A model generated the notes under the pieces. It saw only the letters and a program-made list of their open reading frames with translations. It did no database searches and had not been told where the DNA came from. The position numbers were made by a program, and so were the translations under genes. This document shows positions 1 to 50,965 of a stretch of DNA of 50,965 nt, piece by piece; the stretch's first letter is position 1; each line of letters opens with the position of its first letter. The stretch is from Bacteroidota bacterium (GTDB taxonomy: Bacteria; Bacteroidota; Bacteroidia; JABDFU01): NCBI GenBank assembly GCA_013286805.1, contig JABDEY010000007.1:1-50965 (forward strand), written 5' to 3'.

Positions 1-2
1 AG

Positions 3-1853
3 AAGTATTTTTTCCTTATGGAATCAGTTTCGTCCAGGAATTTTATGCAGCCGGACCGGAACAACGAAATCGTTCTGGCTTCAAGAGTTTCAGGATTTCA
101 GGACCCTTCTTTTATTTTACTGGCGACGCAATTACAGTCTTTTAGTTTTTACAAGGATGTTATAACGATTAATGACAAAGATTACATTAACCCTATCAGC
201 AAGGGCAGCTTAAGCAAGTATTCCTATTTTATGGAGGATACAACCTATTCCGGAAAGGATACCATATTCATTATTTCATTCCGTCCCAAACCCAATAAAA
301 ATTTTGATGCATTAAAAGGTGTCCTGTATATCAATACCAATGGTTATGCAATACAAAACGTTATTGCTGAGCCGGATCATAAAAAAGGGATGCATGTGAA
401 GATTCAGCAGAAATATGAATACCTCGAAAACAAGCAATGGTTTCCCACCCAGCTCAATACAGATATTACATTTAAGGGTGCTACCATTAATACCTTAACA
501 CCCATAGGGATTGGCAGAACTTATATCAAAGAAATAGTGCTGGATCCTGAGTTAAAAAAGAAGCAATTCAAGCGCATTGAGCTGAAAGTGGCGGATGATG
601 CCTCTGCTAAAACGGAAGAATTCTGGAATAAATACCGGCCTGATACTTTATCTCTGAAAGAGAAGAACACTTATCACGCACTCGATAGCATTGGAAAAAA
701 AGAAAATTTCGACCGCAAGCTGAAAACCTTTGAGGCCCTTCTTTCCGGTAAGCTTCCCTGGCACTTTTTAGACATAGATCTGAAACGGATAGCAGATTAT
801 AATGGTTATGAAGGCGAACGCGTGGGAATGGGCGTGCATACGAATGGTAAGGTATCAGATTATTTTTCTATAGGAGGATACGGAGCTTATGGATTTTATG
901 ACAATGCTTTTAAATATGGATCAGATTTCATTCTGAAACCATTTAATGATCCTGCCATTCAGTTCAGGGCCGCATATACACACGATGTGATTGAATCCGG
1001 CGGAGTCAGTTTTTTCGATGATGAGAAGCTGCTTGATCCTGAAAGTTACAGGAGATTCTATATTGACCGTATGGATCAGATTGAGAAAAAGGAACTATCC
1101 ATTGCATTCCGGGCACTGCAGTATGCTAAAATAAATGTTTTTGCGAATCAGCAGGAGAGAAATAACCTGTACAATTTTACAGAAGTTGGTTTTGCCATGC
1201 GCTATGCTTTTCGTGAAAAATTTATAAGTACTGCGCGCACCCAGATTTCAGAAGGAACAAAATATCCTATCCTATGGGTGAGCTGTATTAAAGGCCTGCA
1301 GGGTGTTATGGAGGGACAATACGATTACATGAAAATAGATGCAAAAATTGAAAAGGAATTTTTTATCCAGGATTTAGGCCGTCCTTCTTTTCAATTAAAC
1401 GCAGGGTGGGTGCAGGGTGCAGTTCCGGCTACTTTATTAAATAACGGGAAAGGAAGTTTCGTTCCCTTTTCACTCTCCACTCCGGTCACGCTTTCGGCTC
1501 CCAACTCTTTTGAAACTATGGGAGTCAATGAGTTTTTGTCCGGTAAATATGTTTCCCTTTTTGCTACACATAATTTTGGAGGGCGCTTGTTCCATATTAA
1601 AAAATTCAGGCCACACATTTCAATTGTTTCCAAAGTGGAATTTGGCGCATTGGATAACCAGGAGGTCCATTTCAGTAATCAATATAAAACGCTGGAGAAA
1701 GGCTATTATGAATCGGGAATAGTCTTTGATAATTTAATAAAACTCAGCATCATGCGACTTGGCATAGGTGCATTTTACCGCTATGGCCCTTATGGAAACC
1801 CTTATTTCAGCGATAATGTAGCTCTTAAAGCCACACTAGGGTTTACGTTTTAA
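3..1853 (+). CDS. DUF5686 family outer-membrane protein (5' end outside window)
   Basis: About 617 residues are visible and the reading frame stays open to the left edge, with coding-like residues (KYFFL) before the first ATG at 18, so the true start lies upstream. The sequence matches the C-terminal part of Bacteroidota DUF5686 proteins. These normally exceed 800 residues and begin with a carboxypeptidase-regulatory-like beta-sandwich, which is missing here because of the window edge. The C-terminal half has alternating aromatic and polar strands and ends in GFTF with a terminal phenylalanine, as is typical of outer-membrane beta-barrels. The molecular role is not established in the family; surface or TonB-linked functions are guesses. 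It converges on the lipoprotein at 1874. Confidence 0.85.
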   Translation, partial: KYFFLMESVSSRNFMQPDRNNEIVLASRVSGFQDPSFILLATQLQSFSFYKDVITINDKDYINPISKGSLSKYSYFMEDTTYSGKDTIFIISFRPKPNKNFDALKGVLYINTNGYAIQNVIAEPDHKKGMHVKIQQKYEYLENKQWFPTQLNTDITFKGATINTLTPIGIGRTYIKEIVLDPELKKKQFKRIELKVADDASAKTEEFWNKYRPDTLSLKEKNTYHALDSIGKKENFDRKLKTFEALLSGKLPWHFLDIDLKRIADYNGYEGERVGMGVHTNGKVSDYFSIGGYGAYGFYDNAFKYGSDFILKPFNDPAIQFRAAYTHDVIESGGVSFFDDEKLLDPESYRRFYIDRMDQIEKKELSIAFRALQYAKINVFANQQERNNLYNFTEVGFAMRYAFREKFISTARTQISEGTKYPILWVSCIKGLQGVMEGQYDYMKIDAKIEKEFFIQDLGRPSFQLNAGWVQGAVPATLLNNGKGSFVPFSLSTPVTLSAPNSFETMGVNEFLSGKYVSLFATHNFGGRLFHIKKFRPHISIVSKVEFGALDNQEVHFSNQYKTLEKGYYESGIVFDNLIKLSIMRLGIGAFYRYGPYGNPYFSDNVALKATLGFTF

Positions 1854-1873
1854 TTTTTCTTTTCTCTTTCTGC

Positions 1874-3226
1874 TTAATGTTTCTCCTCCTGTTTCTTGTT
1901 CTCAGGAGCTGGAGCAGGTGGTTTTGGTTTAGGCTTAGGTTGGGGTTTTGGCTGAGGTTGTTGCTGCGGTTTAGGCTGCTGGGGCTGTGGCTGAACCTGA
2001 GATTTCTCAGCAGGCCTATTGTTAGGTTGACCCTGAGGTTCCGCTTGTTTTGGTTTAACCTCGTTTTTCATTTTCTCTTCCTCTGCCTTCTTCGTTTTCT
2101 CTTCCTCCGCCTTCTTCGTTTTCTCTTCCTCCGCCTTCTTTGTTTTCTCTTCCTCTGCCTTCTTCGTTTTCTCTTCCTCCGCCTTCTTCATTTTATCTTC
2201 CTCCGCTTTCTTCGTTTTATCTTCTCCTGCGCCTTTATTTGTTCGCTCATATTCTTCATTGCGGTTTTCATTTGGCTGTATTGCTTTTCCTGAAGCAGGT
2301 TGGGATTTACTCGCAGGGTTCATGTTTTGATGCACAGGCGCTCTGTGAGCCGGAGCCACGATCTCACTCTTGACAGCAACCTTAGCAGGAGCGGGTAGTG
2401 GGCCTTTGCCGGGATTAACTTTGGCAATAGCAGGACGATAGATGCTCAACTGTCCGCCCGTTACCTGAGAATGTCCGGGTGTGGAACTTTCATTAAAGGA
2501 AACCGGTTGAACCTGATGCCCGGTAACCCTTTCAACTTCACCTTGTTCAGGCCCTGCCATGAATGTTGTATGCCGGTCATTATCGTAATTCGTTCTGCTG
2601 ATCACAGTTGAATTATTCATGTATCCGTGGTATTCGCTTCTGGGAGCGTAATATTGGTACACCTCAGGGCTTGTAATGTATTCCTGCCGTACAAAAACAT
2701 AACGCTCCGGCGGAATATAATAATTGCTGTTAGCAGCCGCAAAGCTATATTCAGGAGTTAAAGGTGCCCAGCCATAATAACCAGGTGAACTTCTCCAGGA
2801 TACCCATGCCGGCCCCCATTGGGAGTTAGGAATCCAGTACCAACCATAGAAATTATCATAATCCCAGAGTCCATAATGAAATACGGCCCAGCCCCAGCTG
2901 TAATCAGATACCCAGGTCCATCCATAACTGGAATATACCCAATGACCGGCAGTTGAATAAGGAACAAAATCAGGCCCTGCAGCTGGAACCCAGACATATC
3001 CATACGTGGGGTTATTTATCCATTGCCCATAAGGACTCAATTCATCATAAAATTGTTGGTAGTTCCCCGCTGGCACTGGTTGCTGTTGCGGTGGGGGCAA
3101 TGGAGCCTGAGCCTGAGGTTGTGCTTGAGCCGTAGGCCCATCATCAACAATAACTGGTCCTCTGGTAACTACGCAGGAAGTAGCCAGAATACTTATCGGA
3201 ATTAAAATGGTCAGGATTGATTTCAT
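1874..3226 (-). CDS. DUF6600-like YXWVP-repeat lipoprotein with charged repeat tail
   Basis: This 450-residue protein has a signal peptide and lipobox (LATSC) at residues 13-17, so it is an exported lipoprotein. Residues about 58-190 carry Trp/Tyr/Gly-rich segments (YGYVWVP, GHWVY, YGWTWV, YGWYWIP, WGPAWVSW, YGWAPL) typical of DUF6600-like Bacteroidota proteins. A low-complexity tail follows: an eight-residue K-A-E-E-E-K-T-K repeat in about six copies, then Pro/Gln/Lys-rich sequence to the C terminus. The tail may span the periplasm or bind peptidoglycan or polyanions, but that is inference. It is divergent from the exporter gene at 3255, with only 28 bp between the starts. No enzymatic motif is visible. 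Confidence 0.75.
   Translation of the reverse strand: MKSILTILIPISILATSCVVTRGPVIVDDGPTAQAQPQAQAPLPPPQQQPVPAGNYQQFYDELSPYGQWINNPTYGYVWVPAAGPDFVPYSTAGHWVYSSYGWTWVSDYSWGWAVFHYGLWDYDNFYGWYWIPNSQWGPAWVSWRSSPGYYGWAPLTPEYSFAAANSNYYIPPERYVFVRQEYITSPEVYQYYAPRSEYHGYMNNSTVISRTNYDNDRHTTFMAGPEQGEVERVTGHQVQPVSFNESSTPGHSQVTGGQLSIYRPAIAKVNPGKGPLPAPAKVAVKSEIVAPAHRAPVHQNMNPASKSQPASGKAIQPNENRNEEYERTNKGAGEDKTKKAEEDKMKKAEEEKTKKAEEEKTKKAEEEKTKKAEEEKTKKAEEEKMKNEVKPKQAEPQGQPNNRPAEKSQVQPQPQQPKPQQQPQPKPQPKPKPKPPAPAPENKKQEEKH
2067..2222 (-). repeat. 24-bp in-frame tandem repeat in lipoprotein gene
   Basis: About 6.5 copies of a 24-bp unit. On the coding strand it encodes K-A-E-E-E-K-T-K; on the plus strand the units begin TTCGTTTTCTC. 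Copies differ mainly at synonymous or T/M and E/D positions. The length is a multiple of three, so copy-number change would keep the frame. Confidence 0.95.
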
Positions 3227-3254
3227 GTTTTAAAAATAATGTATTTTAGCCAAT

Positions 3255-5615
3255 ATGTGGGACTATTTTTCGCGTTTTATTTTGCGCAACAGGATTTTGC
3301 TTCTGATTGTCCTGGGTATCCTTACTGCTTTTATGGTCTACAATGCTTTTCAGGTTAAAATAGTCTATGAATTTGCGCGGTTATTGCCGGAATCTGACAG
3401 TGCAAGTGTTAATTACGCCAATTTTACAAAGCAATTTGGGGCTGACGGGAACGTATTGGTATTAAGTGTGCAGGATGAAAAAATGAATGAACTGGAGCAC
3501 TTCAATGACTGGTATCAGCTGAGCGAAGACATTAAAAATATAAAGGGGATTGAGGGAGTTCTTTCAGTTGCCCGATTGAAAAATCTGCATAGAAATGACA
3601 GCCTTGGCAAATTTGATTTTAACCGGCTTCTCGCTCATAAGCCCGGAACGCAGCAGGAACTGGACAGCATCCAGGCGATTATTCAGAAATTACCTTTTTA
3701 TGAGGGGTATATATTCAACAAAGAAACGCATGCAACAGTTATTGCTGTCACCTTCGAAAAGAAGGATCTGGACAGTAAAAACCGTCTGGCCATAACTGAT
3801 ACGATCAGGCTTAAAGCCGAAATTTTTGCAAAGAAATACAATCAGCAAATTCATTATTCCGGACTTCCTTATATAAGGACTACTCTTCAGCGTTTAATCT
3901 CCAGCGAGATGATTCTGTTTTTGATCCTCGCAGTAGCAGTTACTGCACTCATTTTATTTTTATTTTTCAAAAACATGCTGGCAGTTATTTTTTCCTTATT
4001 GGTTGTTGCAATCGGAGTCATATGGTCCTTTGGTACATTGGCATTGTTTGGTTACCACATTACGATCCTAACTGGTTTGATTCCACCGCTTATTATTGTC
4101 ATTGGAGTCCCGAATTGTATTCTCTTGCTGAATAAATACCACGTGGAATATTCCCGGAATGGCAATCAGGGACTGGCGCTGACGCAGACAATCAGGAAAA
4201 TCGGGGTTTCTTTGTTTTTTGCCAATGTTACTACTGCCATAGGGTTTGCTGTGTTTTGTTTTACCCGAACGGCCATTTTATATGAATTTGGATTGGTGTC
4301 TTCATTGAATGTAATGACTACTTATCTTATTTCGCTGATACTTATACCTGTCCTTTTCAGTTTTTTACCACCACCTCCCGTCAAACATACCAGGCACCTC
4401 GAAGGAAAAAGAGTCTCCGGACTGCTTGAAATGGTTGATTTTTTAGTTCACCACCACCGCAAAAAAGTTTACGGCTGGGTAGTCATTATAGTCCTCATCT
4501 CCATACTTGGCATTAGTTATATCAAACCTTTGGGTTATGTGGTGGATGATTTGCCAAAAAATCATCCGGTTTATTCCGATATGGCTTATTTTGAAAAAAA
4601 TTTCCATGGGGTGTTGCCCTTTGAAATAATGATCGACACGAAGAGGGACAATGGTGTATTTCTCGACAATTGCAGGGTTCTGTATAAAATTAATACTTTG
4701 CAGAAACTGCTTGCAGGTTACCCCGAATTCTCAAAATCCATGTCGGTAGCAGAAGTGATTAAATTTTCCTACCAGGCTTATAAAGGCGGGAACCCAAAAT
4801 TTTACCGTGTTCCCGGAGTACTGGAGCTTAATAAATTGAATGAATATGCCTCAGAAGCCAAAGAAAAACAGGGATCATTTAAAGCGCTTATAGACAGCAG
4901 TAAACGCTATACATGCGTCAGTCTGTATATGAAGGACATCGGTTCCATTAAAATGAAGCATTTAGTGAAGGAACTCAAACCCCGCATGGACAGTGTTTTT
5001 TACTATGATGCTGCAGGCCAAACCTGGTTGAAACCGGAGGAGCGCAGCAGTTATAATATCACTGGTTTCAGCGAAATGTTCCTCAAAGGAAATGATTTTC
5101 TGGTGGGTAATCTGATGGAAAGTGTTTTATTGGCCATCGTGCTGATTTCCATCGTCATGTTTCTGCTGTTTAGGAACGGACGAATGGTCTTAATCGCAGT
5201 GATACCCAGCCTGGTTCCTCTTCTTTTCACGGCAGGGTTAATGGGTTTTTTTGATATTCACCTTAAACCAAGTACTATACTTATCTTTAGCATTGCCTTT
5301 GGGATTTCTTCCGATGGCACCATGTATTTTTTAACCAAGTATCGCCAGGAACTGAAACAAAGGAAGTCAGGTATTTCTGCAATAGTATCCCTGACAATAA
5401 GGGAAACCGGTATCAGCATGATTTATACAGCCATTATCTTATCCTGTGGTTTTGGTATTTTTACAGCCTCCAGGTTTGGGGGGACAGCTGCATTGGGAAT
5501 TCTTGTTTCTTTTACATTACTGGTAGCCTATTGTTCGAATTTAATTTTGTTGCCCTGCTTTTTATTGTCGCTGGAGAAAAAGTTAGAAAAAAAACAACTC
5601 ATGAATAAGTCATGA
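3255..5615 (+). CDS. RND/MMPL-superfamily transporter (predicted exporter)
   Basis: This 786-residue inner-membrane protein has the duplicated architecture of MMPL/SSD-type RND proteins. There is an N-terminal membrane helix (about residues 12-30), a large periplasmic loop to about 215, and a cluster of helices at about 217-375. A helix near 407-427 then opens a second loop, followed by a second helix cluster near 625-775. It is shorter than AcrB-type pumps (about 1,000 residues) and resembles predicted exporters of the RND superfamily, which move hydrophobic or lipid-like molecules (hopanoids, lipids). The substrate is unknown. It ends 22 bp before rmlA on the same strand, so co-transcription is possible. 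Confidence 0.85.
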   Translation: MWDYFSRFILRNRILLLIVLGILTAFMVYNAFQVKIVYEFARLLPESDSASVNYANFTKQFGADGNVLVLSVQDEKMNELEHFNDWYQLSEDIKNIKGIEGVLSVARLKNLHRNDSLGKFDFNRLLAHKPGTQQELDSIQAIIQKLPFYEGYIFNKETHATVIAVTFEKKDLDSKNRLAITDTIRLKAEIFAKKYNQQIHYSGLPYIRTTLQRLISSEMILFLILAVAVTALILFLFFKNMLAVIFSLLVVAIGVIWSFGTLALFGYHITILTGLIPPLIIVIGVPNCILLLNKYHVEYSRNGNQGLALTQTIRKIGVSLFFANVTTAIGFAVFCFTRTAILYEFGLVSSLNVMTTYLISLILIPVLFSFLPPPPVKHTRHLEGKRVSGLLEMVDFLVHHHRKKVYGWVVIIVLISILGISYIKPLGYVVDDLPKNHPVYSDMAYFEKNFHGVLPFEIMIDTKRDNGVFLDNCRVLYKINTLQKLLAGYPEFSKSMSVAEVIKFSYQAYKGGNPKFYRVPGVLELNKLNEYASEAKEKQGSFKALIDSSKRYTCVSLYMKDIGSIKMKHLVKELKPRMDSVFYYDAAGQTWLKPEERSSYNITGFSEMFLKGNDFLVGNLMESVLLAIVLISIVMFLLFRNGRMVLIAVIPSLVPLLFTAGLMGFFDIHLKPSTILIFSIAFGISSDGTMYFLTKYRQELKQRKSGISAIVSLTIRETGISMIYTAIILSCGFGIFTASRFGGTAALGILVSFTLLVAYCSNLILLPCFLLSLEKKLEKKQLMNKS

Positions 5616-5637
5616 GTGTACCAAAATTTAACGGATT

Positions 5638-6498
5638 ATGAAGGGAATAATTTTAGCCGGTGGCTCCGGGACACGTTTACATCCGCTTACGCTGGCAGTA
5701 AGTAAACAGTTGATGCCTGTATACGATAAGCCAATGATTTACTATCCGCTATCGGTCTTAATTATGGCGGGTATCAGAGAAATATTGATTATTTCAACGC
5801 CCTGGGACTTGCCGGGTTTTGAACGCTTGTTGGGGGATGGAAAATCCCTGGGTTGCCATTTCTCTTATAAAGCCCAGCAAACACCCAACGGCCTCGCTCA
5901 GGCTTTTGTAATCGGGGAGGAATTCATAGGTCAGGATAAAGTCGCCCTTGTTCTGGGTGACAATATTTTTTACGGAAGCGGACTTCAGAAGTTATTGCGT
6001 GAGAATAATGATCCAACAGGAGGGGTGGTTTTCGCCTACCACGTTTCAGATCCGGAACGTTATGGCGTTGTGGAATTTGATGAAAACAACAAAGCGCTTT
6101 CAATTGAAGAAAAGCCAGCTAAGCCTAAATCCAATTATGCGGTTCCGGGCTTGTACTTCTATGATAACAGTGTAGTGGAATTGGCAAAAAAACTGAAGCC
6201 CAGTGCCAGAGGGGAATATGAGATTACAGATATAAACAGGATTTATCTGAGTAAGGGACAACTGAAGGTAGGAATACTTGACAGAGGAACAGCCTGGCTG
6301 GATACAGGCACTTTTGCTTCGCTTATGCAGGCCTCCCAGTTTGTCCAGGTGATAGAAGAGCGTCAGGGGCTGCGCATAGGCTGTATTGAGGAAGTTGCTT
6401 ACCGCCTGGGCTATATTGATAAGGAGCAATTGCGAAAATTGGCTGAACCCCTTGTGAAAAGCGGTTATGGTTCGTATTTATTAGGTATAATTAAATAG
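5638..6498 (+). CDS. rmlA: Glucose-1-phosphate thymidylyltransferase
   Basis: The 286-residue length matches RmlA/RfbA. The enzyme makes dTDP-glucose from dTTP and glucose-1-phosphate, the first step to dTDP-rhamnose and other dTDP-sugars for surface polysaccharide. Visible motifs are the nucleotide-binding [11 protein letters not shown] at residues 8-18, the Mg-binding LGDNIFYG near residue 110, and the sugar-contacting EKP near 160. The other rml genes (B, C, D) are not adjacent, so later steps must be encoded elsewhere or the product feeds another dTDP-sugar. The neighbour 56 bp downstream is an extended-SDR sugar epimerase/dehydratase, which suggests a small nucleotide-sugar operon. Confidence 0.95.
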
Positions 6499-6554
6499 GA
6501 TTAGCCGGTGATCGGTAAACGGGAAAATTTATATTAATAAGAAGGAAACTTGTA

Positions 6555-7499
6555 TTGGACAATACTACTAAAATATTAGTTACAGGAGGGGCGGGATTTA
6601 TCCCCAGTTATCTCGCTGAGAAGCTGGGAGAGAGAAAGGAAAATTTTGTGGTAATTGTGGATAACCTGTTGACTGGCAGCTTAACTAAAATTCCTCCGTC
6701 GCGGCATAGCAATATAAAATTCATTAAGGGAGATGTGAATGATTTTCATGAACTCTCCCGGATTTTCCGTTCTTATTCGTTTGATTATGTGTTTCATTAT
6801 GCAGCGGTTGTCGGAGTAAAGCGCACACTGGAAAATCCGGTGAAAGTACTCAATGATATTAATGGAATACGTAATGTGCTGGAATTAGCGAAGAATACAA
6901 GCGTAAAAAGGGTTTACTATTCTTCATCATCAGAAGTATATGGTGAACCAGTTGAATACCCTCAGAATGAAGAAACTACACCATTAAATTCACGCCTGCC
7001 TTATGCCATTGTAAAGAATGTGGGGGAAGCATTTTTAAGATCCTATAAAAAGGAATTTGGAATTGATTATACTGTTTTCAGGTTCTTTAATACTTATGGG
7101 CCTAAACAAAGTAAAGAGTTTGTCGTTTCCAGGTTTATTGCAAAGGCCTTGAAAGGAGAAGATATTTCTATCTACGGTGATGGCAGCCAAACCCGGACAT
7201 TTTGTTTCATAGAAGATAACATTGAAGCAACAACGAATGCATTTTATGAAAATAAATTTATTAATGATGTAGTAAATATTGGAGGGGAAACAGAAGTGGC
7301 CATACGTGATCTGGCAGAATTAATTATTAAACTGACAGCAAGCAGGTCAAAAATTATTCACGTACCTGCCCTGGAAGAAGGAGACATGACCCGTCGCAAA
7401 CCGGACGTCAGTAAAATGAAACTGCTGCTGAACCGGCCTTTATTGCCCCTTGAAGAGGGGTTGAAAAGAGTCATTGCAAATACACAATATATTCTCTGA
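6555..7499 (+). CDS. NAD-dependent epimerase/dehydratase (extended SDR)
   Basis: This 314-residue extended short-chain dehydrogenase/reductase probably acts on a nucleotide sugar (UDP-glucose 4-epimerase or UDP-glucuronate decarboxylase-like). The N-terminal Rossmann loop is at residues 10-17, the serine motif SSSSEVYGE at 123-131, and the catalytic Tyr150-x-x-x-Lys154 pair is present. The start is TTG; no in-frame ATG lies close to it and the Rossmann strand begins directly after. The third glycine of the TGxxGxxG motif is proline (GGAGFIP). It follows rmlA, and its stop abuts the TTG start of the polyprenyl synthase. The exact substrate cannot be read from sequence. Confidence 0.85.
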   Translation: MDNTTKILVTGGAGFIPSYLAEKLGERKENFVVIVDNLLTGSLTKIPPSRHSNIKFIKGDVNDFHELSRIFRSYSFDYVFHYAAVVGVKRTLENPVKVLNDINGIRNVLELAKNTSVKRVYYSSSSEVYGEPVEYPQNEETTPLNSRLPYAIVKNVGEAFLRSYKKEFGIDYTVFRFFNTYGPKQSKEFVVSRFIAKALKGEDISIYGDGSQTRTFCFIEDNIEATTNAFYENKFINDVVNIGGETEVAIRDLAELIIKLTASRSKIIHVPALEEGDMTRRKPDVSKMKLLLNRPLLPLEEGLKRVIANTQYIL

Positions 7500-8508
7500 T
7501 TGGAATCCCTGACACATTTCCGGAAAGTAATGGATGATGCGGTGCACCGGTTTTGTTCAGAACTAAAAGGAAGCCCGGTTGAATTATATGAGCCTTTAAG
7601 ATATATTTTGTCGCTTGGAGGAAAGCGCATACGTCCGCTTTTGACATTACTTGCCTGCGATTTATTTGATGCCGCTGTGGAAAAAGGCAGTTAATCCGGC
7701 ATTGGGTATGGAGCTGTTTCATAATTTTTCGCTCATTCACGATGACATAATGGACAATGCCCCTTTGAGAAGGAATCAACCAACCATTCATCGGAAATGG
7801 AATCCCGGGGTAGCTATATTGAGTGGTGATGCGATGCTCGTGAAGGCATACCAGCTTATTTGTACCCCGGAATCAGATTTAGTAATGCCGGATTGTATAT
7901 TGAAGATATTGGCCATTTTCAATGCGACGGCTTTATCTGTTTGCGAAGGCCAGCAACTGGATATGAATTATGAGAAGCTGGATAGTGTGAGTGTAGCGCA
8001 GTACATAAGAATGACAGAGTTGAAAACCGCATCATTGATAGCAGGAAGTTTAAAAACAGGAGCTATTATAGCAGGTGCCAAAGCCGAAGATGCAGATCGC
8101 ATGTATGAATTTGGAAAAAATATTGGAATTGCTTTTCAGTTACAGGATGATATATTGGACGCCTATGGTTCAGAAGCCAAATTCGGTAAACAAAAAGGCG
8201 GAGATATTATTGCCAACAAAAAAACATTTTTATTGCTGAAAGCACTGGAGATTTCCAGACACAATGCCTATAAAAGAGAGGAATTGCAACAGTGGATTTA
8301 TTCCCCGGTGACAGATAAAGATGCGAAACAAAAAGTGGAAGCAGTAACGGCGATTTATGATTTTTTAAATGTGCGCAGGCTGGCCGAAGAGGAAATGTTA
8401 AACTATTATCAGAAAGGTTTGTCTTTTTTAGAACAGATACCGGCTAATGAAAGCAAGAAGGAGAATCTGAGAAAGTTTATTGAAGGCCTTATGAGCAGGG
8501 AAGTGTAA
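7500..8508 (+). pseudogene. Polyprenyl diphosphate synthase, split by +1 frameshift
   Basis: Two overlapping frames together encode one all-trans polyprenyl diphosphate synthase (about 335 residues, normal for the family), which makes the isoprenoid tail of quinones from IPP and an allylic starter. The first part (7500 to about 7685, TTG start next to the epimerase stop) contains the SLGGKRIRP substrate motif. The second (about 7684-8508) contains both aspartate-rich motifs, DDIMD and DDILD. The frames join at GAAAAAGG (7680-7687): the first frame would end at TAA 7692, while skipping one base restores the continuous VEK-AVNPALGME. The cause may be a sequencing error, a true inactivating mutation, or +1 slippage of tRNA-Lys from AAA to AAG. 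All catalytic motifs are intact. Its stop overlaps the ferredoxin start by one base. Confidence 0.85.
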
Positions 8509-8822
8509 TGATTTATGAGAAACACATATTCATCTGCACCAATCAACGTGCGGAAGGAGCAGCCCGCAAAAGCTGCGGGGAGGGACATGGTTTGGCCATC
8601 GTGGATGCGTTCAAAAAGAAATTGAAGGATTTAAATCTGCCAATAAAGCTGAGAGCTCAGCGGGCCGGGTGTCTGGATATCTGTGATTTTGGTCAGACGG
8701 TAGTTGTTTATCCCGAAGGTGTTTTCTATGTTGGTGTTGAGTTGGGAGATGTAGATGAGATTATAACAGAACATATCATTGGTAACAGGATAGTAGAAAG
8801 GTTGAGGCTGGTAATGAAATAA
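8508..8822 (+). CDS. Thioredoxin-like [2Fe-2S] ferredoxin domain protein
   Basis: A 104-residue protein of the thioredoxin-fold [2Fe-2S] ferredoxin family (related to the NuoE C-terminal domain and Aquifex Fd4). Cys10 and Cys23 in the first half and the CLDIC pair near residues 49-53 give the usual four ligands in a C-x(12)-C...C-x(3)-C arrangement. It is a small soluble electron carrier whose partner is not known. The start codon overlaps the stop of the polyprenyl synthase by one base, so translation is probably coupled. It ends the rmlA-epimerase-prenyl synthase transcript. Confidence 0.85.
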   Translation: MIYEKHIFICTNQRAEGAARKSCGEGHGLAIVDAFKKKLKDLNLPIKLRAQRAGCLDICDFGQTVVVYPEGVFYVGVELGDVDEIITEHIIGNRIVERLRLVMK

Positions 8823-8924
8823 TTGGATAGCTGATTAGCTTTTTTAATTCATATTTTTCTGATGTTTTAGTTTTTTACCTCTTGATTTTCTGAAATTTTA
8901 CCATCCAACAGTCCTATCTCAGAA

Positions 8925-9030
8925 GCAGATAGAACTATGTCCATTTTTCGCCAATTTATAATGGTTGTTATAGTAACCATTAGAGGCCTATAACGCGCAT
9001 TATAATAGCCATTATAAAATCGCCCAAAAC
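8925..9030 (-). repeat. 106-bp dispersed palindromic repeat, copy A
   Basis: The reverse complement of this segment aligns without gaps to 39823-39928, with 89 of 106 positions identical by hand count. Inside it, ATGGTTGTTATAGTAACCAT (8961-8980) is a near-perfect palindrome (16 of 20 positions), so RNA or single-stranded DNA could fold. Both copies are intergenic. No transposase, terminal repeat or target duplication is visible. This could be a non-autonomous miniature element or a REP/BIME-like sequence. Confidence 0.85.
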
Positions 9031-9104
9031 CTTTCAATCTGCTTGAATAAATACTTTTTCTCCTTCCTGCAGTCAGTGACCTCCATACGGAAAAGAGGAT
9101 GCTA

Positions 9105-9133
9105 TTGAATTTACTTAATTTCATGTAGCTTTG
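9105..9133 (+). promoter_or_regulatory. Bacteroidota-type promoter for the gene at 9150
   Basis: TTG at 9105-9107 and TAGCTTTG at 9126-9133 fit the -33/-7 pattern TTG...TAnnTTTG with an 18-bp spacer, 16 bp upstream of the ATG at 9150. Confidence 0.45.
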
Positions 9134-9149
9134 ATAGAAACGTGCCAGA

Positions 9150-9497
9150 ATGAACATTACTCCTTATTTCAATAAAATTGAATATATCAATGCCACTGCC
9201 CAGCAAATCAAAAAAGATTTTGACTTGTTTGGAATGGAAATAAAATTCTCAGGAAGCGAAGAGAATGCATACAATGAATTGCTTTACCAGATAAGTCCCT
9301 TTATCTCCAGGCTTATTGAGAATAACTATAAAAAACTGCTCGATTTATTGTACCGGATCGATGTGAACGAAAGCAAGGTTTCCGCCCTTGTCATAAATCC
9401 TTCAACCGGAAGTCTGGCGGAGGCCATTTCTGATCTCATTATAAAAAGGGAATTGCAGAAGATAGTGATCCGGAGGAATTACAGTAGTCTTTCTTAG
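9150..9497 (+). CDS. Small conserved hypothetical protein
   Basis: 115 residues, mostly helical by composition, without signal peptide or membrane segment. A central segment, KKLLDLLYRIDVNESKV, and the C-terminal LAEAISDLIIKRELQKIVIRR resemble short cytosolic proteins that recur in Bacteroidota genomes, but no function is known to me. ATG at 9150 follows a good promoter match. The stop is 81 bp before the sucA start, and a separate -7 element lies between them, so it need not share the sucA transcript. A minus-strand frame overlapping its first codons is not credible. Confidence 0.75.
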   Translation: MNITPYFNKIEYINATAQQIKKDFDLFGMEIKFSGSEENAYNELLYQISPFISRLIENNYKKLLDLLYRIDVNESKVSALVINPSTGSLAEAISDLIIKRELQKIVIRRNYSSLS

Positions 9498-9544
9498 TAT
9501 TGTCCGGATTTCGCCGGAATCCTACCTGAATTCCTCTAAAATGT

Positions 9545-9552
9545 TAAATTTG
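9545..9552 (+). promoter_or_regulatory. -7 element TAAATTTG upstream of sucA
   Basis: Perfect TAnnTTTG match 26 bp before the sucA ATG. I could not place a convincing -33 TTG at the usual 19-21 bp spacing. Confidence 0.45.
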
Positions 9553-9578
9553 TATCCCCAAAAGCATTCACATCAGAC

Positions 9579-12311
9579 ATGGATAAATACTCCTACATAA
9601 GTAATGCCGAAATAGCTTCGGTAGATGAACTGTATCAGGCTTACATAGAGGACAATCAATCAGTAGCTCCGGATTGGAGGAAATTTTTTGAAGGATTTGA
9701 ATTCGCCCGCAGTAATTTTGAAGACAAAGAACCCGGTGCGCAGGCAGGCAGGGAAATTCCGGAAAGTGTACGTAAAGAATTCAACGTTATCAACCTGATA
9801 AATGGTTACCGTAGCAGAGGTCACCTGTTTACCAAAACGAATCCCGTCCGCGAACGCAGACATTATCTGCCAAACCTTGACATTGAGAATTTTGGTCTTG
9901 AGCCGGCCGACCTCGAAACAGTTTTTCATGCAGGGGGGCAAATCGGCATAGGCCCTTCAAAACTGAGGGACATCATTTCACATTTGAATCAGACGTATTG
10001 CCAATCTGTCGGAGCCGAATACATGTACATACGGGATCCTGTTGTCATCAAATGGTTACAGGACAAGATGGAGGGATGTAAGAATACCCCAAAATTCAGC
10101 ACGGACGAACGTAAATTGATTTTAAACAAACTAAACCACGCGGTAGCCTTCGAAAGTTTTCTGCACACGAAATTTGTCGGGCAAAAACGATTTTCGCTTG
10201 AAGGGGCAGAAACCGTCATCCCTGCCCTTGATGCCGTCTGTGAAAGAGGAGCTGAACTGGGAGTTGAGGATTTCGTCTTTGGCATGCCTCATCGCGGGCG
10301 CTTAAATGTATTGGCAAATATTCTTGAAAAAACCTATAAGGATATATTTACGGAGTTTGAAGGCCGTGTAGCTCAGGATTCAGTGTTCGACGGGGATGTC
10401 AAGTATCACCTGGGTTATTCTTCCGATAAGATAAGTCTGGGAGGCAAACCGATTCACATGAGCTTAACGCCTAATCCCTCTCACCTAGAGGCTGTGAACC
10501 CTGTAGTGGAAGGAATAGCCCGCGCTAAAATTGATAACAGGCATAACAAGGATAACAGTAAGGTATGTCCGATTCTTATGCATGGTGATGCTGCTCTGGC
10601 CGGCCAGGGTATTGTTTATGAAGTCATACAGATGTCTCAGCTGGAGGGATTTAAGACAGGAGGAACCATACATATTGTCGTCAATAACCAGATCGGTTTT
10701 ACGACAAATTACCTCGATGGCCGTTCCAGCACCTATTGTACGGATGTGGCCAAGGTTGTATTGTGTCCGGTGTTTCACGTAAACGGGGATGATGTGGAGG
10801 CGGTTGTTTATACTTCAAAACTGGCAATGGAGTTCCGCCAGACTTTCAAAAAGGATGTGTTTATTGATGTATTGTGTTACCGTAAATACGGGCACAATGA
10901 AGGAGATGAGCCAAGGTTTACCCAACCTTTGTTATACAAGGCGATTGCCGTGCATCCCAACCCCAAGGATATCTATCTGAAGCAATTGATTGGAGAAGGA
11001 ATAATAGATGCCGCCTTTGCGGAGGCCATGGAGAAAGATTTTAAAAATTTGCTGCAGGATAAGCTGGAGGAGGCAAAACGCTCAGAAAAGGCTGATATAG
11101 CTTCTTTCCTCAATGGACAATGGAAAGGCATACGCATGGCGACTGCTCAGGATTTTGAAAAGTCTCCGGATACTTCGGTAGATAAAAAATTATTCCTGGA
11201 AATTGCAGGAAAAACAACCCGGCTCCCTTCGGATAAAAAGTTCTTTAATAAAATAGAGAATATTTTTAAGGAGCGTCAGGGGATGATAGACAAAGACAAG
11301 TACGATTGGGCGATGGGTGAATTGATGGCTTATGCCACCCTGATGAACGAAGGATCGGATGTGCGTTTTAGCGGACAAGATGTAGAGCGGGGAACATTTT
11401 CTCACCGGCACGCTGTCGTAAAAGTTGAAGATTCAGAAGAAGAATATACTCCTTTGAATCGTTTTGGTGCCAAAGGGAAACTGGATATTTATAATTCCTT
11501 ATTGTCCGAGTATGCTGTTCTTGGTTTTGAGTTTGGTTATTCATTTGGGACGCCCGGAGATCTGGTGATCTGGGAAGCACAGTTTGGAGATTTTTTCAAC
11601 GGAGCGCAGATTATTATTGATCAGTTTATAACCTGTTCCGAATACAAATGGAGAAGAATGAACGGTTTGGTTATGCTGCTGCCCCATGGCTACGAAGGGC
11701 AGGGACCGGAGCATTCCAGCGGACGTATGGAACGGTTTTTACAACAATGCGGAGAAAACAATATCCAGATTGTTAACTGTACTACGCCTGCCAATCAGTT
11801 CCACGTTTTACGCAGGCAACTGAAACGTCAATTCCGTAAACCCCTGATTTGTTTCACACCTAAGAAATTATTGCGTTATCCGGCCTGTGTGTCCTCCGTA
11901 AGTGATTTTATTAGCGGAGGATTTCAGGAGGTGATGGACGATCCGAAAGCGGATGTGGTTTCCGTAAAAAAAATTGCGTTTTGCTGCGGAAAAATATATT
12001 ACGACCTGGCGGAAGGAAAAGAAAAGGCCGGAAAAACGGACGTAGCCATTATTCGCATCGAACAGCTTTATCCCTTTCCTGCAAAACAGATACAGGCGAT
12101 CGTTTCTAAATATAAAAACGCGAAGGACTATTGCTGGGTGCAGGAAGAGCCGGAGAACATGGGCGCCTGGAGTTTCATGATGCGTGTTTTTGGAAACATT
12201 CGTTTAAGATATATTGGGCGTCAGGAAAGTGCAACCCCGGCTACAGGATATGCTAAAGTTCATGCGGAACAGCAGGCAGGTATTGTGAGCAGGCTTTTTG
12301 ATAAAAATTAA
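9579..12311 (+). CDS. sucA: 2-oxoglutarate dehydrogenase E1 component
   Basis: A 910-residue thiamine-diphosphate enzyme that decarboxylates 2-oxoglutarate and transfers the succinyl group to the lipoyl arm of SucB in the TCA cycle. The N-terminal E2-binding segment (SYISNAEIASVDELYQAYIE) is present. It is followed by the E1 core with MPHRGRLNVLANI, the substrate and TPP regions LTPNPSHLEAVNPVVEG and HGDAALAGQG, and VNNQIGFTTN. The C-terminal half carries the transketolase-like domain (LLPHGYEGQGPEHSSGRME). Length and motifs are those of a full E1o. The next gene, 12 bp downstream, is its E2 partner; the E3 (lipoamide dehydrogenase) gene is not in this window. Confidence 0.97.
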   Translation: MDKYSYISNAEIASVDELYQAYIEDNQSVAPDWRKFFEGFEFARSNFEDKEPGAQAGREIPESVRKEFNVINLINGYRSRGHLFTKTNPVRERRHYLPNLDIENFGLEPADLETVFHAGGQIGIGPSKLRDIISHLNQTYCQSVGAEYMYIRDPVVIKWLQDKMEGCKNTPKFSTDERKLILNKLNHAVAFESFLHTKFVGQKRFSLEGAETVIPALDAVCERGAELGVEDFVFGMPHRGRLNVLANILEKTYKDIFTEFEGRVAQDSVFDGDVKYHLGYSSDKISLGGKPIHMSLTPNPSHLEAVNPVVEGIARAKIDNRHNKDNSKVCPILMHGDAALAGQGIVYEVIQMSQLEGFKTGGTIHIVVNNQIGFTTNYLDGRSSTYCTDVAKVVLCPVFHVNGDDVEAVVYTSKLAMEFRQTFKKDVFIDVLCYRKYGHNEGDEPRFTQPLLYKAIAVHPNPKDIYLKQLIGEGIIDAAFAEAMEKDFKNLLQDKLEEAKRSEKADIASFLNGQWKGIRMATAQDFEKSPDTSVDKKLFLEIAGKTTRLPSDKKFFNKIENIFKERQGMIDKDKYDWAMGELMAYATLMNEGSDVRFSGQDVERGTFSHRHAVVKVEDSEEEYTPLNRFGAKGKLDIYNSLLSEYAVLGFEFGYSFGTPGDLVIWEAQFGDFFNGAQIIIDQFITCSEYKWRRMNGLVMLLPHGYEGQGPEHSSGRMERFLQQCGENNIQIVNCTTPANQFHVLRRQLKRQFRKPLICFTPKKLLRYPACVSSVSDFISGGFQEVMDDPKADVVSVKKIAFCCGKIYYDLAEGKEKAGKTDVAIIRIEQLYPFPAKQIQAIVSKYKNAKDYCWVQEEPENMGAWSFMMRVFGNIRLRYIGRQESATPATGYAKVHAEQQAGIVSRLFDKN

Positions 12312-12323
12312 AATTATTTATAC

Positions 12324-13604
12324 ATGGCCATCATAGAACAAAAAGTACCAAGCCCTGGTGAATCCATAACGGAGGTGGTAATTGCCAGGTGGCTCAAAAA
12401 GGATGGAGAATTTGTTGGGAAAGATGAGGCCATAGCTGAGATTGATTCCGATAAGGCAACCCTTACACTTAATGCAGAAGAAAATGGGGCAATAAAATTG
12501 CTTGCCAAAGAAGGAGATACGGTGAAAGTAGGTCAGGTGGTGTGTTCGATTGATACGAGTATTAAAGGGGAATCAAAAAAGCCAGAGACAGGAAGCAAAA
12601 AGGCTGAAACAGAAAGCCAAAAGCCAATTGAAAAGGCTGCGAATAAAAATGAAAACAAGGAAATCCCGAAGCAGGAAATAGTAAACCTGAAACAGGAAGC
12701 CACTTACGCCAGCGGAACACCTTCTCCATCCGCTAAGAAAATGATGGATGAACAAAATATCCCCTCAGCTAAATTAAACGGGACCGGCAAAGATGGCCGG
12801 ATTACAAAAGGCGATGTTCTTGCAGCAATAAGTAATGGTTTTGATACTGCCACATTAAAACCAGAAGCAGGTTCAAGGGAAACGGAGCGAAAGAAGATGA
12901 CACCCCTGCGTAAAAAATTGGCCCAGCGTTTGGTTGCAGTTAAGAATACTACCGCCATGCTGACTACTTTTAACGAGGTGGATATGAGCGCCATTTATGC
13001 ACTGCGCACGAAATACAAAGACAAGTTTAAGGAGCAGTATGGTGTTGGTCTGGGGTTCATGAGTTTTTTTACAAAGGCTGTATGCGAAGCCTTGTACCTG
13101 TTCCCGTCAGTCAATGCAATGATAGACGGAGAAGAAATCGTTCATCACAACTATTGCGATGTAGGTATTGCAGTCAGCGCACCAAAAGGATTAGTGGTTC
13201 CCGTTTTAAAAAATGCGGAATGCTTATCCCTGGCTCAGATTGAAACAGAGATTAAGAACCTCGCCCTGAAAGCGAGAGACAATAAAATTGAGCTGAAAGA
13301 TATGGAAGGAGGAACGTTCACGATAACCAATGGCGGTGTATTCGGTTCCCTGATGTCAACACCTATTATTAATCCGCCTCAAAGTGCCATTCTCGGCATG
13401 CACAATGTGGTAGAACGGCCTATGGCAGTGAGCGGACAGGTAGTAATCCGGCCAATGATGTATGTAGCACTTTCTTATGATCACCGTATTATTGATGGGC
13501 GGGAATCCGTAGGGTTTTTAGTTAAAGTGAAAGAAATGTGTGAAAACCCTCAGAAAATGTTATTCGGAGGGAAAGATCCGAATGAGGTGTTGCTGGGATT
13601 TTAA
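12324..13604 (+). CDS. sucB: Dihydrolipoyl succinyltransferase, E2 of 2-oxoglutarate dehydrogenase
   Basis: A 426-residue E2 with domains in the usual order. A lipoyl domain occupies about residues 1-76 with the lipoylated Lys44 in DSDKAT. A Lys/Glu/Ala-rich flexible linker (about 77-125) follows, then a peripheral-subunit-binding domain (about 129-171). The catalytic acyltransferase domain ends with His387-x-x-x-Asp391-Gly. It forms the core of the complex and passes succinyl groups to CoA. It starts 12 bp after sucA and ends 2 bp before korA, indicating one operon. Confidence 0.97.
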
Positions 13605-13606
13605 GT

Positions 13607-15457
13607 ATGGAAAAGACAGAAACTAAACAGAACGTAGTCATTCTTTTTGCAGGGGATAGCGGAGATGGCATTCAGCTGATTGGCGCCCAATTTACCAATA
13701 CCAATGCGCTGTTTGGAAATGATGTCAGCACTTTTCCAAATTTTCCTGCTGAGATTCGGGCCCCACAAGGTACCATTCCCGGCGTTTCAGGTTTTCAGCT
13801 GCATTTTGGAAGTGTAGCACTTTTTACACCGGGAGATATCTGTGACGTTTTGGTAGTTATGAATGCGGCAGCGCTTAAAACAGACCTCAAAAATCTGAAA
13901 AAGGGAGGAACGATTATCGTCAACACAGGAGGTTTTGGCCCTCAGAATTTAAAACTGGCCAACTATCCTGTAGAAGTCAACCCATTGCTGGATCACTCCC
14001 TGGATCAATACAGGGTCATTGAAATTGATGTCACTAAACTGACAAAGAAAGCACTGGAAGGTTCCGGTTTGGGAACCAAGGAAATTGACCGTTCAAAAAA
14101 CATGTTTGTGCTTGGTTTTATCTACTGGATGTATAACCGCAGCCTGGCCAATACCATAGATTTTATCGAACGAAAATTCAGAACTCAGCCGGAGTTTATA
14201 GAATCCAACATAAAGATTTTAAAGGCAGGATACAATTACGGAGATATTACAGAAACTCCTATGACGCGTTACGAGGTGAAAGCGGCTCCTATGCCCAAGG
14301 GAACCTATCGCAGCATTACAGGAAATCATGCTACAGCCATGGGACTTATCTCAGCGGCTAATAAAGCCGGACTAACACTTTTTTATGGCTCGTACCCGAT
14401 TACACCTGCATCAGATATATTACATGAACTGGCGAAACATAAAAATTTCGGAGTAAAGACATTTCAGGCAGAAGATGAAATTGCAGCTGTGACTTCAGCC
14501 ATTGGCGCTGCCTTTGGGGGCAGTCTCGGCGTGACGGCTTCCTCAGGACCGGGGATTGCGCTTAAAACAGAAGCAATAGGTCTGGCATTGATGCTGGAAT
14601 TACCCCTTGTCATTTGCAATGTTCAAAGAGGTGGCCCAAGTACAGGTTTACCTACCAAAACAGAGCAGGCCGATTTACTTCAGGCAGTTTACGGGCGAAA
14701 TGGGGAAGCTCCTGTGCCTGTTATTGCAGCTTATTCACCATCAGATTGCTTTTATACTGTTTATGAAGCCTGCCGCATAGCCATTGAGCACATGACCCCG
14801 GTATTCTTTTTAAGTGACGGCTTTATTGCCAACGGGTCAGAGCCCTGGCAGTTTCCGCATGCGGAGAATTTAGAAAAGATCAACGTTAAGTATGCACATA
14901 ATGAGTTAAAAGAAGGGGAGAAATTTTTGCCTTACAAACGCAATGAGAAGATGACCCGCCCCTGGGCCATTCCTGGAACCAAAGGCCTCGAACACCGCAT
15001 TGGTGGCTTGGAGAAGGAGAATGAAACAGGCAATATTTCTTACGACCCGGACAACCACGAATTTATGGTGAAACTGAGGGCCGCAAGAGTTGAAAAAATT
15101 GCAGACTTTATTCCATTGCAGACCATTGATCAGGGAAAAGACAAAGGCAAACTACTGGTGATCGGCTGGGGATCTACTTACGGAGCTATCAAAACAGCTG
15201 TGAGGGAAGCTCTTGCAGAAGAGGTAGAAGTATCCCACATACATATCAAATACCTGAACCCGCTTCCTAAAAATATCGGAGCGATCCTTGAAAATTTCGA
15301 ACAGATACTTATTCCTGAAATGAATAACGGGCAATTGATAAAAATCATCCGGGAGAAATTTTTGGTGGATGCGAAGGGTTTAAATAAGATTAAGGGAATG
15401 CCTTTTACGGCGGGGGAGATTAAGCGTAAGATAAGTGACATTATAAACGTTAAATAG
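13607..15457 (+). CDS. korA: 2-oxoglutarate:ferredoxin oxidoreductase, alpha subunit (gamma-alpha fusion)
   Basis: A 616-residue fused subunit of a 2-oxoacid:ferredoxin oxidoreductase. The gamma domain (about residues 8-190, with FAGDSGDGIQLIG) is followed by the alpha pyrimidine-binding domain (about 225-480) with the diagnostic YPITPASDI and FQAEDEIAA motifs. The C-terminal domain follows. With KorB it interconverts 2-oxoglutarate and succinyl-CoA using ferredoxin, the oxygen-sensitive and reversible alternative to SucAB. 2-oxoglutarate as substrate is inferred from family resemblance and from the sucAB neighbours; another 2-oxoacid is possible. It begins 2 bp after sucB and ends 7 bp before korB. 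Confidence 0.93.
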   Translation: MEKTETKQNVVILFAGDSGDGIQLIGAQFTNTNALFGNDVSTFPNFPAEIRAPQGTIPGVSGFQLHFGSVALFTPGDICDVLVVMNAAALKTDLKNLKKGGTIIVNTGGFGPQNLKLANYPVEVNPLLDHSLDQYRVIEIDVTKLTKKALEGSGLGTKEIDRSKNMFVLGFIYWMYNRSLANTIDFIERKFRTQPEFIESNIKILKAGYNYGDITETPMTRYEVKAAPMPKGTYRSITGNHATAMGLISAANKAGLTLFYGSYPITPASDILHELAKHKNFGVKTFQAEDEIAAVTSAIGAAFGGSLGVTASSGPGIALKTEAIGLALMLELPLVICNVQRGGPSTGLPTKTEQADLLQAVYGRNGEAPVPVIAAYSPSDCFYTVYEACRIAIEHMTPVFFLSDGFIANGSEPWQFPHAENLEKINVKYAHNELKEGEKFLPYKRNEKMTRPWAIPGTKGLEHRIGGLEKENETGNISYDPDNHEFMVKLRAARVEKIADFIPLQTIDQGKDKGKLLVIGWGSTYGAIKTAVREALAEEVEVSHIHIKYLNPLPKNIGAILENFEQILIPEMNNGQLIKIIREKFLVDAKGLNKIKGMPFTAGEIKRKISDIINVK

Positions 15458-15464
15458 ATTTTTA

Positions 15465-16490
15465 ATGAGTTCAGTTGAGATGGATAAAATGACGGCGAAG
15501 GAGCTTGTTACTGATCAGGAAGTACGCTGGTGTCCGGGTTGCGGAGATTATTCTATCCTCAAGCAGGTTCAAACAGTCATTCCTGAGTTGGGTCTTAAGC
15601 GGGAAAATATTGTTTTTATTTCGGGAATAGGCTGTTCCTCCCGATTCCCTTATTACATGGAAACCTTTGGCATGCATAGCATTCATGGCCGTGCAACAGC
15701 GATCGCCAGCGGACTGAAAGCAACCCGCCCGGACCTGAGTGTATGGATTGTTACCGGAGACGGAGATTCCCTGTCCATTGGCGGTAACCATTTGATTCAT
15801 TTACTGAGAAGAAATTTTGATGTGAATATATTACTGTTCAACAATGAAATTTACGGTTTAACGAAAGGTCAGTATTCACCGACATCTCCGGAAGGATTGG
15901 TCACTAAGTCAACTCCGGCCGGATCACTTGATCATCCATTTAACCCACTGGCGCTTTGCATGGGTGCCGATGCTACATTTGTCGCCCGCACAATGGACAG
16001 GGACCCGATTCATTTGCGGGAATTATTGAAACGGGCACATGCGCATAAAGGAACTTCCTTACTGGAGATTTATCAGAATTGTAATGTGTTCAATGACGGG
16101 GCCTTTGAAGTGTTTACTGAAAAAGCGACAAAGAAAGTAAATACACTGTTTGTCGCTCATGACAAACCATTGGTATTCGGGCAAAATCTGGAAAAGGGTA
16201 TCATTCTGGATGGCTGGACACCCCGCTTAGTGAATGTCGCGGACCATTCAATTAATGATTTGTGGATACATGATGAAAAGGATCGCCTGAAAGCGTCTAT
16301 CCTTGTTCGTTTTTTCGATGATTCAAAACATACAGATGCGTTACCACGGCCTTTTGGAGTGTTTTACCAGGAAAACAGAAATACCTACGAAGATCAGATG
16401 AGCGCTCAGGTAGCTGAGGCAATAAAAAGCAAAGGGAAAGGCAATCTGGATGAATTATTAAGCGGCCGAAGTACGTGGAAGATTAGTTAG
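15465..16490 (+). CDS. korB: 2-oxoglutarate:ferredoxin oxidoreductase, beta subunit
   Basis: A 341-residue beta subunit that binds thiamine diphosphate and a [4Fe-4S] cluster. Cluster cysteines are in WCPGCG (Cys23, Cys26) and probably GIGCSS. The TPP/Mg site is GDGDSLSIGGNH, followed by NNEIYGLTKGQYSPTS, the conserved KorB loop. Length and motifs are complete. It closes the sucA-sucB-korA-korB run. Its final codons ATT-AGT-TAG form the left arm of a palindrome whose right arm holds the stop of the convergent nadE. Confidence 0.95.
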   Translation: MSSVEMDKMTAKELVTDQEVRWCPGCGDYSILKQVQTVIPELGLKRENIVFISGIGCSSRFPYYMETFGMHSIHGRATAIASGLKATRPDLSVWIVTGDGDSLSIGGNHLIHLLRRNFDVNILLFNNEIYGLTKGQYSPTSPEGLVTKSTPAGSLDHPFNPLALCMGADATFVARTMDRDPIHLRELLKRAHAHKGTSLLEIYQNCNVFNDGAFEVFTEKATKKVNTLFVAHDKPLVFGQNLEKGIILDGWTPRLVNVADHSINDLWIHDEKDRLKASILVRFFDDSKHTDALPRPFGVFYQENRNTYEDQMSAQVAEAIKSKGKGNLDELLSGRSTWKIS

Positions 16491-16503
16491 GGCGCTAACT
16501 AAT
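16482..16503. terminator. Palindrome shared by the ends of korB and nadE
   Basis: ATTAGTTAG (16482-16490), spacer GGCG, CTAACTAAT (16495-16503): a perfect 9-bp inverted repeat. Each arm contains the last codons and TAG stop of one convergent gene. It may be a weak bidirectional terminator, although the stem is A/T-rich and no clear U tract follows. Confidence 0.6.
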
Positions 16504-17277
16504 TAATTCGGCCGGTATTAAGCACACCGGTATAGCGTGCATTTTGTGCTGATTCGCCTTGTTCAGGCGTGTGTAAATGTCAAGTACGGCTTCCTCTCTT
16601 TTTGATAACTTGCTGAAATCACCAGGGCTCGCGATAAATTTCATGGCCCATTCGAGTTCATCATACGTAGCCCCTATCTGATCCTCATCACTGCGTCCGT
16701 CTGCCCATAGACCATCAGTAGGTTTGGCATTCAGGATTTCAGCGATCACACCCAGTTCCCTGCAAAGAGCAAATACCTCAGATTTCATCAGATCCGCAAT
16801 CGGGCTCAGGTCGACTCCTCCGTCTCCGTATTTTGTAAAAAAGCCCACTCCAAAATCTTCAATTTTATTTCCGGTTCCGGCGACAAGCATTTTTTTATTG
16901 CAGGAAAATGCATAGAGTGTAAGCATACGCAAACGCGCGCGCATGTTGGCCATGGTTAACCAGTCCTGTATCTCTTTTGGTATAGTGTCCTCCAGTGTTT
17001 CGAAGGTCCGTGTAAGATCAGTTTCATGTGCAGAAACATTCGGAAATCGTTCCATCAGCCATTTGATATGCGAATGTCCCCGCTCGTACTCAGCTTTATG
17101 CTGACGTATAGGCATATTCAGACAGATGACCGGTTGACCTGTCATAGCGCATAAGGTAGAAGTAAGGGCAGAGTCAATGCCGCCGGAAATGCCAATTGCA
17201 AATCCATTTGTTTTGGCTTGCCCGTTATAGTGTGAAAGCCAGTTTACGATATGGGCAATAACGGCTTGGTGATTCAT
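16495..17277 (-). CDS. nadE: NAD+ synthase, ammonia-dependent
   Basis: A 260-residue enzyme that amidates deamido-NAD+ to NAD+ using ATP and ammonia. The PP-loop SGGIDS is at residues 31-36. FTKYGDGGVDLSPIADLMKSEV and the late DEDQIGATYDELE segment are also family features. There is no N-terminal nitrilase-type glutaminase domain, so it is the short ammonia-dependent form. It lies convergent to korB and upstream, on the same strand, sits the beta-barrel gene at 17309. gldB lies nearby; a nadE-gldB neighbourhood is familiar from gliding Bacteroidota. Confidence 0.95.
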   Translation of the reverse strand: MNHQAVIAHIVNWLSHYNGQAKTNGFAIGISGGIDSALTSTLCAMTGQPVICLNMPIRQHKAEYERGHSHIKWLMERFPNVSAHETDLTRTFETLEDTIPKEIQDWLTMANMRARLRMLTLYAFSCNKKMLVAGTGNKIEDFGVGFFTKYGDGGVDLSPIADLMKSEVFALCRELGVIAEILNAKPTDGLWADGRSDEDQIGATYDELEWAMKFIASPGDFSKLSKREEAVLDIYTRLNKANQHKMHAIPVCLIPAELIS

Positions 17278-17308
17278 GGTGAATTCCGCAATTGTCCCGG
17301 ATCCGGCT

Positions 17309-18097
17309 TTAAAACAAAATACCCACTGTCAGCGTTATGCCTTTTGTATACAGGGTAGGATTTACTGAGCCACTTGGGCCTGTCTTGCCAGAGGGAATCG
17401 CAGATATAAATCCGTTATCAAACATAAGTGACCCTGTGATGGATGTACTTCCGCTTAGATTATACTCTGCTCCGGCGCCTATCAATAAGGATTCCCGAAT
17501 GGGGTTTACATCTGCTGTCTTTGTGTCTGTTCCGCTGGTAGGATAGGAAGAAACGGAGCCGTTGCCCACTATGGCTGTTCCCGGGGCCTGAGCTACGGTC
17601 CTGGTCCAGGCAGTATTATTGCTTATTGCAAAACCGGAACCCAGTCCAAAGGCTCCATAGTACTTCATCATGCCAATAGACTTGGTCTTCATTTTAAGGA
17701 AAAGAGGTATCTGAAGGTATTGTATGCTGGCATTAGAAGAGGAAGTGTTTGCATAACTGCGTACCAAAGTGTTAGTACCGGATTTCAAACTTTGTGTGCT
17801 GTCATTCGTGCTGTATTTTACACCTGCGGCATTTACATTAAGTCCAAAGACAAAATAAATGGTCTCCGTCAACCTGTCCTCTACGTTAGCTCCATATCCA
17901 AAACCGAACTTTGCTCCGTTACTTTTACTTGCCGCATCACCGGTTGATGCCCAGTAAATTCCAGGTGTTGCCTGAAGACAAACATGGTACTTGTTATCGT
18001 TGTCCTGAGCCAGAGCAGGTGATAAACAGGCTGTAAGCAGTACAAAAGATAAGGCAGAACTTGCTGCTAAACGAATAAATGTATTTGGTCGTTGCAT
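17309..18097 (-). CDS. Outer-membrane beta-barrel protein (PorT/OMP_b-brl type)
   Basis: 262 residues with a clear signal peptide ending ...SPALAQ near residue 30. The remainder is short amphipathic beta-strands separated by Gly/Ser/Asn turns, ending TVGILF with a terminal phenylalanine, typical of eight- to ten-stranded outer-membrane barrels in Bacteroidota (PorT or OMP_b-brl family). A lipobox-like LLTAC lies inside the signal peptide but the ALAQ site fits better. The function is unknown. It is divergent from gldB (71 bp between starts). Confidence 0.75.
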   Translation of the reverse strand: MQRPNTFIRLAASSALSFVLLTACLSPALAQDNDNKYHVCLQATPGIYWASTGDAASKSNGAKFGFGYGANVEDRLTETIYFVFGLNVNAAGVKYSTNDSTQSLKSGTNTLVRSYANTSSSNASIQYLQIPLFLKMKTKSIGMMKYYGAFGLGSGFAISNNTAWTRTVAQAPGTAIVGNGSVSSYPTSGTDTKTADVNPIRESLLIGAGAEYNLSGSTSITGSLMFDNGFISAIPSGKTGPSGSVNPTLYTKGITLTVGILF

Positions 18098-18168
18098 GGG
18101 TTTAATTTTATAATTTTAGCACAATTTAACAGTTAAGAATTAGCAATAATAAGCATTTTTTTAATACG

Positions 18169-19209
18169 ATGATAAGGCCCAATTTACTTGTATTACTGCT
18201 CCCTTTTCTTTTTTCCTGTTCGGGCCGAAGGCTGGATGCAGATGTGTCCAAAATTCAGGTGAAGGAAGTAAAAATTGACCGGCTGGAACAAGATGTGTTT
18301 AATGCCCCACTTGCTGATATAGGTGGTTTGAGGAAGCGCCTGCAAGCTAAATACGGCAATTTTTACCTGGGCTTTCAAAGTGTCATCAATAGCGGGGGAC
18401 GGCAATCCTCCGGTGGAGGGGTGAGCGAGCAAGAGCTGAGATTTTCCGATAGTGTCAGTTTACGTTTATTTGTTTCAGATTCGGCCATGAAAGAAGCCTA
18501 CAAGGATTGTCAGAAGGTTTACCCCGACCTTGGGCAGGTTCAGTCCGATCTTACAGAGGTATTCAGGCATTTCCGGTTTTATTTCCCTGCACGCCCGCTC
18601 CCCAGGGTAGTAAGCTATATGTCGGGATTTAATTATTCTTTTTTACCGGTTGATTCTACGATTGGAATAGCGCTGGAACTATTTTTAGGGAGGGAGAATA
18701 AATTTTATCAGCTCATTCAGTTTCCGAAATTCAAGACCCTGACCATGAGCAAGGAATACCTGGCCTCAGAATTTTCAAGAGGGTGGATGTCAACAGTGTT
18801 TCCCAGAACAGATGAGAAGAAAGATTTTTTGAGTGAAATTATTTACGACGGGAAAATACTTTATCTGGTGGATGCGCTGTTACCGGCGACGAATGATACA
18901 ATCAAAATGGGATATAGCCAGAAGCAGCTAAAGTGGTGCAGGGAAAATGAATATAACATGTGGGCTTATTTTGTACAGAAAAAGATATTCTACCTTTCGG
19001 ATCCCGTGGAAATGGTTAAATATACAGGGGATGGCCCTTTTACTTCTGCATTTAACAAAGAAAGCCCTTCGAGGGTCGGCATTTGGATTGGCTGGCAGAT
19101 TATTCGTTCCTACATGGATCATCATCCCAAAGAGACACTCGAAGACCTGATGAACGAAAAGGATGCACAGGCTATACTTTCCCAGTCCAAATATAAACCA
19201 TCGAGGTAA
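18169..19209 (+). CDS. gldB: Gliding motility lipoprotein GldB-like
   Basis: A 346-residue lipoprotein: a hydrophobic signal is followed by the lipobox LLPFLFSC at about residues 9-16. The body matches GldB, with VKIDRLEQDVFN near the start, the aromatic RHFRFYFP segment, and LYLVDALLPATNDTIKMGYSQKQLKWC. GldB is needed for gliding and T9SS function in Flavobacterium johnsoniae, though its precise role is unclear; related proteins occur in non-gliders. The usual gldC neighbour is not here: the next gene is a GAF-domain reductase. A serine/glycine-rich stretch (SGGRQSSGGG) near residue 70 looks like a loop insertion. Confidence 0.85.
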   Translation: MIRPNLLVLLLPFLFSCSGRRLDADVSKIQVKEVKIDRLEQDVFNAPLADIGGLRKRLQAKYGNFYLGFQSVINSGGRQSSGGGVSEQELRFSDSVSLRLFVSDSAMKEAYKDCQKVYPDLGQVQSDLTEVFRHFRFYFPARPLPRVVSYMSGFNYSFLPVDSTIGIALELFLGRENKFYQLIQFPKFKTLTMSKEYLASEFSRGWMSTVFPRTDEKKDFLSEIIYDGKILYLVDALLPATNDTIKMGYSQKQLKWCRENEYNMWAYFVQKKIFYLSDPVEMVKYTGDGPFTSAFNKESPSRVGIWIGWQIIRSYMDHHPKETLEDLMNEKDAQAILSQSKYKPSR

Positions 19210-19252
19210 ACGCCATGATTCGGGATTTTAATTGTTAAAAATTTGTGTTGGA

Positions 19253-19747
19253 ATGGAATCTGTAATAATAACCGGGGAAACCAGAGAAGCAAAATACATA
19301 GCATTGTTGCCCCAGCTTAAAGCGCTGATCGAAGGCGAAAAGGATAGCTACGCGAACCTTGGCAATATTATTGCAGGCCTGAAACATGCCATGGACTTTT
19401 TTTGGGTGGGTATGTATTTGGTCAAAGAGCGTGAATTGGTACTCGGACCTTTTCAGGGCCCTGTAGCCTGCACCCGGATTGGATATGGCAAAGGAGTTTG
19501 CGGAACAAGCTGGAAAGAGAAGAAATCCATTATTGTACCTGATGTGGATCAGTTTTCCGGACATATAGCCTGCAGTTCGATGACTAAGTCGGAGATTGTC
19601 ATACCCTGTAGTGGGAAGAATGGAGATGTGCTTTTTGTGTTGGATGTGGATAGCACTATATTAAATGATTTCAGCAGTATAGATGAAAAATATTTGAAAG
19701 AGGTGGTTGGAATCATGGAGAAACAGGTTTTAGAGTTTTGTGTTTAA
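19253..19747 (+). CDS. msrC: GAF-domain free methionine-(R)-sulfoxide reductase
   Basis: A 164-residue single GAF domain of the fRMsr (YebR/MsrC) family, which reduces free methionine-R-sulfoxide. Three cysteines at 73, 83 and 107 keep the 10- and 24-residue spacings of the E. coli enzyme (84/94/118). They sit in GPVACTRI, GKGVCGTSW and GHIACSS. The start was set at ATG 19253 rather than the TTG seven codons upstream, because family members begin close to this methionine. It lies 43 bp after gldB on the same strand. Confidence 0.88.
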   Translation: MESVIITGETREAKYIALLPQLKALIEGEKDSYANLGNIIAGLKHAMDFFWVGMYLVKERELVLGPFQGPVACTRIGYGKGVCGTSWKEKKSIIVPDVDQFSGHIACSSMTKSEIVIPCSGKNGDVLFVLDVDSTILNDFSSIDEKYLKEVVGIMEKQVLEFCV

Positions 19748-19808
19748 AATTTTGAGTTTAGAGTTTAAAGTTTTGTGTTTAAGGTTTATTGTTTAAAGTT
19801 TATTGTTA
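19742..19808. repeat. Degenerate GTTTAAAGTTT-type short repeats
   Basis: A 67-bp A/T-rich stretch built from reiterated GTTTA, GTTTAAAG and TTTTGAGTTT motifs, filling the gap between msrC and the lipoprotein gene at 19816. It looks like decayed slippage repeats. Confidence 0.7.
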
Positions 19809-19815
19809 AGCATAG

Positions 19816-21558
19816 ATGGTTGACCCCAAATTTAGTTTAAGGACTCTTTCGTTTAAAGTCCGCCATTTAGCATTCAGTGCAATTTTATTTCTTGCTGCAT
19901 ATTGCCTGCTGAGCTCCTGCGCTCAGATGGTTGCTCCAACCGGAGGTCCTGCAGACAAGACTCCGCCTAAAGCAGTGAAGTATAGTCCGGACAGCGCTTC
20001 TCTGAATTTTAACAGGAAACAGATTCGGATTTTATTTAATGAATACATTCAACTTGTTGATATTAATAAACAACTGATTATATCCCCTCCATTGAAGTAT
20101 TTTCCGGACATACGGGTCAAAGGCAAAGCCCTGGTCATCAACATACGTGATACGTTGGCCCCTCAGACCACCTACGCATTTAATTTCGGGAATTCCATAG
20201 CTGATCTGAACGAACGGAATGCGCTGTCAAATTTTCAATATATCTTTTCAACGGGTTCCTTTATTGATTCAGTGTCACTGAAGGGGTCTGTCAAAAATGC
20301 ACTGACACTTATTCCGGAAAAGGATGTGCTGGTGATGCTCTATAACACATCGGATGATTCCCTGCCATTCAGAAAGCTGCCCAATTACTTCGGAAAAACA
20401 AAGGAGGACGGTTCATTCAGGATAAATAATATACGTAATGGTAAATATAAAGTGTTTGCCTTGCAGGATAAGAATGCAAACTATTTATACGACACGCGGG
20501 ACGAAAGCATTGCTTTTTCAGACACATTGATCGATCTGCAAAATAAGGAAAGTGTGGATTTGTTCTTATTTAATGAAGGCCCGAAAAAACAATTTATTAA
20601 AAAGGCTAAATCAATTGAGTCAGGGCATCTGCAGTTTGTTTTTAATAAACCGGTCGTTGATCCATCTTTTACACTAATTACCAAAAGTCCGGAAAAGAGA
20701 TATCACCAGTTTATAGAATTAAATACGGGTTCAGACTCGGTTAATTTGTGGTTGCCGGATTATGACAAGGACTCCATCCGGGTAATTGTTGCTTCAGATA
20801 ATAAAGTGATTGATACACTGGAGCTGGCAATTCCTAAAAGGACGGATACGGATAAAAAGTTTAAACTGACCTATAAGACCAATGTATTGGGATCATTGGA
20901 TTTAAACAGAGACGTGGTTGTAAAGTTCAATCATTACCTGGACCAGCCTCAGAACCCGGTAAATGATTTGATTGAATTATTTGAAGACAGCATCAAGTCA
21001 ACTGCAAAGGATATTGTTTTTTTGCAGGAAAAGAGCGGACTGAAAATTTTTAAAGTCACACCTGGTTATGACAAAAACAGCAATCATTCAGGGAGCAGGC
21101 CAGGGCAGCTCTTGCATGAACCCTGGAAAGAAAACACTAAATATAAAATACTCATTCAGCCCGGCGTCATTCAGGATATATTTGGATTGAAGAATGATTC
21201 GATAAAAATTGAATTTAAAACACCGGAACTGAAAACCTATGGTACATTGAAGCTGAACTGGCAACTTCCTTCTGACCTGCTGGGATCAGTACTTCAGTTA
21301 TTGGATGACAAGGACAGGGTTACCCGTGAGTTTACACTTAAAGAAAAGTCCGGTTCCGTATTTATGAATTATTTAATACCTCAGAATTATAAGCTGCGTC
21401 TGATCTGTGACAAAAACGGGAATGAAAAATTTGATTCAGGAGATTACCTGAAACACCGGCAACCTGAGAAAGTGATTTATTACCCAGGCACAATGACGAT
21501 CCGGGCGAACTGGGACCTGGAACAGGAGTGGAAGGTGGGTTTAAAAGCGGGCAAATAG
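19816..21558 (+). CDS. Ig-like (Big_5/SbsA) domain lipoprotein
   Basis: 580 residues. After a basic N terminus and hydrophobic segment the lipobox LLSSC (about residues 31-35) marks a lipoprotein. Residues about 45-140 form a bacterial Ig-like domain of the SbsA/Big_5 type, with TPPKAVKYSPDSAS at its start and FNFGNSIADLNERN later. The rest is beta-rich, with a carboxypeptidase-regulatory-like segment (GSFRINNIRNGKYKVFALQDKNAN) and more Ig-like strands. Proteins of this kind are common surface lipoproteins in Bacteroidota; no catalytic site is visible. The ATG start gives an unusually long basic region before the signal, and a later start is possible. Confidence 0.8.
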   Translation: MVDPKFSLRTLSFKVRHLAFSAILFLAAYCLLSSCAQMVAPTGGPADKTPPKAVKYSPDSASLNFNRKQIRILFNEYIQLVDINKQLIISPPLKYFPDIRVKGKALVINIRDTLAPQTTYAFNFGNSIADLNERNALSNFQYIFSTGSFIDSVSLKGSVKNALTLIPEKDVLVMLYNTSDDSLPFRKLPNYFGKTKEDGSFRINNIRNGKYKVFALQDKNANYLYDTRDESIAFSDTLIDLQNKESVDLFLFNEGPKKQFIKKAKSIESGHLQFVFNKPVVDPSFTLITKSPEKRYHQFIELNTGSDSVNLWLPDYDKDSIRVIVASDNKVIDTLELAIPKRTDTDKKFKLTYKTNVLGSLDLNRDVVVKFNHYLDQPQNPVNDLIELFEDSIKSTAKDIVFLQEKSGLKIFKVTPGYDKNSNHSGSRPGQLLHEPWKENTKYKILIQPGVIQDIFGLKNDSIKIEFKTPELKTYGTLKLNWQLPSDLLGSVLQLLDDKDRVTREFTLKEKSGSVFMNYLIPQNYKLRLICDKNGNEKFDSGDYLKHRQPEKVIYYPGTMTIRANWDLEQEWKVGLKAGK

Positions 21559-21577
21559 CGCTCCGCTAAGGCTGGCT

Positions 21578-21598
21578 CCAACATCCACTGGAAGTTGG
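21578..21598. terminator. Inverted repeat between convergent genes
   Basis: CCAAC-A-TCCA-C-TGGA-A-GTTGG is a 21-bp near-perfect palindrome in the 69-bp gap between two convergent genes. There is no U tract, so terminator activity is a guess; a dispersed repeat is the alternative. Confidence 0.35.
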
Positions 21599-21627
21599 CC
21601 CCTATTCGAGCCTGTATGTAAGCAAGT

Positions 21628-22611
21628 CTACTTAAGGATTTCAAGATTATCTGCATCAAGACCAACCGGAAACTGATTCCTGAAATTTTCGAGGTCATTA
21701 TAACTGATGGTTACCGTTTCAGCAGATTCTTCGTTTGGTTTTATTTTACTGATTGTTTCACCTTTAAAGTTAATCACCACCGAATCACCAGAATAATGCT
21801 CCTTGTTTCCGTCCGTACCAATTCGATTCACCCCAACTGTATAGGCTTGATTTTCTATCGCACGGGCTATCAGTAGTGATTTCCAGGGATGAATTCTTTT
21901 CTCCGGCCAGCTTGCAATATAGAGAAGCACATCATAGTCGGCTTTTAAATTCTCGATCCTTTTTTCGTTTCTTGGTTCTCCTAGCTCTCTTTTTTCTCCT
22001 CGTTCTCCTCGTTCTCCTCGTTCTCCTCGTTCTCCTCGTTCTCCTAGCTCTCTTTTTTCTCCTCGTTCTCCTCGTTCTCCTAGCTCTCTTTTTTCTCCTC
22101 GTTCTCCTCGTTCTCTTAGCTCTCTTGGTTCCACCGGAAATGTCCATTTATTTCTGCCCCAGGCCGGGAACCTTAAATCATAACAGATCAAAGGACAGAT
22201 TTTCCAGCCTTTTAAATCCGTAACGATTCGCTGATGACCGTGTGAGAAAGGAATGTCTTCACCGGACATACGGAACAGATGGCGTTTGTCATATACTTCG
22301 AAAGTGCCGTCCGGTCGAATCCATAATAAGCGGTTGTAATGCTTTTCCTGCTCTTCAATAATCAGGCTGCCGGTAACGACGCAGTTTTTCGCTCTGCTTT
22401 GGTTCTGCATCCACAGCATGGTTTTTCCATGCATTTTTTCAGAAACAGCTGCAGTATTCATAGTAAAACCCGTGTTGAACATTTCTGGCAATATAATCAG
22501 ATCGGTTTCATCTTTTAGGTTTGCAATTTGCCGGGAAAAATTTTCCAGGTTCTGATCAATACGTTCCCAGTACAGGTTGGATTGCAGAATGGTGATTCTC
22601 AGATCTTGCAT
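21628..22611 (-). CDS. Nitrilase-family omega-amidase (YafV-like) with repeat insertion
   Basis: A 327-residue carbon-nitrogen hydrolase with the full catalytic triad: Glu43 (LPEMFNTGF), Lys109 (DKRHLF) and Cys143 (ICYDLRFPAW). It resembles YafV/omega-amidase, which hydrolyses 2-oxoglutaramate and 2-oxosuccinamate (alpha-keto acid amides). Family members are about 255-275 residues. The excess is a low-complexity insert at about residues 162-214 made of G-E-R and G-E-K-R-E-L units, between the nucleophile strand and YDVLLYIASWPEKR. Without it the length is normal. Its start overlaps the end of the aminotransferase by 13 bp, so the two are translationally coupled and fit a glutamine transaminase-omega-amidase or methionine-salvage pair. 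Confidence 0.9.
   Translation of the reverse strand: MQDLRITILQSNLYWERIDQNLENFSRQIANLKDETDLIILPEMFNTGFTMNTAAVSEKMHGKTMLWMQNQSRAKNCVVTGSLIIEEQEKHYNRLLWIRPDGTFEVYDKRHLFRMSGEDIPFSHGHQRIVTDLKGWKICPLICYDLRFPAWGRNKWTFPVEPRELRERGERGEKRELGERGERGEKRELGERGERGERGERGERGEKRELGEPRNEKRIENLKADYDVLLYIASWPEKRIHPWKSLLIARAIENQAYTVGVNRIGTDGNKEHYSGDSVVINFKGETISKIKPNEESAETVTISYNDLENFRNQFPVGLDADNLEILK
21970..22128 (-). repeat. 9-bp in-frame tandem repeat inside the omega-amidase
   Basis: On the coding strand it consists of GGAGAACGA (Gly-Glu-Arg) units interrupted by GGAGAAAAA-AGAGAGCTA (Gly-Glu-Lys-Arg-Glu-Leu). About 17 nine-base units run between PREL and GEPR. Every unit keeps the reading frame. The high internal identity suggests recent slippage expansion. 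Confidence 0.95.
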
Positions 22612-23756
22612 AGCAGTTCAGCAGCTTTTTCCAGAGTTTCTTCTTTCTTGGCAAAGCAAAAGCGAAGAATTTTATTATCTACTGGTTTATGATAAAACAC
22701 AGATATGGGTATGGATGCAACGCCCGCTTCTTTGATCAAACGGACTGCATAGTCCGTATCTTTTTCAATGGTAATGGCACTGTAATCCAGCAATTGAAAA
22801 TAGGTTCCCGATGCAGGGCTGAATTTAAAACGCGAGTTTTTCAATAACCCATTAAAATAGTCCCTTTTTTTCTGATAAAAGCTTCCAAGGTCAAGGTAAG
22901 TATCCTGTTCTTTTAAATATTCTGCAAGCGCATACTGTATGGGTGTATTCACTGAAAAAACCAAAAACTGATGTACTTTTCTGAATTCAGTCATCAGATT
23001 ATGAGGAGCAACGCAATACCCCACCTTCCAGCCCGTAGCATGAAAAGTTTTTCCGAAGGAGGATACAATCAAACTGCGTTCCGCCAGAATTGGGAAACGT
23101 GCCACGCTTTGGTGTTGCTGGCCATCAAAAATAATGTGCTCATATACTTCATCACTTACAATGACTGCATCCGAACCTTTTACAATTTTTTCCAGTTTGC
23201 GCATATCGTCAGCGGTCCATACGCTTCCTGTAGGATTATTGGGTGTATTCAGGATGATCATTCGGGTACGGTGATTGAACATTTTTTTCACCTCGTCCCA
23301 GTCAATGGAATAATCAGGAGCTTTTAAACGCAGATAAACCGTTTTTCCACCTGCTACCTCAATCGCAGGCTGGTAACAGTCATAAGCAGGTTCAAAAACA
23401 ATCACCTCATCGTCTTCGCGCACAAGGGCTGCCACTGCAGTATAGATGGCCTGGGTAGCGCCAGCTGTTATGGTTATTTCAGTTTCAGGATCGTAGGATG
23501 TACCATATTGATTTTGCGTTTTTTTTGCAAGAATTGTTCGCAAAGGAAGTAAGCCCGGCATAGGGGCATATTGATTATGCCCTTTCAGCATCGCCTCATT
23601 TACCAGTTTTATGAGCAATTCAGAACACATAAAATCCGGAAATCCCTGGGATAAATTAATGGCATTGTGTTCCGCTGCCATTTTAGACATGACTGTGAAA
23701 ATAGTTGTCCCCACCTTTGGCAGTTTGGAATGTATTGTTCCCGGAAAGACAGGCAT
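22599..23756 (-). CDS. Methionine/glutamine aminotransferase (YbdL-like)
   Basis: A 385-residue class I/II PLP-dependent aminotransferase closest in pattern to YbdL and kynurenine/glutamine transaminase K. Visible features are NLSQGFPDF at 34-42, NNPTG at 173-177, Asp202 and Tyr205 in SDEVYEH, the PLP-lysine Lys236 in SSFGKTFHATGWKVGY, and the C-terminal LRFCFAK arginine for the substrate carboxylate. It probably transaminates 2-oxo-4-methylthiobutyrate with glutamine; the downstream, overlapping omega-amidase would hydrolyse the resulting 2-oxoglutaramate and pull the reaction forward. The substrate assignment is inference from family and operon. Confidence 0.9.
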   Translation of the reverse strand: MPVFPGTIHSKLPKVGTTIFTVMSKMAAEHNAINLSQGFPDFMCSELLIKLVNEAMLKGHNQYAPMPGLLPLRTILAKKTQNQYGTSYDPETEITITAGATQAIYTAVAALVREDDEVIVFEPAYDCYQPAIEVAGGKTVYLRLKAPDYSIDWDEVKKMFNHRTRMIILNTPNNPTGSVWTADDMRKLEKIVKGSDAVIVSDEVYEHIIFDGQQHQSVARFPILAERSLIVSSFGKTFHATGWKVGYCVAPHNLMTEFRKVHQFLVFSVNTPIQYALAEYLKEQDTYLDLGSFYQKKRDYFNGLLKNSRFKFSPASGTYFQLLDYSAITIEKDTDYAVRLIKEAGVASIPISVFYHKPVDNKILRFCFAKKEETLEKAAELLCKI

Positions 23757-23776
23757 AATTTGAATAATTAGAGCAG

Positions 23777-23808
23777 CAAAGCTAAGATAAAATTCAGGTG
23801 GAAGGCAA
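23777..23808 (-). promoter_or_regulatory. Promoter of the aminotransferase-amidase operon
   Basis: Reading the minus strand, TTG (23808-23806), a 21-bp spacer, then TAGCTTTG (23784-23777) matches the Bacteroidota -33/-7 pattern, 20 bp before the ATG. Confidence 0.6.
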
Positions 23809-23831
23809 TTGTTGAATGCTGAGTGATGAAG

Positions 23832-23862
23832 TTGGCGAAAAAGACGAAAATTTATAAATTTG
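23832..23862 (+). promoter_or_regulatory. Promoter of the SlyD-like gene
   Basis: TTG (23832-23834), 20-bp spacer, TAAATTTG (23855-23862): an ideal Bacteroidota promoter. It covers the in-frame TTG at 23860, ruling that out as start codon and supporting ATG 23893. Confidence 0.65.
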
Positions 23863-23892
23863 CAAAGTAAACCAAGCGAAAAAACAAATCAA

Positions 23893-24411
23893 ATGACAAT
23901 TGAAAAAGATTCAGTAGTAAGCGTAAGCTACCATCTCAGTTCAAAAAAGGCAGGGGAAAAGGAAGAAAGTGCAGTTGAAACTACTAAAGCGGGAGATCCT
24001 TTTGTTTTCCTCTTTGGTTCCGGAGGGCTCATTGAAGGATTTGAGAGCAACTTAAAAGGCAAAAAGGTCGGAGATAAATTTGATTTTCACATTGCACCAG
24101 CAGAAGGTTATGGAGAACATCACCTGGACAATGTGGTGAACATACCCGTAACTGCATTTCACGATGAAAAAGGAAAAATGGACCATGAGATGGTAAAAGT
24201 TGGCAATGTATTGCCAATGACCGATTCGGATGGAAACCAGATGCGGGGCTCTGTACAGGAAATAACAGGTGAACATGTGAGGATGGATTTTAATCATCCC
24301 TTAGCCGGGCAGGATTTGCATTTTGCCGGTGAAGTACTTGAAATACGAGCTGCTACGAAAGAAGAACTGTCCCATGGCCATGTGCACGGGCCGGGTGGGC
24401 ACCATCATTAG
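23893..24411 (+). CDS. slyD: FKBP-type peptidyl-prolyl isomerase, SlyD-like
   Basis: 172 residues from ATG 23893. The FKBP domain is split by an insert-in-flap (IF) chaperone domain, as in SlyD. The core has DPFVFLFGSGGLIEGFESNLKGKKVGDKF, the IF part runs from about EGYGEHHLDNVVNIP to MRGSVQEITGEHVRMDFNHPLAG, and GQDLHFAGEVLEIR returns to the core. The C terminus is histidine-rich (HGHVHGPGGHHH), as in metal-binding SlyD proteins. It catalyses proline isomerisation and assists folding, possibly with nickel handling. It has its own promoter and is followed by a strong hairpin. Confidence 0.92.
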   Translation: MTIEKDSVVSVSYHLSSKKAGEKEESAVETTKAGDPFVFLFGSGGLIEGFESNLKGKKVGDKFDFHIAPAEGYGEHHLDNVVNIPVTAFHDEKGKMDHEMVKVGNVLPMTDSDGNQMRGSVQEITGEHVRMDFNHPLAGQDLHFAGEVLEIRAATKEELSHGHVHGPGGHHH

Positions 24412-24442
24412 TTAGACTTAGGCTTACAAAGCCTTAGTCTAA
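24412..24442. terminator. Bidirectional hairpin terminator
   Basis: A 14-bp inverted repeat (TTAGACTTAGGCTT and AAGCCTTAGTCTAA, one mismatch) with a three-base ACA loop begins directly after the slyD stop and lies between convergent genes, followed by ATTTAT. Confidence 0.75.
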
Positions 24443-24459
24443 TTTATACCCGAAGGGTG

Positions 24460-24948
24460 CTAATAAACCTTCTGCATTATTGTAACATCCAGTAATTTCC
24501 CAAATTTTTTTCCAACCTGTTTTAAGGTGCCGACCAGTTGAAAGCCGTTTCGTTCATGGAGGTAGATGCTGTGATCATTGCCTTCTGTAATCCGGGCAAT
24601 GATGGTTTTGAGTTGGGTTTGGCTTCCAATGGCAACAATGCTTTCAACAAGTAATTTGCCGATTCCTTTTCCCCGGAAGGTGGAATGGACGTATACGGAG
24701 ATCTCAGCAGTAATATCATATGCTTTACGCTCCGACCATTTATTTAATGCAGCGTATCCTGCAATTTCGCCTTTGTATTCAGCAAGGATGACCGGAAAAT
24801 TTTCGTCCCGGTTTTTGAACCATAGCGTCCGGTCTTCGAGGTCTTTTACTTCTGTATCAAAAGTAGCGGTTGTGAATAATACGGCCTCATTATAAATAGC
24901 TCTGATGGATTCCAGGTCTTTAATGGTAGCAAGCCGTGTAGCGATCAA
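24460..24948 (-). CDS. GNAT N-acetyltransferase, phosphinothricin-acetyltransferase type
   Basis: A 162-residue single GNAT domain. The acetyl-CoA loop is seen in VHSTFRGKGIGKLLVES (R/Q-x-x-G-x-G/A). The N-terminal TRLATIKDLESIRAIYNEAV, the TATFDTE segment and the C-terminal YLHERNGFQLVGTLKQVGKKFGKLLDV are characteristic of the Pat/Bar-like group that acetylates phosphinothricin, methionine sulfoximine or similar amino acids. The physiological substrate is unknown. It lies convergent to slyD across the hairpin at 24412. Confidence 0.88.
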   Translation of the reverse strand: MIATRLATIKDLESIRAIYNEAVLFTTATFDTEVKDLEDRTLWFKNRDENFPVILAEYKGEIAGYAALNKWSERKAYDITAEISVYVHSTFRGKGIGKLLVESIVAIGSQTQLKTIIARITEGNDHSIYLHERNGFQLVGTLKQVGKKFGKLLDVTIMQKVY

Positions 24949-25008
24949 AATAGTTGCAGTTTTTGAATCATGAAGTGATCATTGGCTCCGGTCTTCATCA
25001 GGTGTAAT

Positions 25009-25752
25009 TTACTTCTTTAGATTCGCCATTAAATACTCCCGGTTCATGCGGGCTATATTCTCGACCGAAATTTCTTTAGGGCATTCGGCTTCACAGGCGC
25101 CAGTGTTGGTGCAGCTTCCGAATCCTTCTTCATCCATTTGCCTGACCATATTCAGAACCCTTGATTCGCGTTCTATCCTGCCCTGAGGTAATAGGGCAAG
25201 TTGAGAAACTTTTGCAGAAACAAACAACATGGCGGAAGAATTTTTACAGGCAGCTACGCAGGCTCCGCATCCTATACAGGCTGCAGCAGCAAAAGAGTTG
25301 TCCGCGTCATCTTTAGGAATCGGAATATTGTTGGCATCTTTTGCATTGCCCGTATTAACTGAAATAAAACCACCGGAAGAAATGACTCTGTCAAATGCAG
25401 AACGGTTTACAATAAGGTCTTTTACTACCGGAAATGCCTCTGCCCTCCAGGGTTCAACAACAATGGTGTCCCCGTCTTTGAATTTACGCATGTGCAGCTG
25501 GCAGGTAGTTGTCCCTTGAGCAGGTCCGTGGGCACGTCCATTGATATACATACTGCACATCCCGCAGATACCTTCCCTGCAATCGTGGTCGAAAGCGATT
25601 GGCTCCTCATTCTTCTGAATAAGTTGTTCATTCAGCACATCAAACATTTCAAGGAAAGACATGTCAGGAGAAACCTCTTTAACAGGATAGGTAACCAGAT
25701 TCCCTGCTTCTTTAGCATTTTTCTGGCGCCAGATTTTTAATGTGAGATTCAT
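25009..25752 (-). CDS. sdhB: Succinate dehydrogenase iron-sulfur subunit
   Basis: 247 residues. The N-terminal plant-type ferredoxin domain binds [2Fe-2S] through [11 protein letters not shown] and a later cysteine in TTTCQL. The C-terminal domain binds [4Fe-4S] and [3Fe-4S] through [11 protein letters not shown] and [14 protein letters not shown]. It passes electrons from the SdhA flavin to the membrane quinone site. The gene follows sdhA with a 12-bp gap on the minus strand. In Bacteroidota the same type of complex can work as succinate dehydrogenase or fumarate reductase; with sucAB nearby, oxidative use is likely but not proven. Confidence 0.96.
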
Positions 25753-25764
25753 AGTGTCTATATT

Positions 25765-27744
25765 TTATTTATAACTTCTCTGCGTTGGATGTACCACGTC
25801 AAATACCAATTCTTCTTTATGCAATTCCCAATTCCCGGCTTCCTTGAATTCCCATGCAGCTACATAAGAGAAATTGTCATCATCACGCTTGGCTTCCCCA
25901 TCAGGGGTTTGCGACTCTTCCCTGAAATGACCTCCGCAACTCTCCTTACGCATGAGCGCATCCTTGCACATCAATTCCCCAAGTTCCAGAAAATCGGCTA
26001 CCCGGCCAGCTTTTTCAAGCTCCGTATTTAATTCATTCTGTATTCCCGGAATGCGAACGTCTTTCCAGAATTCTTCCCGTATAGTTTTAATTTCCGAAAT
26101 AGCTTCTGTCAGATGTTTCTCATTGCGTCCCATTCCGCATTTATCCCACATCACCTTACCTAATTTTTTATGGAAGTGGTCAACTGATTTGGTTCCTTTC
26201 ACATTCATCAGCTTGTCTAATTGCTCCTGAACTTTCTTCTCTGCTTCAACAAAAGCTTCGTGATCGGTTGGGATCGCTTTGGTACTAATATCTGAAGCGA
26301 GATAAGAGCCGATTGTGTAAGGAATAACAAAATAGCCATCGGCCAGTCCCTGCATCAAGGCGGATGCGCCAAGACGATTGGCGCCGTGATCACTGAAGTT
26401 GGCTTCACCCAAAGCGTAAAGTCCGGGAACGGTAGTCATTAATTCATAATCAACCCAAAGCCCTCCCATCGTATAGTGAACGGCAGGATAAATCCTCATA
26501 GGAAGTTCATAAGGGTTTTCGCCGGTAATCTTTTCATACATTTCGAAGAGGTTGCCATATTTTTCTTTAACAACTTCCTGTCCCAGTTTTTTAAGGTCTG
26601 CGGCTGTCGGGTTATGGAGGTTGCGTTTATTGGCTTCTACCTGTCCGTAACGCAGGGTGTTGGAGGTAAAATCAAGGTAAACAGCCATTTTGGAAGTGCC
26701 CACTCCGTAACCTGCATCGCAGCGCTCTTTAGCGGCGCGGGAAGCAACATCACGGGGAACCAGGTTTCCGAATGCAGGGTATCTGCGTTCTAAATAATAA
26801 TCCCTTTCCTCTTCCGGAATATCAGTTGCTTTACGGGCATCATCTTTTTTCTTAGGTACCCAGATTCTGCCGTCGTTACGCAAGGATTCGCTCATCAAGG
26901 TAAGTTTACTCTGGTGATCTCCTGAAACAGGAATGCAGGTTGGGTGAATCTGTGTGAAGCAAGGGTTACCAAATAAGGCACCCCTGCGGTGGGCCTTCCA
27001 GGCAGCAGTTACATTGCAACCCATAGCATTGGTAGATAAATAAAACACATTGCTGTATCCACCGGTACAAAGCAAAACGGCATGCCCGAAATGCCTTTCC
27101 AGTTTTCCGGTAATTAAGTCCCGTGCAATGATTCCACGGGTTTTACCATCTATCATTACAATGTCAAGCATTTCATGGCGGGAATACATTTTCACAGTAC
27201 CCAATCCAACCTGACGCTCCAGACCGCTATAAGCACCTAACAAAAGCTGCTGGCCCGTTTGCCCGGCAGCATAAAAAGTACGTTGCACCTGAGTGCCCCC
27301 AAAAGACCGGTTGCTGAGATAGCCTCCGTATTCCCTTGCAAAAGGAACCCCCTGCGCGACGCATTGGTCGATGATATTCGCACTCACTTCAGCAAGACGA
27401 TATACATTTCCTTCCCGCGAGCGATAATCCCCACCTTTTACGGTATCGTAAAACAAGCGATACGTACTGTCCCCGTCGTTCTGATAATTTTTTGCGGCGT
27501 TGATACCGCCCTGTGCAGCGATGCTATGTGCTCTGCGTGGAGAATCCTGAAAGCAAAAACATTTAACTTTGTATCCAAGTTCCGCAAGAGAAGAAGCTGC
27601 GGAAGCACCTGCAAGGCCGGAACCAACAATGATCACTTCAATGTTACGCTTGTTGGAAGGATTAACCAGAGGGACCGATGATTTATACTTAGTCCACTTG
27701 GTTTCAAGTACACCTTCCGGAATTTTTGAATTTATTTTGCTCAT
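25765..27744 (-). CDS. sdhA: Succinate dehydrogenase/fumarate reductase flavoprotein subunit
   Basis: 659 residues. The N-terminal FAD-binding motif is [18 protein letters not shown], and the covalent flavin histidine lies in [14 protein letters not shown]. Substrate-binding residues include the HPTCIP and [13 protein letters not shown] regions and the [24 protein letters not shown] segment. The active-site arginine falls in [12 protein letters not shown]. The length is somewhat larger than the proteobacterial SdhA (about 590), as usual for the Bacteroidota/epsilon-type enzyme. It lies between sdhC (6-bp gap) and sdhB in one operon. Confidence 0.96.
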
Positions 27745-27750
27745 AGTTAT

Positions 27751-28431
27751 TTATTTAATCCAGCCCATGTATATGGAGACTGGCATCATTGCGAAAATAA
27801 AAGGAACGATTATGGAAAAACCAGTACCCACAGCCTTAATAAGAGGTGTATACTTTTTGTTGTTCAGCCCAAGCGTCTGGAATGCGGAATGAAAACCATG
27901 CAATAAATGATAACTCAGGGAAAACATGGCCAGAACATAAATGATGACCACTGTCAGGCCTTGAAAAGATCCATCAGCACTGAATGATTCCTTCATCTTA
28001 GCAAACAAAGTAGTGTGGCCTCCTGTGATCTCATCCGTAAAACGACTGATCACCCAAAAACTTTTCAGGTGAATGATAAGGAACATCAGAATGAGCGTTC
28101 CCAAAAGTCCCATGGAACGGGAATACCATTTGCTGTTGGATTTGGCATCATTTACTGCATATTTTACAGGACGGGCTTTACTGTTGCCAAGCGTAAGCAT
28201 CAGAGCCTGATAGATATGAAGTAAAATACCCAGGAACAATACAATTTCCATCGTCCTGATAATCGGGTTGGTTCCCATAAACTCAGCTCCCGCATTAAAA
28301 TTTTTGCCTCCGTCATTGTAAAAAATCAAGGCATTGATGCCACAATGAACAATCAGAAAGGTAATCAGGAACAGGCCGGTTATGGCCATCACAGTTTTTT
28401 TTCCTATCGAAGAGGTAAGGAATTGCTTCAT
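27751..28431 (-). CDS. sdhC: Succinate dehydrogenase cytochrome b subunit
   Basis: A 226-residue integral membrane protein with about five hydrophobic segments and conserved histidines (IVHCGIN, HIYQAL, IIHLKSFW, YHLLHGFHSAFQTLG) expected to ligate b-type heme. It belongs to the Bacteroidota cytochrome b558 family, in which one subunit replaces SdhC and SdhD, and it anchors SdhAB and reduces quinone. It is first in the sdhCAB operon. No separate sdhD is seen, as expected. Confidence 0.93.
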   Translation of the reverse strand: MKQFLTSSIGKKTVMAITGLFLITFLIVHCGINALIFYNDGGKNFNAGAEFMGTNPIIRTMEIVLFLGILLHIYQALMLTLGNSKARPVKYAVNDAKSNSKWYSRSMGLLGTLILMFLIIHLKSFWVISRFTDEITGGHTTLFAKMKESFSADGSFQGLTVVIIYVLAMFSLSYHLLHGFHSAFQTLGLNNKKYTPLIKAVGTGFSIIVPFIFAMMPVSIYMGWIK

Positions 28432-28459
28432 ACTGAAATTGTTTTAATTTTATGCTGAG

Positions 28460-28490
28460 TAAAAGTAACATGCGAAAGTTTTCCAAACAA
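28460..28490 (-). promoter_or_regulatory. Candidate promoter of sdhCAB
   Basis: On the minus strand TTG (28490-28488), 20-bp spacer and TACTTTTA (28467-28460) fit TTG-N20-TAnnTTTG with one mismatch, about 28 bp upstream of the sdhC ATG. Confidence 0.45.
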
Positions 28491-28506
28491 GCAAATACGA
28501 CTAAAA

Positions 28507-29796
28507 ATGAAATATTCTGCCATTGACAGCAAACTGTTTATTGAAAACAGAAAACGCTACATTAAAAAGTTAAAAGCATGTTCTGTGTCAGTTTTTAACT
28601 CAAATGATATTATGCCAACTAGCGCGGATGGTTCAATGACTTTCGTCCAGAATACAGATATGTTTTACCTGTCGGGGATTGATCAGGAGGAGAGTATTTT
28701 GCTTCTGTTCCCGGATGCCAAGAACCCGGAGCATCGGGAAATTCTTTTTGTGATGGAGACAAGTGAACAAATTGCCATCTGGCATGGACACAAGTATTCC
28801 AAAGAGGAAGCATCAGCAGCTTCAGGCATAAAAACGATTCACTGGCTGTCACAGTTCAAAACGATTTTTAATACATTAATGAGTCAATGTGAGAACGTAT
28901 ATCTCAATACGAATGAGCATACGCGTGCAGTTGTTGAAGTGCAGACCAGGGATGCAAGGTTTGTTAACTGGTGCAGGGAATGTTATCCCCTTCACACTTA
29001 TTTGCGATCTGCTCCAATTATGCAGGAACTCAGGGCCATTAAATCCAAAGCTGAAATTGACCTGATCAGGCAGGCCTGTCACATAACAGAGAAAGGTTTC
29101 AGGAGGTTATTGGGTTTTGTGAAACCAGGAGTCTGGGAATATGAAATTGAGGCAGAACTGATTCATGAATTTGTAAGGAACCGCTCCCGTGGCTTTGCAT
29201 ACGGACCCATTATTGCATCCGGATATAACTCCAATGTACTGCATTATGTAGAGAACAATAAACAATGCAAAGCTGGTGATATTTTATTGCTGGATGTGGC
29301 TGCAGAATATGCCAATTATGCTTCTGATATGACCAGGGCACTTCCCGTAAGCGGCAAATTCGGCAAAAGGCAAAAAAATGTTTACAATGCTGTATTACGC
29401 GTGAAGCGGGCAGCCGTAAGGTTGCTAAAGGTGGGAAACACGCTTGATAAGCTAAATGCTGAAGTGGGTGAAATCATGCAGGAAGAACTGTTGAAATTAA
29501 GACTTCTGAAAGCTGCCGATATTAAAAAACAAAACCCTGCAAATCCTGCATACAAGAAATACTTTATGCATGGAACCTCCCATTATATAGGACTTGATGT
29601 GCATGACCTGGGAAGTTTCTCCCGCCCGTTTGAAGAAGGTATGGTGTTTACCTGCGAGCCAGGTATGTACATACGGGAAGAGAGCCTTGGTATTCGGCTT
29701 GAAAATGATATTCTTATCACCAAAAATGGGCCTGTCGATCTGATGGCAAACATTCCGATTGAAGCGGAGGAGATTGAAGAATTGATGAACAGATGA
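28507..29796 (+). CDS. pepP: Xaa-Pro aminopeptidase (M24B)
   Basis: A 429-residue metallopeptidase that removes N-terminal residues preceding proline. An N-terminal creatinase-like domain (about 1-170) precedes the pita-bread catalytic domain. The five metal ligands are visible: Asp in LLLDVAAEY, Asp in YASDMTRAL, His in MHGTSHYIGLDVHD, Glu in TCEPGMYI and Glu in RLENDILI. It diverges from sdhC. An alpha/beta hydrolase follows after a short repeat-bearing gap. Confidence 0.93.
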   Translation: MKYSAIDSKLFIENRKRYIKKLKACSVSVFNSNDIMPTSADGSMTFVQNTDMFYLSGIDQEESILLLFPDAKNPEHREILFVMETSEQIAIWHGHKYSKEEASAASGIKTIHWLSQFKTIFNTLMSQCENVYLNTNEHTRAVVEVQTRDARFVNWCRECYPLHTYLRSAPIMQELRAIKSKAEIDLIRQACHITEKGFRRLLGFVKPGVWEYEIEAELIHEFVRNRSRGFAYGPIIASGYNSNVLHYVENNKQCKAGDILLLDVAAEYANYASDMTRALPVSGKFGKRQKNVYNAVLRVKRAAVRLLKVGNTLDKLNAEVGEIMQEELLKLRLLKAADIKKQNPANPAYKKYFMHGTSHYIGLDVHDLGSFSRPFEEGMVFTCEPGMYIREESLGIRLENDILITKNGPVDLMANIPIEAEEIEELMNR

Positions 29797-29800
29797 TCGG

Positions 29801-29850
29801 TAATCGGTGTTCGATAATCGGTGTTCGGTGTTTGATGATCAGTTATCTGC
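29801..29850. repeat. Short direct repeats (TAATCGGTGTTCG)
   Basis: TAATCGGTGTTCG occurs at 29801-29813 and again exactly at 29815-29827, followed by degenerate copies (GTGTTTGATGATC). It fills most of the 69-bp gap between pepP and the hydrolase. Confidence 0.7.
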
Positions 29851-29865
29851 GCTCGGTTTGATATT

Positions 29866-30696
29866 ATGATTAAATACACCTTATTCAAGCAGGTAAAAGT
29901 TCGCTATTCTGATCGGGGTAAGGGTCATGTTTTGGTTCTGCTGCATGGTTTTTTAGAAGACCTGGAGATGTGGGATGATTTTTCAAAAGAACTATCCAAG
30001 TTCTTTCGCGTTATTTGTATAGATCTTCCTGGTTTTGGTGAAACACCAGCTATAGGATTTGTGCTGACGATGGAGTTGGGAGCAAATTGTGTAAAGGCAG
30101 TTTTGGATAAAGAGAAGCTGAAGCGTTATGTTATTGTGGGCCATTCCATGGGCGGATATGTGGCTTTGGCCTTCTCGGATTTGTTTCGTGACAATGTAAA
30201 AGGTTTAGGTTTATTTCATTCTACTGCACTGGATGACAGCCCGGAGAAAAAAGAAAGCAGGGATAAATCAATTAGTCTTGTGAAAAAAAATCCTGGTAAA
30301 TACATTGAAATATTCTTCGCCGGATTATTCGCGCCCCTAAATGTTCCGCGATTTAGGTCTGAAATTAACGTATTTCAGAAAAGAGCGAAAGGCCTGACCA
30401 AGCAGGCAATTGTGAATACACTTGAAGGTATGAAAGACCGCAAGCGGATGGATTGGGTTTTAGAAATGGCAGAGTTTCCGGTATTGTTTATCATCGGGAA
30501 ATACGATGCAGCTATTCCTTACGAACCAGTGTTAAATCAGGTTCAACTGGTTAAAGACCCAACGGTCTTGTTTCTTGAAAATGCCGGACACATGGGATTT
30601 TTGGAGGAGAGGGAATTGACACTCAGTGCGGTTAAGAAATTTACGAGAAGAGCTTTCGTTGGGTCCCCTATGATATCCGCTATTGTACCTATATGA
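29866..30696 (+). CDS. Alpha/beta hydrolase
   Basis: A 276-residue soluble alpha/beta-hydrolase fold enzyme. The oxyanion-hole motif LLHGFLED is at 25-32 and the nucleophile elbow GHSMGG places the catalytic serine at 94. The acid is probably the aspartate in IGKYDAAIPYE and the base the histidine in NAGHMGFLEE. It resembles small esterases and acyl hydrolases of the MhpC/BioH/YbfF class, but the substrate is not identifiable. The final segment after the catalytic His is slightly long and ends in a hydrophobic SAIVPI. Confidence 0.88.
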   Translation: MIKYTLFKQVKVRYSDRGKGHVLVLLHGFLEDLEMWDDFSKELSKFFRVICIDLPGFGETPAIGFVLTMELGANCVKAVLDKEKLKRYVIVGHSMGGYVALAFSDLFRDNVKGLGLFHSTALDDSPEKKESRDKSISLVKKNPGKYIEIFFAGLFAPLNVPRFRSEINVFQKRAKGLTKQAIVNTLEGMKDRKRMDWVLEMAEFPVLFIIGKYDAAIPYEPVLNQVQLVKDPTVLFLENAGHMGFLEERELTLSAVKKFTRRAFVGSPMISAIVPI

Positions 30697-30713
30697 TTCC
30701 TTTTTTACCAGAT

Positions 30714-30721
30714 TATATTTG
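30714..30721 (+). promoter_or_regulatory. -7 element TATATTTG upstream of the XRE regulator
   Basis: Perfect TAnnTTTG match 148 bp before the regulator start; no -33 TTG at standard spacing. If used, the palindromes at 30787-30828 lie in the transcribed leader. Confidence 0.35.
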
Positions 30722-30786
30722 TGCACAGGAACTTTGGATAAAAAAACTGTTCGTTTTTGGAGTGTTTTTATAGGTCCACTAAAATA

Positions 30787-30828
30787 AACCTATGGAGTCT
30801 CATAGGTTCACAATAATGAACTTATGAG
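30787..30828. promoter_or_regulatory. Two overlapping inverted repeats, putative operator or RNA switch
   Basis: The first is AACCTATG-(6)-CATAGGTT (30787-30808), a perfect 8-bp inverted repeat. The second is CTCATAGGTTCA-(6)-TGAACTTATGAG (30799-30828), 12 bp with one mismatch. They share the CATAGGTT arm, so the two structures exclude each other. They sit 42 bp upstream of an XRE regulator gene, so autoregulatory operator sites are the simplest reading. Confidence 0.6.
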
Positions 30829-30869
30829 AGCATCAATAAAGGACTTAGGAGGGAATCAAAAAAAGACGT

Positions 30870-31304
30870 ATGCCTACTAACCCAATCGGCGTTTCTTTAA
30901 CTGGATCTGAGGTATTAGCTACCCTTAGAGAGAATATTAAACTGGCCCGCATAGGCAGGAGACTCACTGTTTATATGGTGTCAAAAATGGCAGGCATCAG
31001 CCGCTCGGCATTATGGCAGGTTGAAAAGGGATCACCGAAGGTTGCAATAGGGATCTATTGTGAGGTATTGTTTATTCTCGGCCTGGCAAATGACTTGTTA
31101 AAGGTTGCAGCCAATGATCTACAAGGCCGGAAATCAAAAGATTTCGGTTTGCCTACCAGAAAAACATCGCGTCAGATCAAAGGCGAGGATAAGCGATTAA
31201 ATAGCCGGAAAGATAAATACGAAAAGGATGCTGTGTCTTTTCTGGAAGAACTGATGGGGAAAAGGCAACAGCGGCAGGTTCTTCAGTGCAGTATTAATCC
31301 TTAA
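30870..31304 (+). CDS. XRE-family (HipB-like) transcriptional regulator
   Basis: 144 residues. Residues about 14-75 form a Cro/C1-type helix-turn-helix (VSKMAGISRSALWQVEKGSPKVAIGIYCEVLFILGL) like HipB antitoxins. The C-terminal half is Lys/Arg-rich and probably disordered (SKDFGLPTRKTSRQIKG), unlike plain Cro proteins. A HipA kinase would be expected just downstream, but the next gene is a convergent lipoprotein whose end overlaps this one by 4 bp, so it is an orphan regulator or the remnant of a hipBA pair. Overlapping palindromes lie 42 bp upstream. Confidence 0.85.
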   Translation: MPTNPIGVSLTGSEVLATLRENIKLARIGRRLTVYMVSKMAGISRSALWQVEKGSPKVAIGIYCEVLFILGLANDLLKVAANDLQGRKSKDFGLPTRKTSRQIKGEDKRLNSRKDKYEKDAVSFLEELMGKRQQRQVLQCSINP

Positions 31305-31771
31305 TCAAGGATTAATTGTACAGTCCCGGTTTTGGAAACCATTTGTCCGTTATTTTCGGTAATAGCCAGGCTGTAATTATAAATACCAGCTGTTATAGTT
31401 CCCTGATGCGATCCATCCCAACTCACTGTCAAAGTAGTTGAAACAAATATCTTATTGGAGCAATTGTCAGTTATTGTTAAAGCTGAAGATTTGATAGAAT
31501 CAGCAGGCTGAGTGCCTATGTACCATAAATCATTTACACCGTCACCATTTGGGGTAAAATACATTGTAATGTATATTTTGCCGGTACCGCAGGTCAAAGA
31601 ATCCTTTAAAATACTCGTGGATGAAGTTGTAGTTTCATTTGCCTTTGTGACATTAAGAGTGGTAGCAGGAATGCAAATTACTTTTGGTCCCGCAGTTGTG
31701 GTTGTTGAATTCTTAGAGCAGCTGAAAAGGAAAATAGTGCTGATAATGGAAGCAAAGATAATTGATTTCAT
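31301..31771 (-). CDS. Small lipoprotein with gliding-associated (CHU_C-like) domain
   Basis: 156 residues from ATG 31771; the twelve codons upstream do not look like a signal peptide. The lipobox FLFSC (about residues 14-18) is followed by a Thr/Ser linker. Residues about 70-155 carry FTPNGDGVNDLWYIG and end in GIYNYSLAITENNGQ...GTVQLILD. This is the pattern of the gliding motility-associated C-terminal (CHU_C, T9SS type B) domain, normally found at the end of very large secreted adhesins. Here the domain is almost the whole protein and is on a lipoprotein. It overlaps the regulator's end by 4 bp. Confidence 0.8.
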   Translation of the reverse strand: MKSIIFASIISTIFLFSCSKNSTTTTAGPKVICIPATTLNVTKANETTTSSTSILKDSLTCGTGKIYITMYFTPNGDGVNDLWYIGTQPADSIKSSALTITDNCSNKIFVSTTLTVSWDGSHQGTITAGIYNYSLAITENNGQMVSKTGTVQLILD

Positions 31772-31823
31772 ATTTCTGGTTTTACGTAACAAAATAAATC
31801 TTAGCAATATAAGGATAAAGAAA

Positions 31824-32051
31824 TTATTGAACTACCAGCTTTTTCCTGCCTGAGATGTTATTTTGTGTGTCTGTGAGCTGGATGATGTAAATGCCTTTGG
31901 GGAGTATACTCGCATCCAAAACAAATTCCTGTCCTGAATTATTGACTGGACAGTCAACAGCCTGTCCCAAAAGGTTCAGGAGTTGTAAGGCGCATGGTTT
32001 GGTTTCGGAGGATTTGATGGTAACTATACTGGAAGCAGGGTTAGTAGGCAT
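31824..32051 (-). pseudogene. Orphan T9SS C-terminal sorting domain fragment
   Basis: A 75-residue frame that is essentially only a T9SS type A sorting domain: NPASSIVTIKSS, LQLLNLLGQAVD, LPKGIYIIQLTD and the terminal KKLVVQ. Such domains end large secreted proteins. Here no signal peptide or cargo precedes it, and the frame upstream meets a stop at 32091-32093. It is most likely the remnant of a deleted secreted-protein gene, though a shorter frame with ATG 32051 is formally open. Confidence 0.75.
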
Positions 32052-32146
32052 CTTAGCTCCTTGAGGTATCGGAGATAGTTGAGTTGCGGGCTAAAGGAAT
32101 TGTCGTCAAAAAGCCGTAAATTCGAAACAGAAAAAACGCAAAAATT

Positions 32147-32389
32147 ATGACTGCAATAAAAATTCGTCAAAAGGTTCACAGCATTATAGATAATTCTGAT
32201 GACCGTATTTTAAAAGTTGTTTATGCTATGCTTAAAGAATACGCAAAGGCAGAAGTTGAGTCTTCAATTTTATCAGATGAACAAAAAATAGAAATTGACC
32301 GTAGATGGAATAATCATAAAAACGGAAAGAGTAAAAGCTATTCAATTGAGGAGGTTAATAAATTTGTTGCAGCTCGGCTTAAAAAATGA
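32147..32389 (+). CDS. Addiction-module antitoxin
   Basis: 80 residues, with an N-terminal helical part and a charged C-terminal region (LSDEQKIEIDRRWNNHKNGKSKSYSIEEVNKFVAARLKK). This is the pattern of the small addiction-module proteins (PF09720-like) paired with ParE/RelE toxins. It should neutralise the toxin by binding and may also repress the operon. Its stop overlaps the toxin's ATG by four bases (ATGA), a typical coupled arrangement. A TAAATTCG sequence at 32117-32124 could be a -7 element. Confidence 0.85.
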   Translation: MTAIKIRQKVHSIIDNSDDRILKVVYAMLKEYAKAEVESSILSDEQKIEIDRRWNNHKNGKSKSYSIEEVNKFVAARLKK

Positions 32390-32775
32390 AGTTTAATATT
32401 GAAATTAAAGAAGAGGCACAATTTGACATACTTGAAGCCTCTGAATGGTATGAAAGCAGACAAATTGGTCTTGGAAATCGTTTCAAAACGGAAGTCCTCA
32501 ATTATATTGAATACCTTAAAACTAACGCTCTCAGCCATCAAAAAAAGTACAAAGAGAATAGAGAATTGTTAGTCAAAAGTTTTCCTTATGTTATTGTTTA
32601 CAGGGTTGTTAATCTAATAGTCTATGTTCTTGCAGTTGCAAACTGTGAACAGCACCCAACAAAAAAAACGGAAAAGGCGATAAGTCCCGACCTCAAAATC
32701 GGCCGTTCTTTGACCAATATTTCTCTCAAACGCTCGCTCCCAAAGGAACTGAATTGGGATGCTATAGCTGGATGA
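32386..32775 (+). CDS. RelE/ParE-family toxin with C-terminal extension
   Basis: 129 residues. The first ~95 match ParE/RelE toxins: IKEEAQFDILEASEWYESRQIGLGNRF, then KSFPYVIVYRVVNLIVYVLAVANCEQHPTKK. Family members usually stop just after this point (about 95-100 residues). The last ~34 residues (from about TEKAISPDLKIG) have no counterpart I recognise and may come from loss of the original stop. ParE-like members poison gyrase and RelE-like ones cut mRNA; the target cannot be told here. It forms an operon with the upstream antitoxin. Confidence 0.85.
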   Translation: MKFNIEIKEEAQFDILEASEWYESRQIGLGNRFKTEVLNYIEYLKTNALSHQKKYKENRELLVKSFPYVIVYRVVNLIVYVLAVANCEQHPTKKTEKAISPDLKIGRSLTNISLKRSLPKELNWDAIAG

Positions 32776-32797
32776 AAAAATTGTCTTACGAATTACG

Positions 32798-33862
32798 CTA
32801 AATCCTACCTCCCCCCTTCAGAAACGCATCCCATCCCTGAGCCCTCAGCGGATGCACAGTCCCGCTTTTCGTAATTAAATTACAGCCTGAATTTTTATCT
32901 GTGACATGACCAATAATAGTAATATCCGGATGGTCTTTTATTTTTTCGTAATGCGAAATATCCACAGCGAACAGCAACTCATAGTCCTCACCACCATTTA
33001 AAACACAGGTAGTAGGATCCAGGTTGAATTCACGGGCACGGCTGAAAGTCATAGGATCAATGGGCAATTTATCTTCATATAAATTACAACCTACTCCGGA
33101 TTGTGTGCAAATATGCAATAGCTCTGAAGCAAGGCCATCAGAGACATCTATCATTGCAGTTGGTATAATTTCAAGTCCTTCAAAAATCAATGGCAGGTCC
33201 TTTCGCGCTTCCGGCTTCAGCTGCCGTTCAAGTATATAATCATTCCCTTCGAGATCAGGTTGTACTCCTGGGTTTTCCTTGTACACTTTTTTCTCCCGCT
33301 CCAGCAATTGCAATCCGACATATGCTCCTCCAAGATCGCCTGACACACAAAGCAAATTACTCTCTTTCGCCCCATCACGGTACACCAGATGTTTTTTATC
33401 AGCATCTCCGATCGCCGTTACACTAATTACCAAACCACCCGGAGATGAAGTTGTATCTCCACCCACAAGATCAATTCCATAGCGATCACAGGCCATCGTA
33501 ATACCGGCATATAATTCTTCAACTGCTTCAAGGGAAAACCGGTTGGATAAAGCGATGGAAACCAGAATTTGCCGAGGAGTGGCGTTCATGGCATAAATAT
33601 CACTCAGATTAACGATGACAGCTTTATACCCCAGATGTTTCAAAGGAACATACCCCAGGTCAAAATGCACTCCTTCTACCAACATATCGGTAGATATAAC
33701 CGTTTGCTTGTTTTTATTGTCAATTACTGCTGCGTCATCACCTACACCTTTTATTGAGCTATCGTTCTTCAGAGTGATAAACTGGGTGATGTGTTTAATT
33801 AGTCCGAATTCTCCTAAAGTTCCCAGTTCGGTTCGTGCAGATTGATTTTCAAACATGATCAA
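32798..33862 (-). CDS. thiL: Thiamine-monophosphate kinase
   Basis: A 354-residue PurM/AIR-synthase-fold kinase that phosphorylates thiamine monophosphate to the cofactor thiamine diphosphate. Visible motifs are GVGDDAAVI near residue 40, STDMLVEGVHFDLGYV, VNLSDIYAMNATPRQILV, GGDTTSSPGGLVISVTAIG, MIDVSDGLASELLHI and NGGEDYELLFAV. Length and motifs are complete. The product is the cofactor needed by the sucA and korB enzymes in this window, although the genes are not linked. It is a single-gene unit on the minus strand, separated by 54 bp from the fusion gene upstream. Confidence 0.95.
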   Translation of the reverse strand: MIMFENQSARTELGTLGEFGLIKHITQFITLKNDSSIKGVGDDAAVIDNKNKQTVISTDMLVEGVHFDLGYVPLKHLGYKAVIVNLSDIYAMNATPRQILVSIALSNRFSLEAVEELYAGITMACDRYGIDLVGGDTTSSPGGLVISVTAIGDADKKHLVYRDGAKESNLLCVSGDLGGAYVGLQLLEREKKVYKENPGVQPDLEGNDYILERQLKPEARKDLPLIFEGLEIIPTAMIDVSDGLASELLHICTQSGVGCNLYEDKLPIDPMTFSRAREFNLDPTTCVLNGGEDYELLFAVDISHYEKIKDHPDITIIGHVTDKNSGCNLITKSGTVHPLRAQGWDAFLKGGGRI

Positions 33863-33916
33863 TTATTTTATTAATAGTACAATTAACCAATTACTAAATC
33901 CGGATAATGGAGCAAT

Positions 33917-35344
33917 TTAAATAAACTTAATCTTTCTTGCCGCGAACAAACACATTCTCAGCAAAATAACCCCGTGCTTAAAGCGTGAAATATTTGTTGA
34001 GCCATAGGTTCGTTCCCGGTATCGGATAGGAATCTCGATAATCTTTAAATTAAGCTTATGTGCCCCGAATATCAGATCATAATCTCCGAAAGGATCAAAC
34101 TCTCCGAAAAATTTACGGTTCTTCACCAGTTTATAATAATCCTCCCGGAAAATAACTTTCGTTCCACACAGTGTATCTTTAAAACGCTGATCCAGCAACC
34201 AGGTAAAAGCCATGCTGAAAAATTTATTACCCAGCAGATTCAAAAAGCGCATGGCTTCTTTTTCCATCTGATAGACCAGTCTGGATCCGTTGATAAATCC
34301 ACCTTTTCCGGAGGCAATGGCATCATAAAATTTAGGCAGGTCTTCCGGAGGAACTGTCAGATCGGCATCCAATATCATTAAAATGTCCCCGGTTGCTATC
34401 CCATATCCTTTCCGCACAGCATCTGCTTTTCCCTTGCCTTCCTGTTGGGCAATTTTAATGTCATGCGTGCCGGCATATTTTTTCTGAATCTCCTGAATTT
34501 TTTCCCAGGTATTATCTGTAGAGTTTCCCTCCACAAAAATGATTTCCGTATGTTTTCCGAATTTTGGAAGGCGGGTGATCGCGTTTTCTATGTTCCCGCT
34601 TTCATTACGGGCAGGAATAACCACTGTTGTCGAATATTTATTTTCCCATTCAGGTGGATTCACAAAGGCCAACGGTTTTGCAAATGCAAAATGATTCAGG
34701 CAGAAATATTTGAAAACCGGCAATTTGGCTAATACAACATTGAAAAAGGTGGAAAGCAGGGGCACATAAAAAGGGAGTAAGGTACGTTTGGAATTGCGGT
34801 AGACATCAAATCCTGCTACATACAATAAATTGCAGATATCATTTAGCGATAACCAGTTTTGGGTAGGGGTAGGGGTTTTAAGCCCGATTTTTTCTCCAAA
34901 ACTCAGGACAGGCTCCCAAAGAAAATTATAATAGCTGACAATAATTTTTGTCTGAGGATGACAAACTTTATGCAACTGATTAAATACTTCCTCCACATCT
35001 TCCAGAAAGCCAATCAGGTTGGAAATAATAATCACATCAAACTTCCTGTTCAGGGTAATTTCCTCGGCCCTCATCTCATGAAATTCCAGATGGGGGAATT
35101 GCTCCCTTGCTATTTTGATCATGCCGGGGCTGAAATCAATTCCGGCCTTATCTTTCCCTTTTATTTCATTCAGCAATTCTCCGGTTCCGCAGCCTATTTC
35201 AAGAACAGAATAGTCCTCATGGGCAAAATAATCACAATAGCGGGTAATATCATTCCAATAGTAAGAGCTCGACCTGCGCTTTTTAGCGCGGGAAGCAGCA
35301 GCTTTTTCGAAATAATCCAATTTATTTTCAGCCTTGTTTTCCAA
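33917..35344 (-). CDS. Class I methyltransferase-glycosyltransferase 2 fusion
   Basis: 475 residues with two domains. The N-terminal ~210 form a SAM-dependent methyltransferase: VLEIGCGTGELLNEI is motif I, MRAEEI follows, and FDVIIISNLIGF is the post-I/IV region. From about residue 235 comes a GT-A glycosyltransferase family 2 domain with VVIPARNESGNIENAI, VEGNSTDNT, the DADLT metal/nucleotide motif and a DPM1-like C-terminal part (RYRERTYGSTNISRFKHG). The GT2 part resembles polyprenyl-phosphate sugar transferases but lacks clear C-terminal membrane helices. The likely role is modification of a cell-surface glycan or lipid-linked sugar. It diverges from the desulfurase gene (40 bp between starts). 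Confidence 0.88.
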   Translation of the reverse strand: MENKAENKLDYFEKAAASRAKKRRSSSYYWNDITRYCDYFAHEDYSVLEIGCGTGELLNEIKGKDKAGIDFSPGMIKIAREQFPHLEFHEMRAEEITLNRKFDVIIISNLIGFLEDVEEVFNQLHKVCHPQTKIIVSYYNFLWEPVLSFGEKIGLKTPTPTQNWLSLNDICNLLYVAGFDVYRNSKRTLLPFYVPLLSTFFNVVLAKLPVFKYFCLNHFAFAKPLAFVNPPEWENKYSTTVVIPARNESGNIENAITRLPKFGKHTEIIFVEGNSTDNTWEKIQEIQKKYAGTHDIKIAQQEGKGKADAVRKGYGIATGDILMILDADLTVPPEDLPKFYDAIASGKGGFINGSRLVYQMEKEAMRFLNLLGNKFFSMAFTWLLDQRFKDTLCGTKVIFREDYYKLVKNRKFFGEFDPFGDYDLIFGAHKLNLKIIEIPIRYRERTYGSTNISRFKHGVILLRMCLFAARKIKFI

Positions 35345-35384
35345 TAGATTTTATTCAGCCTGCTAAAATAGTTAATTTTACGCT

Positions 35385-36644
35385 GTGCATAAACCTATTT
35401 ACCTCGATTATGCCTCCACGACTCCGGTTGATAAACGGGTACTGGAAAGTATGTTGCCCTATTTTTCTGAAAAGTCAGGTAATCCTGCGAGCCGCACGCA
35501 TTCCTTTGGCTGGATAGCGGAAGAGGCGGTCAAATCAGCAAGGGAAAGGGTTGCAAACCTTATCAATTGCAGTGAACAGGAAATCATTTTTACCTCTGGT
35601 TCTACTGAAGCGATCAACCTTGCCATTAAGGGGGTCTTTGAGAATTACCAGAGCAAGGGCCGGCATATTGTGACTGTAGCAACAGAACACAGGGCAGTTT
35701 TGGATACCTGCAAAGCCCTTGAAAAAAAAGGTGCTGAGGTTACGTATTTGCCTGTAAACAATGAAGGATTGATCGATTTGAATTTAATCGAAAAGTCAAT
35801 AACAGACTCTACGATTCTGGTCTGTGTTATGTTTGCCAATAACGAAACCGGGGTAATTCAGTCCATGAGGTCTATTGCTGATATAGTTCACTCACGCGGT
35901 AGCATTTTAATGAGTGATGCTACGCAGGCAGTTGGTAAGATACCTGTTGATATACAAGCCGAACATATAGATTTGTTATGTTTGTCGGCACATAAATTGT
36001 ATGGACCTAAGGGGGCAGGAGCCTTGTTTGTTCGCCGGAAGAATCCCCGGGTTACTTTATATCCATTGATACATGGAGGGGGACATGAACGTGGTTTAAG
36101 GTCCGGAACACTGAATGTTCCCGCTATCGTGGGCCTTGGTAAGGCATCTGAATTTGCGAAAGCTGAGATGGGAGAGGAAGGTCTCAGGATATCAGCATTG
36201 AGAGCATTTTTTGAAGAGGCCTTGATGAGTTTACCGGAACAAGCCTGTAAGAATTTGCCTGAACAGGCCTTTAAGAATCTACCGGAACAAGCCTGTAAGA
36301 ATTTGCCTGAACAGGCCTTTAAGAATTTACCTGAACAAGCCTATATAAAGACTAATGTTGTAACGATAAATGGGCACATTAAAAACCGTCTGCCTAACAT
36401 CAGCAGTCTTGCTTTCAAAGGCTTTAAAGCAGATCAGTTAATTACAAAAATGCCTGAGATAGCAGTAGCTGCCGGCTCGGCTTGTTCCTCTGCTATTGCT
36501 GAGCCTTCGCATGTATTGACCGCCATGGGCTTAAGTCAGGAGGAAGCGTATTCAAGCATTCGTTTCAGCCTTGGGAAATATACCAGCAGGGAAGAGGTGG
36601 AGTATGTGGTGGAAAAGGTAAAAACGGTACTCGGTGAACAGTAA
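35385..36644 (+). CDS. Cysteine desulfurase with repeat insertion
   Basis: A 419-residue IscS/NifS-type PLP enzyme that removes sulfur from cysteine for Fe-S clusters and thiolated tRNA. Visible are the PLP-stacking His102 (TEHRAV), the NNET motif, Asp178 and Gln181 in DATQAVGK, the PLP-lysine Lys204 in SAHKLYGPKG, and the sulfur-accepting Cys367 in GSACSS. The start is GTG. Relative to typical lengths (about 380) it has an extra ~39 residues: residues 283-321 are five copies of an L-P-E-Q-A-x-K-N octapeptide, inserted in the small domain before NGHIKNRLPNIS. No iscU neighbour is present. It is divergent from the fusion gene. Confidence 0.93.
   Translation: MHKPIYLDYASTTPVDKRVLESMLPYFSEKSGNPASRTHSFGWIAEEAVKSARERVANLINCSEQEIIFTSGSTEAINLAIKGVFENYQSKGRHIVTVATEHRAVLDTCKALEKKGAEVTYLPVNNEGLIDLNLIEKSITDSTILVCVMFANNETGVIQSMRSIADIVHSRGSILMSDATQAVGKIPVDIQAEHIDLLCLSAHKLYGPKGAGALFVRRKNPRVTLYPLIHGGGHERGLRSGTLNVPAIVGLGKASEFAKAEMGEEGLRISALRAFFEEALMSLPEQACKNLPEQAFKNLPEQACKNLPEQAFKNLPEQAYIKTNVVTINGHIKNRLPNISSLAFKGFKADQLITKMPEIAVAAGSACSSAIAEPSHVLTAMGLSQEEAYSSIRFSLGKYTSREEVEYVVEKVKTVLGEQ
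36231..36347 (+). repeat. 24/48-bp in-frame tandem repeat in cysteine desulfurase
   Basis: Five 24-bp units encode LPEQACKN/LPEQAFKN alternately. The first two form a 48-bp block that is repeated with a single base difference, then a fifth unit (LPEQAYIK) follows. The near-identity points to a recent duplication. Confidence 0.95.
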
Positions 36645-36732
36645 TCAGAAATGCGAAGCATTCATGAGCACAAAAAAAGGAAGCGAGCGAATAAATCGGT
36701 GAAAGGTTATCCTGAACAAATTTCCGAAGGAG

Positions 36733-37275
36733 CTAATCATTTTTCAACTCCTTAAATGAATCGATCATCCTGTCAATGTCAGGGAGCGGTGATTCTTTGT
36801 ACCCATCACCAGTCCAGGAAAGGATCTGGTAAAACCTGTTTTCCGTTTCAATAACAACAAGTTTATAGAAGACAGGATGTTTGTTAAAGTCGCCGGTAAT
36901 CTCAGCCACCAGTGCATCCGATCCGTTTATTTTTCTTCTGACAGGGTCAGCCATCTTTCCATGCGTTGATCCTAAAAAAGGCTGCGCAGCAACAACTTTG
37001 AAATAATCCGTCAGTTTGTATTTCAGGTTATAATGCACCAGGTCTTTTTTGTTTTCATCAATCACAATCATGTAAATATCTTTTTCTTCGTTTTTATATT
37101 TTAAAGAAGCTTCAACCTGAAGTTCAGGAGCCGGGAGCATATAATCGGCCATTAGTATAGAATATTTATTGTTTATGTTGACCGAAATAAATTTGGCAGG
37201 ATGCTGGCAGGAATTAAGAGCCAATAGAATTGCCAAAGACAGAATAAAAGACTTCAATTTATCTTTGGTGTTCAT
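36733..37275 (-). CDS. Hypothetical lipoprotein
   Basis: 180 residues from ATG 37275; the fourteen codons before it look like non-coding filler. A signal peptide ends in the lipobox LALNSC (about residue 23). The mature part contains alternating strands and a C-terminal ILSWTGDGYKESPLPDIDRMIDSFKEL segment. This resembles small PsbP/MOG1-like lipoproteins that measure how a stress signal or protein is handled, but the resemblance is weak and no function is claimed. It follows hppD on the same strand with a hairpin-bearing 48-bp gap. Confidence 0.7.
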   Translation of the reverse strand: MNTKDKLKSFILSLAILLALNSCQHPAKFISVNINNKYSILMADYMLPAPELQVEASLKYKNEEKDIYMIVIDENKKDLVHYNLKYKLTDYFKVVAAQPFLGSTHGKMADPVRRKINGSDALVAEITGDFNKHPVFYKLVVIETENRFYQILSWTGDGYKESPLPDIDRMIDSFKELKND

Positions 37276-37290
37276 AAGTGCTGCGCAATT

Positions 37291-37306
37291 CTCGCTTCGC
37301 TGCGAG
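37291..37306 (-). terminator. Small hairpin downstream of hppD
   Basis: CTCGC-(6)-GCGAG inverted repeat in the gap between hppD and the lipoprotein gene, with T-rich sequence nearby. The stem is short, so attenuation or termination is only possible. Confidence 0.3.
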
Positions 37307-37323
37307 TTGCTTTGCATTTCTCC

Positions 37324-38484
37324 TTACAACGTCCCTCTCTTCTCCTGCTCCCGTTCAATGGATTCAAACAAGGCCTTGAAGTTCCCTGCTCCAAATCCTT
37401 TTGCGCCCATACGTTGTATGATTTCGAAAAACAGGGTAGGGCGATCCTCAAGCGGCTTTGTAAAAATCTGCAACAGATAACCATCTTCATCCGCATCAAT
37501 CATAATCGCTAATTTCTCCAGAACATTCATGTCCTCTTTCATCATTTTCATATGAACACCAAGGCGCTTTGGAATTTCTTCGTAATAGGATTTCGGAGGA
37601 GCTGATAAAAATTCTACACCCCTGGCTCTCAATTCCTTGACGGTATTAACAATGTCATCCGTTGCTACAGCAAGATGCTGCACACCTGCGCTTTCATAGA
37701 AATCAATGTATTCCTCAATCTGGGATTTTTTCTTTCCTTCAGCTGGTTCGTTGATAGGGAATTTAATCCTGCCATTTCCATTGCTCATCACTTTACTCAT
37801 CAGGGCAGAATATTCGGTATGAATTTGCTTATCATCAAATGAAAGAAAGTTGACAAAACCCATCACTTCTTCGTACCATTTAACCGTTTTATTCATTTCA
37901 CCCCAGCCAACATTACCTACCATGTGATCTATAAACTTTAATCCGGTTGGTGTCGGATTGTAATCCGATTTCCAGGATCTGAATCCAGGCAAAAAGACTC
38001 CCTTGTAATTCTTCCGTTCCACAAAAATGTGAACAGTCTCTCCGTAAGTATAAATTCCAGAACGAACAACCTCGCCATGCTCATCTTTTTCCACCATAGG
38101 CTCCATAAAAGGCCTTGCACCTCGTTTGGTGGTTTCTTCAAAAGATTTACGTGCATCCTCCACCCATAGAGCAATCACTTTTACCCCATCCCCGTGTTTT
38201 GCCAGATGCTCATTGATTGGGGATTTGGAATTTAAGGGTGTAGTCAGAACAATGCGTATTTTATCCTGTGACAAAACGTAAGAAGTATAGTCCCTGCAAC
38301 CTGTCTCCAGACCTTTGTAGGCGTATGACTGAAATCCAAAGGCAGTTTTATAGAAATGAGCAGATTGTTTCGCATTGCCCACATAAAATTCCACATAATC
38401 AGTGCCAAGCAGTGGAAGGAAGTCCTGTGCTCCTTCAAATATTTTTTCCAGGCCGTACTCTACGTTTTTTACTTCTTTTGACAT
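37324..38484 (-). CDS. hppD: 4-hydroxyphenylpyruvate dioxygenase
   Basis: 386 residues from ATG 38484 (an upstream in-frame ATG adds 17 residues that do not fit the family). It is a vicinal-oxygen-chelate enzyme that converts 4-hydroxyphenylpyruvate to homogentisate with Fe(II). The three iron ligands are visible: His in LKFIDHMVGNV, His in AGVQHLAVATDD and Glu in PTLFFEIIQRMG. The C-terminal GFGAGNFKALFESIEREQ is the gating helix. It lies 16 bp downstream of hmgA, whose enzyme uses its product, so the pair forms a tyrosine-catabolism operon. Confidence 0.96.
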   Translation of the reverse strand: MSKEVKNVEYGLEKIFEGAQDFLPLLGTDYVEFYVGNAKQSAHFYKTAFGFQSYAYKGLETGCRDYTSYVLSQDKIRIVLTTPLNSKSPINEHLAKHGDGVKVIALWVEDARKSFEETTKRGARPFMEPMVEKDEHGEVVRSGIYTYGETVHIFVERKNYKGVFLPGFRSWKSDYNPTPTGLKFIDHMVGNVGWGEMNKTVKWYEEVMGFVNFLSFDDKQIHTEYSALMSKVMSNGNGRIKFPINEPAEGKKKSQIEEYIDFYESAGVQHLAVATDDIVNTVKELRARGVEFLSAPPKSYYEEIPKRLGVHMKMMKEDMNVLEKLAIMIDADEDGYLLQIFTKPLEDRPTLFFEIIQRMGAKGFGAGNFKALFESIEREQEKRGTL

Positions 38485-38500
38485 ACTGATTTTTATTAAT

Positions 38501-39655
38501 TTACTCCAACCAACTTTTATAATATTTCCCATCATCTATCTGCATAGCCGCCTCCGTCACCATCAATGGTCTGAATGTGTCTACCATAACCGCCAATTCC
38601 TTCGTCTCCGTCTGGCCTATGCTGCGCTCCATGGCTCCCGGCGCAGGACCATGCGGGATACCTTTAGGATGCAGCGTAATAAATCCCTGTTCTATATTGT
38701 TCCGGCTCATGAAATCCCCGTCCACATAATACAATACCTCATCGCTGTCAATGTTACTGTGGTTATAGGGCGCAGGAACAGACAATGGATGGTAATCATA
38801 CTTGCGTGGGCAAAAGGAACACACCACAAAGGAATCTGTTTCAAAAGTCTGGTGAACCGGTGGAGGCTGGTGAACGCGACCAGTGATAGGTTCAAAGTCA
38901 TGTATAGAAAACCCATAAGGGAAATTATACCCATCCCAACCGACCACATCAAAGGGGTGGGTGGCATATATTAATTCATGCATCATCCCCTCTTTTTTGA
39001 TCTTCATCAGAAAGTCCCCTTTTTCATCATGCGTCTCCAGGTCCTGAGGTAAAATAAAATCCCTTTCACAATAAGGAGCATGTTCCAGCAATTGCCCGAA
39101 GGAATTGCCATAACGTTTAGGAGTATAAATAGGGGAGAAACTTTCCAGGAATAACAAGCGGTTTTCAGTTGTGTCGAATTCAATCTGGTAGATCATACCC
39201 CTTGGAATGATAATATAATCTCCATATTTAAAGGGAATAGTACCTAAAAAAGTTTTCAGTTTTCCACTGCCTTTGTGAATAAATAACAGTTCATCTGCGT
39301 CTGCATTCTTGTAAAAATAACCGGTGCTGGATTTGCGCGGGGCAGCCAGGCCAAGATGCACATCTTTATTCATCAGCAAAGCTTTTCTGGAATCCAGAAA
39401 ATCGTCCTCTGGTTTTATATTAAAACCTTTTAAGAGCAGGGCTTTTATGTTTTTATCAATCGCAATTTTCGGAGCAACGCTGTAGGATTTGTTGATTTCT
39501 TTAACCTGGGTAGGCCGGTGTATGTGATAAGACAGCGAAGACATTCCATGAAAGCCTTCCGTGCCAAATAATTGTTCATAATAAAACCGGCCCTGGGGAC
39601 TTTTATGTATGGTGTGCCTTTTAGGAGGGATGCTGCCGAGTTTATGGTAAATCAT
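38501..39655 (-). CDS. hmgA: Homogentisate 1,2-dioxygenase
   Basis: A 384-residue cupin-type Fe(II) dioxygenase that opens the ring of homogentisate to maleylacetoacetate. The N terminus YHKLGSIPPKRHT and the GFHGMSSLSYHIHRPT segment are family features. The C-terminal cupin has iron-ligand histidines in the NHSNIDSDEVLYYVDGDF and LHPKGIPHGPAPGAME regions. Bacteroidota HmgA proteins are shorter than the ~440-residue proteobacterial ones. Fumarylacetoacetase and the isomerase are not in the window. hmgA is first in the operon with hppD. Confidence 0.94.
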   Translation of the reverse strand: MIYHKLGSIPPKRHTIHKSPQGRFYYEQLFGTEGFHGMSSLSYHIHRPTQVKEINKSYSVAPKIAIDKNIKALLLKGFNIKPEDDFLDSRKALLMNKDVHLGLAAPRKSSTGYFYKNADADELLFIHKGSGKLKTFLGTIPFKYGDYIIIPRGMIYQIEFDTTENRLLFLESFSPIYTPKRYGNSFGQLLEHAPYCERDFILPQDLETHDEKGDFLMKIKKEGMMHELIYATHPFDVVGWDGYNFPYGFSIHDFEPITGRVHQPPPVHQTFETDSFVVCSFCPRKYDYHPLSVPAPYNHSNIDSDEVLYYVDGDFMSRNNIEQGFITLHPKGIPHGPAPGAMERSIGQTETKELAVMVDTFRPLMVTEAAMQIDDGKYYKSWLE

Positions 39656-39678
39656 TTTTTAACAATTATGGTAAAACT

Positions 39679-39709
39679 TAAAATTAACAATTTATCTAAC
39701 CATTTTCAA
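39679..39709 (-). promoter_or_regulatory. Candidate promoter of hmgA-hppD
   Basis: On the minus strand TTG (39709-39707), 20-bp spacer, TAATTTTA (39686-39679): the -33/-7 pattern with one mismatch, 23 bp before the hmgA start. Confidence 0.45.
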
Positions 39710-39822
39710 TCTTTACTATTAATTCGTTGGAGATTAAGTATCTGTAATCATATGAGGAAAAGGTGCAATTTAGTTTTGTATCCATTGTTTTACTTTCATG
39801 GCTTTAATAGCAAAACCAGGCT

Positions 39823-39928
39823 GTTTTGGGTAATTTCATAATGGTTATTATCGTACGCATTAATGGCCTCTAATGGATACTATAGCAACCATTATAAATT
39901 GGCGAAAAATGAACTTGCTTCCATCTGC
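39823..39928 (+). repeat. 106-bp dispersed palindromic repeat, copy B
   Basis: Gapless alignment to the reverse complement of 8925-9030 (89 of 106 identical by hand). Both copies contain a palindromic core around GGCCTCTAATGG and the phrase AACCATTATAAATTGGCGAA. Both happen to encode TIINWRKM in one frame. Confidence 0.85.
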
Positions 39929-39970
39929 CAGCCGATCGACATTAAGGCATGTTGAAAGGGGGATAATATT

Positions 39971-41398
39971 TCAATCAGTTTTCAGCCCTAGTTCCCTGAA
40001 CTGGTCTTCCCTGAGAATATTCGGCACAAGCATTCCAGGGTCGGGCATTGGGGTTGGTACAGCAAGTGGTAGTTTCGCCCTTTCATTACTGTCAAAAAAT
40101 CTGATCGAATTGTCATAAGCCCGGGCGTAATTTCTCGCCAGAGGGAATTGCCTGAAAACATAAATATTCAACAACGAAACGGAAAGCAAGACAAACACCA
40201 AGGCATAAAAAGATTGCACCTTATCCGAAAAATTCAATTTCAGAATTAAGGCCCATCCCCAGATACAAATACAGGGTAGTGCAACAAAGTTGAAAGGAGC
40301 CCAGGCCCTTTCAGGACCGGTACCATTCAGGAAAATAGAATGGAACCCAATCGTAAACACAGCCAATGAAAAGAGGAGAATTAAGGCTGAAATGAACAAT
40401 ACATTTTTTTTGCTAAAAAACTTTTTGGTTTTTTCTCCGGTAAGCAAATTCAAGCTAAAAAAGAGAGCGAAAATCAATGCAAGGGTCATTCCGTTTTTTC
40501 GTTGAGTCAATATGTCAGCCCAGATAAGGTGGTCGTGAATTGGGGAAGCATCCCTCAGATTCATCACAACTGCAGCATGCTGGCTTTCATAAATTTTCCG
40601 GTTATACGTCCCTGGAGCCGATAAGGCAAATGCCAATGAGACAGTAAGCGACAAAAACCCTATCCGAATTTTCTTTCCGGGAATACTTTTCATAAAAACC
40701 CCAAATCTTTTCCTAAACAAGAGGAAGAGGTAAAAAAGTGCAATAAGGGCAAACAAAAGAATGGCAAATATCTCTGATGATCCTCCTATATATAGCCCAC
40801 TCGCCAGAATAAGGAAGTAATCTAACAACCGGGTTCTCTTTTTTATAATCATCAATAACAGCAGGCAAAAGAAAATTAAAGGCTGAACCTGATCAAAGGA
40901 GGCAATCACCCAGAAAAATACTTCGCTGGTCTGAAACATAAAGAAAAACAAGGCAGCACAAAACAAGATGGAAATATTAAAGCGGGTCAGGACTGAAGGC
41001 ACTTTTGAATCTAAAGGCAATCCTGAAGTTATATGCAGATCAGGTGATACGGATGCACCAAATGCTACGTATTGAATTCCTGCAGTAGCAATTTTAAAAA
41101 CCAGGTAAATCAGCGCCGAAATGGAAAAGCAGGAATAGATAAATACAAGAAAGCGCAATCCGGCATACGACTTCACATGCCCAAACCATAAATAAAAGTA
41201 ACTAAGGGAGGCCCAGCGGCAACTCCAGTTTAAATAATAATATTTTAAGGTTCCAAACCATCCGTTCTTCCCGAAAGAAATTAAAAGGTCATAATCTTCT
41301 TCCGAAAAGCGGGTATAATATGCAAGCAGGAAATAAAAAGCCAAAAACGAAAGACTCAGCAGAAATAAAAGGGTATTCAGGAGTTTATCCTTACTCAA
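39971..41398 (-). CDS. DUF6056-like polytopic membrane protein (GT-C-type)
   Basis: 475 residues with about ten hydrophobic segments. An early luminal loop has the acidic TRFSEEDYDLL motif followed by YLNWSCRWASLSYFYLW, as in DUF6056/GT-C-like proteins that may transfer sugars from polyprenyl-phosphate donors. The final ~40 residues are soluble. The start is TTG: no ATG lies nearby and the frame upstream runs into the tandem repeat. The substrate is unknown. It is downstream of trhO on the same strand, separated by the 19-bp repeat array. Confidence 0.7.
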   Translation of the reverse strand: MSKDKLLNTLLFLLSLSFLAFYFLLAYYTRFSEEDYDLLISFGKNGWFGTLKYYYLNWSCRWASLSYFYLWFGHVKSYAGLRFLVFIYSCFSISALIYLVFKIATAGIQYVAFGASVSPDLHITSGLPLDSKVPSVLTRFNISILFCAALFFFMFQTSEVFFWVIASFDQVQPLIFFCLLLLMIIKKRTRLLDYFLILASGLYIGGSSEIFAILLFALIALFYLFLLFRKRFGVFMKSIPGKKIRIGFLSLTVSLAFALSAPGTYNRKIYESQHAAVVMNLRDASPIHDHLIWADILTQRKNGMTLALIFALFFSLNLLTGEKTKKFFSKKNVLFISALILLFSLAVFTIGFHSIFLNGTGPERAWAPFNFVALPCICIWGWALILKLNFSDKVQSFYALVFVLLSVSLLNIYVFRQFPLARNYARAYDNSIRFFDSNERAKLPLAVPTPMPDPGMLVPNILREDQFRELGLKTD

Positions 41399-41492
41399 TT
41401 TAGTTGAAATTATTAGATTTAGTTGAAATTATTAGATTTAGTTGAGATTCTTAGATTTAGTTGGGATTATTAGATTTTATTTGAGATTAAGG
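41398..41492. repeat. 19-bp tandem repeat array
   Basis: Five copies of ATTTAGTTGAAATTATTAG, the first two identical, the third and fourth with one to two changes each and the fifth degenerate. The array begins at the start codon of the membrane-protein gene and runs into the last codons of trhO. Confidence 0.9.
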
Positions 41493-42523
41493 AGATTCTT
41501 CAGGTTTGGTCTTAAGCGGCTCTTGTATACAGCATGTGCATCCTTTTTGTTTTTGCCTTTGCGCAGCCTGCGCTGCTCCTCTATTGGGAGCGCCACCACC
41601 GCCTTACATTCAGGTGTACAACACCCATCAAATTTTATCCGGCAGCTTTCACACTGTATAAAAAGCAAATGGCAATCGGGATTGGCACAATTGGTATGCG
41701 TATCACAGGGTTCCCCGCATTGGTGACAGGAGCTGATAATTTCCTCACTGATACGCTCTCCCAGCCGTTCATCAAAGACAAAATTCTTGCCTCTAAATTT
41801 CGATTCAAGCCCCTGTGCTTTTACCTGGTGGGCATATTCAATAATGCCGCCATACAATTGATTGACATCCTTAAATCCCTGATGTTTAAAATAAGCACTC
41901 GCTTTTTCGCAACGTATGCCACCAGTGCAATACAGTAAAATCTTCTGGTCCTTTTTATCTTTCAGCATGTCCGCAACAAGCGGCAGCTCATCCCTGAACG
42001 TGTCTGCATCGGGCGTTATGGCTCCTTCAAAATGTCCGATTTCACTTTCGTAGTGATTCCGCATATCCACAACCAAGGTGTCCGGAAGCTCCATAGCTTT
42101 ATTGAATTCAGCAGCACTCAGGTGTTTCCCGACATTCGTAACATCATAGGCATCTTCTTTCAGACCATCTGCGACAATTTTCGCACGTAGTTTAACGGCG
42201 AGTTTGTAAAAAGACTTGCCATTTCCGTCAACCGCAATTTTCAAGGGAATGTTTTTAAAACAGGAGTTGGCATTCAACCGCACAAGAAAAATATCCCAGT
42301 TTGACTCCGGCACGCTCATCTGCGCATTAATACCTTCCCTTGCGATGTAAATTCTCCCTAAAATATCCAACTCCTTCCATTGCCTGAAAAGTTCATCACG
42401 CAAAGCGGGAGGATCAGAAATAATTACGTATCGATAAAAAGAAAGGGTGATTCGTTTGAGATCCTCCTCTTTTAAACGTTTTTTTAAAACAGTTTTATCA
42501 ACCCTGTTATGCAAAAGTGTCAT
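41477..42523 (-). CDS. trhO: tRNA uridine(34) 5-oxyacetyl-pathway hydroxylase (rhodanese-like)
   Basis: A 348-residue YceA/TrhO protein that makes 5-hydroxyuridine at the wobble position of tRNA in an oxygen-dependent way. An N-terminal acylphosphatase-like domain ([17 protein letters not shown]...[16 protein letters not shown]) is followed by the rhodanese domain (about 125-230) with the active-site cysteine in [15 protein letters not shown] cysteine-rich C terminus follows ([20 protein letters not shown]...CESC...CC), probably zinc-binding. The last codons overlap the degenerate final copy of the 19-bp repeat. A TAAATTTG -7 element lies upstream on the minus strand. Confidence 0.93.
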
Positions 42524-42563
42524 TCCCGGAATGGAATATTAAATTGTTCGTTTCATTACAGCG

Positions 42564-42571
42564 CAAATTTA
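42564..42571 (-). promoter_or_regulatory. -7 element TAAATTTG upstream of trhO
   Basis: Perfect TAnnTTTG on the minus strand, 40 bp before the trhO start; no well-spaced -33 TTG was found. Confidence 0.4.
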
Positions 42572-42631
42572 CACACATTATTTCAGTATTTTTACCCATT
42601 ACAAGGATACTGTTGCAATACAAATTTTACT

Positions 42632-43600
42632 ATGCCCTCTAAGGAAAAAATTTTGGTGATAGGCTCTCAGGGCCAAATAGGTATTGAGTTGGTCGAACGC
42701 TTGCGGCAAATTTACGGAGCAGATAATGTGGTAGCTTCGGATGTCAAGGAAATTGCAAGAATTGATCAGAGCCATACAGGTTTATATGAAACACTCAACG
42801 TCCTGAATGCAAACCGCGTGCATGAAGTGGTAAAAGACCATGGGATTAATGAAGTATACCTGCTTGCAGCATTGCTCTCTGCAACGGCGGAAAAGGATCC
42901 TGCATTTGCCTGGGATCTCAATATGAATGGGCTTTTTAATGTTTTGAACATGGCGAAGGAAGGCATTCTCTCAAAGATTTACTGGCCCAGTTCAATTGCG
43001 GTTTTCGGGCCAACTACGCCTAAAAAGAACACCCCTCAGTTTACCATTATGGAACCAAGTACCGTTTATGGGATCAGTAAACAGGCGGGAGAGCGATGGT
43101 GTGAATATTATGTTAATAAGTATAAAGTCGATGTCAGAAGTTTGCGCTATCCGGGCTTAATAGGTTGGAAATCAGCTCCGGGCGGTGGAACCACCGACTA
43201 CGCGGTACAAATTTTCCACGATGCCTTGAAAACAGGTTTATATACCTGTTTTTTGGAGGAAAACACCGAATTACCTATGATGTATATGCCTGATGCCATT
43301 AAAGCAACGGTGGATATTATGCAGGCAGAGCGCTCTAAAATTGGCATACATTCTGCATATAACCTCAATGGATTCAGTTTTTCTCCTAAAGAACTGGCGG
43401 AGGAAATCAGGAAACACATTCCGGGCCTGAAAATGACCTGTAAACCGGATTTCAGGCAGGCTATAGCAGACAGTTGGCCCCAAAGCATTGATGACTCAAG
43501 AGCACGATCGGATTGGGGCTGGAAACCGGAATTTAACATTGGCCAAATGACAAGCGATATGTTAATCAATCTAAACAATCAAAAAAAACCTAAATCGTAA
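42632..43600 (+). CDS. L-threonine 3-dehydrogenase (extended SDR type)
   Basis: 322 residues from ATG 42632; the longer open frame begins inside the divergent trhO gene and adds 41 non-family residues. The Rossmann motif GSQGQIG is at residues 11-17, and the catalytic Tyr-x-x-x-Lys is in STVYGISKQAGE. The segment RYPGLIGWKSAPGGGTTDYAVQIFHDAL and the later LPMMYMPDAIKATVDIMQA are characteristic of the short-chain threonine dehydrogenases that oxidise threonine to 2-amino-3-oxobutyrate with NAD+. The partner KBL (glycine C-acetyltransferase) is not adjacent. Confidence 0.9.
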   Translation: MPSKEKILVIGSQGQIGIELVERLRQIYGADNVVASDVKEIARIDQSHTGLYETLNVLNANRVHEVVKDHGINEVYLLAALLSATAEKDPAFAWDLNMNGLFNVLNMAKEGILSKIYWPSSIAVFGPTTPKKNTPQFTIMEPSTVYGISKQAGERWCEYYVNKYKVDVRSLRYPGLIGWKSAPGGGTTDYAVQIFHDALKTGLYTCFLEENTELPMMYMPDAIKATVDIMQAERSKIGIHSAYNLNGFSFSPKELAEEIRKHIPGLKMTCKPDFRQAIADSWPQSIDDSRARSDWGWKPEFNIGQMTSDMLINLNNQKKPKS

Positions 43601-43656
43601 CTTTTTTTGAACTAAATGCGTATAATTGCAGTAATTATAGTCCGGTATATTTGTAA

Positions 43657-44577
43657 ATGAAGAAATGCGCCTTAATATTATTATTTATTACCTGCAATAT
43701 TGCCTTTGCGCAATCCAATAACGATTCTATAAACCAAACGGATATTGAGGGCAAAAGGCAGGGGAGATGGATTGTCACCAATAAACTGATGAAGCCTCCA
43801 TTACCTGATTACAAGGATGATCAGAAGGTAGAGGAGGGGCGCTATTTAGATGGGAAAAAGATCGGCATATGGACAGCCTGGTTTCCAAACGGGGTAATGA
43901 AAAACCGCATTACATTTGAAAACGGGAGGCCTTTTGGCAAAGCAATCATGTATCATGACAATGGGAAGGTATTCGAAGAAGGATTATGGAAAAATAACAG
44001 GTGGATCGGCGACTATAAAATGTATTATGATAACGGAGAAGTCCAGCATGAATTCAAATTCAATACCAGTGGCAAGCGGGATGGAACGCAGATTTATCAT
44101 GCCGAAAACGGGCAGGAGATTATTAAGGGAGAGATGAAGGATGGAAAAGAAGTTGGGACCTGGGAAGAACATTATGATAATGGGGATTTAAGGGCAGAAA
44201 TGGTATTTAATGACGGAACACTGGATCCTGCAAAAACAACAAATTTCGAGCAGCATACTCCGGATACTCCTCCGGCAATTGTGGCCCCCCCTGTTCCGGT
44301 AGTAGGAAAACCTAAACCCAAACCTGTAACAAAGGACAGCGTCATTGTCGCGAAAGGTGAACAAGCTAACCCTGGCATAGCTGCAAAGCCTTTTACCGGC
44401 GAAGGTTATGCCAAGTTGTTCAGGCCGGATAAGCAGATTTCAAAAGACGGGGAGTTTCATAAATACAAACTTATCAACGGCAAGAATTTTATTTATAACA
44501 ATGATGGCATCCTGGAGCGCATCGCAGAATATCGGGATGGAAAATATTTAGGTGATGCCCCCCTTCCGACAGAGTAA
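43657..44577 (+). CDS. Secreted MORN-repeat (YwqK-like) protein
   Basis: 306 residues with a signal peptide ending IAFAQ near residue 19. Residues about 30-190 comprise five or six MORN_2-type repeats with the GK..G.W...Y.NG pattern (e.g. DGKKIGIWTAWFPNG, YHDNGKVFEEGLWKNN, YYDNGEVQHEF, DGKEVGTWEEHYDNG). A Pro/Lys-rich linker and another pair of repeats follow (NDGILERIAEYRDGKYLG). Databases often label this family an antitoxin, but the export signal argues against that here. The promoter-like TATATTTG ends only 3 bp before the ATG. Its stop touches the cysS start directly. Confidence 0.8.
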   Translation: MKKCALILLFITCNIAFAQSNNDSINQTDIEGKRQGRWIVTNKLMKPPLPDYKDDQKVEEGRYLDGKKIGIWTAWFPNGVMKNRITFENGRPFGKAIMYHDNGKVFEEGLWKNNRWIGDYKMYYDNGEVQHEFKFNTSGKRDGTQIYHAENGQEIIKGEMKDGKEVGTWEEHYDNGDLRAEMVFNDGTLDPAKTTNFEQHTPDTPPAIVAPPVPVVGKPKPKPVTKDSVIVAKGEQANPGIAAKPFTGEGYAKLFRPDKQISKDGEFHKYKLINGKNFIYNNDGILERIAEYRDGKYLGDAPLPTE

Positions 44578-46044
44578 ATGGAACCTCTGTTTTTATACAA
44601 TACCCTTTCCCGTAAAAAAGAAGAATTCAAACCGGCTCATCCGCCTTTTGTAGGAATGTATGTTTGCGGTCCGACTGTATACAGTAACGCGCATCTGGGG
44701 AATGCGCGGACCTACGTATCATTCGATATTATCAATCGTTATTTTTTGCATATAGGTTATAAGGTCCGCTATGTCCGGAACATTACAGACGCCGGGCATC
44801 TGGAAGGAGATCAGGATGAAGGGGATGATAAATTTGCCAAGAAAGCAAAACTGGAACAGGTCGAGCCCATGGAAATTGTTCAGAAGTATACACTCGATTT
44901 TCATGAAATACTAAGGCAGTTCAATACCCTTCCACCCAATGTTGAACCCACCGCAACAGGTCATATCATTGAACAGATTGAGTTATGCAAGCAGATTATC
45001 GCGAACGGATTTGCTTATGAAATCAGTGGCAGCATCTATTTTGATGTTCAAAAATTCATTAAGGACTATAACTATACTGAACTTTCCAACCGCAACCTTG
45101 ACGATCTGTTAACCAATACGCGGGACCTTGGGGGGCAAGACGAAAAGCGCGGAAGGCTTGATTTTGCACTTTGGATTAAAGCTAAACCTGAACATCTCAT
45201 GCATTGGCCAAGCCCATGGGGAGAGGGATTTCCCGGCTGGCACATTGAGTGTTCAGCCATGAGCTGTAAATACCTTGGTAAAGAGTTTGACATACATGGA
45301 GGAGGAATGGATCTGATACCCACTCACCATACAAATGAGATTGCACAGAATTTAGCCAGTCACCATGTTCAGCCCGCCCGTTACTGGATACATACAAATA
45401 TGCTTACCGTGAATGGCCAGAAGATGAGCAAGAGTCTGGGAAATTCTTTTTTACCGGGGGAATTATTTGCAGGCACTCATAAATTGCTGGACAAGGGCTA
45501 CAGTCCAATGACCGTCCGGTTTTTCATGTTGCAGGCCCATTACCGCAGTACACTCGACTTTTCCAATCAGGCTTTACAGGCCTCTGAAAAAGGATTAGAA
45601 CGGCTGATGAATGCGTTTAAAGTTATTGATACCCTCAAAACAGCTGGCAACTCCTCCTTTAGTGTGGAGGATTTGAGAAAGAAATGTTACGAGGCCATGA
45701 ACGATGATTTTAATACACCCATATTAATTGCTTATTTGTTTGACGGCGTCCGCTTCATCAACTCGGTTAAGGATGGAAAGGAAACGATTACATCAGCGGA
45801 CCTTGCCGCACTGAAGAAATTGTATTCAGATTTTATTTTTGATATAATGGGCTTGAAGGAGGAGAATAATTTGCCGGATGCTTCCGGTTCAGATGATAAA
45901 TTAATGGGAGCTGTATTAGCGATCCGAAGGGAAGTCCGGGCAAAAAAGGATTTTTCCACGTCTGATCTGATCCGTGACGAGCTAAAAAAAATCAATATAG
46001 TAATCAGAGATACGAAGGATGGAGTGGTGTTGGAAAAATTTTAA
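44578..46044 (+). CDS. cysS: Cysteinyl-tRNA synthetase
   Basis: A 488-residue class I aminoacyl-tRNA synthetase that charges tRNA-Cys. The HIGH-equivalent motif is HLGN after YVCGPTVYSNA. The cysteine-selective zinc site uses Cys in VCGPTVY, Cys in WHIECSAMSC and His/Glu in THHTNEIAQ. The KMSKS motif is KMSKSLGN. A C-terminal DALR-like helical domain is present. The ATG follows the MORN-gene stop with no gap, so translation is probably coupled. All catalytic features are intact. Confidence 0.97.
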   Translation: MEPLFLYNTLSRKKEEFKPAHPPFVGMYVCGPTVYSNAHLGNARTYVSFDIINRYFLHIGYKVRYVRNITDAGHLEGDQDEGDDKFAKKAKLEQVEPMEIVQKYTLDFHEILRQFNTLPPNVEPTATGHIIEQIELCKQIIANGFAYEISGSIYFDVQKFIKDYNYTELSNRNLDDLLTNTRDLGGQDEKRGRLDFALWIKAKPEHLMHWPSPWGEGFPGWHIECSAMSCKYLGKEFDIHGGGMDLIPTHHTNEIAQNLASHHVQPARYWIHTNMLTVNGQKMSKSLGNSFLPGELFAGTHKLLDKGYSPMTVRFFMLQAHYRSTLDFSNQALQASEKGLERLMNAFKVIDTLKTAGNSSFSVEDLRKKCYEAMNDDFNTPILIAYLFDGVRFINSVKDGKETITSADLAALKKLYSDFIFDIMGLKEENNLPDASGSDDKLMGAVLAIRREVRAKKDFSTSDLIRDELKKINIVIRDTKDGVVLEKF

Positions 46045-46078
46045 AATTACGCTGCAAGGTTGAGCTGAACGAGCCGGT

Positions 46079-47056
46079 ATGATAAATTCGAAATTTGGTA
46101 TAGTTTTAATTAGTGGAGTCTTTCTGATCGTTTCCTGTTCGATAGAACCTAAACCTGAGGTGGCCGCAGATCAGCGGCCTGTTAAAGCCGAAAAGAAAAT
46201 CACAACCCCTGAATTTAATGCTGATTCCGCTTACCTCTTTACAAAGCAACAGGTGGATTTTGGCCCACGTGTTCCCGGCACAAAGGCGCATGCCAGATGT
46301 GCCGAATATTTATTCAACAAATTCAAAAATTATAAACTGGATGTACGGATACAAACAGGGACTATACAGACCTTCGATTCCAAACAGTTCAAACTGAAAA
46401 ATATTATAGCCAGTTATAAACCTGAATTAAGCAGCCGCATACTACTTTGTGCACATTGGGATTCACGCCCCTTTGCTGATGAAGATACGAAAGACAAAGA
46501 CAAACCGATAGACGCTGCAAGTGACGGAGCTGCCGGAGTGGGAATACTATTGGAGTTTGCAAGGCATTTAGACACAATTCCGCCCAATACGGGTGTGGAT
46601 ATTATTCTATTCGATCTGGAGGATTATGGCAACAGCGGGGATGCAAATACCTGGTGCCTTGGTTCACAATACTGGAGTCATAACCCTCACAAGCCTGATT
46701 ATACAGCTAAGTTTGGTGTTTTACTGGATATGGTAGGAGCCAAGGATGCTACATTCCCTAAAGAATCGCATTCCGTGGAATATGCATCTGCATTCGTAGA
46801 TAAGGTATGGAATACCGCATCGAATCTGGGGTATTCCGCCTATTTTCCGGCAGAAACCATTAATTTTGTTGGTGTAGATGACCATATCTGGGTAAATAAG
46901 GCCGGTGTGCCTTGCATGGATATTATACAATACGATAAAACGAACGGGGGCTTCGCCAGGTATCACCATACCCATGAAGACAATATGAGTCTGATAAACA
47001 GAAGTACATTGAAAGCAGTAGGGCAGACGCTGCTGGAGGTTATTTATCAACAATAG
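46079..47056 (+). CDS. M28 family zinc peptidase / glutaminyl cyclase-like lipoprotein
   Basis: 325 residues with a signal and lipobox LIVSC (about residue 18). The mature domain is an M28 aminopeptidase/glutaminyl-cyclase fold: FGPRVPGTKAHARCAEYL, AHWDSRPFADED, SDGAAGVG, FDLEDYG and HHTHEDNMSLI. These supply His, Asp, Glu, Asp and His metal ligands. The Trp-containing QYWSHNPH and VDDHIWVN segments resemble bacterial glutaminyl cyclases, which cap N-terminal glutamine as pyroglutamate; this is a common alternative to peptidase activity in periplasmic Bacteroidota members. T9SS-exported proteins often gain pyroglutamate, so that function is attractive but unproven. Confidence 0.88.
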   Translation: MINSKFGIVLISGVFLIVSCSIEPKPEVAADQRPVKAEKKITTPEFNADSAYLFTKQQVDFGPRVPGTKAHARCAEYLFNKFKNYKLDVRIQTGTIQTFDSKQFKLKNIIASYKPELSSRILLCAHWDSRPFADEDTKDKDKPIDAASDGAAGVGILLEFARHLDTIPPNTGVDIILFDLEDYGNSGDANTWCLGSQYWSHNPHKPDYTAKFGVLLDMVGAKDATFPKESHSVEYASAFVDKVWNTASNLGYSAYFPAETINFVGVDDHIWVNKAGVPCMDIIQYDKTNGGFARYHHTHEDNMSLINRSTLKAVGQTLLEVIYQQ

Positions 47057-47131
47057 CATTTGTTGATAAAATGTACTTGATGCAATTAAGCTGTTTTACT
47101 ACCTTAGGCTATAACAAATAAATTATCAGAT

Positions 47132-47710
47132 ATGGTAAGATTCAGCAAAGCAGGTATTGTTGCTATGGGCAGCGTGGCAATCATTGTTGCAACTGCGACA
47201 TTTGCGGGGGCTCAGTCAACTTTGGCAAAGGGGTATATTATAAATAATTCAGGAGACACCCTAAAGGGGCTGATTAAGTATAATCCAAAAAATGATAAAG
47301 GACTTTTTGAGTCAGTTTCCTTTCAGGCAAATGATAACGAAAAGAAAGCCTATCATGCAAACAAGCTTAAAGAATTTTCAGTTGATGGAAGCACATTTGT
47401 ATCCCGGAAGATAGATGATAAACAGGTATTTATTAAACGTCTTTCAGCAGGCGCAATTAATCTTTATCAGTATAAAACGGAAGAATTAATCATGAACAGT
47501 ATACATACCTATATCGATTACTATATGGAAAAGCCGGGCAGTGCAGAACTGGTGAAAATCAAAGAATCAAAATTTAAAAAGCAAATATCAGAACTGATGA
47601 GTGATGATAAGAATCTGATTAAGGAGGTTGAAGAAAAGAAGTATGATTATGGTAAAATAGTGGAGTTGTTTGAGCAATACAATAAGAATAAAGAGGGTAC
47701 CAAGGGGTAG
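47132..47710 (+). CDS. Hypothetical secreted protein
   Basis: 192 residues with a signal peptide ending TFAGAQ near residue 27. The body starts GYIINNSGDTLKGLIKYN, a beta-rich pattern common in secreted Bacteroidota proteins of unknown function, and has IKRLSAGAINLYQY later. The C-terminal third is Lys/Glu-rich and helical. The 3' end of the gene and the bases after it contain reiterated GGGTACC motifs, so the C terminus may be variable. It converges on the GNAT gene at 47760. Confidence 0.7.
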   Translation: MVRFSKAGIVAMGSVAIIVATATFAGAQSTLAKGYIINNSGDTLKGLIKYNPKNDKGLFESVSFQANDNEKKAYHANKLKEFSVDGSTFVSRKIDDKQVFIKRLSAGAINLYQYKTEELIMNSIHTYIDYYMEKPGSAELVKIKESKFKKQISELMSDDKNLIKEVEEKKYDYGKIVELFEQYNKNKEGTKG

Positions 47711-47759
47711 CAAAGGGTACCCAGGGCTGGTTAAGGGATTGCTTTCTCATGGGGCTTTT

Positions 47760-48425
47760 TTATTTCCTGTTATTTATTTTATCCAGGTCAATTTTCATTA
47801 ATACTCCTGTATCCTGAACAGTGGAGTCAGTGTAAGTGGCCTTATATGCCCTGTAAAATGTCAGCGCTGAAGTATTTGTTTTTAAAATCTGTCCGGTCAT
47901 AAATTTATAACCTGATTTTTTGTAATAGTTGATTACATGATCAACCATGCTAAAAGCAATATGGGTGCTTTTTTCATTTTCTTCCATCAGGATAGTCCGG
48001 AATTCCTTTAGTACACCAAGCGTTAATATTTCTATTGTCAGGCCGGCATCTTCCTGTTGTTTCAATAAGGGATCAGGTTTGTATTTTAACTGGTGAAGGA
48101 GGGCTCTAAGTCTGCTGGGTTTTAAGAGAAGTGAAAGTCCGGTGATAAACAGGAGTTTGAGAACGTTTCCTTTCATTCCCTGTTTTATAAAAGAATAAGG
48201 CGCTTTAGTACAAACAATTATTCCAACTGTTTTATTATTATACCTGGCAAGAAAGCATTTTAAAAGCCCAAGCTTCGGAAGTGTTTTGTAATAGAATCGT
48301 TTCATAAATAATTGTCCCAATCCCGTGACATTGCTTTCCGGCAAAACAATTCCATGGACGTTGCTTATACTTTCCAGTTGTTCAGGATTGTTATAATCAA
48401 AATCAATGATTTCAAAATTATTCAT
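47760..48425 (-). CDS. GNAT-like N-acetyltransferase
   Basis: 221 residues. Residues about 50-215 show a GNAT pattern: FLARYNNKTVGIIVCTKAP, then IEILTLGVLKEFR and a C-terminal NYYKKSGYKFMTGQILKTNTSALTFYRAYKAT. The usual R/Q-x-x-G-x-G/A acetyl-CoA loop is weak (LKEFRTILMEENEKST), so the activity is less certain. Its start overlaps the deacetylase gene by 8 bp, making it the third gene of an envelope-glycan operon. It may acetylate an amino sugar or sugar nucleotide in that pathway. Confidence 0.75.
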   Translation of the reverse strand: MNNFEIIDFDYNNPEQLESISNVHGIVLPESNVTGLGQLFMKRFYYKTLPKLGLLKCFLARYNNKTVGIIVCTKAPYSFIKQGMKGNVLKLLFITGLSLLLKPSRLRALLHQLKYKPDPLLKQQEDAGLTIEILTLGVLKEFRTILMEENEKSTHIAFSMVDHVINYYKKSGYKFMTGQILKTNTSALTFYRAYKATYTDSTVQDTGVLMKIDLDKINNRK

Positions 48426-49365
48426 TCAAAATAAATTGCTCTGTTTGCAGCTGCTCTCTGTTTTTCAGCAGTGTTTCAATAGTTCCTGAGAAGCGTGTTA
48501 TTTTCTTTTCAACTGGAACATGAATATGCGGATGACGAAAGATTTCCCTGGGCAGGCACTCACTTTGGCTGGAGGAAAATTCAATGATATGGAAAAGATA
48601 GACCAGAAAGGGGTTTGAACTATTGTTGATAAGAACACTTCCTGCACTTTCAGGAAGGGATAAATGAAAATTTGCATAATAAGGAAAAACCTGAAAGCTT
48701 GTTGGGAGTGGAATTTCTGAAATAGTCCTTTTCTCCCTGCTCTTTAATTTCCAGTTAATTCTATCAGGTGCATAGGGTGAATTCCGGAAATAAGAATTCG
48801 TTTCTCCATAGCCGACAGCCATTTTAGGATTAGCAGTAAATGATTGAATGAATTTAACGCTTTTGAAAAGAAGATGAAATACCGGCCAGCCAGCGGAACT
48901 ATCGTATCTTATTCCGCACTCCTCTAAAATATTGATAACTTTTGTGTCGATCGCATAACCGGGTGCACGAAACCCGATTGGATTTACAGAAGTAGCGTTC
49001 AGAATGGCTTCATTGCATTTTACAATCTCAGTTCTAATTTCAGCAGCACTCAGGGTATTTATTCCAAATGGATGCGTGTAGGTATGGTTAGCAATGGCAT
49101 GGCCTTTATCACATGCTTTTTTCAGGAGAGCTGCAAGGATTTTTGATTTCGCTATCTCTTCACCTACGCAGAAAAAAGTCGCCCTGATTCCATAAGTATC
49201 AAATAACTGAAATGCCCTTTCAAATGTCTTTTCATAAAAGCGTTCAAGCATTTGCAAATCATAGCTGATTGATTTAAAACCATAGAATCGGCTTAAAATA
49301 AGGGGAGAGTCTACGTCTACATGAAAGGAGACTAATTTATTTTGTTTCAATGCTTTACGGATCAA
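48418..49365 (-). CDS. Polysaccharide deacetylase family protein (NodB fold)
   Basis: 315 residues. The NodB homology region spans about residues 10-175. The metal/acid motif is SFHVDVDSP instead of the standard TFDDG. The HxxxH motif is ANHTYTHPFG, and the arginine motif is GFRAPGYAID. FFCVGEEIAKSKILAALLKKACDKGHAIANHTYTH is highly typical. It probably removes N-acetyl groups from a surface polysaccharide or lipid-linked glycan; it carries no signal peptide, so it may act in the cytoplasm. Its start overlaps the upstream membrane-protein stop (ATGA). Confidence 0.88.
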   Translation of the reverse strand: MIRKALKQNKLVSFHVDVDSPLILSRFYGFKSISYDLQMLERFYEKTFERAFQLFDTYGIRATFFCVGEEIAKSKILAALLKKACDKGHAIANHTYTHPFGINTLSAAEIRTEIVKCNEAILNATSVNPIGFRAPGYAIDTKVINILEECGIRYDSSAGWPVFHLLFKSVKFIQSFTANPKMAVGYGETNSYFRNSPYAPDRINWKLKSREKRTISEIPLPTSFQVFPYYANFHLSLPESAGSVLINNSSNPFLVYLFHIIEFSSSQSECLPREIFRHPHIHVPVEKKITRFSGTIETLLKNREQLQTEQFILNE

Positions 49366-50963
49366 TATTTCAAAACAATAAGTGTTTCCTTTGAACTGGA
49401 ATCTGTTATTCTTTTCTCAATATAGGGAAGAAAGACTGAATCAAGGAAGCTTTCAGGCTTGATGATCAGGTATTTTATTTGGTGGGCTTTAACAAAGTCG
49501 AGTCGTGATCTTTCTGTACTGATGAATTTTCCCTCACTTTTTATTTTGCTTTGATATTTTGTGAATGGGTCAAACATCGCCATGATTTGCTTGTTTTTAG
49601 TGCCATTTTCGTTGGTTGGGTTATAGCGAAAGTTGAGTGGCATTAAAGAACTGTATTTGGTCATTCCACAGCTTAAATAGTCAAATTGCCCCGAGACAAA
49701 AGGATTTCCCGTATTCTGAAATGTTCCCTCCCTGTTCATTACACCTGCCAGCAAAAGTAAATTTCCTTTCACTTCCTGTTGTACTGCATTTAAATAGTTC
49801 TCAGAATATTTGTATTGGCTGTTTTCTTTTAATTCCTTGTGTACGGAGATGCATTTGGCAGCACTGAAAATTAAAGCAGGCAGAAGAAGCGAGCTGATAA
49901 TTATTCTTCTGGCCATTACTTTTGACTCTGTAAATAAATACAGAATAAGGGCAAATAATGCTGTGTTTAATATTGGTTGAATAAAATAATAATGGAACTC
50001 AGATGAACCGAAGAAATCATACAGAAACATCCAGACAAAAAATGAAACTGTAAAGCTTACAAAAATGAAATAAAAAACCCTGAACACAGTTTTTAGGTTT
50101 TCTTTTGGATTAACAAGTGATAATGCTAAAATTGCTAAAACATAAGGGCTATACACAGCCAGAGCGGCTAAACATTTATAGCTATATGTTTTCAGGGAAA
50201 AGGAAAATGCCGCTCTCAGATCAACAGATACATTTGAAATGCTCAGCATCTGATCGTTGGCAAAAATACGATAGAATCCCAGTATTAACAGTCCGGTAAT
50301 GCATGGGAAAAAGAGCAATTTCAGAGTGGTACGATCTGAAGTAACTGCATGTACAATGAGTATAATACTGCAGGTAAGCAGGGCGGCAGGTGCTAAAGCT
50401 ATTGAAAACACAGGCAAAAGGAGGAATACAAACAGGGAAATTTTAAACTTCTGGTTTTGCCATAAAAGAAGGCAGCCCAGCAATACCACATAAAACAGGG
50501 AAAGTTTCGTATCTGCAGTAAAAAACAGATTGCTGTAAAAATAGCACCAGTTAAATAATCCAAAATGATCCATTAAGTTCAAATGAAGTCCGCAAATAAA
50601 CAGGATGAGGATGCAAAACGCCTGACGAAAAGGGGTGATTTTATATTTTTCAAGAAAGGCCCATAAGCCAATGATTATCAAAGTATAGAGCAAAGGGTTT
50701 ACCAGCAGCTCAACAGAAAGGTATGTACTTTGGTTGAAGACCGAGCTAAGAAAAGAAATGATCCAACAGACAAAATAATGATAAGGTGAAACGGAGTTTG
50801 TTGAAGTATCAAGGTAGTTCCAATTCAACGTCTCAATCCCTGAATAGTTGAAATACATGGCAGCCTGAGCATTAAAAAGGTCATCTCCTATGGCTATCGA
50901 GGGCTGGCCGTTTTTTGTGACCATGATAAACCAATACGCATAACAGAAAACCAGTGTAAGTAC
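49362..50963 (-). CDS. Polytopic membrane protein, GT-C-like (5' end outside window)
   Basis: At least 533 residues. The frame stays open to the right edge and the residues upstream of the first ATG (50924) form part of a hydrophobic helix (LVFCYAYWFI), so the true start is outside the window. It has about ten membrane segments and an early periplasmic loop with GDDLFNAQAAMYFN followed by PYHYFVCWIISFL, similar to GT-C glycosyltransferase-like proteins. A C-terminal soluble part near 390-533 follows. With the overlapping deacetylase and GNAT it forms an envelope-glycan operon. The sugar substrate is unknown. Confidence 0.75.
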   Translation of the reverse strand, partial: VLTLVFCYAYWFIMVTKNGQPSIAIGDDLFNAQAAMYFNYSGIETLNWNYLDTSTNSVSPYHYFVCWIISFLSSVFNQSTYLSVELLVNPLLYTLIIIGLWAFLEKYKITPFRQAFCILILFICGLHLNLMDHFGLFNWCYFYSNLFFTADTKLSLFYVVLLGCLLLWQNQKFKISLFVFLLLPVFSIALAPAALLTCSIILIVHAVTSDRTTLKLLFFPCITGLLILGFYRIFANDQMLSISNVSVDLRAAFSFSLKTYSYKCLAALAVYSPYVLAILALSLVNPKENLKTVFRVFYFIFVSFTVSFFVWMFLYDFFGSSEFHYYFIQPILNTALFALILYLFTESKVMARRIIISSLLLPALIFSAAKCISVHKELKENSQYKYSENYLNAVQQEVKGNLLLLAGVMNREGTFQNTGNPFVSGQFDYLSCGMTKYSSLMPLNFRYNPTNENGTKNKQIMAMFDPFTKYQSKIKSEGKFISTERSRLDFVKAHQIKYLIIKPESFLDSVFLPYIEKRITDSSSKETLIVLKY

Positions 50964-50965
50964 TA

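Follow-up and report, generated by a model that had tools for sequence, protein, structure and literature searches.

The omega-amidase gene and its neighborhood

The window (the whole stretch of DNA that was analyzed, 50,965 nucleotides of contig JABDEY010000007.1 in assembly GCA_013286805.1) belongs to an uncultured Bacteroidota bacterium whose source genome is a draft metagenome assembly of 136 contigs, 56% complete and with a GC content of ~41%. Its minus strand encodes a YafV-like CN-hydrolase with a tandem repeat inside the catalytic domain, adjacent to an aminotransferase gene. The features at this locus are as follows.

22599-23756, minus strand: methionine aminotransferase, the upstream neighbor, with a 13-bp overlap with the omega-amidase gene (NF006569, 604 bits against a cut-off of 420)
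21628-22611, minus strand: omega-amidase (YafV-like CN-hydrolase), 327 aa (NF007757, PF00795, and AlphaFold model against 2e11)
22483-22485, minus strand: codon of catalytic Glu43 (LPEMF), invariant in 38 sequences
22285-22287, minus strand: codon of catalytic Lys109 (YDKRH), invariant in 38 sequences
22183-22185, minus strand: codon of the nucleophile Cys143 (CYDLRFP), invariant in 38 sequences
21937-22149, minus strand: the whole variable loop, residues 155 to 225, between RN154 and Y226 (from alignments, the loop-length table, and pLDDT)
21975-22126, minus strand: tandem array of the 9-bp unit GGAGAACGA (GER) with variants GGAGAAAAA (GEK) and AGAGAGCTA (REL) (from TRF, the in-frame parse, and shuffles)

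An earlier note on this DNA had read the gene as an omega-amidase with Glu43, Lys109, and Cys143 intact, and both statements are borne out. The protein scores 264.2 bits against NF007757 (cut-off of 249) and matches PF00795 above the gathering score (E = 5.7e-29), and the three catalytic residues are invariant across the 38 aligned sequences, as is Glu118. Both sequence and fold place PDB 2e11 nearest among solved structures; the AlphaFold model, built from the same 38-sequence alignment, superposes on it with a TM-score of 0.95 over the target and an rmsd of 2.2, which places the protein within the CN-hydrolase fold. Omega-amidase clears alpha-ketoglutaramate, rendering glutamine transamination irreversible (PMC6302742), and the pairing of this gene with an aminotransferase gene fits the glutamine transaminase/omega-amidase route. 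The insert-bearing enzyme presumably still hydrolyzes alpha-ketoglutaramate from the neighboring aminotransferase. Elsewhere in the window, a plus-strand stretch (9579-16490) appears to encode 2-oxoglutarate dehydrogenase E1 and E2, directly followed by a pair of genes resembling a two-subunit 2-oxoacid:ferredoxin oxidoreductase.

An in-frame 9-bp array within a variable loop

TRF gave the array a score of 227, with a period of 36 bp in 4.5 copies or, alternatively, a period of 9 bp in 15.7 copies. The 36-bp higher-order unit reads GER-GER-GEK-REL; at one point GER occurs five times in succession, and a few 9-mers are variants seen once. In full, the in-frame 9-mers run REL RER GER GEK REL GER GER GEK REL GER(x5) GEK REL GEP. 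This frame is that of the minus-strand ORF 21628-22611, and the boundaries agree within a few bases with 21970-22128, where the earlier note had placed the in-frame expansion of a 9-bp repeat. Shuffling the codons of the gene 300 times gave TRF scores no higher than 54, and shuffling those of the insert itself 300 times gave none above 135; both ceilings stay far below 227, so the array is real and more than a product of composition, and chance is excluded. The units differ from one another mostly by amino-acid-changing substitutions, with no sign of conservation at the protein level, and both edges of the array carry GAACCAAGA, which is also a variant of the 9-bp unit. Among the 70 residues of the insert that were counted are 20 E, 16 R, and 5 K, giving a charge-balanced composition. 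As a run of tandem units in the range of 9 to 60 bp that lies within an ORF and keeps its frame, the GER array is an intragenic minisatellite.

Two other readings of this DNA were rejected. A collagen-like domain in the insert scores 23.9 bits against PF01391, under the cut-off of 27.2; the weak Pfam and NCBIfam matches, below cut-off, stem from the G-X-X composition, and the REL units break the Gly register. The antisense ORF over the array (21876-22223, plus strand) translates as LLVLLVLL, a shadow of the coding sequence on the opposite strand.

The array occupies a loop that begins shortly after the nucleophile Cys143 (from RN154) and runs up to Y226 of the next core strand. This loop measures 71 aa here versus 15, 19, and 19 aa in the omega-amidase orthologues of three congeners, in which the GER array is absent, and the resulting difference of +52 to +56 residues brackets the ~53 added residues estimated beforehand. 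The enzyme had also been described as otherwise of standard length, and without the insert it does match the family's normal 271-279 aa. At the DNA level the congeners are ~66-72% identical, with the best congener match at 72% over the first 468 bp. Among the other relatives parsed, in a table that leaves out ten loci, the loop is usually 3-5 aa long, with lengths of 8-25 aa in some and 40 aa in a Cytophagales bacterium (L071). The AlphaFold model has a mean pLDDT of 85.8; values exceed 90 over most of the core and drop to about 44-60 in the insert, where a low-confidence helix is placed at residues 162-176. Modeled in this way, the insert is probably a disordered surface loop, in keeping with the earlier suggestion.

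Repeats of other kinds were found in the same loop of two unrelated lineages. The omega-amidase of L071 carries an 18-bp repeat (DLIPKN) that is independent of the GER array. That of G098 (L005) contains, in frame, the sequence TPNPSPSGEG, which derives from a dispersed palindrome, CCCCTCTCC-TTCA-GGAGAGGGG; this palindrome has 21 pattern matches in the G098 genome at ≤3 mismatches, one of them inside the omega-amidase gene, and the pattern search returned 0 matches in G000, G004, and G005. The occurrence of three unrelated repeat kinds in one loop indicates that it is a permissive site. We also observed an EEGK-like repetitive stretch in the L071 loop.

Inserts in other enzymes of the same genome

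Arrays in long ORFs were inspected by hand over 1.21 Mb, about half of the genome, and cysteine desulfurase, BshC, DAHP synthase-chorismate mutase, and HrpB were found to carry tandem-repeat inserts of 12 to 40 residues that are missing in the relatives compared. Together with the omega-amidase these make up a list of five enzymes that refers to this genome only. The first of the four lies in the window and the others on separate stretches.

35385-36644, plus strand: IscS/NifS-like cysteine desulfurase, with Aminotran_5 split into two matched stretches (PF00266, E = 2.9e-80)
36212-36342, plus strand: second in-frame array, 24-bp unit (LPEQACKN/LPEQAFKN), ~40 extra residues, in the cysteine desulfurase (TRF score of 220)
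L168, 13025-13119: BshC insert, 21-bp unit at 100% match, ~25-30 extra residues, absent in the relatives aligned
L152, 16396-16431: DAHP synthase-chorismate mutase insert, 24 added residues, in part from an 18-bp duplication, absent in the relatives aligned
L161, 7634-7677: HrpB insert, 12 extra residues, absent in the relatives aligned

The best NCBIfam match of the cysteine desulfurase is IscS PRK14012 at 486 bits, under its cut-off of 548, and alignment showed its insert to be absent in two full-length congener orthologues and in class relatives. In HrpB the extra units are copies of a native conserved QLGA stretch that is present in all five congeners, which points to a local seed and is the most direct case of copying from adjacent native sequence. 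The motifs of the four inserts differ widely (LPEQACKN, PQAPSGN, PGIHSN, and RQLGAI). With at least four further core enzymes bearing similar inserts, the array appears to reflect a genome-wide habit and not a device special to the omega-amidase. The earlier note had called tandem insertions inside catalytic domains uncommon; the insert itself stands, but it is not an isolated oddity, given those at least four other conserved enzymes and the loops of two unrelated lineages.

We counted arrays with periods of 6-60 in samples of 1.21 Mb from this genome, 0.80 Mb from the congener G004, and 0.32 Mb from the congener G005. The density was 51.9/Mb in this genome versus 17.0/Mb in a sample of stretches around the omega-amidase gene at 80 other Bacteroidota loci (p = 0.0007), a sample biased to one neighborhood, and the excess over the congeners was not significant (36.2/Mb in G004, p = 0.11; 28.1/Mb in G005, p = 0.08). 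A raised array rate in the genus is possible. The period is divisible by three in 25 of 26 arrays within long ORFs versus 12 of 37 elsewhere, an excess that the choice of long ORFs itself favors.

Several further repeats were seen. Within the window, ORF 1874-3226 contains a 24-bp repeat of KAEEEKTK units (2067-2224, minus strand) toward the C-terminus of what is probably a lipoprotein, and arrays of 7/14/21-bp (TTTAGAG) and 19-bp units lie at or just beside gene ends (19729-19802 and 41398-41489). Several contigs of the same genome (L044, L059, L148, L149, and L160) encode a family of large repeat proteins with a 165-bp unit (SVSISADGNTAIVGG). L062 (2-7075, plus strand) encodes a very long GPTGATG collagen-like repeat protein that runs past the end of the stretch.

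Origin of the array

We consider it likely that this minisatellite arose through local tandem duplication within an insertion-tolerant surface loop, with selection filtering frame and fold. An error of assembly, affecting either the presence of the repeat or the number of its copies in this draft metagenome-assembled genome, is improbable. The genome is fragmentary, the array at 152 bp is about as long as a short read, and assemblies are known to go wrong at tandem repeats, collapse included (PMC6868369), so the copy number could be wrong. Such an error would, however, be likelier to shorten an array than to invent one, and the invention of in-frame arrays in five enzymes is unlikely; the array also has internal variant units in irregular order between unique flanks, and it is one of many different arrays in a genome where periods divisible by three prevail in long ORFs, even if the selection of such ORFs contributes to that excess.

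An adaptive role for the insert, as a tunable charged loop that alters oligomerization, localization, stability, or the binding of a partner such as the neighboring aminotransferase and is switched by copy number, seems quite improbable. The insert is strongly charged and charge-balanced, and it follows the post-nucleophile helix. In nitrilases, the region of this helix forms the dimer interface. A physical role has, moreover, been proposed for the low-complexity tails that Deinococcus housekeeping enzymes carry (PMC2904767). Against this, substitutions among the array units mostly change the amino acid, as noted above, and show no protein-level conservation, the insert is missing from the three congeners and from nearly every other relative, and the quite different composition of the inserts in unrelated enzymes argues against one function.

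Decay of the gene, with the insert marking a loss of omega-amidase function, is very improbable: an insert of this size within a catalytic domain might suggest it, but the frame is open, the catalytic and invariant residues are all kept, the NF007757 score exceeds its cut-off, the core is modeled with high confidence, and the gene overlaps an intact aminotransferase gene. That a mobile element or a dispersed repeat delivered the array is hardly credible, for although the palindrome of G098 did enter the same loop and GAACCAAGA lies at both array edges, that edge repeat is a variant of the array's own unit and the array DNA was found at a single locus in its own genome and, at ≤2 mismatches in 27 bases, in 0 of the 394 further class genomes searched. 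Its absence from the rest of the genome and the class indicates that the array arose in place; likewise, its single locus separates it from an RPE-like dispersed in-ORF element, which would occur in multiple copies.

Local duplication would have begun from a short purine-rich stretch within the loop that joins the post-nucleophile-elbow helix to the next core strand. We infer that the GER array originated from native sequence, although the seed itself is not kept in the congeners. Its units probably multiplied by replication slippage or unequal recombination, and the in-frame insert would have been tolerated because the length and sequence of the loop already varied within the family. The product would be a charged, probably disordered surface loop on an enzyme that retains its fold and catalytic residues, and selection probably filters for frame and fold only, leaving the insert itself presumably neutral. 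An identical process may have put repeats into four or more further core enzymes in the same genome. A broader proposal, that this is a Bacteroidota lineage with a raised minisatellite birth rate in which in-frame, lineage-specific repeat loops systematically remodel core enzymes as a bacterial counterpart of the Plasmodium low-complexity inserts, is tentative and in our view rather doubtful.

Large natural insertions in catalytic domains reveal which enzyme loops tolerate extra sequence, and five cases in one genome amount to a small natural experiment in how protein structure filters slippage in coding DNA. If the array rate is truly raised in this lineage, the question becomes which difference in replication or repair lies behind it. 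Annotation is affected as well: inserts of this kind break up domain matches and may give ordinary enzymes a multidomain or collagen-like appearance.

Comparison with known systems

The enzyme resembles YafV-type omega-amidases (CN-hydrolase family; PDB 2e11 from Xanthomonas campestris) in family score, catalytic residues, fold, and a neighboring methionine/glutamine aminotransferase, and is set apart by a single loop that holds ~53 additional repeat residues. The Rickettsia palindromic elements and similar dispersed repeats within ORFs also show housekeeping proteins accommodating repetitive DNA in frame; the palindrome in the G098 omega-amidase looks to be of this kind, whereas the GER array, not being dispersed, is different. 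Intragenic minisatellites are already known as a kind, and those of bacteria, including VNTRs, share with the array a short unit that lies in frame inside coding sequence. They are found, however, in surface or adhesin proteins or in linkers, whereas the array lies in the catalytic domain of a cytoplasmic enzyme and is known from one genome. Our literature search, which left most subscription journals outside its reach, found no paper on minisatellites lying inside the domains of several core enzymes in a single bacterial genome.

By analogy, the genome-wide pattern across several enzymes resembles the low-complexity inserts of Plasmodium proteins. In Plasmodium falciparum and Dictyostelium, repeat tracts occur across many protein families, have been attributed to slippage and unequal crossover, and tend toward loops and disorder (PMC3749963). 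The likeness would lie in the spread of repeats over proteins, in slippage, and in this tendency toward loops and disorder; unlike the AAT triplets of those eukaryotes, the repeats described here are minisatellites with units of 9-24 bp in a bacterium of ~41% GC, and far fewer proteins are affected.
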